From Synechococcus sp. RS9916 (GTDB lineage Bacteria > Cyanobacteriota > Cyanobacteriia > PCC-6307 > Cyanobiaceae): a stretch of DNA of 64,000 nt. Both the position numbers and the translations under genes were made by a program. The stretch lies in NCBI RefSeq assembly GCF_000153825.1, contig NZ_DS022299.1, positions 1,638,869 to 1,702,868 on the forward strand. Reading direction: 5' to 3'. Below, one piece after another: positions 1 to 64,000 of the stretch (position 1 is its first letter; every line of letters begins with the position of its first letter). The notes beneath the pieces were generated by a model. The model saw only the letters and a list, made by a program, of their open reading frames with translations, had not been told where the DNA came from and made no database searches.

Positions 1-2
1 AG

Positions 3-257
3 CAACCCATCCAGGTGGGACTGGTGGAATCACTCGACCTCGTGGCACGCCGTGACCGCGAAGGACGCATCCCACGGGACCTTCAGGGCACCTGGGACTG
101 GACCGTTCGCCATGGCCAGGTGAGCACCGGGGGTTGGAACCCTTACTTGAAGGAAGCACTGCAGACCATGTTTGAAACCGGCCTCCCCGCCATCGTTTAC
201 GAGGAACTGACCGGCGAGGACTATCACCCCGTTGATGGGGCGCGCCACGTCCGCTGA
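3..257 (+). CDS. Partial conserved protein of unknown function (C-terminal end)
   Basis: The reading frame is open from the left edge and stops at TGA 255-257, so only the last 84 residues or so are seen. A GTG at 15 lies inside the frame, but the frame continues upstream of it, so the true start is probably outside the window. The visible part is soluble and rich in Trp, Gly and acidic residues (for example GTWDWTVRHG and EELTGEDYHP). I do not recognise a family. Function is unknown; the call rests on an uninterrupted frame with codon use like that of the neighbours. Confidence 0.55.
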   Translation, partial: QPIQVGLVESLDLVARRDREGRIPRDLQGTWDWTVRHGQVSTGGWNPYLKEALQTMFETGLPAIVYEELTGEDYHPVDGARHVR

Positions 258-295
258 CCCATCCATCCGAGGGAGTACTTCACAAGCGATATGAA

Positions 296-320
296 GGCGT
301 GCGAACCGTTACCGCACGCC
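296..320 (+). terminator. Hairpin after the partial gene, possible terminator
   Basis: An 8-bp perfect stem (GGCGTGCG with CGCACGCC) closes a 9-nt loop 38 bases after the stop codon of the partial gene. No T-run follows, so it may be a processing or pausing hairpin and not a true intrinsic terminator. Confidence 0.3.
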
Positions 321-369
321 CGGCCCAGTTGGGCTAGACAGAACAAGTTCGGCCTTTAAGGTTTTCTTT

Positions 370-474
370 ATGGCCACCCTCCGATCGTCCCTTGGCCCCC
401 TGGTGCGCCTGCTGGCTGCCATGGGTGCTTTGAGCAGCCTCCTGCTTCTGGGCTTGCTCAACCTGTTCAGCTGA
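370..474 (+). CDS. 34-residue single-span membrane peptide, hypothetical
   Basis: A short ATG frame encodes a basic N-terminus (MATLRSSLGPLVR) followed by one hydrophobic stretch of about 20 residues rich in Leu and Ala, ending NLFS. This looks like a one-helix thylakoid or plasma-membrane peptide, a common class in cyanobacteria. It does not match any small photosystem or cytochrome b6f subunit that I know. It sits between the partial gene and hrpB, 11 bases before the hrpB TTG start, so it may be cotranscribed with hrpB. No strong Shine-Dalgarno is seen. Whether it is expressed cannot be decided from sequence alone. Confidence 0.4.
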   Translation: MATLRSSLGPLVRLLAAMGALSSLLLLGLLNLFS

Positions 475-485
475 TCGCAACCGCG

Positions 486-3086
486 TTGCCTCAACCGCCA
501 TCGGGATCCTTCCCGATCGATCCCTTGCTGCAGCGCCTGCGCAAGAACCTTTCGCCAGGCTCTCTTGTCCTGTTGCAGGCTCCTCCCGGAGCAGGGAAAA
601 CCACCCGAGTCCCCTTGGCATTACTCGGTCAATGGCCTGAAATCCCTCCCATGGAGGGCACAGTGCTGATGCTGGAGCCCCGACGTCTGGCGACCAAAGC
701 CGCTGCTTCGCGTCTGGCAGATCAGCTCAATGAGCCCCTCGGGGAACGGGTGGGTTACGCGGTGCGTCATGAGAGCAAACGCAGCCGCCGCACCCGGCTG
801 GAAGTGCTGACTGCCGGCTTGTTTCTGCGCCGCCTCCAGGCCGATCCAGACCTTGAGGGGGTCAGTTGCGTGATCTTCGATGAATTCCACGAGCGCGGAC
901 GGGACAGTGATCTGGCCCTGGCCTTGGTGCGCGACACCCAGACCCTGTTAAGGCCTGATCTAGCCCTGCTGCTGATGTCAGCAACCCTCGACCTCAGCGA
1001 CCTCCAAGCACGGCTACCAAACGCAGACGTACTCGCCAGCGAAGGGCGGGCCTTTCCAGTCAGCACCTGCCATCTCCCACCCCGAGCGGACGAGTCCCTG
1101 AGCCGCACGGTGTTCAGAGCTGTCGAAGCCCATGGCCTTGCCCTGCTCGATCAGCCGTCCCCAGAGCTGGCATCGCCAACCCCGCCAACCGTGCTGGTGT
1201 TTCTGCCCGGCCTGCGCGAAATCGAGCGCTGCCGCGACCAGCTGGAGCAGGCGAGTTCCCTCGCGCGATGGGAGATCTGCAGCCTCCATGGCCAACAGGC
1301 ATTGGCCACGCAAGCACAAGTGCTGCACCCCTGCCGTTCCGATGTGGAGGGACGGATTGTGCTGTCAACCGCCATTGCCGAAAGCTCGCTCACCATTGAC
1401 GGCGTCCGCCTGGTGATCGACAGCGGCCTCAGTCGCCACACCCAGTATTCGCCGGGCACTGGCATGGAAGGCTTGGTGACCGTTCCTTCCAGCCAGGCCA
1501 GCGCTGACCAAAGGAGAGGCAGAGCCGGCCGACAAGGCCCTGGCCAGTGCGTGCGTTTGTGGTCACCTGCAGAGCAGCAACGGCGCCCCGCACAAGATCC
1601 ACCAGAGCTCCTCCGCTGTGACCCTCAACCCCTGGTGCTCGACCTGGCGGCCTGGGGGGCTGGGCTGGGGCAAGAGCTGACCTGGCTCGATCCCCCGCCG
1701 TTGGCATCCTTGCAAGAGGGGCAGCAAGCGCTCAAAGACCTGGGTGCGCTAACACCCACAGGAACCCCCTCGCGCATGGGGAAGCAACTCGCCCAGCTCG
1801 GTACTCACCCACGGCTGGCGCTGATCTTGGTGCAGGCGCGCGCATGGGGGTGCAGCGGTCTCGGCGCGGATCTTGCCGCGGTCCTCAGCGAACGCGATCC
1901 GCTCAACCCCCGTGACCATGGCGCCGATCTGGGTGCCCGTTTGCAACGTTTGCAGCAACGCGGAGGCGACCGTATGGGCACGATCCGGCGCCTCAGCCAA
2001 CAACTGGAACTCCAGCTTCAGCACTTACCGGCGCTACCGGATGAGGCCTTGCCCGGCTGGAGTGATCCGCCTGGTGAACGCGACGACGCCATGACCATTG
2101 CGGCTCGCCTGATTGCCACGGCCTTCCCTGAATGGCTCGCCCTACAGCGCGACGCGCAACCCGGGCGCTATCAGCTGCGCCAAGGGCGGGGCGCCCAGCT
2201 GCCGGAGGGCGACCCCTTGTTGGGGCATGACGCTCTGGCGGTGGCAAGGCTCGACATGGGAGGACGCAATGCCCGGATCCAACTGGCACTCCCCCTACCG
2301 AAAGCCTGGTTACAAGATCGAGCCGAGCTGGAAGGGAACTGGCGCACCACCGTGTTCTGGGACGACGCCAGCAGCAGCGTCCGAGCACGCCGGACCCTGG
2401 CGTTGGGTGCCCTCAACCTTCAAAGCTTGCCGCAGCCCAAACCGCCTACTGCGGAAGCCTGTCAGCTGTTGTTGGACAAGGTGCGCGACCAGGGGCTCGA
2501 GCTGCTGCCCTGGAATGCACGAGCGGAGCAACTACGGGCCCGCCTGCAGATGCTGCATCTAAAGCAAGGTGCTCCCTGGCCCTGCCGTGACCACGAACAG
2601 CTGCGCATGGCACCAGAAACCTGGCTGCAGGATGCACTGCATGGCTGCATGGGTTGGCGCGACCTCAAAGAAGAGACCCTCATCGAAGCGCTCTGGGGGG
2701 ATCTGGACTGGAGCAGCCGTCAAAGGGCAGCACAGCTGCTGCCAGAACAGATTCGAATTCCGTCAGGGCGCCATGCCTCCCTGCGCTACAGCGAACAGGA
2801 GGTTGTGCTGGCCGTCAAACTCCAGGAAATGTTCGGCTGCGACCAGAGTCCATCCGTCCTGGGAGGTCAGCTACCGATCACGCTCGAACTCCTCTCGCCA
2901 GCAGGACGGCCGCTGCAACGCACACAGGATCTTGCTGGGTTCTGGGACGGGAGCTATCAGGACGTTCGGCGAGAGATGCGCGGGCGCTATCCAAAACACC
3001 CCTGGCCAGACGATCCACGCACCTGCCAGGCCACCGCAAAAACCAAAAACCGACTCCAAGCGGAAGCCAAGGGCCAGAGCCGATGA
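486..3086 (+). CDS. hrpB: ATP-dependent helicase HrpB (DEAH-box family)
   Basis: An 866-residue superfamily-2 helicase. In order it shows Walker A (PPGAGKTT, residues 33-40), a DEFH Walker B (132-135), SAT motif III (165-167) and an arginine-finger motif VI with QRRGRAGR (342-349). The C-terminal HrpB-specific region ends with the diagnostic PKHPWPDDP near residue 840. HrpB proteins are usually 800-850 residues, so this is full length. The start is a TTG at 486; no ATG lies between it and Walker A. The physiological substrate of HrpB is not well defined; an RNA-helicase role is assumed from the family. It begins a (+) run ending at 5125, with a 3-base gap to the next gene. Confidence 0.93.
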   Translation: MPQPPSGSFPIDPLLQRLRKNLSPGSLVLLQAPPGAGKTTRVPLALLGQWPEIPPMEGTVLMLEPRRLATKAAASRLADQLNEPLGERVGYAVRHESKRSRRTRLEVLTAGLFLRRLQADPDLEGVSCVIFDEFHERGRDSDLALALVRDTQTLLRPDLALLLMSATLDLSDLQARLPNADVLASEGRAFPVSTCHLPPRADESLSRTVFRAVEAHGLALLDQPSPELASPTPPTVLVFLPGLREIERCRDQLEQASSLARWEICSLHGQQALATQAQVLHPCRSDVEGRIVLSTAIAESSLTIDGVRLVIDSGLSRHTQYSPGTGMEGLVTVPSSQASADQRRGRAGRQGPGQCVRLWSPAEQQRRPAQDPPELLRCDPQPLVLDLAAWGAGLGQELTWLDPPPLASLQEGQQALKDLGALTPTGTPSRMGKQLAQLGTHPRLALILVQARAWGCSGLGADLAAVLSERDPLNPRDHGADLGARLQRLQQRGGDRMGTIRRLSQQLELQLQHLPALPDEALPGWSDPPGERDDAMTIAARLIATAFPEWLALQRDAQPGRYQLRQGRGAQLPEGDPLLGHDALAVARLDMGGRNARIQLALPLPKAWLQDRAELEGNWRTTVFWDDASSSVRARRTLALGALNLQSLPQPKPPTAEACQLLLDKVRDQGLELLPWNARAEQLRARLQMLHLKQGAPWPCRDHEQLRMAPETWLQDALHGCMGWRDLKEETLIEALWGDLDWSSRQRAAQLLPEQIRIPSGRHASLRYSEQEVVLAVKLQEMFGCDQSPSVLGGQLPITLELLSPAGRPLQRTQDLAGFWDGSYQDVRREMRGRYPKHPWPDDPRTCQATAKTKNRLQAEAKGQSR

Positions 3087-3089
3087 GCA

Positions 3090-3314
3090 ATGCCGCGAAC
3101 AGCCCTGCGCCAGAGTGTCGGTACTTGCCTGCTGGCTTTGCCCAGACTGTTCGTCAACAATCGCCGCGATGGCGCCCGGCTGATCAGCAGTGCGCTGGTG
3201 CTGTTCACCATCTTTGCCACCCAGATTCATCAGACCTGGGCGCTGCCTTTCGTTCTGTTCTTCACTGTGTTGTGCCTTTACTGGGGCATGCTCTACCGCC
3301 GCCTTGACCGCTGA
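3090..3314 (+). CDS. Small two-helix membrane protein, hypothetical
   Basis: A 74-residue protein with a basic N-terminal segment and two hydrophobic spans (about residues 30-46 and 50-68), ending in the basic MLYRRLDR. It sits between hrpB (3-base gap) and xseA, whose likely TTG start overlaps its 3' end by 11 bases. This tight packing suggests translational coupling. I do not recognise a named family; it looks like a conserved picocyanobacterial membrane protein. The alternative is a spurious frame, but the compact spacing and clear hydrophobic pattern favour a real gene. Confidence 0.65.
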   Translation: MPRTALRQSVGTCLLALPRLFVNNRRDGARLISSALVLFTIFATQIHQTWALPFVLFFTVLCLYWGMLYRRLDR

Positions 3315-4473
3315 CGCCCCACCGACTTACTCCGTCCGTGAGCTGAACACAGCCATCGGATCACTGCTGGAACGCGGGTTTGCTCCCCGCTTTCTTGTGC
3401 AGGCCACCGCATCAAAACCACAGGTCAAAAAAGGACACCTCTGGATCACACTCACCGATGGTGAGGCCAGCATCACTGCCGTGGCCTGGGCCTCCAAGCT
3501 GAAGCAACTGGACTACGTGCCCGCAGACGGTGAGGGGGTGACCGTTGTCGGGAAGCTGAACTTCTGGGCGGCCCGCGCCACCCTGGCCGTCCAGGTGCTC
3601 GATCTGCGACCGAGCCTGAACACGGTGCTACGGCGGTTTGAAGCAGTGCGCGCTCTGCTCGAAGCCGAGGGAGTGATTGACCCGCTCAAGCGACGGCCGC
3701 TGCCCACCGCCCCACGACGCGTCGCTGTCCTCACCAGCGTGCCCAGCTCCGCGTTGGCAGACATGCTGCGCACAGCCCGCGAACGCTGGCCACTCAGTGA
3801 GCTGCTGGTGGTGCCCATCCCCGTTCAAGGAGACGTCAGCAACCGTATTTGCTCCGTGCTTCAGCGGTTGCGTGACGCGCCCGAGCCTCTGCAGGCTGAT
3901 GCGTTGGTGCTGGCCCGTGGTGGCGGCAGCAGGGAAGACCTGATGGTGTTCGATGACGAACAGCTGTGCCGAGCCATCGCCACATTTCCTGTGCCAGTGG
4001 TGACTGGCATCGGCCATGAAGACGATTTAACGGTGGCTGACCTGGTCGCAGACCACCGAGCGGCGACGCCGACAGCGGCGATCGTCAGTCTCTTGCCATC
4101 CCGCGACACGGCTCTCCTGCAACTGCAGGAGCGGCTCCGTCGTCTCGCCAATCAACGCCAATGGTGGCTTGAACGGAAACGCCAGGTGCTGTGGGAGCGC
4201 CGTCAACGCTGGCAACTGCTGCAACCACAGGTGCTGCTGCAGCAACGACGCGATCAACTGCTCCAGCGACAGCAGCTGTTGCGAGCACTCTCGCCACAAC
4301 GCTGGTTGGCACGCGGGTTTGCAATCCTTGAATCGCCGGAGGGGACGGTGTTTCGCAGCGTTAGCGAAGTCAAAAAAGGAAGCGACCTGGTGGTGCGTCT
4401 CAACGATGGAACCATCGCCGTTCAGGCGCAGAGCATCCGACCATCGAGCGCGGAGCAACCCGTCACCCCGTAG
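3304..4473 (+). CDS. xseA: Exodeoxyribonuclease VII large subunit
   Basis: The product is the catalytic subunit of exonuclease VII, which degrades single-stranded DNA from both ends with the XseB small subunit. The N-terminal OB-fold runs to about residue 100, with the YSVRELN opening typical of XseA. The catalytic core carries ARGGGSREDL (204-213) and GIGHEDD plus DHRAATPTAA (235-259). A Gln/Arg-rich coiled-coil follows. I place the start at TTG 3304, giving 389 residues. A frame extension back to ATG 3190 encodes Cys/Ser-rich sequence unlike XseA and overlaps the upstream gene by 125 bases. xseB follows directly, as is usual. Confidence 0.93.
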   Translation: MTADAPPTYSVRELNTAIGSLLERGFAPRFLVQATASKPQVKKGHLWITLTDGEASITAVAWASKLKQLDYVPADGEGVTVVGKLNFWAARATLAVQVLDLRPSLNTVLRRFEAVRALLEAEGVIDPLKRRPLPTAPRRVAVLTSVPSSALADMLRTARERWPLSELLVVPIPVQGDVSNRICSVLQRLRDAPEPLQADALVLARGGGSREDLMVFDDEQLCRAIATFPVPVVTGIGHEDDLTVADLVADHRAATPTAAIVSLLPSRDTALLQLQERLRRLANQRQWWLERKRQVLWERRQRWQLLQPQVLLQQRRDQLLQRQQLLRALSPQRWLARGFAILESPEGTVFRSVSEVKKGSDLVVRLNDGTIAVQAQSIRPSSAEQPVTP

Positions 4474-4497
4474 CGTTCGAGCAGTAGAGCAAAACTG

Positions 4498-4773
4498 ATG
4501 GCCCCTCGAACGGCGAAGGACCCTCTCAAACAATGGCGCAAGGATGCACAGAGCCTCAGCTATGAAGAGGCTCTGCAAGCAGCCGATCTACTGCTCAACC
4601 AACTTCAGAGCGACACCATCCCACTCGCTGATCTGCAGCAGACCTACCAGCGCGGCCAGATTTATCTCGAGCACTGCGAAACACTGCTTGCAGCAGTCGA
4701 GCAAAGCGTACTCACGCTGGATCCCGACACGATGACCAGCCAACCGCTCAAAGACAGCGCCAACAATGACTAA
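4498..4773 (+). CDS. xseB: Exodeoxyribonuclease VII small subunit
   Basis: A 91-residue helical protein that binds XseA in exonuclease VII. The central part (SYEEALQAADLLLNQL, then LADLQQTYQRGQIYLEHCE) matches the helix-loop-helix of XseB. The length is slightly above the usual 70-85 residues because of short polar tails. It starts 24 bases after xseA, and its stop overlaps the next gene by 8 bases, so the two subunits and the DUF2834 protein are probably in one transcript. Confidence 0.92.
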   Translation: MAPRTAKDPLKQWRKDAQSLSYEEALQAADLLLNQLQSDTIPLADLQQTYQRGQIYLEHCETLLAAVEQSVLTLDPDTMTSQPLKDSANND

Positions 4774-5125
4774 TCCTGTGCGTTGGATTTACCTGCTGCT
4801 GGCAATCCTGGGGGGAATCCTGCCCTGGCAAGCCAATCTTGAATTCATGCAGGCCCAAGGGGGGGCAGGCTTTGACATTCAGCAATTCATCGCTGATGCG
4901 AATATCAACGCTGCAGCACGGTCCCTCAGTCGAGATCTACTGATTGGCGCAACAGCCGTCAGCATCTGGATCGTGGTGGAGGCACGACGTCTCCAAGTGA
5001 AGCGTTGGTGGATTGCCCTGGTGGCCTGTTTCTCAATCTCATTTGCGTGTGGGGCACCACTGTTTCTCTTCCTTCGTGAAGCACGACTGAAAGAAATGGA
5101 AATGGAAAGCGGTGATCCGTCTTAG
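4766..5125 (+). CDS. DUF2834 family membrane protein
   Basis: A 119-residue protein with three predicted membrane spans (about residues 5-22, 55-72 and 80-100). The N-terminal span followed by WQANLEFMQAQGG, then QFIADANINAAARSLSRD, is characteristic of DUF2834. Its function is unknown. It overlaps the end of xseB by 8 bases and closes the (+) run. The next gene on the opposite strand ends 17 bases downstream. Confidence 0.8.
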   Translation: MTNPVRWIYLLLAILGGILPWQANLEFMQAQGGAGFDIQQFIADANINAAARSLSRDLLIGATAVSIWIVVEARRLQVKRWWIALVACFSISFACGAPLFLFLREARLKEMEMESGDPS

Positions 5126-5142
5126 GGCTCAGCGCTTCGGCC

Positions 5143-5499
5143 TCAGTCCAGTTCTTCCGCACTGACGTCAATGGTGGCGGCGCTCGCAGGCACCGCGTTG
5201 TCTTCGACAGAGCCTGAAGAGGGTGCAGAACCAGTCGACGACGTGGTCGGCAATTCAGCTCCACACATCTGGCAGCTTCCAGAGGTGGCAAAACTGACCG
5301 TGCCGCAAGCCGGGCAGGTGCGCATCCGGCTCTGCAACAGCCTCCACCCGATCCAACCCACACCACCGAGGATCACCGGCAGTGCCAACACCACCAAGAT
5401 CAAGCCCCCTGCGACATCGAGAAGCACCCGTCCGGCAGCGGTTGGCAGCAACAACAAAGCCAACAGCGCGATCCAGACCAGGGGAATCGGAGAACGCAA
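5143..5499 (-). CDS. Membrane protein with C-terminal zinc ribbon
   Basis: A 118-residue protein with two N-terminal hydrophobic spans (about residues 6-22 and 27-50). A four-cysteine cluster follows, CPACG then CQMCG with 13 residues between the pairs, typical of a small zinc ribbon. The tail is low-complexity, rich in Ser and Ala. The Cys knuckles would lie on one side of the membrane just after the second span. Function is unknown. It follows the BrkB gene on the same strand by 17 bases and may be cotranscribed with it. Confidence 0.7.
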   Translation of the reverse strand: MRSPIPLVWIALLALLLLPTAAGRVLLDVAGGLILVVLALPVILGGVGWIGWRLLQSRMRTCPACGTVSFATSGSCQMCGAELPTTSSTGSAPSSGSVEDNAVPASAATIDVSAEELD

Positions 5500-5516
5500 G
5501 GGTCGAACCGCTCAGA

Positions 5517-6479
5517 TCAAGATTCAGTGTCGCCGATCTTTGGGAAGAGAGATAGGCCGGTCACGTTCGGATCCCCGATGCGGCGCAGATACCCGCGAGC
5601 AATCACAACGCTCCAGCATTGGCCGTAATAGAGAACCACTCCCACCATCCAGACCCACAAGGTGAGCACTAAAACGCTTCCAATCACGCCATAGGCCTGA
5701 AAACGTGAACCCAAGGAAAGAATGCTTCGGCTGACAGCCAAGTTGAGAACAGTGAGCAGAACTCCGATCAACGCCGCACCGGGGATCAATGGCTTCAAGG
5801 GGACACGACGACTGGGCAATAGAAACTGCAACAACAGAGCCATAACAGCAAAGCCGAGGCATGGAATTAAGAATCGACCAAAACTAAGCACAGGGATATA
5901 ACGCAAGACCCCTTCCAGCCAAGGCACAGACAGCACAAAGTCAGCGAGCGCGGCAGCCGGAACCATGCGCAAATTGGCACTGATCTGATCGACAACAATC
6001 AGCAATCCAATCAACAACACAACGACAAAAGCCTCAAGTCGTACTTTGACGAACTGCCAGACCTGCTGCTGCCAAGGCAGATCAACCCGAGCCCGAGGCA
6101 AGACTCCATGCCAAATTCGATCAGCACCACGTTGCAAGGTGAGATAAACATTGCCAGCCGTTACCAACAGAACGCCTGCACCAAGAACACCAGCGCCCAC
6201 ACCCTGACGCACAAGCTGATCGAGCGTTGTCCGCACCAAAGCAACAACTGAGGGCGGAAAAATATTGGCTGAATACTCAACAATCTGATCAGTCAAGCCA
6301 ACCTGGCGCCCCAAAAACCAGGAGGCAATCGAAAGCACAATCAACAGCAGCGGGAAGATCGACTGCAGGGTGTAATAAGCAAATGCCGCACTGAGATCAA
6401 CGCAGTCATAGCGACACCAACGCAGATAGGCCTGCCAAAGCGACCGCACCACGCGCTTTACAGCAGATCGACGCCCCAT
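5517..6479 (-). CDS. YihY/BrkB-like inner-membrane protein (UPF0761)
   Basis: A polytopic protein of 320 residues, or 334 if the upstream ATG at 6521 is used. The signature DLSAAFAYYTLQSIFPLLL follows a basic N-terminus, as in the YihY/BrkB family, and six hydrophobic spans are visible. The family was once called ribonuclease BN by error; its real role is unclear, with transport proposed. I prefer ATG 6479 because a GGAAAG lies just upstream, while the 6521 start is only about 20 bases after the rRNA terminator. The upstream part may still be translated. Confidence 0.85.
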   Translation of the reverse strand: MGRRSAVKRVVRSLWQAYLRWCRYDCVDLSAAFAYYTLQSIFPLLLIVLSIASWFLGRQVGLTDQIVEYSANIFPPSVVALVRTTLDQLVRQGVGAGVLGAGVLLVTAGNVYLTLQRGADRIWHGVLPRARVDLPWQQQVWQFVKVRLEAFVVVLLIGLLIVVDQISANLRMVPAAALADFVLSVPWLEGVLRYIPVLSFGRFLIPCLGFAVMALLLQFLLPSRRVPLKPLIPGAALIGVLLTVLNLAVSRSILSLGSRFQAYGVIGSVLVLTLWVWMVGVVLYYGQCWSVVIARGYLRRIGDPNVTGLSLFPKIGDTES

Positions 6480-6541
6480 CAAGATCAGCTTTCCATACCC
6501 GACGCTAGCAACCCCCCACATCTCGATCTGAAAGCGAGCAC

Positions 6542-6572
6542 AAAAAAAGCCGCCCCGGACGGAGCGGCTTTC
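6542..6572 (-). terminator. Intrinsic terminator of the rRNA operon
   Basis: Perfect 8-bp stem (AAAGCCGC with GCGGCTTT) and 10-nt loop, followed on the minus strand by a run of seven T. It lies about 70 bases past the 3' end of 5S rRNA and ends the rRNA transcript before the BrkB gene. Confidence 0.9.
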
Positions 6573-6641
6573 TTCTCAGAAGAGGCGATGGAGGGTGTCA
6601 ACACCACTGCCATCACCTTCTTCAGATTGAAAATTGAGTTT

Positions 6642-6760
6642 TACCTGGCATCGAGTTATTTTCTCAGGGGGCTACCCCCCAAATATCGTCACCGCTGCTG
6701 CGTTTCACAACCGAGTTCGAGATGGATCGGAGTGGTGCCACAGCGCTATGGACACCAGGA
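6642..6760 (-). rRNA. rrf: 5S ribosomal RNA
   Basis: About 119 nt. On the minus strand it begins TCCTGGTGTCCATAGCG and contains CCGATCCATCTCGAACTCGG, the conserved 5S loop. The ends pair (TCCTGG with CCAGG). It follows 23S in the same orientation. Confidence 0.93.
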
Positions 6761-6781
6761 TAGGTCTCAATTCTCAAGGAT

Positions 6782-6803
6782 GAACCCTGAGAACTGCATA
6801 GGT
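6782..6803 (-). other. 3' arm of the pre-23S processing stem
   Basis: This 22-nt segment in the 23S-5S spacer can pair with the segment at 9925-9946 upstream of 23S; 20 of 22 positions match. It therefore closes a long stem around the 23S precursor, as expected for RNase III-type processing. Confidence 0.6.
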
Positions 6804-6870
6804 TTTGATCACTTGCGTGATCTCATCTAGAAAAGAATCAAGCTTGTTTCAAGGCAAGAACCAAAATGTT

Positions 6871-9734
<2,864 letters not shown>

Positions 9735-10119
9735 AATGTATCTCCATCACGCTTGCCGTCGTTGAAACGGATTCTCCATAATTCATTGCTGAATTAAAGA
9801 TCAAACTCCCAATTGCTCGACACAATCAGAAGAACGTGGTGGAGTCTCGGCTCTTGCTCAAGAATCAAACATCATCCATAAAAGAATGATGCATCCATGA
9901 GATGCTTTTATTCTTTCCAGACTCACCTATGCAGTTGTCAAGGTTCTGCTAGAACTCAAAACTGATTGCTCAGTTCGAGCCCAGCATCTTATCAACTAAA
10001 AACTGATTCGATCAATTTCTAGAATGACAGGAAGCTGGGGTCTTCCAGCGGACACATCTAAATCACACGCCATTCGAGCTCAACTCCATACTCTGAAGTT
10101 GGGGACAAAGTTCGGTCAG
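9735..10119 (-). other. tRNA-Ala to 23S internal transcribed spacer
   Basis: A 385-bp non-coding, A+T-richer spacer. It holds the upstream arm of the pre-23S stem (9925-9946). No gene is seen in it. Confidence 0.8.
9925..9946 (-). other. 5' arm of the pre-23S processing stem
   Basis: On the minus strand this contains GAACCTTGACAACTGCAT, resembling the conserved box seen in cyanobacterial 16S-23S spacers. It matches the complement of 6782-6803 at 20 of 22 positions, so the two can pair across the 23S gene. Confidence 0.6.
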
Positions 10120-10192
10120 TGGAGGTTAGGAGACTCGAACTCCTGACATCCTGCTTGCAAAGCAGGCGCTCTACCAACTGAGCTAAACCCCC
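10120..10192 (-). tRNA. tRNA-Ala (TGC anticodon)
   Basis: A 73-nt cloverleaf with acceptor arms GGGGGTT and AACCTCC, D-loop AGCTCAGTTGGTAGAGC, anticodon TGC in the context CTTTGCAAG, and T-loop GTTCGAGTC. CCA is not encoded. It lies in the rRNA spacer next to tRNA-Ile. Confidence 0.96.
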
Positions 10193-10201
10193 AACACCGA
10201 A

Positions 10202-10275
<74 letters not shown>

Positions 10276-10460
10276 AGGAGTCTCATCCCTTTTGGGGTGT
10301 GACCTAGACAAAGTTTAGGAACTAAGAATCTCCATCAAGCAATCTGCATCACTGCACACTCTTGACTTCAAAGCTGAGGTACCGATCGACCTAAGGTGAC
10401 AGGATTTCGGCCTAAGAATAAAAGCACTCAGGCATCAAAATCATTGTGTTGTCTCCCTGT
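10276..10460 (-). other. 16S to tRNA-Ile internal transcribed spacer
   Basis: A 185-bp non-coding spacer between the 16S 3' end and tRNA-Ile. No further gene is seen. Confidence 0.75.
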
Positions 10461-11942
<1,482 letters not shown>

Positions 11943-12283
11943 GTAGATCATTTCCTCTTAGACGTTTTTCACATCCTCAAAATGATTTGCTTCACCCGCA
12001 AAGCAGCAAAAATGCTCTCCGCAGTTGTTGCCTCCTTTCAGCTGACACAAAAAGGGTTCTTAAGAGTGCACTTCTAGATCTCTCTATCCATGACTTTCCA
12101 GAATCTCAGATCCGGTTGTTGCTCCGTCACTTCGCACACCGGCAACAAAGAGGCTCGTGAAAACCTCCCCGTTGCAGCGAATGACTTCAACGCAACGAAA
12201 ATTTTTGACGGGACCTCACACCTTTATCGCAATTCCATTCAGCTCCTCACCTCACCTTTCAGTTCGGCTCAAAACCAAACGCG
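11943..12283 (-). other. rRNA leader region
   Basis: About 340 bp between the candidate rRNA promoter and 16S, with no convincing gene. Short open frames here overlap the transcribed leader and have no ribosome binding site. Confidence 0.55.
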
Positions 12284-12312
12284 ATAAAAGCGTCAGTTCC
12301 TAAACTTTTCAA
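12284..12312 (-). promoter_or_regulatory. Candidate rRNA operon promoter
   Basis: On the minus strand TTGAAA (12307-12312) is followed after exactly 17 bases by TTTTAT (12284-12289). This is close to the sigma-70 consensus and correctly placed upstream of 16S. From here to 12564 I see no other feature; that stretch is the 3' flank of the phosphatase gene. Confidence 0.5.
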
Positions 12313-12563
12313 TTGTCCAGGTTCTCGCTTCCCTACTCCCTCTCAGGAGTGGTTCTGCGCTGCGGCCTCGCGACCGCCTAATGAACTTACAACACCGTGG
12401 GATCGCTCCCTCATCTGTTGCAAGCGCCACAGACACAACAAAGCTCTCGCCTCATCAGACCGTGACCTGCGCTCTCGCCTCTCGGCTCCTGCGCAGTCCA
12501 AAAACATAACCCATCAATGGGCTGTGCTCCAAACCCACCGGCGTAGGGCAGTCGAAACGGAGT

Positions 12564-13364
12564 TCAGGCCTGCAGTAACGCCTCGCCCCACTCGCGGAGA
12601 CGCTCCAGCATCTCGACGTTTCCCGCCACCACGACCGGAAAATCGGCATCTGATAAGTCATCTCCGGCGTTAAGGCTGCCCGGATCTCGCGACAGCCAGA
12701 TGATCGGACACTCCAGCTCACTCAGCACGAGCCACACTGCAGCCAAATCCCAGATCTTGGGAGTGGCTTCCAAGGCACCTGCGGTCTGCCCCATCGCCAC
12801 ACTCAGCAAATTGAGACTGGCGACTCCAAGCAATCGAATTTTTCCCGGAAAACGGCGATCGGGACGACGTTGCAACACGCGAATCGAGCGGCTGCACAGC
12901 GAGACACAGGCACTCTCAGATGCAGTGCGTGTGTCCGAAGTCAGGAGCTTGCCGTTGCGCCAAACGCCTTTCCCTCTGATCGCCACGATTCTCTGCCGCA
13001 ACGACGGCACATCAAGGAACACCTCCGAGGGGACACCATCCACCCAACGCGCCACTGAGATCGCCCAATAAGGAATTCCGGCAGCAAAGTTGGTGGTGCC
13101 ATCCAAGGGATCCACCACCCAGTAAGCCTGCGTGGTGGGCACAGACTTCGAGCCTTCCTCGCTAAGCACGCCTTCTCCGGGGGCAATCAGACCAAGCCCC
13201 GAAGTAATCGCTTCATCACTCCAGCGATCACAGGTGGTGATCAGCGTGCCGTCGGACTTGAGATCAGCAGAGATATTCCCGAAATCTTGACGCTGGCGTT
13301 CAGCAACCCGATCGAGCAGCTGATGCACGGCATTGAGCTGCTGAGACGAGAGCGCGACTGCCAC
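12564..13364 (-). CDS. Inositol monophosphatase family protein
   Basis: A 266-residue Mg-dependent phosphatase of the IMPase/FIG superfamily. The metal-binding motifs are all present: SEEG (68-71), DPLDGTTN (85-92) and IWDLAA (204-209). The substrate cannot be told from sequence; inositol phosphate, histidinol phosphate and PAP are options within the superfamily. It follows the TolC-like gene by 9 bases on the same strand and is probably cotranscribed with it. Confidence 0.88.
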   Translation of the reverse strand: MAVALSSQQLNAVHQLLDRVAERQRQDFGNISADLKSDGTLITTCDRWSDEAITSGLGLIAPGEGVLSEEGSKSVPTTQAYWVVDPLDGTTNFAAGIPYWAISVARWVDGVPSEVFLDVPSLRQRIVAIRGKGVWRNGKLLTSDTRTASESACVSLCSRSIRVLQRRPDRRFPGKIRLLGVASLNLLSVAMGQTAGALEATPKIWDLAAVWLVLSELECPIIWLSRDPGSLNAGDDLSDADFPVVVAGNVEMLERLREWGEALLQA

Positions 13365-13373
13365 GATCGGGAA

Positions 13374-15104
13374 CTACCCCTCAGACGACATAACAGCAGC
13401 TTGGCAGGCCGGTCGATTCGGAATCGGCTCAATCGGCACGCTGTAGTCCTTGTCTTGAACAGGCTTCGTCGCCGACAGTTGAACGGCAGGGCAGGTCGTG
13501 ACCTGATCCAGGCCGGTGCGACGACGCAACTGCGCCAGCGAGGTGTTGTAGGTGGTCACGGCATCGGCATAACGCACCTCGGCCTGGGTGAGATCCCTCT
13601 GGGTATCCACCACTTCACGCTGCGTGGTCACACCGGCCTGGAAACGCAATCGAGCCAGACGCAGGGATTCGCGTGCAGAGAGAACCTCGCGGGTGGTGGT
13701 GTGGATGTTCTGGTTGGCCGTGCGCAGATCGAAGAAACTGTCTTCGACTTCCTGACGGATCTTGTCCCGTTCCGAAGCGAAGTTGTAGGTGCTCTCCTCA
13801 GCCTTCTGCTTGTTGAGCCTGTACTGAGCACGGGCCCGACCGCCATCAAAGATGTTCCAGGTGGCATTGAGCGCCACCGTGTTGCTGGCACTCCAGCTGT
13901 AATCGGCCATATCCACTGGAGTCTGAACGGCGGTCTGTCCCTGGGTTCGGGAGGTGGAGAACGTGTTGACCAAGCTCAGAAGCGGCTGCACTGCGGCTAA
14001 AGCCGCATTGGCATTGCTGTTGTTGATGGAGATGTCGAGGATGAAGCGATCCAGTTCTTCGCGGAAGGCATAAGCCGCCACGATGCTTTCCTGCAACGAG
14101 GGTTGCCAGATTCCAGTCACCCGCGCTGGGGATGCAGCGGTCGGCGTGATGTCCTGAGGGAGGTCCAGCTGGGCCGCCAGCGCACGACGGGCTTTGGCTT
14201 GATCGCGGACAGCCTCGCTGAGCAACTGCTGGTCGCGAGCGAGCTGGGTTTCGGCTTCCAGAACCTCCAGCTTGGTGGCGACGCCAGCCTCAAAACGGGC
14301 ACGAGCATCGCGCAAACTCACGAGCGATACCCGCACCGACTGCTGACCAATGCGCACCTGCTCGTCCTGACGCTGCAAGTTGAAGTAGCGGGTGGCGGTA
14401 TTGAGGCGCAGCTCACGCAGGGCAATTAAATAGGTATCGCGCGCTTTCTCGTAGCCGTCGCGTGCAGCGGCGATCTGGGGAACACGGGCAGGGTCGATCA
14501 GGTTCCACTGCACCTGAGCCGCAAAGTTGGCGGTCCACTGGCTGCTGGTGGTGTAAGGACTAATGGTCTTGCCCGTGACAGGGTCAATGCGGGGCTGACC
14601 GAAGCTGGGGCTAGCGGGGTCCTGAACCTTGAGGAAGTCAGGGTTGCGGTATTGATCGGCGGAGAGGTACTGCGGCAAGCCATTGGCCGTGAGGTTGACC
14701 GTCGGGTACCAGGCAGAAATCGCAGCCAACAACTGGGATTTCGCTTGCTCAACTTGGCTAGCAGCCGCCTTGAGGCTGGGGTTATTGACCTCGGTGAGAC
14801 GCTCAGCCTGCTCCAGGGTCAGGGGGCGCAACTCACGCACCTTCACTTCGCTGGGCTTGTCGGGCAAGGCCAGCGATGGAGGGGATGCAAGGGGCGTGAG
14901 GTCCTCAGGGAGGGTGGTTGCCGCTGGAGGCAACACGGATGGATCAGCCTTTGGCCTTGATCCATGGGTGTCGATTGCTGAGGGCAGTGCGGTCTGATCC
15001 AGCAGCCCTGTCTCTTCGTTCAGCTCTTCAGCACGAAGCGAAGCAAAATTGGTAAACGTGAGGGCGCTGGCAACGAGCAACAGGCGAGCAGCAGTCCGAC
15101 TCAC
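13374..15104 (-). CDS. TolC family outer-membrane efflux protein
   Basis: A 576-residue protein with an N-terminal signal peptide (hydrophobic core about 7-20, then SLRAEE). A Pro-rich linker reaches about residue 90, and two homologous halves follow, each with the helical-hairpin pattern of TolC (ARFEAGVATKLEVLEAETQLA, then RFQAGVTTQREVVDTQRDLTQAE). It would form the trimeric outer-membrane channel for type I secretion or RND/ABC efflux. The start is GTG 15104. No inner-membrane partner lies nearby, so its substrate is unknown. Confidence 0.88.
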   Translation of the reverse strand: MSRTAARLLLVASALTFTNFASLRAEELNEETGLLDQTALPSAIDTHGSRPKADPSVLPPAATTLPEDLTPLASPPSLALPDKPSEVKVRELRPLTLEQAERLTEVNNPSLKAAASQVEQAKSQLLAAISAWYPTVNLTANGLPQYLSADQYRNPDFLKVQDPASPSFGQPRIDPVTGKTISPYTTSSQWTANFAAQVQWNLIDPARVPQIAAARDGYEKARDTYLIALRELRLNTATRYFNLQRQDEQVRIGQQSVRVSLVSLRDARARFEAGVATKLEVLEAETQLARDQQLLSEAVRDQAKARRALAAQLDLPQDITPTAASPARVTGIWQPSLQESIVAAYAFREELDRFILDISINNSNANAALAAVQPLLSLVNTFSTSRTQGQTAVQTPVDMADYSWSASNTVALNATWNIFDGGRARAQYRLNKQKAEESTYNFASERDKIRQEVEDSFFDLRTANQNIHTTTREVLSARESLRLARLRFQAGVTTQREVVDTQRDLTQAEVRYADAVTTYNTSLAQLRRRTGLDQVTTCPAVQLSATKPVQDKDYSVPIEPIPNRPACQAAVMSSEG

Positions 15105-15129
15105 AGCAATTCACAATCTGGCTCGGAGC

Positions 15130-16527
15130 TTAGGGGCTTTCTTGGGTCTCGCCGAGCACCGCGGCCACGATGTCAGCTGCTCCATGCACGATGCGGACCG
15201 GCACGGGTAGGCGTTGCTCCAGTTCCGCCAACGTCATGTCGTCCAGAAACACTGGTTCGCCCTGGCGAAGCATCACCGCCGGCAAGAGCAACTGATCCCC
15301 CAACTCTCGTCCTTCCAGGCCTTGAAGCAAGTCTTGCCCCGTGAGCAGTCCGGTCACCACCTGATCCTGCCCCCAGTAGGGACTGGGCAGGCCATGGAGA
15401 AGAAGGTTGACGCCATCCACCGCATTCAGGCGCGCCGTGACCGGAGTCAGGGCCTCGTCCACCAGACGGCCCACAACCCAGCTGCTGCGTAAGGGTGTGG
15501 GAATGGAGACGGGCAACCCGGTGCTGGCGTCATCCAGCGCTTCGAGAAACGCGCGAATGCTGCCAACTCCATTTTCTTGTTGAGGCAGGTCTTCGTAGCT
15601 GGCGCGTGGAGGCAAGGGCTGACCAGCAATCAGATACCACTCATCCGACAACCAGGCGAAGCGACTCCCGAACTGGGCCTGGAAGCGCTGCTGCAGGGGC
15701 TCAACGCGAGCGATCACGGCGCGGGCATCGAATGGCGTCACCGGAACCAGACCATCACCATCCGGACGGAAACGGGTCAAACCAACCGGCACCACGGCCG
15801 CCGACAACACGGCAGGCCACTCACCGCCTGCAAAACCAGCGAGGTCGAGAAGCGTTCGCTCAAGCGCATCCCCATCATTAAGACCCGGACAGACCACCAC
15901 CTGAGCGTGAATCTGGAGATCGCGTTCCGCGAACCAGCGCACCTGATCCATCAACAGACCAGCGCGAGGATTTTTCAACAGCTGGCCACGGAGCTCGGGG
16001 TCTGTGGCATGCACAGACACAAACAATGGCGTGAGCCGCTGTTGTTCGATCCGCAGCCAGTCAGCGTCGGTGAGGTTGGTGAGGGTGAGATACGAGCCGT
16101 AGAGAAAACTGAGGCGGTAATCGTCGTCTTTGAGATAGAGGCTGCTGCGGCGTCCGGGCGGCTGTTGGTCGATAAAGCAGAACGGACAGGCGTTGTTGCA
16201 TTGCCGCAAACCATCGAAGAGAGCCTCACTGAATTCCAGGCCCAGTCCGTCATCGGCATCTTTCTCGAGGTCGACCTCATGCAGCTCTCCCGCCGCATCC
16301 CTGACCTCCAGATGGAGCTCCTCCTCCACACACAGGTAGCGGTAATCGATCAGATCCCGGGGTCTGATGCCATTGATGCTGAGCAGCTGATCGCCGGGCT
16401 CAAAACCAAGCTCCTCCCCGATCGAGCCGGGCTCGACAGCAACTACCACTGCCGGGGCAGGCTGCCGGGAGGCGGAGTCAGGATCCAGCGCCGCGACGGC
16501 GACACCGGCAGAGGGCTCATTCCACAC
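15130..16527 (-). CDS. PDZ/DUF512 radical-SAM-like protein (TIGR03279 type)
   Basis: About 465 residues. The N-terminal PDZ-like segment (PGSIGEELGFEPGDQLLSING) is followed by a Cys cluster, CNNACPFC (C110, C114, C117), and a DUF512 C-terminal region with a CPGLNDG motif. This is the architecture of the putative FeS protein common in cyanobacteria; its reaction is unknown. I chose GTG 16527. A longer frame to 16614 adds a Cys-rich segment that overlaps uppP and has no family resemblance. It sits 19 bases after uppP and 25 bases before the TolC-like gene. Confidence 0.83.
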   Translation of the reverse strand: MWNEPSAGVAVAALDPDSASRQPAPAVVVAVEPGSIGEELGFEPGDQLLSINGIRPRDLIDYRYLCVEEELHLEVRDAAGELHEVDLEKDADDGLGLEFSEALFDGLRQCNNACPFCFIDQQPPGRRSSLYLKDDDYRLSFLYGSYLTLTNLTDADWLRIEQQRLTPLFVSVHATDPELRGQLLKNPRAGLLMDQVRWFAERDLQIHAQVVVCPGLNDGDALERTLLDLAGFAGGEWPAVLSAAVVPVGLTRFRPDGDGLVPVTPFDARAVIARVEPLQQRFQAQFGSRFAWLSDEWYLIAGQPLPPRASYEDLPQQENGVGSIRAFLEALDDASTGLPVSIPTPLRSSWVVGRLVDEALTPVTARLNAVDGVNLLLHGLPSPYWGQDQVVTGLLTGQDLLQGLEGRELGDQLLLPAVMLRQGEPVFLDDMTLAELEQRLPVPVRIVHGAADIVAAVLGETQESP

Positions 16528-16546
16528 GCCGAAGGAGCTGCTGCAT

Positions 16547-17407
16547 TCAGTTTGCTGCGGAGGTTGACCACCAGGCCAGCAACAGCACACCGAACAGCAG
16601 GCGATAGACCACAAAGATCCAAGTGCTGTGGCGCTGGAGGTAGCGAATCAACCAATCAATGGCCAACCAAGACACCACCGCGGCAGACGCAATCCCGACC
16701 AGCAGGGGCAGCACACCACCTGTGTTCGGATCCCCCAGAGCGTCTTTGAGCTCCACCAATCCGGCAATGGTGATCGCAGGGATCCCCAGTAGGAAAGAAA
16801 AACGAGCCGCATCCGCCCGCTGCCAACCGTCAAATAGAGAGGCGGTGAGGGTGCTGCCGGAGCGGGAAACCCCAGGAATGATGGCCAGCGCCTGGGCGAG
16901 TCCCACCACGAAACCATCACGCCCCTGCACCTGAACGAGCTGCTTGACTCTGGGACCAAATTGTTCAGCCAGTGCAAGCAGCAGTGCCATCACGATCGAG
17001 ACGATGGCAATCGAGGGCACGCTCCGCAGAGGCGAGCTGGAGTAACCCGGCCAAAAGGTCTTGATCAGGAACCCGACCACAAGAATCGGCAGGGTGCCTA
17101 CCGCCATCGCCAGGCCTAGGCGCGCCTCCGGCTCGCGCCATTGCCCGCGACTGACGGCAGCACCAATGCCACGAATCACGTTGCTGAGATCGCTACGGAA
17201 ATAGGCGATCACCGCGGCAATGCTGCCGAGCTGAATCACGGCAGTCACGGAGACCCCTGGATCTCCCCAGCCCGCCAGCACAGGCACCACCTTGAGATGG
17301 GCGGTGCTGCTGATGGGAAGGAATTCCGTCAACCCCTGCACCACCCCAAGGATGAAATTGCGCCAACAGGCTGCCAGCAGGCCAGGAGCCGCCACAACGT
17401 CAGTCAT
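16547..17407 (-). CDS. uppP: Undecaprenyl-diphosphatase (UppP/BacA)
   Basis: A 286-residue integral membrane enzyme that recycles undecaprenyl pyrophosphate to the monophosphate for peptidoglycan and other wall polymers. The two family motifs are clear: GLTEFLPISSTAH (25-37) and PGVSRSGST in the second half. About eight hydrophobic spans are visible. ATG 17407 is taken as start; a TTG four codons upstream is possible. It leads a (-) run of four genes. Confidence 0.95.
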   Translation of the reverse strand: MTDVVAAPGLLAACWRNFILGVVQGLTEFLPISSTAHLKVVPVLAGWGDPGVSVTAVIQLGSIAAVIAYFRSDLSNVIRGIGAAVSRGQWREPEARLGLAMAVGTLPILVVGFLIKTFWPGYSSSPLRSVPSIAIVSIVMALLLALAEQFGPRVKQLVQVQGRDGFVVGLAQALAIIPGVSRSGSTLTASLFDGWQRADAARFSFLLGIPAITIAGLVELKDALGDPNTGGVLPLLVGIASAAVVSWLAIDWLIRYLQRHSTWIFVVYRLLFGVLLLAWWSTSAAN

Positions 17408-17510
17408 TGCCAAGACCAAAGCAGGTCGAAGCTATGCGCTACGCGGCTTAGGCGCCAGCCCCCGCCCTCTGGCATGGGTCTTCTAAGGTTTCGGTTCTTT
17501 CTTCACAAAC

Positions 17511-17515
17511 GGAGG
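17511..17515 (+). promoter_or_regulatory. Shine-Dalgarno supporting the TTG start of the DUF3120 gene
   Basis: GGAGG lies 8 bases before TTG 17524. This supports that non-ATG start. Confidence 0.6.
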
Positions 17516-17523
17516 CTCTCCTT

Positions 17524-18285
17524 TTGCCAAGCGGCCTGATCCAATCCGAAGCGCTGGATCGTCGCCTGCTCAGGGAGCTTCCCCTGACCCAAGAGCCGCG
17601 TCTCAAGGCTGAATCCCAGTCCCAGATTCAGCTCTGGGCCGCTGGCTTAGTGGTGCTTCCTGTCTTTTTGCAGGCTCCTTGGGTGCGGCTCAACCCCTTC
17701 AGTGCCTGCCTGTTCACGGTGGTCTTGCTGGCGGTTGCCATTCCGCTGGGATGGCAGCAAGCCAAAGGCCGACATCAAGCTGGGTCTCTGCTGCTGGGGT
17801 TTTGTGGCAGTTGGCTGGCTGGGAGCTTGTTCTGGGGATGGCTAAGGGCGCATCCGAGTTGGCACCTCCCCGTCGAAGCCATTGCCCTGCCTCTTGCTCT
17901 TGCTGGCCTTGGCAGTCGATGGAGGCTTGGATGCGCGTTCTATCTCTCGTCTCTGGTCGGAACAGCCCTTACCGATCTCGCCATGGCGCTGACCGGAGTG
18001 ATGCGTTTCTGGCCCGCAGTGGTACAAGCCCCCTTGCATGAGGCCAGCCCACTGCTCCATTCCGCAGCGACCTCGCTCGAGCAGCCTCTCGCCATTGGGG
18101 TCATCGCCCTGTTGGCAACCCTGATTCTGAGTTCAGCGCGCTGGATGCACCGACGGGGCAGCTCCGGCATCATCCATGCCGACAGTTGGGCTGTCGCGGC
18201 GTCCGTGCTGATCACCACCGTGATGGTTGATGGCCTTTTCCTGGTGCTGGCCTTGATTCACCCAAGCCTGAGTGGGCTGATCTGA
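17524..18285 (+). CDS. DUF3120 family membrane protein
   Basis: A 253-residue cyanobacterial membrane protein with about six or seven hydrophobic spans after a polar N-terminus. The segment RWRLGCAFYLSSLVGTALTDLAMALTG, read here as RWRLGCAFYLSS then GTALTDLAMALTG, and the central FWPAVVQAP are characteristic of DUF3120. Function is unknown. A GGAGG upstream supports the TTG start. It precedes psbU by 112 bases and is probably a separate unit. Confidence 0.8.
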   Translation: MPSGLIQSEALDRRLLRELPLTQEPRLKAESQSQIQLWAAGLVVLPVFLQAPWVRLNPFSACLFTVVLLAVAIPLGWQQAKGRHQAGSLLLGFCGSWLAGSLFWGWLRAHPSWHLPVEAIALPLALAGLGSRWRLGCAFYLSSLVGTALTDLAMALTGVMRFWPAVVQAPLHEASPLLHSAATSLEQPLAIGVIALLATLILSSARWMHRRGSSGIIHADSWAVAASVLITTVMVDGLFLVLALIHPSLSGLI

Positions 18286-18397
18286 AACGAACTGCAAAAG
18301 CTGGTCACAAGAGCAGGGATTTGGCCAGGACTGACTTGTATGGTGCCTCTACCGGCGATGCCGGAAGTCTCGTTCCGATTCCTAACGGAGTGTTCCG

Positions 18398-18775
18398 ATG
18401 AAGCGGCTGGTCTCCTGGCTGACTGGTGTTGTGGTGATGACAGGCCTGCTGCTGGGGCTAGTCCTTCCCCAAGCGGCCTATGCCGATGAGATTCGCAACG
18501 TTGCCGACGACAAGATCGCTGAGCGCGGCGACAAGGTGGACCTGAACAACTCTTCAGTGCGCCGCTTCCAGCAGTTCCCCGGCATGTATCCCACCCTCGC
18601 CGGCAAAATCGTGCTAGGTGGCCCCTACGACAGCGTTGACGATGTGCTGAGCCTTGACCTGACCGAGCGTCAGAAAGAGCTGTTCAGCAAGTACCGCGAC
18701 AATTTCGTCGTCACTGCCCCCTCGATTGCCTTGAATGAAGGCTTCGACCGCATCAACGATGGTCAATACCGTTGA
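18398..18775 (+). CDS. psbU: Photosystem II 12 kDa extrinsic protein PsbU
   Basis: A 125-residue precursor. The signal peptide (basic start, hydrophobic core 8-24, cleavage probably after AYA near residue 29) sends it to the thylakoid lumen. There PsbU binds the oxygen-evolving complex and stabilises the Mn cluster and chloride. The mature part carries the helix-hairpin-helix-like core VDLNNSSVRRFQQFPGMYPT, seen as VDLNNSSVRRF then FPGMYPTLA. A GGAG lies 6 bases before ATG, and a strong terminator follows, so it is probably monocistronic. Confidence 0.96.
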   Translation: MKRLVSWLTGVVVMTGLLLGLVLPQAAYADEIRNVADDKIAERGDKVDLNNSSVRRFQQFPGMYPTLAGKIVLGGPYDSVDDVLSLDLTERQKELFSKYRDNFVVTAPSIALNEGFDRINDGQYR

Positions 18776-18816
18776 TCGGTTGATCTGATCACGACCTCTC
18801 GCGTTCAATCACCCTT

Positions 18817-18849
18817 GAAAAAACCGCCGGAGCTCCCGGCGGTTTTTTT
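18817..18849 (+). terminator. Intrinsic terminator after psbU
   Basis: AACCGCCGG and CCGGCGGTT form a 9-bp stem with an AGCTC loop, followed by seven T. It ends 9 bases before nadB, so nadB needs its own promoter or read-through. Confidence 0.93.
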
Positions 18850-18858
18850 GGTTCTGGC

Positions 18859-20544
18859 ATGAGATCCCACCCCTCCACTGGCGAGCCCATTCCTCCAGGC
18901 CCCTGGGATGTGGTGGTGGTGGGTGCCGGTGCGGCAGGGCTGATGACTTGCCTTGAACTGCCTCAAGGGTTGCGGGTCCTGCTGCTCAATCGCAACACCA
19001 GCCGTCGCTCATCCAGCCGATGGGCCCAGGGGGGCATCGCCTCGGTGACGCGACCGGACGACAGCGCCGCCAGTCATGCCGCCGACACACTCCAGGCAGG
19101 GGCTGGGTTGTGTGATGGCAATGCAGTACGCCTGCTGGTGGACCATGCCCCCCAATGCGTCGAGCGACTGCTCCAGGTCGGCATGGCGTTCGATCGCAAC
19201 AGTGACGGCAGCCTGGCGACCACCCTTGAAGCGGCCCACAGCCATCACCGGGTGCTGCATGTGCAGGATCAGACGGGGCGAGCCCTGGTCGATGTGTTGC
19301 GGGAGCGCGTGGAGCAACGCGAAGGCCTGCTTCACAGGCGAGGTGTTCGCGTCAGCAAGCTTTGGGTGGAAGACGGCCGCTGCTGCGGCGTGCAGGTGCT
19401 AGATGGGCCCTTGCTGCACTGGATTCGGGCGCGGGCTGTCGTGCTGGCCACCGGCGGAGGGGGCCACCTTTACACCAACACCACCAATCCCGCCCAGGCA
19501 GCCGGTGAGGGCGTGGCACTGGCCTGGCAGGCCGGCGCCGCCATTGAAGACCTGGAATTCGTTCAGTTCCACCCCACTGCTCTGCATCGACCTGGGGCTC
19601 CCTGTTTCCTGATATCCGAGGCGGTGCGTGGTGAAGGTGGTGTGCTGGTGGATGCCACTGGCAACAGCCCCGTGGCCGGCCTTCCAGGAGGAGATCTTGC
19701 CCCCCGGGATCAGGTGAGTCGCGCGCTGGTGCGCAGCATGCGTGCCGCCGGCACCGACCATGTCGGGCTTGACCTGCGCCCGATCCCTCGGAGCCAGGCG
19801 GAGCGCCGCTTCCCCACGATTCTTGAGCACTGCAGGGAATTCGGTCTGAATCCCCTCGAACAACCCCTTCCTGTCGCTCCGGCAGCCCACTACTGGATGG
19901 GTGGAGTCGCCACCAATGCCCATGCCGCCACCAATGTGCAGGGCCTGTATGCCGTTGGCGAAGCCGCCTGCACTGGCGTGCATGGCGCCAACCGCTTGGC
20001 CAGCAATTCACTGATGGAATGCCTGGTCTATGCCAGGCAACTGCGAGACATCGACCTGCCGCTGTGGTCGCAGAGCGACCGCCGCAGCCTGGACCAATTA
20101 ACAGCCGCGCCTCCAGCGCTTCGCACGAACCTGGTCAGCAGCCAGAACGCAACAGAGCTCAAGCGGGGGATCAATCAGCTGCGCAAGCAATGCTGGGCAG
20201 TGGCCGGTGTGGACCGCTCCGTGCCCGGGATGCGAGAGGTGCTCGCGGCAACACTCCGGGCCATGCCCCGGCTCGAGCAGGAAGAAGCACTTTCATTAAT
20301 GAACAGTCAGCGCACTGATCAACAGTTCCTGCTGGAGGAACCGAGTCGGCGTGACCTCAACCTGCTGCTGGACCTGAACCACCGCCAACGCACCAGTGCG
20401 CTGCTACTGGAGGCCTGCCTGTTCCGGAAGGAAAGCCGCGGCGGCCATTTCCGCAGTGACGCTCCAGTGGCGTTACCGCATTGGCAATGCCACTCACGCC
20501 AACAAAAAGGGCGGATGATTCACACCCGCCCAGTCAACCCTTAA
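18859..20544 (+). CDS. nadB: L-aspartate oxidase
   Basis: A 561-residue flavoprotein that oxidises L-aspartate to iminoaspartate, the first step of de novo NAD synthesis. The FAD-binding GAGAAG motif is at 22-27. The SSRWAQGGIA segment and the later GVHGANRLASNSLMECLVYA stretch (seen as GANRLASNSLMECL) are typical of NadB and the succinate dehydrogenase family. The length is normal. The start is ATG 18859, just after the psbU terminator. Confidence 0.95.
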   Translation: MRSHPSTGEPIPPGPWDVVVVGAGAAGLMTCLELPQGLRVLLLNRNTSRRSSSRWAQGGIASVTRPDDSAASHAADTLQAGAGLCDGNAVRLLVDHAPQCVERLLQVGMAFDRNSDGSLATTLEAAHSHHRVLHVQDQTGRALVDVLRERVEQREGLLHRRGVRVSKLWVEDGRCCGVQVLDGPLLHWIRARAVVLATGGGGHLYTNTTNPAQAAGEGVALAWQAGAAIEDLEFVQFHPTALHRPGAPCFLISEAVRGEGGVLVDATGNSPVAGLPGGDLAPRDQVSRALVRSMRAAGTDHVGLDLRPIPRSQAERRFPTILEHCREFGLNPLEQPLPVAPAAHYWMGGVATNAHAATNVQGLYAVGEAACTGVHGANRLASNSLMECLVYARQLRDIDLPLWSQSDRRSLDQLTAAPPALRTNLVSSQNATELKRGINQLRKQCWAVAGVDRSVPGMREVLAATLRAMPRLEQEEALSLMNSQRTDQQFLLEEPSRRDLNLLLDLNHRQRTSALLLEACLFRKESRGGHFRSDAPVALPHWQCHSRQQKGRMIHTRPVNP

Positions 20545-20562
20545 ACCTGAACCCTCGATGGA

Positions 20563-21489
20563 TCAGAAATCGGCAGGGCCCTGGTAGCCAGACAACTTGG
20601 CGAGCTCATCCAGAGGCTTGACCCCGGAATCGAGCGTCCCGTCAATTTCCCAGGTGGGGAAACCCTCGATGCCCTTTTTCTCGCACAGTTTGGGCTGACC
20701 ATTCACCCCATCTGGAGCGCACTCCACCACATCCAGCTTTTCGGCAGCCTGCTGGCCAAACATTTCCTTTTGTTCCGTGCAATGAGGGCACCAATAGGCG
20801 GTGTAAAGCACGGCACCTTCAGCAGTCAGATGCTCGGCAAGGGCCACCTTGGCCGGGGAACTCGTTGTGGTCAGCGCTGGAGCAGCACGACCATCGGGCC
20901 GGTTCGGATCAACCACCGAAGCCCAGATCAAACTCCCGAGCAGCACCGCCAACCCCAGCAGCACTCCACGAAACAGCAGAGGCGCGGGATCATCCCAACC
21001 GCCTCCGGCCACTGCCAACACCAAGAGAATCACCGAGATGGTGGCTGAGAGAACGCAGAAGAAACAGAAGGCGTCAATCTTGAACACCATCAAGCCCATC
21101 AGCACGAAACTGAAAACGGCCATCGACAGGGAGACCGTGAACAGCCCCCACCAAGTACGGCGGGAGAGGTCAGCTTTGTTCTCCGACAGACCAGGGAGGA
21201 GAGGAACGATGGCCATCACCAGCACGGCCAGATAAGCCAGTAGGCCAGCGAACGACAGCGGGATGCTGAATCCATCGCCCTGAAACAACGTGCCCCAGGG
21301 GCTGTTGAGCACTTTGTCGCAACCATCGCCACCCACGGGGCAAGTGAGCTGACCAAGCAGCCCCCAACGCTTGAGGGTGATCGAACCGGTGTCGATCAAA
21401 CCCACAGTGGCCAGGACCGCCATCGCAATCCGGACCCACTTCGATCCAGGGTCCTGGCGGCGGCGACTGGTGAGGCGCGTGGTGGCCAT
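20563..21489 (-). CDS. VKOR-thioredoxin fusion (thiol oxidation enzyme)
   Basis: A 308-residue membrane protein. The N-terminal four or five-helix VKOR domain has the loop cysteine pair C50/C57 and the active-site CFFC (142-145). The C-terminal periplasmic thioredoxin-like domain has WCPHC (C234/C237) and a further Cys pair (C257/C269). This matches the cyanobacterial VKOR homologue whose structure is known; it oxidises cysteines in periplasmic or lumenal proteins with quinone as acceptor. It diverges from rimO with 133 bases between the starts. Confidence 0.93.
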
Positions 21490-21622
21490 ACAGGCGAATC
21501 AGATGACCGCAAGTTTGCCAGGGATTGCGGCGTTGTTCAGGCTGCCGCCTCGCCATGAACACACGGCTGCGCCTTGCGATTGGAGGCGCAACCGTAAGGT
21601 GAAGAATTACGAGTTCCAGCCC

Positions 21623-23020
21623 ATGGGCGGCGACGCGACGACAGCAAGCGCTCAGGCCGCACGGCCCACGGTTGCTTTCGCGCATCTGGGCTGCGAAAAA
21701 AACAGAGTGGACACCGAGCACATGCTCGGGCTGCTCTCAGAAGCTGGATATGGCGTCAGCAGTGATGAGAACGACGCCAATGTGGTGGTCGTCAACACCT
21801 GCAGTTTCATCCAGGACGCCCGGGAAGAATCCGTGCGCACTCTGGTCGGTCTGGCGGAACAGGGCAAGGAGCTGATTATTGCGGGTTGTCTGGCCCAACA
21901 TTTCCAGGACGAACTGCTGGAGTCGTTGCCGGAAGCCAAGGCGATCGTCGGCACAGGTGACTACCAGCACATCGTGGATGTGCTCAAGCGGGTCGAAGCT
22001 GGAGAGCGCGTCAAACAGGTGAGCGAAAACCCCACCTTTGTGGGCGACGAAAACCTGCCGCGATACCGCACCACTGGCGAAGCCGTGGCCTATCTGAAGG
22101 TGGCCGAGGGCTGTGACTACCGCTGTGCCTTCTGCATCATTCCCCACCTTCGCGGCGACCAGCGCTCACGGCCGATTGAATCGATCGTGGCCGAAGCCCA
22201 TCAGCTGGCGGCACAGGGTGTGCAAGAGCTGATTCTGATCAGCCAGATCACGACCAACTATGGACTGGATCTCTATGGAAAGCCTCGGCTGGCAGATCTC
22301 CTGAGGGCCCTTGGCGAGGTGGAGATTCCCTGGATCCGCGTGCACTACGCCTACCCCACGGGACTCACCCCCGACGTGCTGGCTGCATACCGAGAGGTCC
22401 CCAACGTGTTGCCCTACCTCGACTTACCTCTTCAACACAGCCATCCTGATGTGCTGCGGGCCATGAACCGCCCCTGGCAGGCCGACGTGAACGAACGCCT
22501 GCTGGATCAGATCCGTGAGCAACTGCCGGATGCCGTGCTGCGCACCACCTTGATTGTGGGTTTCCCAGGCGAAACCGAAGAGCAGTTCGAGCATCTGGCC
22601 TCGTTCATCGAGCGTCAGCGCTTCGACCATGTGGGCGTCTTCACCTTCTCCCCTGAAGACGGCACACCGGCAGCCACCCTTCCAGACCACGTACCTGAAG
22701 AGGTGGCCATCGCCCGCAAGGACAAATTGATGGGTCTGCAGCAACCGATTTCGGCTGCGGGCAACGCCAGCTGGGTGGGGCGCACAGTGGATGTACTGAT
22801 CGAACAGCACAACCCCACCACCGGCGAAATGATTGGCCGCTGCGCACGCTTCGCTCCAGAGGTGGATGGAGAGGTGCTGGTGCAACCGGGAGACAACGGC
22901 ATCCAGGCCGGACCCGGAACCATGGTGCCGGTGTTGATCACAGGGGCCGACGTCTACGACCTCACCGGACGGATCGTGGGCGCCGCCGACATGGTGGCGG
23001 CAGCACGCGGAGCCTCGTGA
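21623..23020 (+). CDS. rimO: Ribosomal protein S12 methylthiotransferase RimO
   Basis: A 466-residue radical-SAM enzyme that methylthiolates a conserved aspartate of ribosomal protein S12. The N-terminal MTTase domain has cysteines 24, 60 and 89 in LGCEKN, NTCSF and AGCLAQ contexts. The radical-SAM CDYRCAFC is at 164-171, and a TRAM-like C-terminal domain follows. The LGCEKN opening is specific to RimO rather than MiaB. I start at ATG 21623, because the open frame back to 21371 has no family sequence and overlaps the divergent VKOR gene. Its stop overlaps the next gene by 4 bases. Confidence 0.95.
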
Positions 23021-24240
23021 GGGGCCACCTCGACTGGCATCAACAGCAACGCAACCTCTTCCTTTTTGCTTCCGGCCTGAGCACAGCAGGGTCGTTCGCC
23101 GGCCTCACCGCCAAGGGCTGGATTCTGATGAGCGGAACGCAGAACGCCATGCTCCTGGCACTGCACTTTGCTGCCCTGTCCCTGCCCACCCTGCTGGTGA
23201 GCGGACCCGCAGGGGTCAGGACCGATCGCATCGGGTGTGAACGAGTGCTGGTGCAGGCGCAATGGGCCCTGCTGGGGGCAGGCCTGCTCGGTGCCCTGGC
23301 CATTCCTTTGCTCTCGGGCCAAGCCCAGGTGGTCATGCTGTTGAGCAGCACCCTGCTCACGGGCATTGCCGGGGCCTACGAACTCACTGCCCGCAACAAA
23401 TACTGCGCTCTGCTGGTGGACTCACCCCAGCAGCTGGCCCCCTACCTCACCAGCTTTTCAGTGGTCTTCAACGTGGGCAAGCTGGTGGGTCCCCCCATCG
23501 GTGGCTGGCTCGTTGCCCTCACAGGACCAGCCATGGCGCTGGGCCTTGATGCCCTCAGCTACCTACTACCCATCGCGAGCGTGATCTGGCTGCTGAAACC
23601 CAATAGAAGCCTTGAGCAGCGCAGCGACAATGCCGAGAGCACCACGTTGAAGGCCGCCTGGAACGAGTGCGGTCCGGTGCTGCGCCACGTTTTGCAGTTC
23701 ACAGCGTTGATCTGTGTTGTGGGCTTCTTCCATCCAGGCCTGGCACCTCTGATTGCAGCCGACACCCTGGGACCAGACCCCCGAGATCTGGGATTGTTCA
23801 CGAGCGTGCTGGCGGCAGGGAGCATTACCGGCGGCATCGTGCTCCAACGCAACAGCCACAGGTTCAGTCACCGTCCTGCCCGCACTCTGGGATGTTTCGC
23901 ACTGATCACAGCCGTGGCCCAGCTAGGGATGTCCCGAGGCGGTTCGATGGCCGTGGTGCTGGGAATGGCTTTTTTAATCGGAGCCGGAACGGCAGGTCTG
24001 CTGAGCAGCGCCAACTTGGTCACCCAGGTGGGATCTCCACAGGTCATCCGTGGCCGAATGGCCGGTCTCAGCCAGATTGCCTTCCTCGGTGGCGGGGGAC
24101 TCAGTGGCCTGCTTGCAGCACTGCTCGCCACAAACCTCGGCTTGAACCAAACCTTCGCCATTACTGGAGGCGTCGGGCTTGCACTTGCGAGTTGGGAGAT
24201 TTGGAAACGCGGCGGAAGCACACTCGAAGAGCAGTGCTAA
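23017..24240 (+). CDS. Major facilitator superfamily transporter
   Basis: A 407-residue protein with about 11-12 hydrophobic spans and MFS-like loops, including [13 protein letters not shown] after the second span. It resembles the MFS exporters related to EntS/enterobactin exporters. The substrate is not predictable. It starts at GTG 23017, inside a GTGA overlap with the rimO stop, so translation is probably coupled. Confidence 0.82.
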
Positions 24241-24266
24241 TAGCTGACCGGGTCTGGGACGTGGAC

Positions 24267-24289
24267 CAAGAAAGGGGCGTGAACCCCTC
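24267..24289 (-). terminator. Short hairpin terminator of the petL-like gene
   Basis: AGGGG and CCCCT with a 6-nt loop, followed on the minus strand by TTTCTT. It overlaps the last base of the petL-like stop codon. The stem is short, so termination may be weak; it also lies opposite the MFS gene end. Confidence 0.4.
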
Positions 24290-24380
24290 AGATCAACTTG
24301 ATCCCACGCAGCACGCCACTGATCACAGCAGCGGTGACCAGACCGGCACCGACGAGACCCAGATAAATGACAACGCCCAC
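24288..24380 (-). CDS. petL: Probable cytochrome b6f subunit PetL (30 residues)
   Basis: A GTG-started frame of 30 residues forms a single hydrophobic helix and ends in LRGIKLI. Known PetL proteins are 31-32 residues, single-span, and end in very similar KLI-type tails, so PetL, subunit VI of the cytochrome b6f complex, is the best guess. An in-frame stop lies 12 codons before the GTG, so the gene cannot be much longer. It is transcribed against the MFS gene and away from the B12 radical-SAM gene. The start codon and identity need confirmation; another one-helix photosynthetic peptide is possible. Confidence 0.5.
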   Translation of the reverse strand: MGVVIYLGLVGAGLVTAAVISGVLRGIKLI

Positions 24381-24539
24381 GGCAGTGATGGCAAGACAGA
24401 CCCATTAGATCAGACCCGGGGCCGGTCTTTGCCAGATACGCCTTAAGGTTGATGCATTCAAAGTCCTGAATTCGGACGGGTCTGCGCCCATCGCCGGCGA
24501 CCTGCTTCTGCTCAATTCCAGCCCCGTCGCGATCTCACC
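24381..24539. promoter_or_regulatory. Divergent intergenic region, petL-like / B12 radical SAM
   Basis: 159 bases between divergent genes that must hold both promoters. On the minus strand TTGAAT and TATCTG are separated by 17 bases, a possible but weak promoter toward petL. No other structure stands out. Confidence 0.3.
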
Positions 24540-26114
24540 ATGCGCACCCTCTTTCTCTACCCCCAGTTCCCCAAGACGTTCTGGAGCTACGAGAAAATCC
24601 TCGAACTGGTGAACCGCAAGGTGCTGCTGCCACCCCTGGGGTTGGCCACCGTTGCGGCCCTACTCCCCCAGGAATGGGAGATGAAGCTGGTGGACCGCAA
24701 CGTGCGGGAAGTCACCGAAGCCGAATGGCAGTGGGCCGAACTGGTGGTGATCTCCGGAATGATCGTCCAGAAGGACGACATGCAGGTGCAGATCCGAGAG
24801 GCCAAGCGCCGTGGCCTGCTGGTGGCCGTCGGAGGCCCCTACGCAAGCTCCACTCCAGACGCTCCGGAAATCGCGGACGCTGACTTCAAAGTGTTGGACG
24901 AGGGCGAAATCACCCTCCCTCAGTTTGTCGAAGCCATCCAACGCGGTGAACGCAGTGGCCGCTTCAGCGCCGAAGGCGACAAGCCCGACGTCACCGCCAC
25001 GCCGGTGCCCCGTTTCGACCTGCTTGAGCTGGATGCCTACGACTCGATGAGCGTGCAGTTCTCAAGGGGCTGCCCGTTCAACTGCGAGTTTTGCGACATC
25101 ATCGTTCTCTACGGACGCAAGCCCCGCACCAAAACCCCCGAACAGCTGGTGGCCGAGTTGCAGCGGCTCTACGAGTTGGGGTGGAGGCGCTCCATCTTCT
25201 TGGTGGATGACAACTTCATCGGCAACAAGCGCAACGCCAAACTGCTGCTTCCCCAGATCAAGACCTGGCAGGAAGAACGGGGCTACCCCTTCAGCTTCGC
25301 CACCGAGGCGTCTGTCGACCTTGCTGACGACGAGGAGATGATGCGCATGATGCATGAAGCACGCTTCGAGAGCGTGTTCCTCGGCATCGAAACCCCTGAC
25401 GAATCCAGCCTGGAAACGGCTCGCAAAGTCCAGAACACGCGCAATCCCCTGGATGCGGCAGTCGATCGCATCACCGCCAATGGCATCCGGGTGATGGCCG
25501 GCTTCATCATCGGCTTCGACGGCGAAAAGGATGGTGCCGGAAAGCGCATCGTCGATTTTGTAACCCGCACCGGCATTCCCGCCGCCATGATGGGCATGCT
25601 CCAGGCCTTGCCGAATACGGCCCTCTGGCACCGTCTCGAGAAAGAGGGGCGCCTGATTCAAGACAAGGATGCAGCCAAGGGGGTCAACCAGACCAACCTG
25701 CTCAATTTCAAACCCACTCGTCCGATCCGCGACATCGCCAACGAGTACGTGGAGGCTTTCTGCGCTCTCTACGAGCCGAATGCCTACATGGATCGCGTGT
25801 ACTCCTACTACCTCAAGATGGGCGCCCCTCGGTGGAAAGGGAAGGCCAAACTGCCCACCTTCACCGACCTCCGCGCCCTCTCGATCGTGGTCTGGCGCCA
25901 AGGCATCAAACGCGGCACCCGCACCCGCTTCTGGCGCTACATGCTGAGCATGGCCCGCAAAAACCCGGCCATGCTTGAGCAATTCCTGGTGGTGCTCGCT
26001 CACAACGAACACTTCATGGAATACCGCGCCATTGTGCAGCGGGAAATCCGCGAACAGCTGGAATCCCTGCCTCCTGAAGAACCCCGGAACACCCGCGAAC
26101 TTCAGCCGGTCTGA
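24540..26114 (+). CDS. B12-binding-domain radical SAM protein (DUF4070 type)
   Basis: A 524-residue protein. The N-terminal B12-binding Rossmann-like domain runs to about residue 160. The radical-SAM core has CPFNCEFC with C178, C182 and C185, and a C-terminal region follows like that of the DUF4070 group. HpnP hopanoid methylases belong to the same class, but the substrate here cannot be assigned. The cobalamin-binding domain lacks a canonical DxHxxG, which is common in this class. A 12-bp hairpin follows the stop codon. Confidence 0.82.
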   Translation: MRTLFLYPQFPKTFWSYEKILELVNRKVLLPPLGLATVAALLPQEWEMKLVDRNVREVTEAEWQWAELVVISGMIVQKDDMQVQIREAKRRGLLVAVGGPYASSTPDAPEIADADFKVLDEGEITLPQFVEAIQRGERSGRFSAEGDKPDVTATPVPRFDLLELDAYDSMSVQFSRGCPFNCEFCDIIVLYGRKPRTKTPEQLVAELQRLYELGWRRSIFLVDDNFIGNKRNAKLLLPQIKTWQEERGYPFSFATEASVDLADDEEMMRMMHEARFESVFLGIETPDESSLETARKVQNTRNPLDAAVDRITANGIRVMAGFIIGFDGEKDGAGKRIVDFVTRTGIPAAMMGMLQALPNTALWHRLEKEGRLIQDKDAAKGVNQTNLLNFKPTRPIRDIANEYVEAFCALYEPNAYMDRVYSYYLKMGAPRWKGKAKLPTFTDLRALSIVVWRQGIKRGTRTRFWRYMLSMARKNPAMLEQFLVVLAHNEHFMEYRAIVQREIREQLESLPPEEPRNTRELQPV

Positions 26115-26143
26115 GCAATCGGAACCAAGCCGGTTCCGGTTGC
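26115..26143. terminator. Possible bidirectional terminator between convergent genes
   Basis: GCAATCGGAACC and GGTTCCGGTTGC form a 12-bp stem with one wobble pair and a 5-nt loop. It starts immediately after the radical-SAM stop codon and lies 4 bases from the end of the convergent DUF4346 gene. No long T-run flanks it. Confidence 0.45.
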
Positions 26144-26146
26144 TGG

Positions 26147-26548
26147 TTAATCCTGCACGTAATCAATCCCTGTGAGCAGCGCCAGTTCAGCGCGCTGCAG
26201 TTCACGACCCAGATACAAGGCGTGATCAAGGCAGCTCAGTGGATGGGGACCATCTCCTTCCGTGAGCTGGATGCCCATCTCTTTCGCTGTACGTGCGCGG
26301 TACACCGCTGCTGCCGTCCGCGGCCCAGACCCGCGGCAGCTAAGCACCTCACCCGTTTCGGGATCGGTGGCCAGGCCCCGCTCGTCGACGTCGTTGCGGT
26401 AGTGCTCCACCACCAGCTCCGCCGTTTCACGATCGAGCTTGATCAGGAAATACCCAGCGGGATCAAGGGCAATAAACCGCTGCGACAGCTGATCATCCAA
26501 GGCCTTGCGAGCCTCAGGTCTGGCAACGGTCTGGGAGAGATCAACCAT
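26147..26548 (-). CDS. DUF4346 family protein
   Basis: A 133-residue soluble protein; a GTG one codon earlier at 26551 would give 134. The core LDPAGYFLIKLDRETAELVVEHY, read as DPAGYFLIKLDR then ELVVEHY, and the downstream DHALYLGRELQRAE fit DUF4346, a cyanobacterial domain sometimes fused to pterin-binding domains. Function is unknown. It starts 4 bases after the FemAB-like gene, so the two are very probably cotranscribed. Confidence 0.75.
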   Translation of the reverse strand: MVDLSQTVARPEARKALDDQLSQRFIALDPAGYFLIKLDRETAELVVEHYRNDVDERGLATDPETGEVLSCRGSGPRTAAAVYRARTAKEMGIQLTEGDGPHPLSCLDHALYLGRELQRAELALLTGIDYVQD

Positions 26549-26552
26549 CACT

Positions 26553-27737
26553 TCACCCTACAAATTCCAGGGCTGGCGGCTCTGACTTGAACGGCAACTC
26601 CGCGTTGATGGCTTCGATTTCCTCGGCCATCAGCCCATTGGCCTGCGGTAACCACTGACGGATCAGCCCATCCATTCCGGAGTGGTACCAACGGTGGAGG
26701 CTGGCATGGGGCCGAGCCACAAACCCGCGACGACGCTTGTGGCTACCGCCTGCACCTGGATCAAAGCTGTGCAGACCGTTCTGCAACGCCCACTCAATCG
26801 GGGCGTAGTAACAGACCTCGAAATGGAGACAGTCGATCTCCTCTTCACTGCCCCAGTAACGGCCCCAGAGCTGCTGCCGATCGTGCACACAGAGAGACAT
26901 CGCCACCGGATCACGGGGATCACCGCGGTGAGCGCTGAACAGCACCACCTGATCCCGAAGCGCAGGACTGGCCAGCTGATCAAAAAAAGCGGCTTCAAGG
27001 TATTTGCTGCCCCACATCCCCCAACGGGCGCAATGCTGTTCGTAAAAGCCGTGCATGCGCTGCAGCAGCTCCGCATCCAACGCCTCACCGGTTAACGCCG
27101 TCACGGTGATCCCCGCCTGCTGCACCGCGCGCCGTTCGCGTTTGATGTTGCGCCGCTGGTTGGCATTGAAGCCAGCCAAATAATCCGCGAAGGTCTGCTG
27201 CCCGTCTGCCGTCCACAAACTCTGTTGGTTAACCCAGGTGGCGCAGCCGGCGGCTTCCGCCAGGGGCTGCCACTGCGGATCCACGTAGAGGAAATTGCAA
27301 CTGAGAATGCCGTTGCGGCCAGCAAACTCATCAATCACCTGCAGCATCAACGCTGTGAGCTCTAAAGCGTTTTCCTCCGCGGCAATGTGAAAGCGATATC
27401 CCTGCACCGGACTAACCGGGCTCATGCCTACCAGCTTCGGGTAGTAACGCTCTCCGAGGTCTGCAGCGAGACGGGCAAAGACCTGATCAAAGACAAACTC
27501 GCCATAGCTGTGGCCCTTCAGATACAGAGGTGCCACAGCCACCAGCTGCTCTCCACGCCAGAGAGAAAGATGCAGAGGTTGCCAGCCCTGATCCGGCGCG
27601 ATGCTGCCGGATTCCTCCAAGGCCACCAACCAATCCCAGCGGTAGAAGGGAATGACGTGCTCCCCCACCAGGGCCTGCCACTGGGCTTCGGGGATGTCCC
27701 GCAGTGAACGATGCCAGCGGGCAGACAGCGCGGTCAT
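26553..27737 (-). CDS. FemAB/GNAT-like acyltransferase (DUF482)
   Basis: A 394-residue protein of the DUF482/peptidogalycan-biosynthesis type, with the GNAT-like double fold of FemAB proteins. Family-specific stretches are FNANQRRNIKRERR in the middle, YWGSEEEIDCLHFEVCYY and FDPGAGGSHKRRRGF near the end. The biochemical reaction is unknown; transfer of an aminoacyl or acyl group is inferred from the fold. It heads a two-gene unit with DUF4346. Confidence 0.82.
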   Translation of the reverse strand: MTALSARWHRSLRDIPEAQWQALVGEHVIPFYRWDWLVALEESGSIAPDQGWQPLHLSLWRGEQLVAVAPLYLKGHSYGEFVFDQVFARLAADLGERYYPKLVGMSPVSPVQGYRFHIAAEENALELTALMLQVIDEFAGRNGILSCNFLYVDPQWQPLAEAAGCATWVNQQSLWTADGQQTFADYLAGFNANQRRNIKRERRAVQQAGITVTALTGEALDAELLQRMHGFYEQHCARWGMWGSKYLEAAFFDQLASPALRDQVVLFSAHRGDPRDPVAMSLCVHDRQQLWGRYWGSEEEIDCLHFEVCYYAPIEWALQNGLHSFDPGAGGSHKRRRGFVARPHASLHRWYHSGMDGLIRQWLPQANGLMAEEIEAINAELPFKSEPPALEFVG

Positions 27738-27810
27738 AGCCAGCGGTGAGGGGTCTGTTGGGCGACGTTAACCATCACGCGCCCCAGCGGGCGCAGAGTG
27801 GTGGTTTGCG

Positions 27811-28263
27811 GTGATCACCGCTGTGAACAGTTCCGCCACTCCCGCCCGCGTCGCCCTGGTGATCACCATGCTCACCCTGGGGCTAGGAACCAGCCCCCAG
27901 GCAGCCCGAGCAGGCTTGCTGCAACCGGTGCTGCAGATGCTTCGACCTCGGCTGGAGGCTGAGCTCACCGACACGTGCACCAGCCTGGTCGGCGAAGCCA
28001 CCGGAGGATTGGAGGGGATCGAGACCTTGGCGAAGGGACCTTGCCGATCCGCAGCCAAACCGATGAGCGAATGCCTGATCCGCGAAGCGGGCCGCAGTGG
28101 CCGGGAACTGGAATTGCTCAGCGAATTGATTCGCGGCACGGTGGGCGACAACTCCACGCTCGTGATCCGGCGTTGTGTGAGCTCCCTGATGGGCTTACCC
28201 GCGGATGGCCAGGGGAGTCTCGAGGGATTGCTTCGTCAGCTTCAGGGGGAGCGCCGACGCTGA
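27811..28263 (+). CDS. Secreted hypothetical protein
   Basis: A 150-residue protein with a signal-peptide-like N-terminus (hydrophobic stretch about 14-27, then SPQAARA). Four or five cysteines (in DTCTSL, KGPCRS, SECLIRE and IRRCVSS) could form lumenal disulfides. No family is recognised. It starts at GTG 27811, with a second in-frame GTG 12 bases later. Its 3' end overlaps the convergent RibD-C gene by 22 bases. Confidence 0.6.
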   Translation: MITAVNSSATPARVALVITMLTLGLGTSPQAARAGLLQPVLQMLRPRLEAELTDTCTSLVGEATGGLEGIETLAKGPCRSAAKPMSECLIREAGRSGRELELLSELIRGTVGDNSTLVIRRCVSSLMGLPADGQGSLEGLLRQLQGERRR

Positions 28264-28928
28264 TAGCGAACCACCAGTTCATCCTCTTGCAGCCGCTCCG
28301 CACCCTGCAGGATCCAGGCATCGGAGCTCGCCAGAGATGGGGGTAAGCCAGCAGCATCAAACGGCACCCAGCTGTGCTCTCCGCCCACCACCCGCGGCGT
28401 GAGTGTGAGCTGCAGGTCATCCACGGCATCATCCTGGAGGCATGACGCCACCAGGGAGGCACCGCCCAGCAGCACCAGGCGTTGCATCCCTTGAGCCGTG
28501 AGCTGGGTGAGGGTCTCCTGCCATGTGGCTCCCATCGCCAAGCGTTGCGAGAACCCGGCGGGCGCTGCCGAAGGAGCCGCGGCCTCTTCCCCATGCAGCA
28601 ACCAACGCTCCAAAGGCTGCTGAAAAAAAGGCCACTCCTCGGGGAAGGTGGGGGTGGCCGATCGACTGACCACGCACGCAGTCGGCTGAGGAGAACGTTG
28701 CGCTTTGGCCCTCTCCTCCAGCAACCCGGAATCACGAATCAGACAGGTGCAGTGATGGGCCCGCAGCGTGCCGGCACCCATCAAGCAACCGTCGGCCCAG
28801 GCCAAAGCCTGTTCCAAGACTTGGCGGTCACCCGCTCCACCCAACTGCGCTGGGCCTCCACCAGGAAAGGCCAAGCGGCCGTCAAGGCTAACGGCCAGCA
28901 CCAGACGAACAGTCGGCCTGAGGGGCAA
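28242..28928 (-). CDS. RibD C-terminal-domain reductase
   Basis: A 228-residue NADPH-dependent reductase of the RibD-C/DHFR-like superfamily. The opening RLVLAVSLDGRLAF and the LVLLGGASLVASCL segment match the RibD_C domain. It lacks the deaminase half of RibD. Such stand-alone domains reduce pyrimidine or pterin-like intermediates. Its position 5 bases after a tandem PTPS gene suggests a role in pterin or deazaguanine metabolism rather than riboflavin alone. The start is TTG 28928; this is an inference. Confidence 0.78.
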   Translation of the reverse strand: MPLRPTVRLVLAVSLDGRLAFPGGGPAQLGGAGDRQVLEQALAWADGCLMGAGTLRAHHCTCLIRDSGLLEERAKAQRSPQPTACVVSRSATPTFPEEWPFFQQPLERWLLHGEEAAAPSAAPAGFSQRLAMGATWQETLTQLTAQGMQRLVLLGGASLVASCLQDDAVDDLQLTLTPRVVGGEHSWVPFDAAGLPPSLASSDAWILQGAERLQEDELVVRYQRRRSP

Positions 28929-28933
28929 CGGAA

Positions 28934-29842
28934 TCAGGAGGCCATCACCGCCTCAAGAGCAGCGGGCTGCATCTCGAGCTGGGGCACTTCGGCGTAGACC
29001 TCAGCGGCATTGTTTGGGCTCTCCTGGAGGCGCACCTTGTGCAGCTGGGCTCCAATCGCGCGAATTGGGGCGGACAACTGATCGGCGATGTGGAGGGCAA
29101 TGTTCTCAGCCGTGGGAACACAATCCACGAAATGGGGAACGTCCTTGTTGAGGAAGGTGTGGTCGAAGGGCTCCACCACGAGGTCATCGACCAAACGCTG
29201 TAAAGCGGCCAGGTCGCAGACCATGCCGGTGCGGGCATCAATCGCGCCCCGCACGGTCACATCCACCAAATAGTTGTGGCCGTGGCCATGGGGACGGGCA
29301 CATTTGCCATAGATCGCCTCGTTCTCCTCCTGGGAGAGTTCTGGACGGGCCAGCCGGTGGGCGGCAGCGAAGTGGGTGCGAATGGTCAGGTAAGCGTCCA
29401 TGCCTTGTCCGAGGTAATCAGCCCAGAGGGTTTGAGATTCATGCAGCCGCAGGGCGACCAAGGGGAGGTGAGGGGAAAGCCGCTGCCAGATCACCCGCAC
29501 GAGGGCTTCGGTGGTGGGCAGACACCCCTGAGGTTGAGAGAGGTCAAATTCCGGCCACGCCTCATTGAGGAAGCGGAAATCCAGCTGGCCAGTCACCTCC
29601 GAGCGGATGGCGTGTTTGACATCCGAGAGATTGAGAACCATGCCGTCCGCATCGAGGGCACCAGCCATCGACACGATCAGCTCATAGTTATGTCCATGGC
29701 CGGGGGCGATGGCGCAGGGGCCGAAACGGGCAGCGTTGTCATCGGCACTGAGTTCGGGCAGCCAATAGCGATGGCTGGAGCTGAAACACGCTCGTCGGGT
29801 GATGACACAGCCGCGGCCACGCCCATGGGGAGCTTCTGTCAT
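28934..29842 (-). CDS. Tandem 6-pyruvoyl-tetrahydropterin synthase/QueD-like protein
   Basis: 302 residues with two fused PTPS/QueD domains. The first half has the Zn-binding pattern SSHR ... PGHGHNYEL with a Cys in FGPC. The second has AAHR ... HGHGHNYLV with a Cys in YGKCARPHGH, which fits CxxxHGH; the first does not fit it exactly. Members make 6-pyruvoyl-tetrahydropterin or 6-carboxy-tetrahydropterin (QueD, queuosine pathway). Either is possible. Start ATG 29842 is preferred over TTG 29857. It is divergent from aroK by 55 bases and followed by the RibD-C gene. Confidence 0.85.
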   Translation of the reverse strand: MTEAPHGRGRGCVITRRACFSSSHRYWLPELSADDNAARFGPCAIAPGHGHNYELIVSMAGALDADGMVLNLSDVKHAIRSEVTGQLDFRFLNEAWPEFDLSQPQGCLPTTEALVRVIWQRLSPHLPLVALRLHESQTLWADYLGQGMDAYLTIRTHFAAAHRLARPELSQEENEAIYGKCARPHGHGHNYLVDVTVRGAIDARTGMVCDLAALQRLVDDLVVEPFDHTFLNKDVPHFVDCVPTAENIALHIADQLSAPIRAIGAQLHKVRLQESPNNAAEVYAEVPQLEMQPAALEAVMAS

Positions 29843-29897
29843 GGCGCGATCAGTCAAGGGGGCATCCTAGTGAGTCCAGCGGCGCGACCGAGCAGGC

Positions 29898-30503
29898 ATG
29901 ACCGACCAACCCCAGAACGGGCCCCACCCCCTTCGCTCCCGCCTGGGGGGCCGCAACCTTTATCTGGTGGGAATGATGGGCAGCGGCAAGAGCAGCAGTG
30001 GCCGTCCCCTGGCCCAGCAGCTCGGCTACGGCTTCGTGGATGCCGACCCCGTGATCGAACAAGTGGCCGGTCGGCCCATCCCGCAGATCTTCAGCGAAGA
30101 CGGCGAAGACGGCTTCCGCGCCATCGAAGCCCAGGTTCTGCAGGCCATTGGCCAACGCCATTCCCTGGTGGTGGCCACCGGCGGAGGGGTCGTCACCAAA
30201 CCAGAAAACTGGGGCGTGCTGCATCAGGGCATCGTGATCTGGCTCAACCCAGGACGGGACCGGCTTCTGGCTCGACTGCAGAACGACAGCACCCAACGGC
30301 CGCTCTTGCAGACCGAGAGTCCTGCCGAAGCACTGGATGCGCTGCTGGAGGCGCGCACGCCCCTCTATTCAGAAGCAGATCTCCAACTCAGCGTGGGCGA
30401 TCAGTCCCCTGAGCAGGTGGCAACCATGGTGTTGGATGCCCTGCCCTCAATCCTCACCCCTGCGTCGGGGGGTCCAGGCGCACCGCAAACCACTGCAGGT
30501 TGA
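29898..30503 (+). CDS. aroK: Shikimate kinase
   Basis: A 201-residue kinase that phosphorylates shikimate in aromatic amino acid synthesis. Walker A is GMMGSGKSS (25-33), with Ser where Thr is usual. DADPVIEQ and [13 protein letters not shown] are the shikimate-binding segments, and a lid region with RPLLQ follows. The length is normal, with a slightly extended N-terminus. Its 3' end overlaps the convergent crr7 gene by 50 bases. Confidence 0.93.
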
Positions 30504-30720
30504 GGCCTGGCTGCAACTCCAAATCACAGGCCGTTTCCAAAAGACGCTGCGCAGCGGCGGCGGATGAGCCAAGCCCACTGAGGTCTTCCGGTAATGCATC
30601 CAGGCACCGCAGGTGCCGTTCGAGCCATGCCAGGGTGTCGTCGGCACTGAGCAGCTGCTCCGGCTGACCGGGCTCCAGCACCACGTAGTGATCACAGGCA
30701 CGGATCAGGGGATCAGACAT
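30454..30720 (-). CDS. CRR7-like protein (chlororespiratory reduction 7 family)
   Basis: An 88-residue protein. The opening MSDPLI...[11 protein letters not shown] and the ending [10 protein letters not shown] match the CRR7/DUF3571 family. In plants CRR7 is needed for assembly of the thylakoid NDH-1 complex; in cyanobacteria its role is less clear. The ATG is at 30720; an open frame continues upstream to 31041 but lacks family sequence. The start shares a CATG with the divergent gene at 30719. ndhO occurs elsewhere in this window. Confidence 0.85.
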
Positions 30721-31468
30721 GGGGCGACGACTGCTGACGATGATCATCGGCCTGCTGGGGCTGCAGGTGTTGCTGTTTGCTCCCCTGCCTGCCGCCTGGG
30801 CCGCTGATGGCTGGCTGACCGAGCGCCTGGAGGCCTGGCCCAACTGGCAGCTCCCCGCCCCACTGCCGCGGCCCCGGGCACAGCAGGATTTGGTGTATCC
30901 GACCTGGTTCGAGGGGACCTGGCGGGTGGAGAGCACCGACCTCGAGGACGACAGCACGCTTGACCATCTCGCCCGCTTCGGGACCACCAGCACCAGCAGG
31001 GGCGCCGTGGTTGGCGATCGCAAGTTCAATGCCCGCGCCATTGGCAGCGCGGTGCTGGGGGACCAGCTGCTGGCGGTGGAGCAAGCACCGGGTCAGGTGA
31101 ACCGCCAATTGGCACGGCTCTCAAACGACCGGCAACTGGAAACCACCGTGATCGGCAGACGCGAGAGCCCTCTCGATCAGCCCACATTTGTCAGCGATGA
31201 GCTGGTGCTGCAAATCCTCCATGGCCCTGGAGCGCCCCGCATCAGCCGCATCGAGACCCTCAGCCGCTATGAACGCTGCGATGACGGCATCTGCGCCGAG
31301 CAGTGGCAGGCGCGCTACAGCCCCCCCGGCGAGGACATCACGGCCGCGCCACTGCACCTGAGTCACTACCGACTGACACTCAAACGGCAGCCGGATCCGA
31401 CTGCATCAACTGCGTTTCCAGCTGATCGCGCCAGTGGAACAAAGGCTGCAAGCGGGGGTGATCACTGA
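30719..31468 (+). CDS. DUF6816-type secreted (lumenal) protein
   Basis: A 249-residue precursor with a signal peptide (core 8-22, cleavage likely after AWA near 28). The mature part opens with PRPRAQQDLVYPTWFEGTWRVEST, read as AQQDLVYPTWFEGTW, typical of a cyanobacterial and plastid lumenal family (DUF6816). The remainder is beta-rich. Its ATG lies inside the palindrome CATG that also holds the crr7 start; ATG 30740 is an alternative start that would separate them. The C-terminus overlaps the GST gene by 89 bases. Confidence 0.7.
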   Translation: MGRRLLTMIIGLLGLQVLLFAPLPAAWAADGWLTERLEAWPNWQLPAPLPRPRAQQDLVYPTWFEGTWRVESTDLEDDSTLDHLARFGTTSTSRGAVVGDRKFNARAIGSAVLGDQLLAVEQAPGQVNRQLARLSNDRQLETTVIGRRESPLDQPTFVSDELVLQILHGPGAPRISRIETLSRYERCDDGICAEQWQARYSPPGEDITAAPLHLSHYRLTLKRQPDPTASTAFPADRASGTKAASGGDH

Positions 31469-32105
31469 GACCTGCCACTCCCTGACCGGCGAGCAGCTCT
31501 CCGGAAGACGCCGGGAAACGCAGCAACGACACCTGAGCCGCCACGGCGATATCCGCAAGGCTAAGGGTGTCACCCACCAACCAGGGCTTCAGCGCCACGG
31601 AATCCGCGATTGCGATCAGGCTGGCGAGCATCTCAGCGCGCCCCCCCTGGTCGACCACCTCGCCAAGCCCCTGTAACCACCCACCCGGCAGAGCCGCGAC
31701 GGTCTGACGCACGGGCGACGGCAACCCATCGGGCAGTAAGGCCTCCCGCAGAGCGTTATCACCCACCGCTGCCTGGGCCAGGGCCATTCGGGCAGCAGCG
31801 GCCAAGGTGGTGTCCGCCCAATCTTCGATCAGTTGCGCTTGGGCCCGGTGCCAGGGATCGGAGGGAAGGAGGGCCGGATCAGGTTCCAGGGTCTCGAGAT
31901 GGCGGGCGATGGCACTGGAGTCGGCCACCACCGTGTCGCCATCGACCAACACGGGCACCTGGCGCTGGCCCGACAACCGGAACACATCGATCTGCCCCAC
32001 ACCGGGAACGACTTCCACCACCCGATAACTCAGGGATTTGGCCTGAAGAATCATCCGCACCTTCAAGCAAAAGGCGGAGTGACGGAACTGATGGAGCTCC
32101 AACAT
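31380..32105 (-). CDS. Glutathione S-transferase family protein
   Basis: A 241-residue protein starting at ATG 32105. The N-terminal thioredoxin-like domain (LELHQFRHSAFCLKVRMIL, with SAFC at the active-site position; then GQRQVPVLVDGD and ADSSAIARHLE) is followed by an all-helical C-terminal domain. A longer frame to 32150 is less likely because it adds a non-homologous leader. Substrate unknown. The 3' end overlaps the convergent DUF6816 gene. Confidence 0.83.
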   Translation of the reverse strand: MLELHQFRHSAFCLKVRMILQAKSLSYRVVEVVPGVGQIDVFRLSGQRQVPVLVDGDTVVADSSAIARHLETLEPDPALLPSDPWHRAQAQLIEDWADTTLAAAARMALAQAAVGDNALREALLPDGLPSPVRQTVAALPGGWLQGLGEVVDQGGRAEMLASLIAIADSVALKPWLVGDTLSLADIAVAAQVSLLRFPASSGELLAGQGVAGLSDHPRLQPLFHWRDQLETQLMQSDPAAV

Positions 32106-32164
32106 GGCCAGACCTGCCTTGCGACCGGCAGAGTAGCCATCAGATTCCAACGTTCGCCAGCTGC

Positions 32165-32371
32165 ATGCGCGAGTTTTTCGTCAACGTGACGCGCTATCCG
32201 CGCTATTTGATCGCCTTCACCCTTGGGGTGATGAATTCCGTTGCTGAGCCCCTGGCGCGGCGACGCAGCAACCCCGTCACCGCGGTGGCCCTCATCGGCG
32301 CGCTGATCAGCGGAATGATCAGCATGGGCCTGGTGTTGCGTGCCATGGTGACTTCATCACCTCTGGCTTGA
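32165..32371 (+). CDS. DUF751/Ycf33 family membrane protein
   Basis: A 68-residue protein with two hydrophobic spans. The start MREFFVNVTRYPRYLIAFTLG, seen as REFFVNVTRYPRYLI then FTLGVMNS, is the DUF751 signature, also known as Ycf33 in plastids. Function is unknown. The start ATG 32165 is embedded in a longer frame that has no coding character. rbfA follows after 6 bases, suggesting one transcript from here to hemD. Confidence 0.85.
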   Translation: MREFFVNVTRYPRYLIAFTLGVMNSVAEPLARRRSNPVTAVALIGALISGMISMGLVLRAMVTSSPLA

Positions 32372-32377
32372 GTCGCC

Positions 32378-32779
32378 ATGGCACCGGGACGGCGTGTGGA
32401 GCGGGTCGCGGCCCTGATCAGGCGCGAAACCAGTGAACTCTTGATCAATGGCATCCGTGATGAGCGGGTGCATCAAGGGATGGTGAGCATCACAGAGGTG
32501 GAGGTGAGTGGAGATCTCCAGCACTGCAAGATCTTCGTCAGCATCTACAGCGAAGAGGAGCAGCGGCAGCAGGTCCTGGAGGGTCTTCAAGCCGCGAGTG
32601 GCTACCTGCGGGGGGAGCTGGGACGACGACTGCAGATGCGTCGCGCCCCTGAAGTGGTGTTCCAATTGGATCGCGGCATTGAGAAGGGCACGTCGGTGCT
32701 CAACCTGCTGAACCGCCTCGAGGACGAGCGGGAGGAACGGGGCGAGATTCCCCCTGGCAGCGATGTCGAGGACGCTTGA
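32378..32779 (+). CDS. rbfA: Ribosome-binding factor A
   Basis: A 133-residue protein needed for late maturation of the 30S subunit and processing of the 16S 5' end. The KH-fold pattern is visible: [18 protein letters not shown], the [16 protein letters not shown] strand, and the [17 protein letters not shown] segment. A polar acidic tail is present. Its 3' end overlaps the next gene by 17 bases. Confidence 0.95.
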
Positions 32780-34403
32780 CGCGCAGGCTCTGCGCCGGCG
32801 GGTGGCCAGCCTGCTGGTGGTGCGAGCCAGTGGCCATGCCGGGGACCGGCAACGGCGTTATCCCCGATGGGAGCTGGCCAATGCCGAACTGAAGCGACTG
32901 CTCGAAAGCGGCGTGGGTGGGGTCATCCTGTTGGGTGGCAGCAGCGTGGAACTACGGCAACGCTGCCTACAGCTCCAGAACTGGGCTAAAGGCCCGCTGC
33001 TGCTCTGCGCTGACGTGGAGGAAGGGGTCGGTCAGCGTTTCGAAGGCGCCACCTGGCTGGTGCCGCCCATGGCACTTGCGCGCTTGCATGCCAACGACCC
33101 CGAACGGGCCGAAGCCCTGGCAGAGCAATTCGGCCGCTGCACCGGACGCCAAGCACGCCACTGCGGCCTGAACTGGGTCTTGGCACCGATCGTGGATGTC
33201 AACAACAACCCTGCCAATCCCGTGATCAACGTGCGGGCCTGGGGAGATGACCCGGACACGGTGACGCGCCTCACCCTGGCCTTCCAGAAGGGCGTGGAGC
33301 AGGAGAACGTGCTGGCCTGCGCCAAACACTTTCCTGGCCACGGCGACACCGCTGAAGATTCCCATCTCCAGCTGCCGGTGATCCCCCACACGCGGGAACG
33401 ACTGGAGCAACTGGAACTGGCTCCTTTTCGTGCCTCAATTGCAGCCGGCATCGACAGCGTGATGACGGCCCACCTGCAGATTCCATCCCTTGACCCCGAC
33501 CGTCCCGCGACGCTGTCGAAGGCAGTGCTCAACGATCTCCTTCGCGATCAACTGGGATTTCAAGGCCTGGTGGTGACCGATGCCCTTGTGATGGAGGCGA
33601 TCCGGGCCCATCACAGTGCAGGCGATGCCGCCCTGCTGGCCTTTGAAGCAGGGGCGGATCTGATCCTGATGCCGGAAGACGCGGACGCCGCCATCACAGC
33701 GATTTGCGATGGGCTTCGCAGCGGGAGGATTCCCCGGGAGCGGCTGGACGCCAGCGTGGAGCGTCGGCAGAGGGCCCTGGCCAAGGTCGCAGAGGCCAGC
33801 GAATGCGAGACAGGGGCACTGGAACTGGAACGGCAAGACGAACGGGCCCTGAGCGAGGCCCTACTCCAGCTCACCTGCGAGCGTCAGGGCCCCCAGCTGC
33901 ACCCCCTGGGCGCTGCGCAAGGCATCAATCTGATTCGCATCGATGGCGTGTTGGCCTGCCCCCAGCTCCCGGCAACGGCACCAGGCCTGAAACAACCGGA
34001 GCAGGCGGGCTTCCGCGCACTGATCACCCACCCGGGCGCGCTGTCGATCTGGGAGACCAACCACCCCGACGCGCCACTGGCCTTGGACCGCCTGGGGGCA
34101 GGGCCGGTGTTGCTGCAGCTGTTCCTACGCGGCAATCCGTTCCGCGCCGGACGAGAACAGCAGGAACCCTGGGAAGCAGCTTTGGGTCAATTGCAGGCAG
34201 CCGAGCGGCTGGCCGGGCTAGTGGTTTACGGCAGCCCTTACGCCTGGGAGAGTCTGCGCGCCAGGCTCGCCCCGTCGATTCCAGCGGCCTACTCCCCAGG
34301 CCAGATGCCCGAGGCCCAGGCCCTGGTGCTCAGTGGCCTGATCAGCAACCAGGGCGCTGAAGCAGCGGAACCGGACGGCCCTGGGGAAGGCTTCACCGAC
34401 TGA
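32763..34403 (+). CDS. Beta-N-acetylhexosaminidase-like GH3 glycoside hydrolase (NagZ type)
   Basis: 546 residues. The GH3 TIM barrel carries KHFPGHGDT (188-196), with the His of the NagZ catalytic dyad, and the nucleophile Asp in VVTDALVME (D273). NagZ removes GlcNAc from muropeptides during wall recycling. Bacterial NagZ is usually about 340 residues; the extra 200 C-terminal residues make a second domain seen in several cyanobacterial members. It overlaps rbfA by 17 bases. Confidence 0.87.
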
Positions 34404-34464
34404 CCCGCCCAGCCAGCACACGCCGAGCAAGGGCCGTAACCTCGGCGCCAGCCGTTCTGCTTCC

Positions 34465-35673
34465 ATGCTCAGCCTCAACATGATCGTTCGCGATGAGGCC
34501 GAGCGCATCGAAGCCTGCCTGGCCTCGGTGCGGGATCTGGTGGACGAGATGGTGGTGGTCGACACCGGCTCCCGGGATGACACCGTGCAGCGGGCGCAAG
34601 CAGCCGGCGCCCGGGTGGAACAGCAGAGCTGGCCCGGTGATTTCGCACCCGCCCGCAATGCAGCCCTGGAGCTGGTGACTGGCGACTGGGTGCTGGTGCT
34701 CGATGCCGATGAACAGCTCGTGCCTGAAGCGATTCCGGCCCTCAAGGAGCTGATGGCCCAGCCGGATGTGCTGGTGATCAATCTGCTCCGCTTTGAGCGG
34801 GGCGCGGCGATGGCTCCTTATTCGAGTGTCAGCCGATTGTTCCGGCGCCATCCACGCCTGCAGTGGAGCCGGCCCTATCACTCCATGATCGACGACAGCG
34901 TCGAAGCTGTGCTCAGGGATGAGCCCCACTGGCGGATCGTGAACTGCGGCACTCCAGCCCTGCTCCATGACGGCTACAGGCCCGAACTCCTGGCCGGCAG
35001 CGACAAAGCGGCACGGCTGCGAGACGCCATGGAGCAATGGCTTCAGGCCCACCCAGGCGATCCCTATGCCTGCGCCAAACTCGGCGCCCTGGAGGTGGCT
35101 TCAGGCCAGCGGGAACGAGGTATCAACCTGCTGCAGCAAGGTCTTGCCGCCCTCAAGGACGCTGGCGAGCGGGCCGCTGAACGCTACGAACTGCTGCTCC
35201 ACCTGGCCATCGCCCAGCGGGATCAAGATCCAGCCCAGGCCATCACCACCTATCGCCAAGCCCTTGACCTCCCTGTGGAAGCGCGTCTCAGCCTTGGGGC
35301 CCGCCTCAACCTGGCGACCCTGCTGATGGAAGCCGATCAACTCGATGAGGCCATCCGCCTAACCACCATCGCCACCGAAGAGGCACCGGAAGTGGCCCTC
35401 GGTTGGTACAACCTCGGCCTGATGCAAAGACGCAAGGGCGACATCGCCGCGGCGATCCGGGCCTATGCCGCAGCCCTCGACCGTCACCCCGACCACCCCG
35501 AAACCCACCAGAACTTGGCCGTGGCCCTGCTCCTTGGCGGTGATATCGATGGCGCCCGCAAGGGCTTCCGCGTGGCCATCGCCCTGCTGGACGACCAAGG
35601 AAGATCAGAGGAAGCAGAAGCGCTTTACAAGCAGGTGCAGGGAATGGTGAAGCTGGATGAGGTGGGTGCCTGA
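34465..35673 (+). CDS. GT2 glycosyltransferase with TPR domain
   Basis: 402 residues. A family-2 glycosyltransferase domain (MIVRDEAERIEACLAS, then VVDTGSRDDT and the DADEQ metal motif) occupies about 1-210. Three or more tetratricopeptide-like repeats follow, including WYNLGLMQRRKGDIAAAIRAYAAALDRHP. This GT2-TPR arrangement is common in cyanobacteria; the acceptor is unknown. hemD starts one base before its stop ends. Confidence 0.85.
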   Translation: MLSLNMIVRDEAERIEACLASVRDLVDEMVVVDTGSRDDTVQRAQAAGARVEQQSWPGDFAPARNAALELVTGDWVLVLDADEQLVPEAIPALKELMAQPDVLVINLLRFERGAAMAPYSSVSRLFRRHPRLQWSRPYHSMIDDSVEAVLRDEPHWRIVNCGTPALLHDGYRPELLAGSDKAARLRDAMEQWLQAHPGDPYACAKLGALEVASGQRERGINLLQQGLAALKDAGERAAERYELLLHLAIAQRDQDPAQAITTYRQALDLPVEARLSLGARLNLATLLMEADQLDEAIRLTTIATEEAPEVALGWYNLGLMQRRKGDIAAAIRAYAAALDRHPDHPETHQNLAVALLLGGDIDGARKGFRVAIALLDDQGRSEEAEALYKQVQGMVKLDEVGA

Positions 35674-36479
35674 TGCTCCCCCTCGAAGGCCGCACGGTGC
35701 TGGTGACGCGGGCCCAGGAACAACAGGGGGAAGGGCGCAGGCAGCTGGAACAGCTGGGCGCCCAGGTGATCGATTTGCCAGCCCTGGTGATCGGCCCGCC
35801 GGATGAGTGGGGGCCCCTGGACGATGCCCTCGACGAACTGGATGAGTTCCATTGGCTGCTGTTCTCCAGCGCCAACGGTGTGCGGGCTGTGGAAGAACGG
35901 CTGCAGCGTCTCGGGCAAAGCCTGGCCCGACGCCCCGGCAGCTTGCGCATCGCGGCTGTGGGCCGCAAGACAGCGGCCCTGCTGGAGCAACTGGGAGCAC
36001 CCGCTGATTTCGTGCCGCCGGATTTTGTGGCCGACAGCCTGATTGAGCATTTCCCCGTCTCAGGCTGGGGGCTGCGGCTGCTGATCCCCAGGGTGCAGAG
36101 CGGCGGACGCACCGTGCTGGCAGAAGCGTTCGGAGAAGCGGGTGCCCGGGTTGTGGAGGTGGCCGCCTACGAATCCCGCTGCCCGGACCACATCCCTGAA
36201 GCGGCAGCCTCTGCGCTGGCATCTGGCGAGGTGGCCGCCATCAGCTTCAGCAGCGGTAAAACCGTGACCCACACCGCCCAGTTACTGGAGGCCCGCTTTG
36301 GGCCCGACTGGCGCCAGTTGCTGGCATCCACCCAGATCATCTCGATCGGGCCACAGACCAGCCAACGGTGCCAGGAGGTGATGGGCCGAGTCGATGCGGA
36401 AGCGACCCCCCACGACATTGCCGGGCTGGTGCAGGCCTGTGTTCAGGCCTTGGGCTCCGCCAAACACACCGGGGGTTGA
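35673..36479 (+). CDS. hemD: Uroporphyrinogen-III synthase
   Basis: A 268-residue enzyme that cyclises hydroxymethylbilane to uroporphyrinogen III for haem, chlorophyll and phycobilins. HemD sequences are very diverse; here LEGRTVLVTRAQEQ at the start, the LLFSSANGVRA strand-turn, the AAVGRKTAALLE segment, and the final AISFSSGKTVTH with SIGPQTSQRC support the call. It overlaps the GT2 gene by one base. Its 3' end overlaps a convergent gene by 37 bases. Confidence 0.87.
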   Translation: MLPLEGRTVLVTRAQEQQGEGRRQLEQLGAQVIDLPALVIGPPDEWGPLDDALDELDEFHWLLFSSANGVRAVEERLQRLGQSLARRPGSLRIAAVGRKTAALLEQLGAPADFVPPDFVADSLIEHFPVSGWGLRLLIPRVQSGGRTVLAEAFGEAGARVVEVAAYESRCPDHIPEAAASALASGEVAAISFSSGKTVTHTAQLLEARFGPDWRQLLASTQIISIGPQTSQRCQEVMGRVDAEATPHDIAGLVQACVQALGSAKHTGG

Positions 36480-37060
36480 GTCTTGCCATCCACCGCATAG
36501 GTGAGACAACCGCTCGGAAGGTCGATCGACAGCACAGACCATTCCTTGGGCAGCAAGGGAGTCTTGATGCCCTTGCAACGACCGGCCTGCCCCAGGCAGA
36601 CGGGTCCAGAGCCCGACGCGGTGCGCACCAACGCCTGCACCTGGCCACCCACCGCCAGCACCCCCTGAAGGCTGAGGCCAGCCGACGCTGCGGCCGTGGT
36701 GCTCTCACCCCCACCAACGGCAGCTGAAGAACCCGCCGAAGCGCCTGTCAGGGGAGCAAAGGGGTCGACACGGCCCCGACTGACCGACCCCTGCACCTGG
36801 GCCGTGGTCGGTAAGGGAGTGAGGGCGGCCGGTGGGGTCGCAGGACTCACCACCGGGGGTTCCGGGTCGGGCTTCGCACCAGAAGAGCTTGTCCCAGCAT
36901 TCGAAGGCTGGGACTGGGATGGTGGCTGCGACTGGGACGACGCGGGTTCATTGACCTGTTGGCCACTGCAGCCCACGGCCACGAGCGTCAGCAACAGGCT
37001 CGCTAGCCGTTTAGGCCGAAACGGCGTAATCGCTCTCCACCAGATCCCTGAATCGGTCAA
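36443..37060 (-). CDS. Putative lipoprotein or secreted protein, PilP-like region
   Basis: A 205-residue frame with a hydrophobic segment ending in VAVGCSG, which could be a weak lipobox, then a long Ser/Pro/Gln-rich linker. A short GRVDPFAPL motif of the kind found in PilP-like pilus proteins follows. The C-terminal part has three Cys residues in two close pairs. Only TTG 37060 is available as a start, and it overlaps the SRPBCC gene by 50 bases. Function unknown; the pilus resemblance is only one motif. Confidence 0.5.
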   Translation of the reverse strand: MTDSGIWWRAITPFRPKRLASLLLTLVAVGCSGQQVNEPASSQSQPPSQSQPSNAGTSSSGAKPDPEPPVVSPATPPAALTPLPTTAQVQGSVSRGRVDPFAPLTGASAGSSAAVGGGESTTAAASAGLSLQGVLAVGGQVQALVRTASGSGPVCLGQAGRCKGIKTPLLPKEWSVLSIDLPSGCLTYAVDGKTQPPVCLAEPKA

Positions 37061-37460
37061 GGTTTGCCTGCAGTTCTTTCGTGACGATCCCCCCCAGGAT
37101 GCTTGGTTCCATCAGGGGTGCCAAGACCCTTGGGAGTTCGTAGGTCACGCTCAGCTTCACAGCCGTGCGATCGGACGCTTCGGAATAGAACCGCACCGCT
37201 CCCTTGGTGGGCAATCCACCCACCGACTCCCAATGCAGCTGCTGCGCCTCCACCCGGGTGGTGATCCGCGCCTTCCAGCTGAAGCGAAAGCCTTGGGCCG
37301 CCAGAGTCCAGTCGGTGAGGTCAGGATCATCCAGGGTCTTGACCGATTCGATCCAGCGCATCCAACGCGGCATCGCCTCCAGGTCGCTCCAAACCGCCCA
37401 GACCCGCGCCACGGGAGCGTTCACCTCGGTGGTGACAGTGTGTTCAAGCCAACGTCCCAT
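37011..37460 (-). CDS. SRPBCC (polyketide cyclase-like) protein
   Basis: A 149-residue START-like/SRPBCC ligand-binding protein with the pattern EVNAPVARVWAVWSDLEAMPRWM at the start, the classic polyketide-cyclase opening (read as VNAPVARVWAVWSDLEAMPR). It lies 8 bases after zds in the same orientation, a common pairing in picocyanobacteria, so a link to carotenoid metabolism is suggested by context only. Confidence 0.8.
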   Translation of the reverse strand: MGRWLEHTVTTEVNAPVARVWAVWSDLEAMPRWMRWIESVKTLDDPDLTDWTLAAQGFRFSWKARITTRVEAQQLHWESVGGLPTKGAVRFYSEASDRTAVKLSVTYELPRVLAPLMEPSILGGIVTKELQANLDRFRDLVESDYAVSA

Positions 37461-37468
37461 GGATTCGT

Positions 37469-38941
37469 TCAGGCAACAGCGGCATTGGTGGCCAGGCTGG
37501 CCGACCGGCCCAGGATGGCAGCCGCTGCCAAATGACCGCTCATGGTGGCTCCCTCCATGGAATCGATGTAGTCCTGCTTGGTGTAGCTGCCGGCGAGGAA
37601 GAAGTTGGACACCGGTGTGCGCTGATCAGGCCGGAAGGGCTCCATGCCAGGGGCTTCGCGATACAGCGACTGGGCCAGCTTCACCACGTTGCTCCAGGTG
37701 AGCTTGAGGTTGCGAGCCGACGGGAACAACGCGCGCACCTGGGCATCGGTGTGGGCGACGATCTCGTCCACACCCTTGGGGATCCAGGGATCGCCGGGTG
37801 TCAGCACGCACTGAAGAAGGGACCCCTGCCCTTCCTTGCGGTAGTCCTCAGGGCTGGCCAGGGCCAGATCAGCGAAGCAGCTGAAATCTGCATCTGCTGT
37901 GTAGAGCAGGTTATTGAGCCCAGCGGGAGTGGCCAGATCACGGCGGCGCTGTTCCTGCACCTGCTCGTCACCCAGCTCCGTCACCCAGCCGTCGTACCGC
38001 AACTGAACAGTGGCAACAGGGACCGCTTCCAGCTTGTGGATCGCCTCGAACTGAGGGAAACGACGCCAGGCCTCAGGCAACAAACGCTGAATCCCGGGCA
38101 CATCGCAGGCAGCCAGGTAGGCATCAGCCTGCACCTGAATCTCTCCATCAGGGGTACCCAGGGTGAGCGACGTCACTTCAGGCGACGCGCCCTCGCTGAA
38201 GTGCACCTCTTTGACACGGTGGCGGAGGTGAAGCTTGGCTCCACGGGCCTGGATGTACTCCAGGATCGGACCGGTGAGCCAGCGATGGGGCGACCCCTTG
38301 AGCAGATTGAGCTTTGAAGCCTCGGTTTTGGCCGCAAACATCATGAAGATGGTGAGCATGCAGCGGGCGGAGATCGCCTCGCAATCGATGAACCCCAGGG
38401 CGTAGGCAATGGGATTCCACATGCGGCGAATGCTCTCCATGCTTCCGCCATGGCCCACAAACCAATCTTGGAAACTGACGGAATCAAGGGCACGAATCGT
38501 GCGCATCGCGCCTTCGTAATCCACAAGGCCACGCACAATCGGGCTCGTGCCAAGGGCTAACGCATTGCGCAGCTTGTCAATCCAGGTGAGCTGGGGGGTT
38601 GTGAAGAACGCCTTGAGGCCGTTGAAGGGAGCGCCGAGAGCGAAACGAAAATCGAGCTCACGCAGATCACCGCCCTTGTTGCAGAAGAGGTGGGTGTGAT
38701 CCTTCGGGAGAAGGTTGTCGATCGCTCCCACCTTGCGCATCAGGGCGAACAGGTTGGCGTAGTTGAAGAAAAAGACATGCAATCCCATTTCGATGTGATT
38801 GCCACCGTCATCCACCCAGCTGCCAACCTTGCCGCCCATGAAGGGACGTGCTTCGTAGAGATCCACCTGGTGGCCAGCATCCACCAGATCCACAGCCGCG
38901 GCCAATCCAGCCAGACCCGCACCCACGATCGCGACCTGCAC
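37469..38941 (-). CDS. zds: 9,9'-di-cis-zeta-carotene desaturase
   Basis: A 490-residue FAD enzyme that desaturates zeta-carotene via neurosporene to lycopene (CrtQ/Zds type), in the plant-like carotenoid pathway. The N-terminal FAD motif [10 protein letters not shown] is at 7-16, followed by [14 protein letters not shown] and [13 protein letters not shown], both highly conserved in Zds. The C-terminal [19 protein letters not shown], read as [13 protein letters not shown], closes the FAD site. The start is GTG 38941. It leads a unit with SRPBCC. Confidence 0.96.
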
Positions 38942-39035
38942 CGGCTGCTCCCGCCAAAAAACTTCACGACTCTATGAATGCGCCATCCCGGAATGGGCCT
39001 CAATACAGTACGGAGAACGGACTGATTCCCACACC

Positions 39036-39467
39036 ATGACCGCATCCGTCCCCTCCAGCGGCACATCTGAGAGCCCCGTCAGCGGATCGGACATGGCCGC
39101 GCCCCACACCGCAAGGGACGGCAAAGGCATCCAGATCACTGACCCGGCCATGCAACAGCTTGCCAAGCTCTGCCGCGAACAGGGCGAAAGCCAGGTTCTG
39201 CGCGTGGGTGTGCGCTCCGGCGGATGCAGCGGCATGAGCTACACGATGGATTTCGTGCCCAGCAGCGAGATCGAAGACGGGGATGAGGTGTACGACTACA
39301 CCGCTCCCGATGGCGCTGATTTCCAGGTGGTCTGCGATCCCAAGAGCCTGCTTTACATCTACGGAATGCAGCTCGACTTCAGCACTGCATTGATCGGTGG
39401 CGGGTTCAATTTCACCAACCCCAATGCCAGCCAGACCTGCGGCTGCGGCAGCTCCTTCGCGGTCTGA
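39036..39467 (+). CDS. Iron-sulfur assembly accessory protein (SufA/IscA type)
   Basis: A 143-residue A-type scaffold. The three ligand cysteines are present: C64 in SGGCSG and C135/C137 in TCGCGSS. The first 25-30 residues are low-complexity Ser/Pro and could be a picocyanobacterial extension or indicate a later start (M20 at 39093). It is divergent from zds with 94 bases between. It probably delivers Fe-S clusters to apo-proteins such as photosystem I. Confidence 0.9.
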   Translation: MTASVPSSGTSESPVSGSDMAAPHTARDGKGIQITDPAMQQLAKLCREQGESQVLRVGVRSGGCSGMSYTMDFVPSSEIEDGDEVYDYTAPDGADFQVVCDPKSLLYIYGMQLDFSTALIGGGFNFTNPNASQTCGCGSSFAV

Positions 39468-39512
39468 ACCGGCTGCATGGGAATCTGAGGTCACTGCCAC
39501 AACACGCGCACG

Positions 39513-39935
39513 GTGACCGAGTCGCACGAGGAAAGCCTGTTCGAGCAGGCCATGGCCCGCTACCAGGACGGAGCTGCAGCCAGTGACGTGCTGGACGATT
39601 TCATCGCCATCACCAATGCAGCCCCCCGGCAGTCGGCGGGTTGGACCTGTCTGGCCTGGTTGCAACTGCTCTGCGACCAGCCCGAAGAGGCACTGCGGTC
39701 TGCCCGCTTCGCCGTGAAACTGAACGGCCAGGACCCCCAGGCCCGCATCAACTTGAGTGTGGCCATGCTCGAAACCCAGGCCAAAGGGGTGCGCGACCAC
39801 ATCCAGGTGGTGCAGCAAATTCTTGCGGTGGCGCCGGAAGTGACTCAGGAACTGCAGGCCTCGATTGCCGACGGCCTGGCCCGCAAGCCGGGTTGGCCTG
39901 CCCTCACCAAGGTGAAGAGCTGGCTGGAGATCTGA
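39513..39935 (+). CDS. TPR-like protein
   Basis: A 140-residue all-helical protein with two TPR-like pairs (SAGWTCLAWLQLLCDQPEEALRSARFAVKL, read as AWLQLLCDQPEEALRSAR; then ARINLSVAMLE). The start is GTG 39513. It lies one base before the LpxB-like gene and is probably cotranscribed with it. No enzymatic motif is seen; it is likely a scaffold. Confidence 0.7.
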   Translation: MTESHEESLFEQAMARYQDGAAASDVLDDFIAITNAAPRQSAGWTCLAWLQLLCDQPEEALRSARFAVKLNGQDPQARINLSVAMLETQAKGVRDHIQVVQQILAVAPEVTQELQASIADGLARKPGWPALTKVKSWLEI

Positions 39936-39936
39936 A

Positions 39937-41130
39937 GTGGCACGGCTGCTGCTGCTGAGCAATGGTCACGGGGAGGACCTCTCCGGCGCCTTGCTGGGCA
40001 AAGCTCTCAAGACCTGCGGCCATCAGGTCGAGGCCCTGCCGTTGGTGGGTGGTGGTCATCCTTACCGGGACGCCGCGATCCCCGTGGTGGCCAACACCCG
40101 GGAATACAGCACCGGCGGGCTTGGTTACACGAGCTGGCGCGGCCGCCTCACCGAGCTGATTCAGGGGCAGGTGCTGCATCTGCTTCAGGCCTTGCTGCGC
40201 CTGCTGCGGATCCGCAAGCGCTACGCACTGGTGGTGGTCATCGGCGATGTGATCCCGGTGATGGCGGCCTGGCTCAGCGGCAGGCCCGTGGCCACATACC
40301 TGGTGGCCTACTCCAGCCACTACGAGGGGCGCCTCAACCTGCCGTGGCCCTGCGGCAGCTGCCTCAGCCATCCCCGCTTCCAAGCGGTCTACAGCCGCGA
40401 TCTGCTCACCGCCGACGACCTCAGCAGCCAACTGGGCCGGCCGGTGCAGTTTCTCGGCAACCCCTTCATGGACCCGGTGCTGGCAGCCGCCCCAGCACTG
40501 CCCGCCCGCCGGCGGCGGATCGCCCTGCTGCCCGGCAGCCGACGGCCTGAACTCGAACACAACCTGCAGCTACTGCTGGCGCTGATTCAGCGTCTACCAG
40601 CACCCCTGATCAGCAGCGGCGAACTGGCCATCGACCTGGCGCTGATTCGCGCCCTGGATGATGCCGCGCTGAACGCCCTGACAACGCCCCTCGGCTGGCA
40701 GCTGCGGGAGGCCGACAACAGCATGACCCTGATCAAGGGATCCCACCGCGTTCACGTGCGCCGGGGCCAGTTCACCTCCGTGCTCCAAAGCGCTGATCTG
40801 GTGATTTCCATGGCCGGCACCGCTGCCGAACAGGCGGTGGGTCTGGCCAAGCCAGTGCTCCAGATCGCCGGCGCAGGGCCACAATTCACCGCGAGCTTCG
40901 CTGAGGCCCAGCGACGGCTGCTGGGCCCCACGGTGTTCTGCGCGGAAGGCGACAGTGGATCAGCCAGCACCCTCGATGCCAGCGCGCGTCTGGCGTTGCA
41001 GCTGCTCGAACGCAGCAGCCAGGATCCATCTCTCCAGCAACGCTGCCGCCAACAGGCAGATGAACGGCTGGGCAGCATGGGCGGGGCTGCACGCATGGCT
41101 GCTGCAATCACGGCCTTGATCAAGCCCTAA
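39937..41130 (+). CDS. Lipid-A-disaccharide synthase-related protein (LpxB-like)
   Basis: A 397-residue glycosyltransferase-like protein of the TIGR03492 type, related to LpxB. The N-terminal SNGHGED, the VGGGHPYR segment, FLGNPFMDP, LLPGSRRPELEHN and the SMAGTAAEQAVGLAKP nucleotide-sugar segment are visible. The family is widespread in cyanobacteria, but its acceptor is unknown, so it should not be named lpxB. GTG start, directly after the TPR gene. Confidence 0.85.
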   Translation: MARLLLLSNGHGEDLSGALLGKALKTCGHQVEALPLVGGGHPYRDAAIPVVANTREYSTGGLGYTSWRGRLTELIQGQVLHLLQALLRLLRIRKRYALVVVIGDVIPVMAAWLSGRPVATYLVAYSSHYEGRLNLPWPCGSCLSHPRFQAVYSRDLLTADDLSSQLGRPVQFLGNPFMDPVLAAAPALPARRRRIALLPGSRRPELEHNLQLLLALIQRLPAPLISSGELAIDLALIRALDDAALNALTTPLGWQLREADNSMTLIKGSHRVHVRRGQFTSVLQSADLVISMAGTAAEQAVGLAKPVLQIAGAGPQFTASFAEAQRRLLGPTVFCAEGDSGSASTLDASARLALQLLERSSQDPSLQQRCRQQADERLGSMGGAARMAAAITALIKP

Positions 41131-41153
41131 CCCCCCAACAACTCTCGCCAGCG

Positions 41154-41423
41154 ATGCCGTCGACCCCTGATCAACCCACCTGGAAGCTCTGGCTCGACCG
41201 GTTGCTGGTGGTGGATGTGTTCCTGGTGCTGGCGGGGGCCGGCTGGTTCGGCATCGCCATTGTGGCCAGCAGCCAGGGAGTCGAAGGCCCCCTGCATCTG
41301 TTCCAGCAGCTCTGGGACCCCCTGTTCACGCCCGCCATTGGCCTGCTGATCGCCTCAGCGCTCGTCAGCGGGATTGCGTCGTGGTGGCAGCGGCGAGGGC
41401 CTCAGGCAGATCGGGATAGCTGA
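41154..41423 (+). CDS. Small two-span membrane protein, hypothetical
   Basis: An 89-residue protein with two hydrophobic spans (about 18-38 and 58-76), separated by a loop containing SQGVEGPLHLFQQLWDP. No family is recognised with certainty. It starts 23 bases after the LpxB-like gene and its 3' end overlaps the convergent SDR gene by 59 bases. Confidence 0.62.
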   Translation: MPSTPDQPTWKLWLDRLLVVDVFLVLAGAGWFGIAIVASSQGVEGPLHLFQQLWDPLFTPAIGLLIASALVSGIASWWQRRGPQADRDS

Positions 41424-42306
41424 AGCTGAACCCGAGCTGAGGCAAACGCTCCGACCGCACATGCTGGCCATCAAGCACCACCCGGGCGCCATCGCCCAAC
41501 AGCAGATGCAGCACCGGGCCGGGCACGGGAAGAAGGCTGGGGCGTCCCAGGCAACGTCCGAGCGTGGAGGCAAAGCTGGCCATGCTCACGGGTTGGGGAG
41601 CCACTCCATTCACCACCCCGTCCCAGCTGCTGTCGGTGAGAGCGGTCTGAATCAGGGCGCACAGATCGGTGCGATGGATCCAGCTCATCCATTGACGCCC
41701 TGAGCCGATCGGGCCGCCGAAACCAGCGCGGAAGATCGGCAGCATCTTGCCCAGGGCACCACCATCGGCCGCCAGCACGATGCCAATGCGCACCACCACC
41801 AGCCGGGTGGTCTGCGGGCGACCCGCGGCGGCGGCTTCCCAATCGCGACAGAGGGAGCCGAGCACATCCGTGCCAGCAGCACTCGACTCAGCAAAACTGG
41901 CCTGTTCGCTGGTGCCATAGAAGCCCACGGCGGAGGCATTCACGAGCACAGCCGGGGGCGTGGCCAGGGCCGCCATTGCTGCGGTCAGATGGCGGGTTGT
42001 GGCAATGCGACTGTCGTGGAGCAGCTGCAGATGGGCCGGCGTCCATCGCTGCTCAGCAATCGGTTCACCGGCCAGGTTCACCACCCCCTCAGCGGTGGCC
42101 AGCGCCTGCTGAAGAGCACCGCCCTGCGCCCAGCTGCTGGCCTGGGCGGGATCACATTGCACCCACTCGACCTGCTGTTCGGGCGCCCAGCTCACGGCGG
42201 TGCGGGGACGCCGGCTCACCAACGTCAGCTGATGGCCTGCCTCCTGAAGGGTTGGAACCAGCTCCCGTCCGACCAAACCAGTGCAGCCGAGCAGGAGCAG
42301 ACGCAT
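41365..42306 (-). CDS. TIGR01777-type SDR family oxidoreductase
   Basis: A 313-residue extended-SDR protein. The NAD(P)-binding loop GCTGLVGRELV is at 8-18; VVNLAGEPIAEQRW and the central LVNASAVGFYG segment (the TG-like and YG active-site region) are typical of TIGR01777, which resembles nucleotide-sugar epimerases. Substrate unknown. It lies 30 bases after the antiporter and may share its transcript. Confidence 0.86.
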   Translation of the reverse strand: MRLLLLGCTGLVGRELVPTLQEAGHQLTLVSRRPRTAVSWAPEQQVEWVQCDPAQASSWAQGGALQQALATAEGVVNLAGEPIAEQRWTPAHLQLLHDSRIATTRHLTAAMAALATPPAVLVNASAVGFYGTSEQASFAESSAAGTDVLGSLCRDWEAAAAGRPQTTRLVVVRIGIVLAADGGALGKMLPIFRAGFGGPIGSGRQWMSWIHRTDLCALIQTALTDSSWDGVVNGVAPQPVSMASFASTLGRCLGRPSLLPVPGPVLHLLLGDGARVVLDGQHVRSERLPQLGFSFSYPDLPEALAAATTTQSR

Positions 42307-42336
42307 GGGAAGCGGAACAGGCGTAAGGGCGCCACG

Positions 42337-43599
42337 TTAAGAGGATGGGGCGGTGTCGAGTGGCGGATCGGCGCCGGGATCCGGGAGGGTGATCTGGAGG
42401 CGACGCGCCAAGGGAACCAGGGCAAACCCCTGGATCAGGAGTCCGTAGAGCACCACGGCCAGAGCCAGCGGTGGCATCTGCCAGCCCCAGGGCACATCCG
42501 ATGCCCAAGCACCGATCGCCAACGCGATCGGCACCGCTCCCCGCAAACCGGCACAGACCACGAACATGCGCTGCGGTGGAGGGAATGCGGTACGCAACAG
42601 GAGCACCTGGACGATCACCAAGCGCACCACTTGCATGACCACAAACAGCAGCAGGCCCCAACCGGCTGCGTGCACCACATGGGTGGGGTCCACCACTAAC
42701 CCCATGCAGAGGAACAGCAGCAGCTCGGCCATTTTGGCGAAGCTGGCATGGGCTTCCTCGAGAACTTCCCGATCAAGGCTGTCTGCATTGCCCATCACCA
42801 GACCTGCCACATAGGCGGCAAGCAGGGAGCTGCCGCCGAGCAGGATGGTTCCCCCACTGAGCACCAGCAACAGCGCCAAACTCACCACCGGCAACATGGT
42901 GCTGTGGCTGAGGCTCGTGCGGCTTCTCAGCAGCTGCACGGTGAGGCTGCCTCCGAAGAAGCCCACCATGATTCCGAGCAGAAACTGACGCACCACGTCA
43001 ATCACCAACTGCCCCGGCGTCACCCCGCCACCACCGACCAGGGCCAGGGCCACTCCCGCCAACACCACCGCCATCGGGTCGTTGAAGCCCGATTCAATCT
43101 CGATCAAATCCAGCAGCGGCTTGGGCAGGCGATTGCGGAGTGGTCGCAGCAGGGCAAACACCGCGGAGGCGTCGGTGCTCCCCACCATCGCCCCGACAAA
43201 CAACGCTTTCGGAAGGCCCGTCGTCCATGACGCCCCCGACACGCCAACGCCAAACAGCAGCATGACGACTGCCAGCAGCACCGAGGTGAACACCACGCCC
43301 AGAGTGGCCAGACGCGCAGCAGGCCGAATCACCCCTTTGACCTGTGACCAGTTGGTGGTGAGGCCCCCGAAAAAGAGCACCAGCACCAGGGCGGCCTCGG
43401 TGATCTGCTGGGCCTGGTGCAACGAGAGCAATGGCGCTGCCCCAGCCCCGGAGCCCAGTTTGTTGTCGATCAGCAAACCCAGCAGCAACACCATCAGCAC
43501 GCCAGGCATGCGGATCCGCTCGGCCAGGTCGTCCAGCAGCACGGCCAGCAGGAGCAATCCACCAAACACCAGCAGATAAATCGCAAGCTGGTGGGTCAC
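42337..43599 (-). CDS. Cation:proton antiporter (CPA1/NhaP type)
   Basis: A 420-residue protein with about 12-13 hydrophobic spans. It has SGFNDPMAVVLAG, the acidic ND site of CPA1 exchangers, and GLRGAVPIALAIGA near the C-terminus. The protein probably exchanges Na+ or K+ for H+ across the cytoplasmic or thylakoid membrane. GTG start at 43599. It diverges from ndhO with 59 bases between. Confidence 0.87.
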   Translation of the reverse strand: MTHQLAIYLLVFGGLLLLAVLLDDLAERIRMPGVLMVLLLGLLIDNKLGSGAGAAPLLSLHQAQQITEAALVLVLFFGGLTTNWSQVKGVIRPAARLATLGVVFTSVLLAVVMLLFGVGVSGASWTTGLPKALFVGAMVGSTDASAVFALLRPLRNRLPKPLLDLIEIESGFNDPMAVVLAGVALALVGGGGVTPGQLVIDVVRQFLLGIMVGFFGGSLTVQLLRSRTSLSHSTMLPVVSLALLLVLSGGTILLGGSSLLAAYVAGLVMGNADSLDREVLEEAHASFAKMAELLLFLCMGLVVDPTHVVHAAGWGLLLFVVMQVVRLVIVQVLLLRTAFPPPQRMFVVCAGLRGAVPIALAIGAWASDVPWGWQMPPLALAVVLYGLLIQGFALVPLARRLQITLPDPGADPPLDTAPSS

Positions 43600-43658
43600 G
43601 GAGCCGACCGCAGAGGGACGGGTTGGTTCTAGCCTGCATTCCAGCCCACACCTTCTTG

Positions 43659-43913
43659 ATGGCCGAAACCGACACCGCGGCGCCAGCCAAGGCCAAACCC
43701 GCTGCCCTCAAGAAAGGTGCACTGGTGCGGGTCAACCGCAAGGCCTACGCCGGCAGCGTGGAAGCTTGTGCCAGCGATCCCACCCCTCCGGACTACATCT
43801 TTGAAGGCCCCGGCGAGATCCTGGTGGTGAAAGGCAACTACGCCCAGGTGCGCTGGCGCCGACCGGTGCCCGATGTGTGGCTGAAACTGGCTCAGCTTGA
43901 AGCCTGGTCCTGA
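43659..43913 (+). CDS. ndhO: NAD(P)H-quinone oxidoreductase subunit O
   Basis: An 84-residue protein specific to photosynthetic NDH-1 complexes. The N-terminus is Ala/Lys-rich; the core [19 protein letters not shown], then [20 protein letters not shown] and the ending [12 protein letters not shown] match NdhO. The start is ATG 43659; the longer upstream frame overlaps the antiporter and lacks homology. Its 3' end overlaps the convergent gene by 22 bases. Confidence 0.95.
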
Positions 43914-46006
43914 AGTTCAGACTCCACGCTCTTCACGGCGTTCGGGATGGATTGCAGCGCCGACGGCACCCGCCAAAGGGCACCGGACAGCACGGCACTG
44001 AGATCATCGAGAGCGATCAGCAAAGGCTGCTCACCATGGCGTTGCCGCGCAGCTGATGTGATCGCTGCAGCTCGCCAGGGATTCCAACCGGCAATGGTGA
44101 CCACCGCCCGGTAGGCACTGGGCCAGGGATTGGCGGGGAGAACCTGCTCCAGGGCCGCGAATTGGGCTGAAGCTTCGGCTGGGCGATTGGCCAACACCGA
44201 CAGCAGCGCCAGGGTCCAACGGGCCTGGGCATCGTTGGGGTTCTGCGCCAGACGTGCCCGGGCCTGACGGCGTAAAGGCTGGCGATAGAGGAAGTGACCA
44301 TCGAGCATGTGCTCCGTGGCCACGGCACTGAACAGGGGGTCGAGGCCTTCCGGACCGGCGGCCAGCCCCTGGGCCAGTGCAGGAAAACGCTCAACAAAAC
44401 CCGGCGCAGCAGGAGAGTCCGCCCGGCGCTTCCAGAGGGAATAGCTGTCTCCGCCGCTGCGAGGGAACTGCTCCACCAGGGCAAACACGCCGCTGTTGCG
44501 CACGGCCTGATCCAGCTTGCGAGCGCTCTTGCGCACCGAGCCCTGGTCACCTTCCGCCAGCACCACCCATTCGGCCCGGGCCAACACCGGTTCGCGATCA
44601 CGGCGACTGCTGCCCAACTGTCGACCCACCAAGTGCCCTCCACCGCGGCGGCCGTAATAGCTGACGTTGTGCTGATTGAGATCTGCGGTGCTCGGCACCA
44701 CAATCAAGGTGGTGGGGTCCGCCCCGGCAGTCGCACCGCCAGCGCGGCGCACAATCGCCTCCAGCGGCCCCTGCTGACGATCCTTCAAGCGACTGAGCTG
44801 CGCTTCCGCGCCAGCCTCAGTGCCAGCACCGACGCCCAACACCAGCAACACAGCCGGAAGCCATGGCGAATGCTGAGGCCAGCGCTGCTGACACCACACC
44901 CCCCACTGCCACCATCCCCTGGTGAGCAGCAACAACAGCGCCGGTAGAAGCGGGGCGATGTAGCGGTCATCCTTGTTCGGGCTCAGGCCGGTAAACACCC
45001 ACCCCGCCACCAGGCTGATCAACAACCAACACCAGGCCAGGCGATCGTCGTGGGCTTCAGCGCCAGGTCCCAGCGCCCCCCGCAACGGGCTGCCTGGCCC
45101 AAGCCTCCAGCGCTGCCAGCTCCAGAGAAGCAATCCAGCCAGACCCACCGCCAGCACCACGCCCCCCAGCTGCTCGGGCAACAGGCGTGGGTACCAAAGC
45201 CAACCCTGCAGCGACAGGGGGCCTGGATCGCCCTCACGGGCGGCGGATTCCAGCACGGCCCGGTTGGTGCCCCCCAGGGTGGTGATCCAGTTGTGCCGCA
45301 ACCACGGCAGCACACCCGCCAGGATCAAGGCCAAACCGGCCAGCAACTGCACACGCCGGCCAGCACCCCGTCGCAACGCCTGCACAGCCGCCCAGGCCAG
45401 CGCCGGTAACAACACCAGCAGGGCGCTTTGCTTCACCAGCAACGCCAGCAGGCAGGTCAAGGCAGCCGTGAAGGCCTGGTGCCAGCGGCCACCGCGTTGG
45501 GGATCCCACCAGCACCCCAGGCGCCAAAGGGCGAGGGTGACCGTCGCCGTGAGCGGCAGCTCCAGCACGTAGTCACTGCGCAGATCGAGCAGAGCTGGCG
45601 CAAGGGCCACCAGCACAGCCGCCAGCAGCGCAAAGGCACGGGCCGCGGGCCGCGGTCGGCGCAGCTCCAGGGCCCAGGCCGCCACCGCCAGCAGCAACAG
45701 TCCATGCCAGAGGCTCAGGGTCCAGGCAGCCTGGGCAGGGGCATCCCCCGCCAGAGCCATCACACTGCCGTTCACCAATGAGGCAAGGGGGGGAATCTTG
45801 GGCGACAGATCGAGCAGCGCATCCCAACCCTGCCAACCGCCTCCGGGGAGGAACCCCAGAGCCCGGCCGTGGTCGAGAGCGCTGTTGAGATAGTCGGCCT
45901 GATCCCAGGCGGGAATGCTGTTGAAGTGTGTCCACCACAGGCGATCCGCCAGCGTGGACAACAGCCAGACCAGCAGCAAGGCCAACCGGAACAGCCAAGC
46001 CGACAT
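43892..46006 (-). CDS. GT39/ArnT-like membrane glycosyltransferase with C-terminal repeats
   Basis: A 704-residue protein. The N-terminal half has about ten hydrophobic spans in the GT-C pattern, with an acidic loop (AWDQADYLN) after the first helix, as in ArnT/PMT-like enzymes. The C-terminal 200 residues are soluble, partly TPR-like ([24 protein letters not shown]) and end acidic. It would transfer a sugar from a polyprenyl phosphate donor; the target is unknown. It starts at the stop of the DnaJ gene (1-base overlap). Confidence 0.75.
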
Positions 46007-46716
46007 CAGGCGATCTCCAAACGGCGCCGTTCCTGCTGCAAACGCTGGCGCCGCTGCTTGGCCTCCCGCAGCATCTCGCGGCCGTCGTGGAGATAACTGT
46101 CCACGTAGCCCATCGTGTAGCGCTCGAGTTCAGTCACCGCATCCTCCACCTCCGAAAGGCAGTGATAAAGGCTGAGGCCGAAGCCACGGGCCCCCTCAGG
46201 CACGGGCAGCGACTGATACAGGTCCTTCACCTTCTCCAGCTTCCGCTGGCTGGTCTCGATGTAGGCACAGAAGGCCTCCATCAAGGTGTCGTCGTAGGGG
46301 TCGGCGGACAGGGCCCGCAACTGGGCGGGAAAGGGATTGATCACCTGGCCGAGCTGACGATCCACCGGGGCGTACACGGTCTGCAACCAGTGCACCAGGG
46401 CATCATCAGCCGCAGCAGCCTGACCACTGGCCGCATGGGCCGCCTGACTGGCCCTGGCATTGCGAGCCCCACGGCGGCGGGCCTCCGCCACCCCTTCCGC
46501 CTGGGACGCACCGATGCCAACGGCGCTCTGCCGGTCAAATTGGCGGCGCCGCTCCGCATCCCCCAACAACTCCCAGGCGGCATTGAGGGCGAGGATCCGC
46601 TCAGGATCACCGCCGGCATCGGGATGATGCTGTTTCACCAAACGGCGGTAGGCGGCCTTGAGTTCGGCCTGGGTGGCCTGGGCTGTGACCCCCAACTCGG
46701 CATAGGGGTTGTTCAC
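46006..46716 (-). CDS. J-domain protein
   Basis: A 236-residue protein with an N-terminal J domain: [20 protein letters not shown] and the HPD motif at 31-33, then a conserved DAERRRQFD. It lacks the Gly/Phe and zinc regions of DnaJ, so it is a type III J-protein that would direct a DnaK to a specific client. The remaining 160 residues are helical. GTG start, overlapping cysK by 4 bases. Confidence 0.85.
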
Positions 46717-47681
46717 AACTGACCATCCAGCCGCGGGGGCAACGGCAGGGCCGAGCTGAACATCGGTGTGGAGAGATAGCGCTCACCGAAGCTGGCGAGG
46801 ATCACCACAATCCGTTTGCCTTCCAGCTCCGGCCGCTGACCGAGTTGAAGAGCAGCCGCCACGGCCGCACCACTGCTGACACCACTGAGCAACCCTTCCT
46901 CCCGGGCCAGGCGACGACCGATCACCATCGCCTCCTCATCACTGACAGCCATCACCTCATCAATGAGGTCACGGTCCAGCACTGGGGGGACAAAACCGGC
47001 ACCGATGCCCTGAATGCGATGGGGGCCTGGGGGCTGACCGCTGAGCACCGCGCTGCCCGCAGGCTCCACCGCCACCACCTTCAAACCTGGATGACGCTGC
47101 TTCAGCAGACGTCCGCAACCGGTGATCGTGCCTCCAGTGCCCACCCCTGCCACCAGCACATCCAGCTGGCCTTCGGTGTCAGCCCAGATCTCTTCAGCGG
47201 TGGTGCGGGCGTGGATCGCGGGGTTGGCAGGGTTGGCGAACTGCTGCAGCAGGTAGGCCTCAGGGATTTCATCCACCAGTTCCCGAGCCAGGTCAATCGC
47301 CCCCTGAATCCCTTCAGTACCCGGAGTGAGCTGCAGTTCTGCCCCGTAGGCCCGCAACATCGCCCGCCTCTCGGTGCTCATGGTGTCGGGCATGGTGAGA
47401 ATCAGGCGGTACCCCCGGGCTGCTGCCACCATCGCCAAGGCGATCCCGGTGTTGCCGCTGGTGGGCTCCACCAGCACCGTGCGCCCTGGTGAGATCGTGC
47501 CCGCCTCTTCTGCCGCCTGCACCATGGCCCCGGCGATCCGGTCTTTGACCGAGGCGGTGGGGTTGAAACTTTCCAGCTTTGCCACCAGCTCAGCCCTGCA
47601 ACCACTGGCTGCAGGCAAACGATTGAGACGCACCAAAGGCGTGCGTCCCACCAGGGCCGTGATGTCGGAGGCAATCACCAT
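46713..47681 (-). CDS. cysK: Cysteine synthase A (O-acetylserine sulfhydrylase)
   Basis: A 322-residue PLP enzyme that makes L-cysteine from O-acetylserine and sulfide. The PLP lysine is in NPTASVKDR (K46), followed by [11 protein letters not shown] and [10 protein letters not shown] for the phosphate. I place the start at ATG 47681. A longer frame to 47825 adds about 48 residues unlike CysK. It begins a (-) run of three genes. Confidence 0.93.
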
Positions 47682-47897
47682 GCCGTCATCCAACCAGACA
47701 GAAGTCAGAACTGAAAGCTGATTTTGAAAAGAGCTCTGCAGCCAGGTTGTGGTTGCAAGCAAACCGAACACCCACGGCGGTGCGGCCATCGCAATGCATC
47801 GGGCACTGATGCATCCCATGACCAAGACTCACAGCGCAACGATCACCAACGGGGCATTAATCACAGAAGGGGGCAATCTTCGCCACATTCCCAACAA
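47682..47897 (-). other. Gap between cysK and the porin terminator
   Basis: About 216 bases without a convincing gene. It holds the upstream region of cysK; no clear promoter is seen by eye. Confidence 0.4.
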
Positions 47898-47924
47898 AAA
47901 AGCCCTCCAAGGGGAGGGCTTTAC
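47898..47924 (-). terminator. Intrinsic terminator after the first porin
   Basis: AAAGCCCTCC and GGAGGGCTTT form a 10-bp stem with an AAGG loop, followed on the minus strand by TTTTTT. It ends the transcript of the porin at 47981. Confidence 0.9.
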
Positions 47925-47939
47925 GAAGAACAAATAACA

Positions 47940-47967
47940 AAGGATTCACGCAGAAGCGGGAATCCTT
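47940..47967 (-). repeat. Extra hairpin between porin stop and terminator
   Basis: AAGGATTC and GAATCCTT can form an 8-bp stem around a 12-nt loop, 13 bases after the porin stop. No T-run follows. The second porin has a matching extra hairpin at 49927-49951. Confidence 0.5.
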
Positions 47968-47980
47968 CTTGTTCGTCAGA

Positions 47981-49762
47981 TCAGAACTTGAAGGTGGTCT
48001 GAACCAGACCGCCGAACACATTGAACTGACCGTCGTAACCACCGCCGTTTTTCGCCAGATTGCTGGTGTACTGACCCATGGGGCGGGACAGATAGAACAC
48101 GGCAGGGGTGATGGCGATGTTGTCGGTCACCTGGAAGTTGTAGTACCACTCGAAGACATAGTTGCCATCGAAGGGAGTCTCATTGCAGGTGCCGGCCTTC
48201 TTGGACGCCTTCGTGCAGTTCTTCAGGCTGGTGGCGAAGGTGGGCTGACCAACGGCAAAGCCCATGTCATTGCCCTTGAGGAACACATCGTCCCACTTGA
48301 GGCCAACCATCCAGCTCTGAGACTCGGTGGGGGTCTCTTCCACCAGATTGTCGGCGCTCACAGTGTTGAGGGCCCAACCCAAAGAAACGGAAGGAATCCA
48401 GCCAGCCTCTTCTGGCTGCCAGTAAGCGTTCAGGGCGTAGCTGTTGGAGCTGCTGTCTTGACGCTTGTCGACACCATTGGCGTTCTCGAACACACAGTTG
48501 TTATTCCAGCTGTTGTTCTTGGCGAACTCGGTGCCACGACGCAGACCATTGCCGCTGTCGCACTGTCCGTAGCGGTAGGCGAACGCAGCACCCCAACGGG
48601 AACCGCCATAACCGAGCTGAGCCAAGAAGCTCGCCTCGGAGTTGTCGGTCATGAAGCCACCCTCACGGGCGTTGGAGCTATTGCCATTGCCGCTGTCAGC
48701 CACATAGTTGGCGCTGACGCTCCAGGCGTTCTCACCCTTCTTGACCTTCTGCTTCCAGTAGGCACCGATCAGCTGACCGGTTTCCTTGTTGTAAACGCCG
48801 CTGGTGCCCATCAGAGCAGTCCAGTCGAGGATCTTAGCGCCACCCTTGTTGTAAACAGAGGGCCAGATCGCCAGAGCTTCGGTGTTACGAGCTTCAGCAC
48901 CAACGAAGGCGGTGAACTCTTTTCCGATCGGGAACTTGTAGTAGAGGCGATCCAGCTTCACGTTGTTGGCAATGCGATTGGAGCCAGCCACGCCGGAATC
49001 GGTTGCCACGTCGAGGGCGGCCAGATTCACACCAGAACCACTGAAGGCATTCAGGCCCTTGGTGAAGTTGCCAGTACGGAGGCGGACACGCAGCTTGTCC
49101 TTACCGGTGAAGCTGGTGTCAAACACCAGACGCTGGTCGTAATTGAACGTGAAGGCGCCGTAGTTGCGGTTGTAAGCGTCTGCACCACCCTTCTTGCCCT
49201 TCTTATCGAAGGCAGTCTTGTCGCGCAGCTTGGTGCCGTAATACTTGTAGCCGTTGTTGCCACCGGCGGTGGTGGCGCCCATCACGAAGGTGGTCTTGCC
49301 CTTCAGCTTGGTGGTGGTGGAGAACTGGGTTGCTTCCAGTTCGCCCACGCGGGCTTCCAGACCGTCCACGCGGCCCTTGAGGATGGCGAGTTCCTTCTCG
49401 AACTCCTTCATCAGGCGCTTCAGCTCGTCGGTCACTTCAGTGATCCGGTCGAGGCAAGCGTTCAGCAGTGCGGCCGCTTCATAGCGGGTCATCGCACGGT
49501 TGCCGCGGTAGGTGCCGTTGGGGTAACCGGCGACGCAGCCGTAGCGCTCGATCAGGTTGCTCAGTGCCTGGTAGGCCCAGTCAGTCGGATACACATCCGA
49601 GAACTGGCTGATGCTGGTGACCTGCTCGCCGGTAGCGGCGTAGTCAGACACACCGTTGATGTTCAGCTCAGCGGCGTTGGCAGACCGGTTTGCATCAACA
49701 GCCAAAGGAGCCAGAAGGCCCAGGGCAGCAGGTGCCACCAGCAGTTGCTGGAAGAGTTTCAT
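47981..49762 (-). CDS. SLH/OprB-type outer-membrane porin, copy 1 (SomA-like)
   Basis: A 593-residue precursor of the cyanobacterial iron-uptake porin type. A signal peptide (MKLFQQLLVAPAALGLLAP) precedes an SLH domain (FSDVYPTDWAYQALSNLIERYG, read as FSDVYPTDWAYQALSNLIE), a coiled-coil of about 40 residues (ELKRLMKEFEKELAILKG) and a C-terminal OprB-like barrel ending TTFKF. The mature protein would anchor to the wall and form a channel. ATG 49762 is preferred over 49798. Its signal peptide has a six-residue insertion (VDANRS) absent from copy 2. Confidence 0.9.
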   Translation of the reverse strand: MKLFQQLLVAPAALGLLAPLAVDANRSANAAELNINGVSDYAATGEQVTSISQFSDVYPTDWAYQALSNLIERYGCVAGYPNGTYRGNRAMTRYEAAALLNACLDRITEVTDELKRLMKEFEKELAILKGRVDGLEARVGELEATQFSTTTKLKGKTTFVMGATTAGGNNGYKYYGTKLRDKTAFDKKGKKGGADAYNRNYGAFTFNYDQRLVFDTSFTGKDKLRVRLRTGNFTKGLNAFSGSGVNLAALDVATDSGVAGSNRIANNVKLDRLYYKFPIGKEFTAFVGAEARNTEALAIWPSVYNKGGAKILDWTALMGTSGVYNKETGQLIGAYWKQKVKKGENAWSVSANYVADSGNGNSSNAREGGFMTDNSEASFLAQLGYGGSRWGAAFAYRYGQCDSGNGLRRGTEFAKNNSWNNNCVFENANGVDKRQDSSSNSYALNAYWQPEEAGWIPSVSLGWALNTVSADNLVEETPTESQSWMVGLKWDDVFLKGNDMGFAVGQPTFATSLKNCTKASKKAGTCNETPFDGNYVFEWYYNFQVTDNIAITPAVFYLSRPMGQYTSNLAKNGGGYDGQFNVFGGLVQTTFKF

Positions 49763-49796
49763 GGTTTCCTCACACAGGAAGGGCGCAAAATGCGCC
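49763..49796 (-). promoter_or_regulatory. Leader of porin copy 1 with inverted repeat and RBS
   Basis: The bases before the ATG are identical to those before the second porin. They include a GAGGAAACC ribosome site next to ATG and the inverted repeat GGCGCA-TTT-TGCGCC about 18 bases upstream. Confidence 0.6.
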
Positions 49797-49875
49797 ACGT
49801 GCGGAGCTTACCGATGAGCCATACCAGTCGCCGATAAGCACCCATCAAGAAACGGTGATGGATTGGTTAACAGGC

Positions 49876-49904
49876 AAAAAAAAACTCCCTGCCGAAGCAG
49901 GGAG
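49876..49904 (-). terminator. Intrinsic terminator after the second porin
   Basis: CTCCCTGC and GCAGGGAG form an 8-bp stem with a tetraloop, followed on the minus strand by at least eight T. Confidence 0.92.
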
Positions 49905-49926
49905 CCCAAGGTGATGAGGAGTGTTG

Positions 49927-49951
49927 GAAGCCCCGAATGTCGGGGCTTCCA
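49927..49951 (-). repeat. Perfect 11-bp hairpin between porin stop and terminator
   Basis: GGAAGCCCCGA and TCGGGGCTTCC form an 11-bp perfect stem with a 3-nt loop, 12 bases after the stop codon. It lacks a T-run, so it is not itself a standard terminator. Confidence 0.7.
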
Positions 49952-49963
49952 AGGGGTGTTCGA

Positions 49964-51898
49964 TCAGAACTTGAAGGTGGTCTTCAGGAGACCGCCGAAC
50001 TGGTTGAACTGGACGCCCTGGGTTGCAGAACCGAGAGGACGGCTCATGTAGAAGAGGGCGGGGGTCACAGAGATGTTGTCGGTGACCTGGAACATGTACC
50101 ACCATTCCCAGGCGTACTGGCCGTCGCGGACGAGGCGCTCTTCGGCCTTGTTGGAGTTGCCGTAGCCGAAGTCGAACTTGTTGTTCGACAGATCCAGGGC
50201 AGTCACGAAGCCCTTCTGACCAACAGCCATACCGGCGGTGTTGCCCTTGAGGAACACGTCGGTCCACTGCAGACCCACAGACCAGGACTGGGTGGTTGCG
50301 GACTGGAAGTCGTAACCAAACAGGTTGGTGTAGCCCTTCGACTTGCTGTAGCTACCGCCGTTCTTAGAAATGCGGTAGGTGTCGTTATCAGCACCGGAGG
50401 TGGAGTTGAGGCCCCAACCAGCGGAGATCGAAGGCATCCAGCCGGACTCTTCGGGGCTCCAGTAGGCGCTCAGACCAACAGAGTTGGTGTTACCCAAAGC
50501 GGTGATGTTGCTCGCCAGAGGGGTTGCCGTGGCGGGGTTCAGAGCGGACGCGTACTGGCTGCTGTAGTTGTAAGCAGCAGCGACACCCCAGTTGTCGTCG
50601 GTGTAGGCGAGCTGAACGGTACCGGTACCACCAGCACAATCGGTGGCAATGCCACCAGAGGCTGTGCAGTCCTGGGAATCCTGGAAGACGGTGTAGACGT
50701 CAGTGCCGTTGCTGTAGACGGCGTAATCAGCGCTATAGCCGTTGGTGGCCTTCGAAACGTTGCCGTTGTTGGAAACGTAGTTGGCGCTGACGCTGAAGCC
50801 GTCGTTCTGCCACCAGATACCTGCACCTTGACCCAGGTTCAGGTTGTAAGCGCCAGGAGCGCCGGCGTAGGTGAAGAAGTCGAGAACGGTGTCAGCGGGG
50901 TATGCGCTGGGCCACACAGCCAGCATGTCGTCCTGACGGACAACACCACCGGCGGTGACGGTGAAGTTCTCACCCAGGGGGAACTGGTAGAACACGCGGT
51001 TCAGGACCACGTTGTTGTTGGTAGCACCGCCTTCGAAGGCAGTTTCCAGGGTGGACTGGGTGGAGTACTGACCGCCGAGGAAGCTGGGGATGCCGGTGGA
51101 AGCACCGCCGAAGGCGCTAGGACCGAAGTTGCCACCGCGAAGCTTGACTTTCAGCAGATCCTTACCGGTGAAGCTGGTGAGGAAATCAAGCTGCTGGTCG
51201 TAGTTGAAGGTGACAGCACCCAGATACTGGTTGGCCACATCGGCCATCTTGCGGCCTTTGTAGACCTTCTTGCTACCGGAGTAGTAGAAGGGGTTGTCAA
51301 AGGTCTTCTCTTTGCCGTTGACGTCGGTGTAGCTGAAGCTTTCGGCGTTGTCGTAGCCGTACTTCGAGCCGATGAACAGGTTGCGGCCGAACTGCTCACG
51401 CACGTAGGCGTCGCCACCGAAGCTGCTGCCACCGATCACGAAGGTGGTCTTGCCCTTCAGCTTGGTGGTGGTGGAGAACTGGGTTGCTTCCAGTTCGCCC
51501 ACGCGGGCTTCCAGACCGTCCACGCGGCCCTTGAGGATGGCGAGTTCCTTCTCGAACTCCTTCATCAGGCGCTTCAGCTCGTCGGTCACTTCAGTGATCC
51601 GGTCGAGGCAAGCGTTCAGCAGTGCGGCCGCTTCATAGCGGGTCATCGCACGGTTGCCGCGGTAGGTGCCGTTGGGGTAACCGGCGACGCAGCCGTAGCG
51701 CTCGATCAGGTTGCTCAGTGCCTGGTAGGCCCAGTCAGTCGGATACACATCCGAGAACTGGCTGATGCTGGTGACCTGCTCGCCGGAAGCGGCGTAGTCA
51801 GACACACCGTTGATGTTCAGCTCAGCGGCGTTGGCAGCCACAGGAGCCAGAAGGCCCAGGGCAGCAGGTGCCACCAGCAGTTGCTGGAAGAGTTTCAT
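49964..51898 (-). CDS. SLH/OprB-type outer-membrane porin, copy 2 (SomA-like)
   Basis: A 644-residue precursor with the same domain order as copy 1: signal peptide, SLH domain, coiled-coil and OprB-like barrel ending TTFKF. From the signal region to the coiled-coil it is nearly identical to copy 1, including a block of 352 identical bases, while the barrel is clearly different. The shared N-terminus anchors the protein; the barrel sets the channel. ATG 51898 is preferred over 51943. Candidate promoter 51935-51963. Confidence 0.9.
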   Translation of the reverse strand: MKLFQQLLVAPAALGLLAPVAANAAELNINGVSDYAASGEQVTSISQFSDVYPTDWAYQALSNLIERYGCVAGYPNGTYRGNRAMTRYEAAALLNACLDRITEVTDELKRLMKEFEKELAILKGRVDGLEARVGELEATQFSTTTKLKGKTTFVIGGSSFGGDAYVREQFGRNLFIGSKYGYDNAESFSYTDVNGKEKTFDNPFYYSGSKKVYKGRKMADVANQYLGAVTFNYDQQLDFLTSFTGKDLLKVKLRGGNFGPSAFGGASTGIPSFLGGQYSTQSTLETAFEGGATNNNVVLNRVFYQFPLGENFTVTAGGVVRQDDMLAVWPSAYPADTVLDFFTYAGAPGAYNLNLGQGAGIWWQNDGFSVSANYVSNNGNVSKATNGYSADYAVYSNGTDVYTVFQDSQDCTASGGIATDCAGGTGTVQLAYTDDNWGVAAAYNYSSQYASALNPATATPLASNITALGNTNSVGLSAYWSPEESGWMPSISAGWGLNSTSGADNDTYRISKNGGSYSKSKGYTNLFGYDFQSATTQSWSVGLQWTDVFLKGNTAGMAVGQKGFVTALDLSNNKFDFGYGNSNKAEERLVRDGQYAWEWWYMFQVTDNISVTPALFYMSRPLGSATQGVQFNQFGGLLKTTFKF

Positions 51899-51934
51899 GG
51901 TTTCCTCACACAGGAAGGGCGCAAAATGCGCCGA
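51899..51934 (-). promoter_or_regulatory. Leader of porin copy 2 with inverted repeat and RBS
   Basis: The same bases as in copy 1: GAGGAAACC before ATG and the GGCGCA-TTT-TGCGCC inverted repeat. Confidence 0.6.
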
Positions 51935-51963
51935 ACTAAACATTGCCGATTACCAGGAGTTAA
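51935..51963 (-). promoter_or_regulatory. Candidate promoter of porin copy 2
   Basis: On the minus strand TTAACT (51958-51963) and TTTAGT (51935-51940) are separated by 17 bases. The -35 is weak, the -10 moderate. The predicted start would fall in the inverted repeat, giving a leader of about 30 nt. Confidence 0.35.
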
Positions 51964-52060
51964 CCCACGGCCCTTGTGCCAGCTCAAAAAAGGGCCAGTA
52001 ACGGTTGCTACACAACCAATCCTTAATTAAGCGGCCACCGAACCACCCCTTCAAAACGAT

Positions 52061-52088
52061 GCCCCCGACCGGAAAACCGGTCGGGGGC
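52061..52088 (-). terminator. Perfect 12-bp hairpin, terminator-like
   Basis: GCCCCCGACCGG and CCGGTCGGGGGC form a perfect 12-bp stem with a 4-nt loop; on the minus strand ATCGTTTTG follows. It lies about 55 bases after the 17-codon frame and upstream of the second porin, so it could end a short transcript or act as an attenuator. Confidence 0.6.
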
Positions 52089-52143
52089 TCTCGCCGGGTC
52101 CGCTCTGGCGCGGAACCGATTGATCAGTCAGAGGAAAGAGCCG

Positions 52144-52197
52144 TCAGCCGGCGTTCTCCGCGATCAGCAGACCCTGCATCAAAGAACTGGAACTCAT
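52144..52197 (-). CDS. 17-codon mini-ORF with strong Shine-Dalgarno
   Basis: ATG 52197 opens a frame of 17 residues with a run of four Ser after Met, then a short hydrophobic part and AENAG before TGA. A near-perfect AGGAGGTG lies 3-5 bases before ATG (52201-52208), better than for most genes here. A 12-bp hairpin follows. It may encode a small peptide or a leader peptide. I recognise no family. Only 37 bases separate it from the divergent GT39 gene. Confidence 0.4.
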   Translation of the reverse strand: MSSSSLMQGLLIAENAG

Positions 52198-52200
52198 GGA

Positions 52201-52212
52201 CACCTCCTCCCG
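52201..52212 (-). promoter_or_regulatory. Strong ribosome binding site of the mini-ORF
   Basis: CCGGGAGGAGGTG on the minus strand, core AGGAGG 5 bases before ATG. It decides the mini-ORF start. Confidence 0.55.
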
Positions 52213-52234
52213 GATGGATAGATGAACGCCGGCG

Positions 52235-53875
52235 ATGCATTCGAAGCCAAACGAACCGCGGACGGCCCAAGATGCCTTCACATCACTGCGATCAGGACTC
52301 TTGAACCCTAACGGACTTGCAAGGTCTGTGCTGCTGTGGTGTTTCACCCTGCTGGTGTGGCTGCCAGGCCTGGGCACCCTGCCTCTGCGCGATTGGGACG
52401 AAGGACGCGTTGCCAGCGTGGCCCGCTCCACCATGGCCCGCCTGGATCTCAGCCAAGCCAACCTGGACTGGCTGCTGGCCTGGAAATGGCACGAGGCCTA
52501 TCTCAACAAGCCTCCAGGTCTGCATTGGTTCATCGGGTCAAGCACCCGCCTGCTCGGCGAACAGGAGTGGGCCGTGCGCTTGCTGCCTTGCCTGATCGCC
52601 AGCCTGGCCATACCTCTTCTCTATGCGCTGCGCCGCCAACTCGGAGGCCCCCATGCGGAACGCAAGGCCCTACTGGCCAGCCTGATCCTGATGACCCTGC
52701 TTCCTATGGCGCGCCATGGGCGGCTGGCCATGCTCGACGGCAGCCTGGTGACCAGCATGCTGCTGCTCTGGACCGGTTGGCTCAGCAGTCGTACCCGCCC
52801 CTGGCATGGCCTGCTGGCCGGACTGGGCATCACAGGCGTGCTGATGCTCAAGCCGCCAGCGGTGCTGGGATTTCTGCTGATCACGGCAGCGATCAGCGCG
52901 ATCGACCGCCGCCAAAGCCATTGGCGCCGCTCAGCGATGGCCTGGGTCGTGGCTGGTAGCGCTCCTGGTCTCGCCTGGCATCTCTGGCACGTCTCGCAAC
53001 GGGGCAGCGATGCCCTGTTGATGTGGGGCGGCCAGGGGCTCAGCCGGGTAGCTGAGGTGGTGGGCGACAGCACCGGCGCCTGGGTGATGCCGCTCACCGA
53101 AGTGCTGGAAGGCGGATGGCCGTGGCTGCTGCTGCTGCCAGCCGGGGTGATCTGGGCCTGGCGCCAGCGCCACCACAGCGTGGGGCGTTGGGAACTGGGC
53201 CTGCTGCTGGGCAGCGCAGCCCTGGTGCTGCCGCTGCGCACCCAACTGCCCTGGTACAGCCATCTGCTCTGGCCCTCCATTACTCTGCTCTGCGCTGAAG
53301 GCTTGGAGCCCGTGCTCAGTGATGGGCGCCCCCGCTGGGTGGGGCGCATCTGGAGCCTGCTGGGAGCTCTGGTGCTTCTGGGAACAGTGGTGGTTTGGGG
53401 CGCCGAGGTGATGCAGCTCCCCGCCACCCCGTTGGCCCTGCCGACACTGGCCTTGCTCTGTGCCGGTTCGGGCCTGCTGGCCGGTGGCCTGCAAGTGCTG
53501 CAACCCACCAGGCAGCAGAGGCGCCGAGGGCTACTCACCCTGCTGGCGGGCTGGGGCCTGGCCTTGCTGGCGCTTTGGCACAGCCCGTTCTGGCTGTGGG
53601 AACTGAATGAAAGCTGGGATCCTCGACCGGTGGCTGCCGCCATCCGCCAGCTTCCCGATCAAGCGCCCGTGATCCTCAAAGGCCCCACCCGCCCTTCGTT
53701 GGGCTGGTACGCCGGACGGGAACTGCTGCCCAAGGATGCTCCGCGCCAAGGCGAGCACTGGGTGGTGAGCCGCAAGCCGCTGCAAGGCTGCCAAGCCGTC
53801 TCCCCAGCCAGCCCGACCCAAAGGACCCAGACCCCAAACAGTCACTGGCAGCTCTGGCATTGCCCGACGCCATGA
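52235..53875 (+). CDS. GT39/ArnT-like membrane glycosyltransferase
   Basis: A 546-residue GT-C protein with about 11-12 hydrophobic spans. The first periplasmic loop has the acidic LRDWDEGRVAS motif, the metal/catalytic DE of ArnT and PMT enzymes, followed by NKPPGLHWFIG, the second conserved loop. The donor would be a polyprenyl-phosphate sugar. The first 25 residues are polar and could be upstream of a later start. Its stop overlaps the next gene in an ATGA. Confidence 0.85.
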   Translation: MHSKPNEPRTAQDAFTSLRSGLLNPNGLARSVLLWCFTLLVWLPGLGTLPLRDWDEGRVASVARSTMARLDLSQANLDWLLAWKWHEAYLNKPPGLHWFIGSSTRLLGEQEWAVRLLPCLIASLAIPLLYALRRQLGGPHAERKALLASLILMTLLPMARHGRLAMLDGSLVTSMLLLWTGWLSSRTRPWHGLLAGLGITGVLMLKPPAVLGFLLITAAISAIDRRQSHWRRSAMAWVVAGSAPGLAWHLWHVSQRGSDALLMWGGQGLSRVAEVVGDSTGAWVMPLTEVLEGGWPWLLLLPAGVIWAWRQRHHSVGRWELGLLLGSAALVLPLRTQLPWYSHLLWPSITLLCAEGLEPVLSDGRPRWVGRIWSLLGALVLLGTVVVWGAEVMQLPATPLALPTLALLCAGSGLLAGGLQVLQPTRQQRRRGLLTLLAGWGLALLALWHSPFWLWELNESWDPRPVAAAIRQLPDQAPVILKGPTRPSLGWYAGRELLPKDAPRQGEHWVVSRKPLQGCQAVSPASPTQRTQTPNSHWQLWHCPTP

Positions 53876-55314
53876 ACACGTTCCTGACAACGCCTACTCT
53901 CGCTCCACCCCGACGCCTTTGGGCCCTGAGCCTGCTGCTGGGCCTGGTGGCCTGGGGCGGCAGTGCAGCGCGCCACCATCTACTGCAAAGCAACGCCTAC
54001 GACCTGGGCCTCTTTGACCAATGGGCCTGGCTGCTGAGCCAAGGCCTGCCGCCGATCTCTTCGATGGAACAGGTGCACTGGCTGGCCGACCACGGCGCCT
54101 GGGGCTTTGCCGTTGCAGGTGGCTTCTATGCGCTCACCCCATCCGTGCAATGGCTGCTGGCCACCCAGGCCCTGGCCTTAAGCCTCACGGCAGTCCCGAT
54201 CTGGATGTTGGCCGCCCAGGCGCAGTTGCCCCGACGGCTGTGCTGGTTGGCCTGCCTGTTGTGGTGGCTGCAGCCGGTGGTGTTCAACAGCACCCTGTTT
54301 GATTTCCACCCGGAGGTGTGGGTGATGCCGGCCCTCGCCCTCAGCCTCTGGGCCCAACGGGCCAGGCGATTCCGGCTCTGGTTTGCCCTCTTGCTGCTGT
54401 TGCTGAGCTGCCGCGATGGGCTGGTGCTGATCACCGCCGGCATTGCCCTTGAACTGGCCTGGCGGCGCCGCTGGCGCTGGAGCACTGCAGCGGCTCTGCT
54501 GTCAGGCGGCTGGCTGCTGATGCTCAGCCGCTGGCTTTACCCCTGGCTGCGGGATGGCGAAGGCCCGAAAGCGGCAGGGCGCATGTTCAGCCATCTCAGC
54601 GGCGGGCCCATCAGCGCGCTTGCTGGCCTGGATTGGCCGGGAGGGCTCAGCTATCTGCTGCTGCTGGCGTTGCCCTGTGGCGTGCTGTGGCGCCGCCGCT
54701 CCCTGCCGGTGCTGCTGATCGGCCTGCCGCTGGTGCTGGTGAACCTGCTTTCAGCCGCCTCCAGTTACCGCACCCTGGTGCACCACTACAGCCTGCCCTT
54801 GGCGGTGGTGGCCGTGCTCGCCGCGATCGATGGTCTGGCCGCTGACGGGCAACAGGGCCTTGCTGTTGGCCGGCGAAAAAAAGCCCTGGTCGTGGGCTGG
54901 GCGGTGCTCTGCTGGCTGGCCCTGGCCAAACCGTGGTTTTTCACCGGGCCCTACCTGGAACGCATCAGCCTGCGCAGTGAAGCGGCCGCTGCCACCGCCG
55001 CCATCCCCTCCGATGCCGGTGTGCTCACCACCAGTTATCTGGTGCCTCACCTGAGCGCGCGGCGCCAGATCGCCTTCCCGAAGAAAAGCTTTGATGGCCC
55101 GCTGGAGGCAGACGGCTGGACGGCTCTGCTACTTCACCCAAGCGACCCCGGCTGGGGCTCATCCAGAAAGGTGCAACAGCAATTGCTCAACCGAGCGCAT
55201 CGCAACGACTGGGACTGCCGGCGTTGGCCGTCAGGCCTGGAGTTGTGCCTTGCACCCGGCGCAGCACCACCGCCCCCCCTTGGCAGTGAATCAGCTGGTA
55301 GTCACCGCGGCTGA
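53872..55314 (+). CDS. DUF2079 family membrane protein (GT-C-like), copy A
   Basis: 480 residues with about ten hydrophobic spans. The opening NAYDLGLFDQWAWLLSQGLP after the first helix, the DHGAWGF segment and FNSTLFDFHPEVW are DUF2079 features. It probably transfers a sugar from a lipid donor, by analogy with GT-C enzymes, but no reaction is known. ATG 53872 lies in the ATGA of the upstream stop. The 3' end overlaps copy B by 128 bases. Confidence 0.82.
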   Translation: MNTFLTTPTLAPPRRLWALSLLLGLVAWGGSAARHHLLQSNAYDLGLFDQWAWLLSQGLPPISSMEQVHWLADHGAWGFAVAGGFYALTPSVQWLLATQALALSLTAVPIWMLAAQAQLPRRLCWLACLLWWLQPVVFNSTLFDFHPEVWVMPALALSLWAQRARRFRLWFALLLLLLSCRDGLVLITAGIALELAWRRRWRWSTAAALLSGGWLLMLSRWLYPWLRDGEGPKAAGRMFSHLSGGPISALAGLDWPGGLSYLLLLALPCGVLWRRRSLPVLLIGLPLVLVNLLSAASSYRTLVHHYSLPLAVVAVLAAIDGLAADGQQGLAVGRRKKALVVGWAVLCWLALAKPWFFTGPYLERISLRSEAAAATAAIPSDAGVLTTSYLVPHLSARRQIAFPKKSFDGPLEADGWTALLLHPSDPGWGSSRKVQQQLLNRAHRNDWDCRRWPSGLELCLAPGAAPPPPLGSESAGSHRG

Positions 55315-56803
55315 TCAACTGGCTGATGCGATCGCGGATCGATTCCTGTTGCTTGCGCTCCCGCTTGAACACCGGCGCCATGGAGGTGTAGTAGCCGGGG
55401 AAAGCCACCACGTAGTCGACGGCCTGTTCCACCCCCTCGCGATCACGAAACTGCCAATGCTTGGGGAAGCGAATCACCTGCTCGCGCTCCGCCAGCAAAG
55501 GCAGCAGAGGCGTATCTGCCGAGACGCTGGCGGATGAAGGCACCTGAGCCACCGCCAACCGGGCCGCTTGCCGCCGGGCCAGCATCTCCTGGGGCGACAC
55601 ATGGACCCAGGGGGAAAAACTGTCAGGAATCAGGGCCGACAGGCTGCGATGGGGATTGCCCGCCAGGGTGAGCACCAAGCCAAGGGCCAGCGCTCCCGTC
55701 CAGAGCGACCGCAGCCGGCGCCGTTCCCAGACCTGGGGGTGCGCTTCCCACCACAACACGGTTCCCATGTAGAGACCGGGAACGAGAGCGAGCACATAGC
55801 GCAGGGTGACCGCCAAGGCCGTGCGCCCCTGCGACACCAGGGCAATCAACAACGGCACGGCCACCAGCAGAGCGGCATCCGCCGACACCAGCGGCACAAA
55901 CAGCAGCGGCAGGCTGAGGGCCAGCACAAAACCGAGGGTGGCACCTGGTGGTGAAACCAAGGCCTGCAGCACCGCCAGGGGCTGAGACACCATCGTGAGC
56001 ACCACCGATACGGTGCCGCCGGAAGGGTCATCGACCAGATGGCCGAATTTCTCGCTCAGGAAGCGATCGGCAAGAGACGAATCCACCGCCGGCTGAATCC
56101 AGCTGGTCACCAGCAGCACCCAACCAAACGACGCAAGCATCAACGCCAAGCCCCACCAGCGCACCTGCGGGCGACGCACCAGGGCCCAGAGGCCCAGGGA
56201 AAACAGCACCAGACCACTATCTTCCCGCACCAACAGCAGCAGCGCGGAGCAGAGCAACACCTGCCACAACCGCCGCTCCAGCAGTCCCTCCACCACCCAG
56301 AAGCCCAACAGGGGGAGCCAGATCAGATCATGAAAGTTCTCCAGTGCGGGCCCGATCACGGCACCACTGAGGAAGTAGGCGAGCGTGATTCGGAACGCCA
56401 GAGGATGGGGCAGACGGCGGGCTGCCATGCGCCACAGCACCAAGCCCGCAGCGGTCAGCACTGACACCTGCACCAAGGGCAACGCCCAGCGCCCCAGCAG
56501 CGCCACCAAGGGAGCGATCACCAGCGTGAGGGCATTGGCGTGCTGACCGAGATGGAGGTAGTCGACCCAGGGGAGAGCACCCCCAATCGCCACCGCCCCC
56601 GACAACACCGAGGACAGGCTGCTTTCAAATGGACGCCCCTGAGCTGTGGACCACAACTCCTGCAGGAACAGGGCCTGGTCATAGGTGGCGCTGAGACTCT
56701 CCAACCGCCAAACCTGGATCAGCAGCGTGACCAGCCAGAAGCCCGCAGCCAGCCAGCCAATGGAAGGGGGCCAGACCTCAGCCCTTGACGCAGATGCAGG
56801 CAT
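55187..56803 (-). CDS. DUF2079 family membrane protein (GT-C-like), copy B
   Basis: 538 residues with about 11 spans. YDQALFLQELWSTAQGRPFESS and HLGQHANALTLV are the equivalents of the copy A motifs, and ENFHDLIWLPLLGFW that of FDFHPEVW. It is a divergent paralogue of copy A facing it tail to tail; the 128-base overlap covers both C-termini. Its start is ATG 56803, 230 bases from the psbD end. Function inferred only from fold. Confidence 0.82.
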   Translation of the reverse strand: MPASASRAEVWPPSIGWLAAGFWLVTLLIQVWRLESLSATYDQALFLQELWSTAQGRPFESSLSSVLSGAVAIGGALPWVDYLHLGQHANALTLVIAPLVALLGRWALPLVQVSVLTAAGLVLWRMAARRLPHPLAFRITLAYFLSGAVIGPALENFHDLIWLPLLGFWVVEGLLERRLWQVLLCSALLLLVREDSGLVLFSLGLWALVRRPQVRWWGLALMLASFGWVLLVTSWIQPAVDSSLADRFLSEKFGHLVDDPSGGTVSVVLTMVSQPLAVLQALVSPPGATLGFVLALSLPLLFVPLVSADAALLVAVPLLIALVSQGRTALAVTLRYVLALVPGLYMGTVLWWEAHPQVWERRRLRSLWTGALALGLVLTLAGNPHRSLSALIPDSFSPWVHVSPQEMLARRQAARLAVAQVPSSASVSADTPLLPLLAEREQVIRFPKHWQFRDREGVEQAVDYVVAFPGYYTSMAPVFKRERKQQESIRDRISQLISRGDYQLIHCQGGAVVLRRVQGTTPGLTANAGSPSRCDALG

Positions 56804-56974
56804 CGATGTGCTGAGGCGGGCGACGTGCTGCCATTCAAAACGACGCCTCCCAGGCTGCGATCACAGGCCCGAACGACACCCGCCCCAGGACCAAAAACTC
56901 ACCAAGAGACACTAATTTGACACTATTTCGTAACGGTAACGCGCCAATAATGCGACAAAGGCGCCCGGGTGGGC
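56804..56974. other. Gap between DUF2079 copy B and the psbD terminator
   Basis: About 170 bases with no gene seen. It must contain the promoter of the DUF2079 gene (-). Confidence 0.4.
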
Positions 56975-57003
56975 AACAAAAAAGGGATGCCCGAAGGCAT
57001 CCC
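56975..57003 (-). terminator. Intrinsic terminator after psbD
   Basis: GGGATGCC and GGCATCCC with a CGAA loop, followed on the minus strand by TTTTTT. It lies 29 bases after the psbD stop and shows that psbD is not followed by psbC here. Confidence 0.92.
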
Positions 57004-57032
57004 CAGAGAGGAAGGAAATCGACGCCTGACAA

Positions 57033-58088
57033 TCAAAGAGCGTTGCCGCGGGGCAGAACCTCTTCAGGGAAGACGAAGTTTTCGTGCGGCTGGTCAGCCG
57101 GTGCCATCCAGGCACGCAGACCTTCATTCAGAAGGACGTTCTTGGTGTAGAAGGTCTCGAATTCGGGATCTTCTGCAGCGCGGATTTCCTGAGACACGAA
57201 GTCATAGGCGCGCAGGTTGAGAGCCAGACCGATGATGCCGATGGAGCTGGTCCACAGGCCCATCACAGGCACGAACAGCATGAAGAAGTGCAGCCAGCGC
57301 TTGTTGGAAAACGCAATTCCGAAGATTTGGCTCCAGAAGCGGTTGGCGGTGACCATGGAATAGGTCTCTTCTTCCTGGGTGGGCTCGAAGGCCTTGAAGG
57401 TGTTGGACTGCTCGCCGTCCTCAAACAGGGTGTTTTCCACGGTGGCGCCGTGAATGGCGCAGAGCAGTGCGCCGCCGAGGATGCCGGCCACGCCCATCAT
57501 GTGGAAGGGGTTCAGGGTCCAGTTGTGGAAGCCCTGAAGGAAGAGGAGGAAGCGGAAAATCGCAGCCACACCGAAGGAGGGCGCGAAGAACCAGCTGCTC
57601 TGACCGAGGGGGTACATCAGGAAGACGCTGACGAACACCGCGATCGGGCCGGAGAAGGCGATGGCGTTGTAGGGGCGGATGCCCACCAGACGAGCGATCT
57701 CGAACTGACGGAGCATGAAGCCGATCAGCGCGAAGGCACCATGTAGGGCCACGAAGGCCCAAAGGCCGCCGAGCTGACACCAACGCACGAAGTCGCCCTG
57801 GGCCTCAGGGCCCCAGAGCAGCAGCAGGCTGTGACCCATCGCATCAGCGGGGGTGGACACAGCTGCGGTCAGGAAGTTGCAACCTTCCAAGTACGAGGAG
57901 GCAATGCCGTGGGTGTACCAGGAGGTGACGAAGGTGGTGCCGGTGAGCCAGCCACCGATGGCCAGATAGGCCGTTGGAAAGAGAAGGATGCCGGACCAGC
58001 CGACAAAAACGAAGCGGTCGCGCTTGAGCCAGTCATCGAGGACGTCGAACCATCCCCGCTGTGGCGCGCGTCCTACAGCGATCGTCAT
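57033..58088 (-). CDS. psbD: Photosystem II D2 protein
   Basis: The 351-residue D2 reaction-centre protein, full length, with five membrane spans. Visible landmarks are the start [20 protein letters not shown], the chlorophyll and iron histidines ([36 protein letters not shown]) and the ending LPRGNAL. psbC does not overlap its 3' end, unlike the usual psbDC operon, so this is probably the stand-alone second psbD copy. An inverted repeat lies 8 bases upstream of ATG. Confidence 0.97.
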
Positions 58089-58096
58089 GAGAAAGG

Positions 58097-58110
58097 CGCT
58101 TCATGAAGCG
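58097..58110 (-). promoter_or_regulatory. 14-bp palindrome next to the psbD start
   Basis: CGCTTCATGAAGCG is a perfect palindrome 8 bases before ATG, at the expected ribosome-binding position. It could mask the start in a hairpin or be a protein site. From here to 58286 I see no gene. Confidence 0.45.
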
Positions 58111-58286
58111 TTACGTTGCGCAGCCTAATGGGCGCAAGCCGTCTTGGGGGAAATCCACCCCACACGCCCAGGGCGATAAGTGGAAATACTCAGAAAGCAC
58201 AGCAGCGAGCCTTCCCCGCCAGGTGCACCCTGCACACCAGGCGGAGATTCCATTCGCGAGAATGCGCCGACTTGCAGCCCACCCCC

Positions 58287-58550
58287 GTGTACGTCATTGA
58301 ACTGGCCATCAAGATGAGCCCGATGCCGGTGTCGGTGCAGCGCAAGGACCAGGCCGCCGCCGAAACTCTGTATCAGCAGGTGCGCCAGACCATGGAGCAG
58401 GGCCAGCCCCGCCTGCTGGAACTCAGCTGCGAAAAAATGGAAGGCAAGCGCGTGAGCGTGCTCAGCAGTGAAGTGCTGGCCGTTCAGATTTACGAAAAGA
58501 CCGCCACGGGCGGCGGCAGCAAGCGCCCTGGCTTTGCCTTTGATGGCTGA
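58287..58550 (+). CDS. UPF0367 family protein
   Basis: An 87-residue protein starting at GTG 58287 ([20 protein letters not shown], seen as [19 protein letters not shown]). The sequence [36 protein letters not shown] and [12 protein letters not shown] match UPF0367, a cyanobacterial family of unknown function. It overlaps the ABC gene by 8 bases. The longer upstream frame to 58116 lies in the psbD leader and lacks homology. Confidence 0.88.
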
Positions 58551-59232
58551 GCTCACCGCTCCAGGCTTGCGGTTCGACCGGGTCAGCTTCAGCTGGCCCA
58601 ACGGCACACGCGCACTTGATCAGTGCTCCTTCACCATTCCCGGACCCGGCCTATGGATGCTGGTGGGCAGCAACGGCAGCGGCAAAAGCACGCTCTTCCG
58701 CATGATCGGGGGGTTGCTTGAACCACAGAGCGGTCAGCTGGACTGCACCCTCAGGCCTGCCCTGGTGTTCCAGAACCCCGACCACCAATTGCTGCTGCCC
58801 AGCTGCGGCAGCGAACTGCTGCTGAATCTGCCCCGCCATCTCAGCAGCGGGGAGCGCCACACCCGCATCAACCACCTGTTGGAACAAGTGGGCCTGGCGG
58901 GGATGGCCACCCGGCCTATTCACACCCTCAGCGGCGGGCAAAAACAACGCCTGGCCATCGCCGGCGCCTTGGCGAGCGACGCCAACCTGCTGCTGCTGGA
59001 TGAACCGACAGCGCTTCTGGATCCCGCCAGCCAACAAACGGTGCTGGCTGCTGTGCAACAGCTCTGTCACCGCTCCCAAGCCCCATTAACCGCTCTCTGG
59101 GTCACCCACCGCCTCGACGAGCTGGACCACGCCGATGGAGCGGCACGCATGGAAAAAGGCCGCATCGCCCCCTGGAGCAGCGGCCAAAAACTGCGCAAAC
59201 AGCTTCAACCGCTTGCAGGGCGGCGGGGCTGA
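58543..59232 (+). CDS. ABC transporter ATP-binding protein (energy-coupling/cobalt-like)
   Basis: A 229-residue ATPase. Walker [10 protein letters not shown] (42-50), Q-loop QNPDHQ (77-82), signature LSGGQKQ (129-135) and Walker B LLLLDEP (149-155) are all intact. [13 protein letters not shown] resembles EcfA/CbiO-type ATPases. No permease gene is nearby, so its partner and substrate are unknown. ATG 58543, overlapping UPF0367. Confidence 0.9.
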
Positions 59233-59255
59233 GGGGTAAGTTCTTCGGGTCCCAT

Positions 59256-59327
59256 TCCTCGGTAGCTCAGCGGTAGAGCGGTCGACTGTTAATCGATTGG
59301 TCGCAGGTTCGAATCCCGCCCGGGGAG
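59256..59327 (+). tRNA. tRNA-Asn (GTT anticodon)
   Basis: A 72-nt cloverleaf starting TCCTCGGTAGCTCAGCGG, with anticodon GTT in GACTGTTAATC, T-loop GTTCGAATC and acceptor end CGGGGAG. CCA is not encoded. A strong terminator follows. Confidence 0.96.
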
Positions 59328-59336
59328 TTTTTCAAA

Positions 59337-59364
59337 AGCCACAGCAGAAGCTGTGGTTTTTTTG
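59337..59364 (+). terminator. Intrinsic terminator after tRNA-Asn
   Basis: CCACAGC and GCTGTGG with an AGAA loop, then seven T. From here to 59627 (about 263 bases) no gene is seen; the region carries the rpaA promoter. Confidence 0.93.
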
Positions 59365-59627
59365 TGTGTCCAGCTAAAAATCAACCTGAAAAACGCTCAT
59401 CGCGTAACAAACCACAGCTGGATTCCGAAAACATTCTGAAAAGACAGGCGCTTCCAGAGCGATCAATGGTGAGCAAATCACAGTGAGAGACTGGCATGTG
59501 AGGGCATTACCGCAAGAGGCAAGCCCCTGCACCAGCCCGCCAGAGGGTCTACAAATCTTGTGAGAATCCGAACGAACGTCATTCCTCTGCGCGTCGCGTT
59601 CCAATCGTTCACCGAGCCAGCGTCCCG

Positions 59628-60425
59628 ATGAAGCCCTGCATCCTCCTGATCGAAGACGACGGCGACATGCGCGAACTCGTGGGTGGACACCTCGAGCACA
59701 ACGGCTTTGACGTGCAGCGTGCCGATGACGGCATCAAAGGTCAGGCCCTGGCGCTTCAGTACACCCCGGATCTGATCCTGCTCGACTTGATGCTGCCCAA
59801 GGTGGATGGCCTCACCCTTTGTCAGCGCCTGCGCCGGGATGAGCGCACCGCCGGCATTCCCATCCTGATGCTCACGGCCCTTGGTGGCACCAAGGACAAA
59901 GTGAGTGGCTTCAATTCCGGGGCTGACGACTATCTGACCAAGCCCTTCGATCTCGAGGAGCTCCAGGTGCGGGTCAAAGCGCTGCTGCGGCGCAGTGATC
60001 GTGCCCCTGTGGGCAGCTCGAACCACAACGAAATCCTCAGCTACGGCCCCCTGACCCTGGTGCCTGAGCGTTTCGAAGCCATCTGGTTTGACACGCCTGT
60101 GCGTCTCACCCATCTGGAATTCGAACTGCTCCACTGCCTGCTGCAACGCCATGGCCAGACCGTGGCGCCATCCCTGATCCTCAAAGAGGTCTGGGGCTAT
60201 GAGCCCGATGACGACATCGAGACCATCCGCGTGCATGTGCGTCACCTACGCACCAAATTGGAGCCGGATCCCCGCAAGCCACGGTTCATCAAAACGGTCT
60301 ATGGCGCCGGGTATTGCCTGGAACTGCCCACCGGGGCCCAGCTTGACGACCTCCAGGACGTCCTAGCCCAGGCCCGCCAAGAGCGGGAGCAAAAAGACGA
60401 GTCGAGCAAGCGGGTCAGCGCCTGA
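59628..60425 (+). CDS. rpaA: OmpR-type response regulator RpaA
   Basis: A 265-residue regulator. The receiver domain has the acidic pocket (E9, D10, D11), phosphoacceptor D53 and K105 in DDYLTKPF. The C-terminal winged helix has the RpaA-specific PERFEAIWF and [23 protein letters not shown], read as [19 protein letters not shown]. RpaA is the master output regulator of the KaiABC clock and acts with SasA; it also affects phycobilisome energy transfer. A polar tail of 25 residues follows the DNA-binding domain. Confidence 0.93.
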
Positions 60426-60449
60426 GTCAGGCCTTGCTGAAGGCGTCAC

Positions 60450-61418
60450 TTAGCTCGATCCTGCTGTGAGCAGATCAAGCAAGGTGACTTCCCAGGCCAA
60501 CCGCGGTTGCACAAACGAGAGCAGGTGGCTGCGCAACCGTTCCAGGCGTTTCAGCCCCTGGCTTTGCCCCTGCTGATACCAAAGGTGGTGCTGCCACCAG
60601 GAGATCAACCAGAGCTGCTGTTCGCCACTGAGAGCTTCGGTCACATCCCGTGCGAGAGCCAAGGCCTCCGCTGGCTTGCTGGGCAGCACCGTCAACCGAT
60701 CCCGCAGGGAGTCCGGCACCGCCTCCCAGTAGTTGGCATGGTCGAGCAGTGCTCCAGGGGAACCGGCCGCCAGGGCCCGAAGCTCCGGGAGCTCCAGAGC
60801 CGCCGCGGCCTGGGCACGCTGCTCGCCATCCAGGCGCGCAAGCACCGTCTGCATTTGCCCTGGATCGAGGCGTTTGAAGCTGATCTGCTGACAACGGGAA
60901 CGAATGGTGGTGAGCAGGCGTTCCGGCGCAGCTGAGAGCAAAATCAGCAAACCATGCCCAGGCTCTTCAAGGGTTTTGAGGAGGGCGTTGGCCGCCGACT
61001 CCGCCATCGCTTCCGGGTCTTCAATCACCACCAGCCCCCGAGGCGACTCCAGAGGCTGTCGGGCCAGGAAACGACTCACCTCACGGATCTGATCGAGGCG
61101 CAATTGCGGCGGCGTGCGCTTGCTCACGCCCGCCTCCTCCGCCTCCGAGCGAGGGATCAGCCGACCCTGATGGGAATAGCTGGGTTCCACCCAGAGCAGA
61201 TCAGGATGGTTACGGGCCTCCAACCGACGACGTTCTCGGCGGTCCTCTTGCCCTCCCTGAAGCACCCCCTCCAGAAACCGCAGCGCAGCCAGACGCCGGC
61301 CTACACCATCAGGTCCAGCAAAGAGATAGGCAGGCGCCACCCGCTGATGGCTGAGGGCCGCCTCCAGCAACGACACCGCCTGGGGCTGGCCCACCAGATC
61401 AGAAAACAGAGGAACCAT
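60450..61418 (-). CDS. holB: DNA polymerase III delta' subunit
   Basis: A 322-residue clamp-loader subunit. The AAA+ nucleotide site is degenerate: FAGPDGVGRR has Arg where Lys would bind phosphate, consistent with a non-hydrolysing delta'. The sensor region carries LLKTLEEPG, and the SRC motif is in TTIRSRCQQ. It lies downstream of tmk with a 1-base overlap, a common pairing. Its 3' end faces rpaA. Confidence 0.92.
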   Translation of the reverse strand: MVPLFSDLVGQPQAVSLLEAALSHQRVAPAYLFAGPDGVGRRLAALRFLEGVLQGGQEDRRERRRLEARNHPDLLWVEPSYSHQGRLIPRSEAEEAGVSKRTPPQLRLDQIREVSRFLARQPLESPRGLVVIEDPEAMAESAANALLKTLEEPGHGLLILLSAAPERLLTTIRSRCQQISFKRLDPGQMQTVLARLDGEQRAQAAAALELPELRALAAGSPGALLDHANYWEAVPDSLRDRLTVLPSKPAEALALARDVTEALSGEQQLWLISWWQHHLWYQQGQSQGLKRLERLRSHLLSFVQPRLAWEVTLLDLLTAGSS

Positions 61419-62065
61419 CAGCCCCCCTCAGAGAAACCGCGCTGCAGGCGATCCCGGATCTGAGCCGTGACCGCATCGGGGACTTGATCCGCATCAATGC
61501 ACCACCAGCCGCGGCCTGCCGCCAACACCCGGAACCCCTCGCTGACGCGCTGCAAAAACGCCTGACCGGCCGCCTCGATCCGATCATTGGCCTGATCCGC
61601 ACGGCGGGCCTGACTGACCGCCAAAGGCAGATCCAGCAGGAAGGTGGCATCAGGCTGAAGCCCCGTTGTGGCGATCTGCTCGAGTTGAACAATGAGCTCC
61701 CGATTAAGCTCCCGGCCATAACCCTGATAAGCCAGTGTCGATCCGGCGAACCGATCACTGATCACCCAGTCGCCCCGCGCCAGGGCAGGCCGAATCACCT
61801 GGTCCACATGCTGGGCCCGATCGGCGGCATACAGCAGCAGTTCGGCAACCGGGCCTGGTGCCACTGCCTCAGGAGGATGGAGCAACAACTGACGCAGGGC
61901 CTGGCCCAGGGGAGTACCGCCCGGCTCCCGCGTCTGCACCAACTGGGCCCCTGAAGGCATCAAACCGCTGCCTGGCAACCACTCCGCCAGGCGCTGCATC
62001 TGGGTGGTCTTGCCGCACCCATCAATGCCCTCCATGACCAGAAAGCGACCCCGCATCCCGCTCAT
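61418..62065 (-). CDS. tmk: Thymidylate kinase
   Basis: A 215-residue dTMP kinase. The P-loop GIDGCGKTT (13-21), TREPGGTPLG (the dTMP-binding ERP-like DRX region) and DRFAGSTLAYQGYGR are conserved. The product, dTDP, feeds DNA synthesis. The start ATG 62065 overlaps the ATPase by 4 bases; an in-frame ATG 9 bases later is possible. It lies between the P-type ATPase and holB. Confidence 0.95.
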   Translation of the reverse strand: MSGMRGRFLVMEGIDGCGKTTQMQRLAEWLPGSGLMPSGAQLVQTREPGGTPLGQALRQLLLHPPEAVAPGPVAELLLYAADRAQHVDQVIRPALARGDWVISDRFAGSTLAYQGYGRELNRELIVQLEQIATTGLQPDATFLLDLPLAVSQARRADQANDRIEAAGQAFLQRVSEGFRVLAAGRGWWCIDADQVPDAVTAQIRDRLQRGFSEGG

Positions 62066-64000
62066 GGAAGGCGAAGACTGAGGGCATTGAGCACCACAGT
62101 GATGGAGCTCAGGGCCATCAACAAGGCCGCCAGTGGCGGCGACAGCAGCAGGCCAAAGCCCGGCAGCAACACTCCGGCCGCCACCGGTAAGGCCAGCAGG
62201 TTGTATCCGAAGGCCCAGAAGAGGTTCTGGCGGATCTTGGCCATGGTGCGCTTGGCCAGCTGCAGCGCTTCAGGCACCGCCTCCAGGCGGTCTCCCAATA
62301 GCACCAGGTCAGCGGTGTCTTGAGCGATCTGGGTGCCAGTGCCCACAGCGATCCCCAGATCAGCCGCTGCAAGAGCAGGCGCATCGTTGATGCCATCCCC
62401 CACCATCGCCACGCTGCCGGTGGTCCTGTAGGCCTCCAACCGCTCCAGCTTCTGCTCCGGCAACAACTGCCAGGCGAGTTGATCGGCCTGAAAACCCAGC
62501 GCATCACCCAGGCGCTGCACCGACGGCTGACGGTCGCCGCTCAGCATCGCCAACATCAGACCCTGACCGCGCAACCGTTGCAAGGCCACAGAGGCATCGG
62601 GGCGCACGCGGTCGTCCACACAGATCAAACCCAGGGGCCTCTCATCCAGAGCCACCGCCACGAGCGACTGCCCTTTGTCGGAGGCCTGATCAAGAGCCTC
62701 CTGGAAAGGCGCAGGCCAGACGATGCCTTCCCGTTGCAGCCATTCGGGAGCACCCACGCGCACCGTGCCCTCAACCCCCTCAAGCTCACCAGCCACACCC
62801 GCGCCGGGGACGGTGCGACTGCCCACCACCGGCAGCAAGGGCAAGCCACGACGCTGTGCCTCCTGCAGCAGGGCGTGGGCCAATGGATGGCGACTGGTGT
62901 TCTCGACGCTGGCCGACAGTTGCAGGGTGCGGGCTGGATCAGCACTCGCCAGCACCTCAGCCACCAAGGGACGGCCAAGGGTGAGCGTGCCGGTCTTGTC
63001 GAACACAACGCGATCCAGCCCAGCCGCCAGCTCGATCACATCCCCACCGCGAAACAGCCAGCCCTGACGGGCCGCCAATCCCGACGACACCGTGATCACG
63101 GTGGGGGTGGCCAGACCCAGTGCACAGGGACAGGCGATCACCAGCACAGCAATGGCCAGCTGAATGGCCAATCCCAAGGGAGTTTCAGCGCCTGCACCCA
63201 AGGGGCCATGCAGGCCATGGCCATGCGCAGCGGCCATGGCAGCGGAATGGTGATGGGCCGCTGGCATCGGCGCCGCCAACACCTGGGTCCAGAGGCGGGG
63301 ACCCACCTGCCACCAAAACAAAAATGTGAGCGTGGCCAGACTGATCACGCCGTAACAGAACATCCCGGCAACGCGGTCAGCCAGCCCTTGGATCGGAGCC
63401 TTCCGGGCCTGGGCCTGCTCCACCATGGCGATGATCCGAGCCAGGGCGGTCTCCGCACCCACCCGCTGCGCCTCCAGCACCAAGGTCGCTTCGAGGTTGA
63501 GGCTGCCTGAGGACAACTCCGTGCCAGGGGCTGCCTCAAGGGGCAGAGGTTCGCCGGTCAGGCTCGAGACATCCACCGCCGAGCAGCCCTCGATCACCAC
63601 GCCGTCGACAGGGATGCGGTCACCCGCCAGCAACTGGAGGCGCTCACCAGGCCGCAATGCAGCCACCGGCACCTCCCTGACACTGCCATCGGCCATGACC
63701 AACCGGGCTTGATTCGGCTGCAACGCAGCCAACTGCTGCAACGCCCGGCCCGTTCGTACCCGGGCCCGCTCCTCCAGGAAGCGGCCGAGCAGCACAAAGC
63801 CGAGCAACATCACCGGCTCGTTGAAGAAACAGGGCCAGCCCACCTGGGGCCAGATCAAAGCCACCAGGCTGGCGAGATAGGCACTGCTGACGCCGAGGCC
63901 CACCAGGGTGTCCATGCTCGGCGCTCCCGCACGAACCGCCCTCCAGCCCCCCACCAGGATCGGTCGACCCGGTCCGATCAGCGCTACCGAGGCCAGGGTC
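62062..64000 (-). CDS. Heavy-metal (copper-type) P1B-ATPase, truncated at the window edge
   Basis: The frame stays open to 64000, so the N-terminus, including any metal-binding domain and first spans, lies outside. About 645 residues are visible. GAPSMDTLVGLG precedes the membrane region; CPCALGLATP (near 63130-63105), phosphorylation motif DKTGTLT (62983-63003) and GDGINDAPALA (near 62395-62360) are intact. The CPC motif suggests Cu(I). A His-rich loop precedes the CPC helix. The family includes cyanobacterial CtaA and PacS; which one this is cannot be told. Confidence 0.9.
   Translation of the reverse strand, partial: TLASVALIGPGRPILVGGWRAVRAGAPSMDTLVGLGVSSAYLASLVALIWPQVGWPCFFNEPVMLLGFVLLGRFLEERARVRTGRALQQLAALQPNQARLVMADGSVREVPVAALRPGERLQLLAGDRIPVDGVVIEGCSAVDVSSLTGEPLPLEAAPGTELSSGSLNLEATLVLEAQRVGAETALARIIAMVEQAQARKAPIQGLADRVAGMFCYGVISLATLTFLFWWQVGPRLWTQVLAAPMPAAHHHSAAMAAAHGHGLHGPLGAGAETPLGLAIQLAIAVLVIACPCALGLATPTVITVSSGLAARQGWLFRGGDVIELAAGLDRVVFDKTGTLTLGRPLVAEVLASADPARTLQLSASVENTSRHPLAHALLQEAQRRGLPLLPVVGSRTVPGAGVAGELEGVEGTVRVGAPEWLQREGIVWPAPFQEALDQASDKGQSLVAVALDERPLGLICVDDRVRPDASVALQRLRGQGLMLAMLSGDRQPSVQRLGDALGFQADQLAWQLLPEQKLERLEAYRTTGSVAMVGDGINDAPALAAADLGIAVGTGTQIAQDTADLVLLGDRLEAVPEALQLAKRTMAKIRQNLFWAFGYNLLALPVAAGVLLPGFGLLLSPPLAALLMALSSITVVLNALSLRLP

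Follow-up and report, generated by a model that had tools for sequence, protein, structure and literature searches.

A conserved structured RNA carrying a 17-codon open reading frame in Synechococcus sp. RS9916 and its picocyanobacterial relatives: a candidate free-standing, translated RNA

INTRODUCTION

SgrS/SgrT, RNAIII/hld, and SR1/SR1P are dual-function (coding) bacterial small RNAs (sRNAs), and TnaC and the trp and erm leaders are leader-peptide attenuators. Yfr103 is a structured noncoding RNA of Synechococcus CC9605 and Prochlorococcus MIT9313 that is 290 to 328 nt long and has seven paralogues in CC9605 (PMC5069720). Yfr6, an RNA of ∼240 nt that could encode a 33-amino-acid peptide, has been detected in Prochlorococcus MED4 and SS120 alone; WH 8102 and MIT 9313 gave no signal (PMC1242208).

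The locus described here lies on the minus strand of a 64,000-nucleotide stretch of Synechococcus sp. RS9916 DNA (the window). Like the dual-function sRNAs, it appears to specify a free-standing, intrinsically terminated RNA with a Shine-Dalgarno (SD) sequence and a short open reading frame (ORF); a conserved −10 element and terminator that recur in varying contexts point to a promoter and terminator of its own. Unlike those sRNAs, its ORF has only 17 codons, the main helix draws one arm from the second half of that ORF, and drift affects half of the peptide. With leader-peptide attenuators it shares a short, apparently translated ORF with a strong SD, a variable N-terminal half, a conserved ORF end, mutually exclusive helices, and a terminator, but no downstream gene is conserved, its alternative helices are not in competition with the terminator, and it appears to be free-standing. 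By analogy, the RNA would come closest in its working to coding sRNAs and leader-peptide switches, but it lacks the cis target that defines an attenuator.

Yfr103, compared by description, is likewise a structured RNA from the same group of organisms, but the RNA described here has a predicted length of 246 nt and is nearly always single copy; length and copy number do not fit, and identity with Yfr103 is improbable. Yfr6 resembles our RNA in size and in its possible short peptide and was set aside, also by description, because its distribution does not fit: the RNA described here is widespread in Synechococcus and Cyanobium and carries a 17-codon ORF.

No Rfam 15 family, including the glutamine riboswitch and Downstream-peptide, matched the element at gathering score; the region gave only subthreshold chance matches, and in eight homologous loci no match at an E value of 0.1 fell on the element. 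A known RNA family was rejected on this basis. A phage origin was also rejected, since 50,697 phage records contained no match and an exact core pattern found none in IMG/VR. The papers searched contained neither the peptide nor the core sequence; the sRNA lists of WH7803 and MIT9313 lay outside this comparison, and an earlier detection of the RNA that passed over its ORF is possible.

RESULTS

Layout of the locus and parts of the predicted RNA

The initial annotation had described a 17-codon frame (52144-52197) behind a near-perfect ribosome binding site, followed by a perfect 12-bp hairpin (52061-52088) and, ∼160 bases farther on in the same direction, a porin leader. All of these coordinates were correct. 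The 16S tail within the window ends in GGATCACCTCCTAAC, and AGGAGGTG therefore pairs with it at 8/8 anti-SD bases. The SD is followed by the spacer TCC and then by the ATG at 52197; the TGA ends at 52144. The hairpin, GCCCCCGACCGG-TTTT-CCGGTCGGGGGC (52088-52061), has 12 perfect pairs and a loop of 4 and is followed by ATCGTTTT. Of the terminator-like sites in the region, it is the best. The porin start, ATGAAACTC, is at ∼51898, 163 bases past the hairpin by measurement. The pattern AGGAGGTG-N3-RTG occurs once in the 64 kb versus 0.13 times expected from shuffles, and a 181-nt stretch folds with a z score of −3.2. The decisive point is that the whole unit is conserved in relatives, by which comparison the layout is judged to be far beyond chance. 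The parts were thus correctly placed, but the feature is larger than had been claimed, since the conserved unit reaches upstream to ∼52310. The predicted RNA and its parts are as follows.

52305..52310, minus strand: putative −10 element TAGGGT (TANNNT); T, A, and T invariant in 26 aligned homologues
52053..52298, minus strand: predicted transcript, 246 nt; both ends placed by the limits of conservation
52223..52294, minus strand: 5′ hairpin with a long stem and variable loop; several compensated pairs in 26 and in 134 sequences
52201..52210, minus strand: SD GGAGGAGGTG, open; present in nearly all homologues and complementary to the 16S tail of the window
52144..52197, minus strand: ORF MSSSSLMQGLLIAENAG, 17 codons, stop TGA; start, stop, and length kept across homologues
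52166..52174, minus strand: 5′ arm of helix P2, GGGTCTGCT, from the end of codon 8 through codon 11; almost every sequence keeps it paired
52096..52104, minus strand: 3′ arm of P2, AGCGGACCC, in the 3′ untranslated region (UTR), from alignment folds
52140..52152, minus strand: small hairpin GCCG...CGGC around the stop codon, alternative to inner P2
52096..52117, minus strand: alternative hairpin GGTTCCGC-GCCAGA-GCGGACCC, mutually exclusive with P2
52055..52095, minus strand: terminator hairpin with an outer extension, GGCGA/TCGTT, around the stem at 52088-52061; covariation in stem and extension

Transcription is predicted to start at the conserved G52298, which lies 7 nt downstream of the −10 element, and to end after the terminator. 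TANNNT is still a conserved upstream block among 134 sequences; no −35 element was found, and the TANNNT site has no sigma-70 consensus match. The terminator tail motif GGGCATCGTTTT does not occur elsewhere in the RS9916 genome, on which ground a generic terminator repeat was rejected. The U-tract side of the terminator is itself conserved (ATCGTT, 52059-52055) and is predicted to pair with GGCGA, which is unusual for a plain intrinsic terminator.

Distribution of the unit

A blastn search with a 191-nt query was positive for 31 of 60 relatives; the copies were 82 to 94% identical, except for one weak second copy. The conserved block runs from TANNNT, ∼100 bases upstream of the ATG, to the hairpin and AUCGUUUU; the flanks diverge beyond it. 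A covariance model (R1) built on the 157-nt core matched 203 of 400 family genomes, 146 of the 251 good genomes, and 39 of 59 genera, and both R1 and blastn almost always gave one copy per genome. Across 194 genomes of the class, the covariance model made good matches only in family members, with one outsider at an E value of 0.0098. Holders include Synechococcus WH7803, RCC307, and WH5701, Cyanobium, Vulcanococcus, Aphanothece, and Prochlorococcus MIT 0701; the WH7803 homologue of the core lies at 2062104-2062260 on the minus strand. The RNA is absent from many small Prochlorococcus-sized genomes.

One genome (G023, locus L238) carries a second, divergent copy at 1501-1656, ∼5 kb from the first. 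It is without the SD and an intact ORF, keeps the 3′ half and the terminator, and looks decayed. One copy from a SAG (L231) has a 1-base deletion within the ORF.

Conserved structure and predicted bistability

RNAalifold, applied to 26 sequences, returned three elements: the 5′ hairpin, P2 (joining the ORF with the 3′ UTR), and the terminator. All 16 compensated pairs in these sequences lie within the 5′ hairpin and the terminator. The same three elements hold in 134 sequences, where the GGCGA/TCGTT extension of the terminator also has some compensated pairs. The 5′ hairpin keeps G-U pairs on the minus strand. P2 joins ORF codons 8 to 14 to the 3′ UTR, with further pairs extending into codon 17; its pairs are kept and seldom compensated, and its support is therefore mostly conservation. 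The small hairpin around the stop codon is kept in most homologues, with differing loop lengths and some compensatory forms (read by eye).

The alternative hairpin has 7 of its 8 pairs kept in 123 to 133 of 133 sequences, a conservation that is not independent because the conserved bases are shared with P2. Two of its pairs show both-sided changes, which come from only 3 sequences and may represent one event. When the ORF was masked as if ribosome bound, the alternative hairpin formed in 114 of 133 folds; in unmasked folds, P2 formed in 81 of 133, and the alternative hairpin was already winning in 42 of 133. Computation thus predicts bistability between P2 and this hairpin. Among the predicted alternative helices, none invades the terminator stem; P2 and the alternative hairpin both end before the terminator extension.

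Translation signals are conserved more than the peptide

The start codon and the ribosome binding site are both kept across family homologues. Among 127 distinct homologues, the start is ATG in 69 and GTG in 56 (125/127), the stop is TGA in 120, TAA in 4, and TAG in 3, and the ORF is 17 codons long in 126. On a tree of 132 sequences, the start codon changed ∼10 times, always between A and G and never at the second or third base. Codons 2 to 8 accumulated 274 substitutions in these sequences and no ORF indels; the split of 58 synonymous to 216 nonsynonymous changes is close to the neutral expectation of 63 to 211. Codons 9 to 17 show only 76 changes in 27 bases, with 24 synonymous and 52 nonsynonymous against an expected 24 and 52. 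The translation signals are thus conserved without an excess of synonymous change.

These results bear on the possibility of a free-standing small-protein transcript, which the initial annotation had also raised. Comparison supports that proposal through the family-wide conservation of SD, start, frame length, and stop. The annotation had looked to conservation of peptide, ribosome binding site, and hairpin; the latter two are kept, but the peptide sequence shows little protein-level selection. A plain micro-protein mRNA, with the 17-residue peptide as its product and a structure that only stabilizes or tunes the message, would explain the conserved translation signals as well as the nearly invariant residues S4, S/C5, Q/K8, G9, E14, and A16 and the pattern M..S[S/C]..[Q/K]GLLIAENAG, of which GL..AE[NK]A is kept by most of the divergent homologues. 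However, residues 2 to 8 drift neutrally, codons 9 to 17 lack synonymous excess, and most of the conserved residues fall within the paired arm of the RNA; the importance of the C-terminal half of the peptide cannot be shown because its changes fall at the neutral split. By alignment, the RNA structure that overlaps the ORF is at least as conserved as the peptide. We consider the micro-protein explanation rather unlikely. The peptide is also not the hydrophobic, membrane-spanning product of a type I toxin mRNA, since its 17 residues have a polar N-terminal half and only GLLIA is hydrophobic.

Neutral drift of codons 2 to 8, strong covarying structure, and nucleotide conservation would suit a structural or regulatory noncoding RNA with an incidental ORF, and many abundant sRNAs of unknown function are present in marine picocyanobacteria (PMC5069720). 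An incidental ORF, however, would not be expected to hold its start to ATG or GTG through ∼10 changes, to end in three different stops at a fixed length without indels, or to keep a near-perfect SD at fixed spacing, and this explanation appears improbable. Since residues 2 to 8 drift neutrally and codons 9 to 17 are conserved as RNA, the natural reading of the alignments is that the fact of translation and its place are kept more strictly than the peptide: selection would act on translation and on where it ends, and RNA pairing would be what mainly holds the latter half of the ORF.

Genomic context and the neighboring porin

Neighbor clusters were defined in 71 loci from simple ORF calls with Pfam assignments on representatives, for which reason the counts are approximate. 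In 29 of the 71 loci, the nearest recognized gene downstream encodes a convergent DUF2079 membrane protein; in 21 it is that of a co-directional SLH-OprB porin, with various other genes elsewhere. Upstream, a divergent PMT_2 glycosyltransferase is the neighbor in 36/71 loci. A glycosyltransferase-like membrane neighbor is present in 56/71, and so the association with GT-C-like neighbors may be more than chance synteny. In the window, a cluster of GT-C-like membrane proteins (PMT_2, DUF2079, DUF2079) lies beside the RNA at 52235-56803.

Because the downstream gene varies across loci, the porin appears to be a frequent neighbor and not a fixed target. A leader-peptide attenuator acting in cis on the porin or another downstream gene, as the initial annotation envisaged, would match the order of SD, ORF, hairpin, and co-directional porin in the window, the 21 loci with a porin downstream, and the existence of alternative structures, but it is very improbable: no co-directional gene is kept across the 71 loci, most of which have another downstream gene or one on the opposite strand, no predicted antiterminator helix overlaps the terminator stem, and the putative −10 element and a terminator hairpin kept in nearly every homologue belong to the RNA itself. 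The porin-leader proposal was thus rejected on context, the convergent neighbors largely refuting it.

The window holds two tandem SLH-OprB porin genes on the minus strand (51943-49964 and 49798-47981) whose leaders and N-terminal regions are nearly identical. The first leader, CTGTGTGAGGAAACCATG, contains GTGTGAGGA, which is similar to the site motif of the sRNA Yfr1 and is a candidate Yfr1 site. Yfr1 targets porins in Prochlorococcus MED4 (PMC6778093).

DISCUSSION

The explanation that we favor, and hold to be somewhat probable, is a free-standing translated structured RNA of ∼246 nt whose fold is coupled to ribosome passage. Its basis is comparative: the unit, its translation signals, and its frame are conserved, the structure covaries, and no downstream gene is fixed. 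From this comparison we infer the promoter, the RNA ends, transcription and translation in cells, and translation-coupled refolding.

In the proposed mechanism, a promoter and an intrinsic terminator of its own would produce a structured RNA of ∼246 nt carrying the 17-codon ORF. Ribosomes would load at the open SD and traverse the ORF. Because codons 8 to 14 form one arm of P2, a ribosome that traverses this stretch, or that terminates at the stop codon, whose place is fixed, would open P2, and the 3′ half could then refold into the local hairpin. As for the output, our guess is that the RNA acts in trans or sets its own lifetime, depending on its translation state.

More tentatively, the RNA could be a translation sensor, that is, an attenuator-like switch free of a downstream gene, in which the ribosome flips the 3′ half and thereby controls trans activity or stability. 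Such a sensor, possible though doubtful, would use an ORF of fixed length and largely indifferent sequence and would be found in a large part of the picocyanobacterial family.

Marine Synechococcus and Prochlorococcus, which rank among the major primary producers, possess few protein regulators. If the proposal is true, the family would possess a single-copy core element, missed by standard gene calling, in which an ORF is translated and a structure competes with that translation. Conserved translation together with neutral drift of half of the peptide would then provide a clean case of an ORF that is maintained for the sake of the ribosome and not of the protein and that does not sit in the usual leader position.
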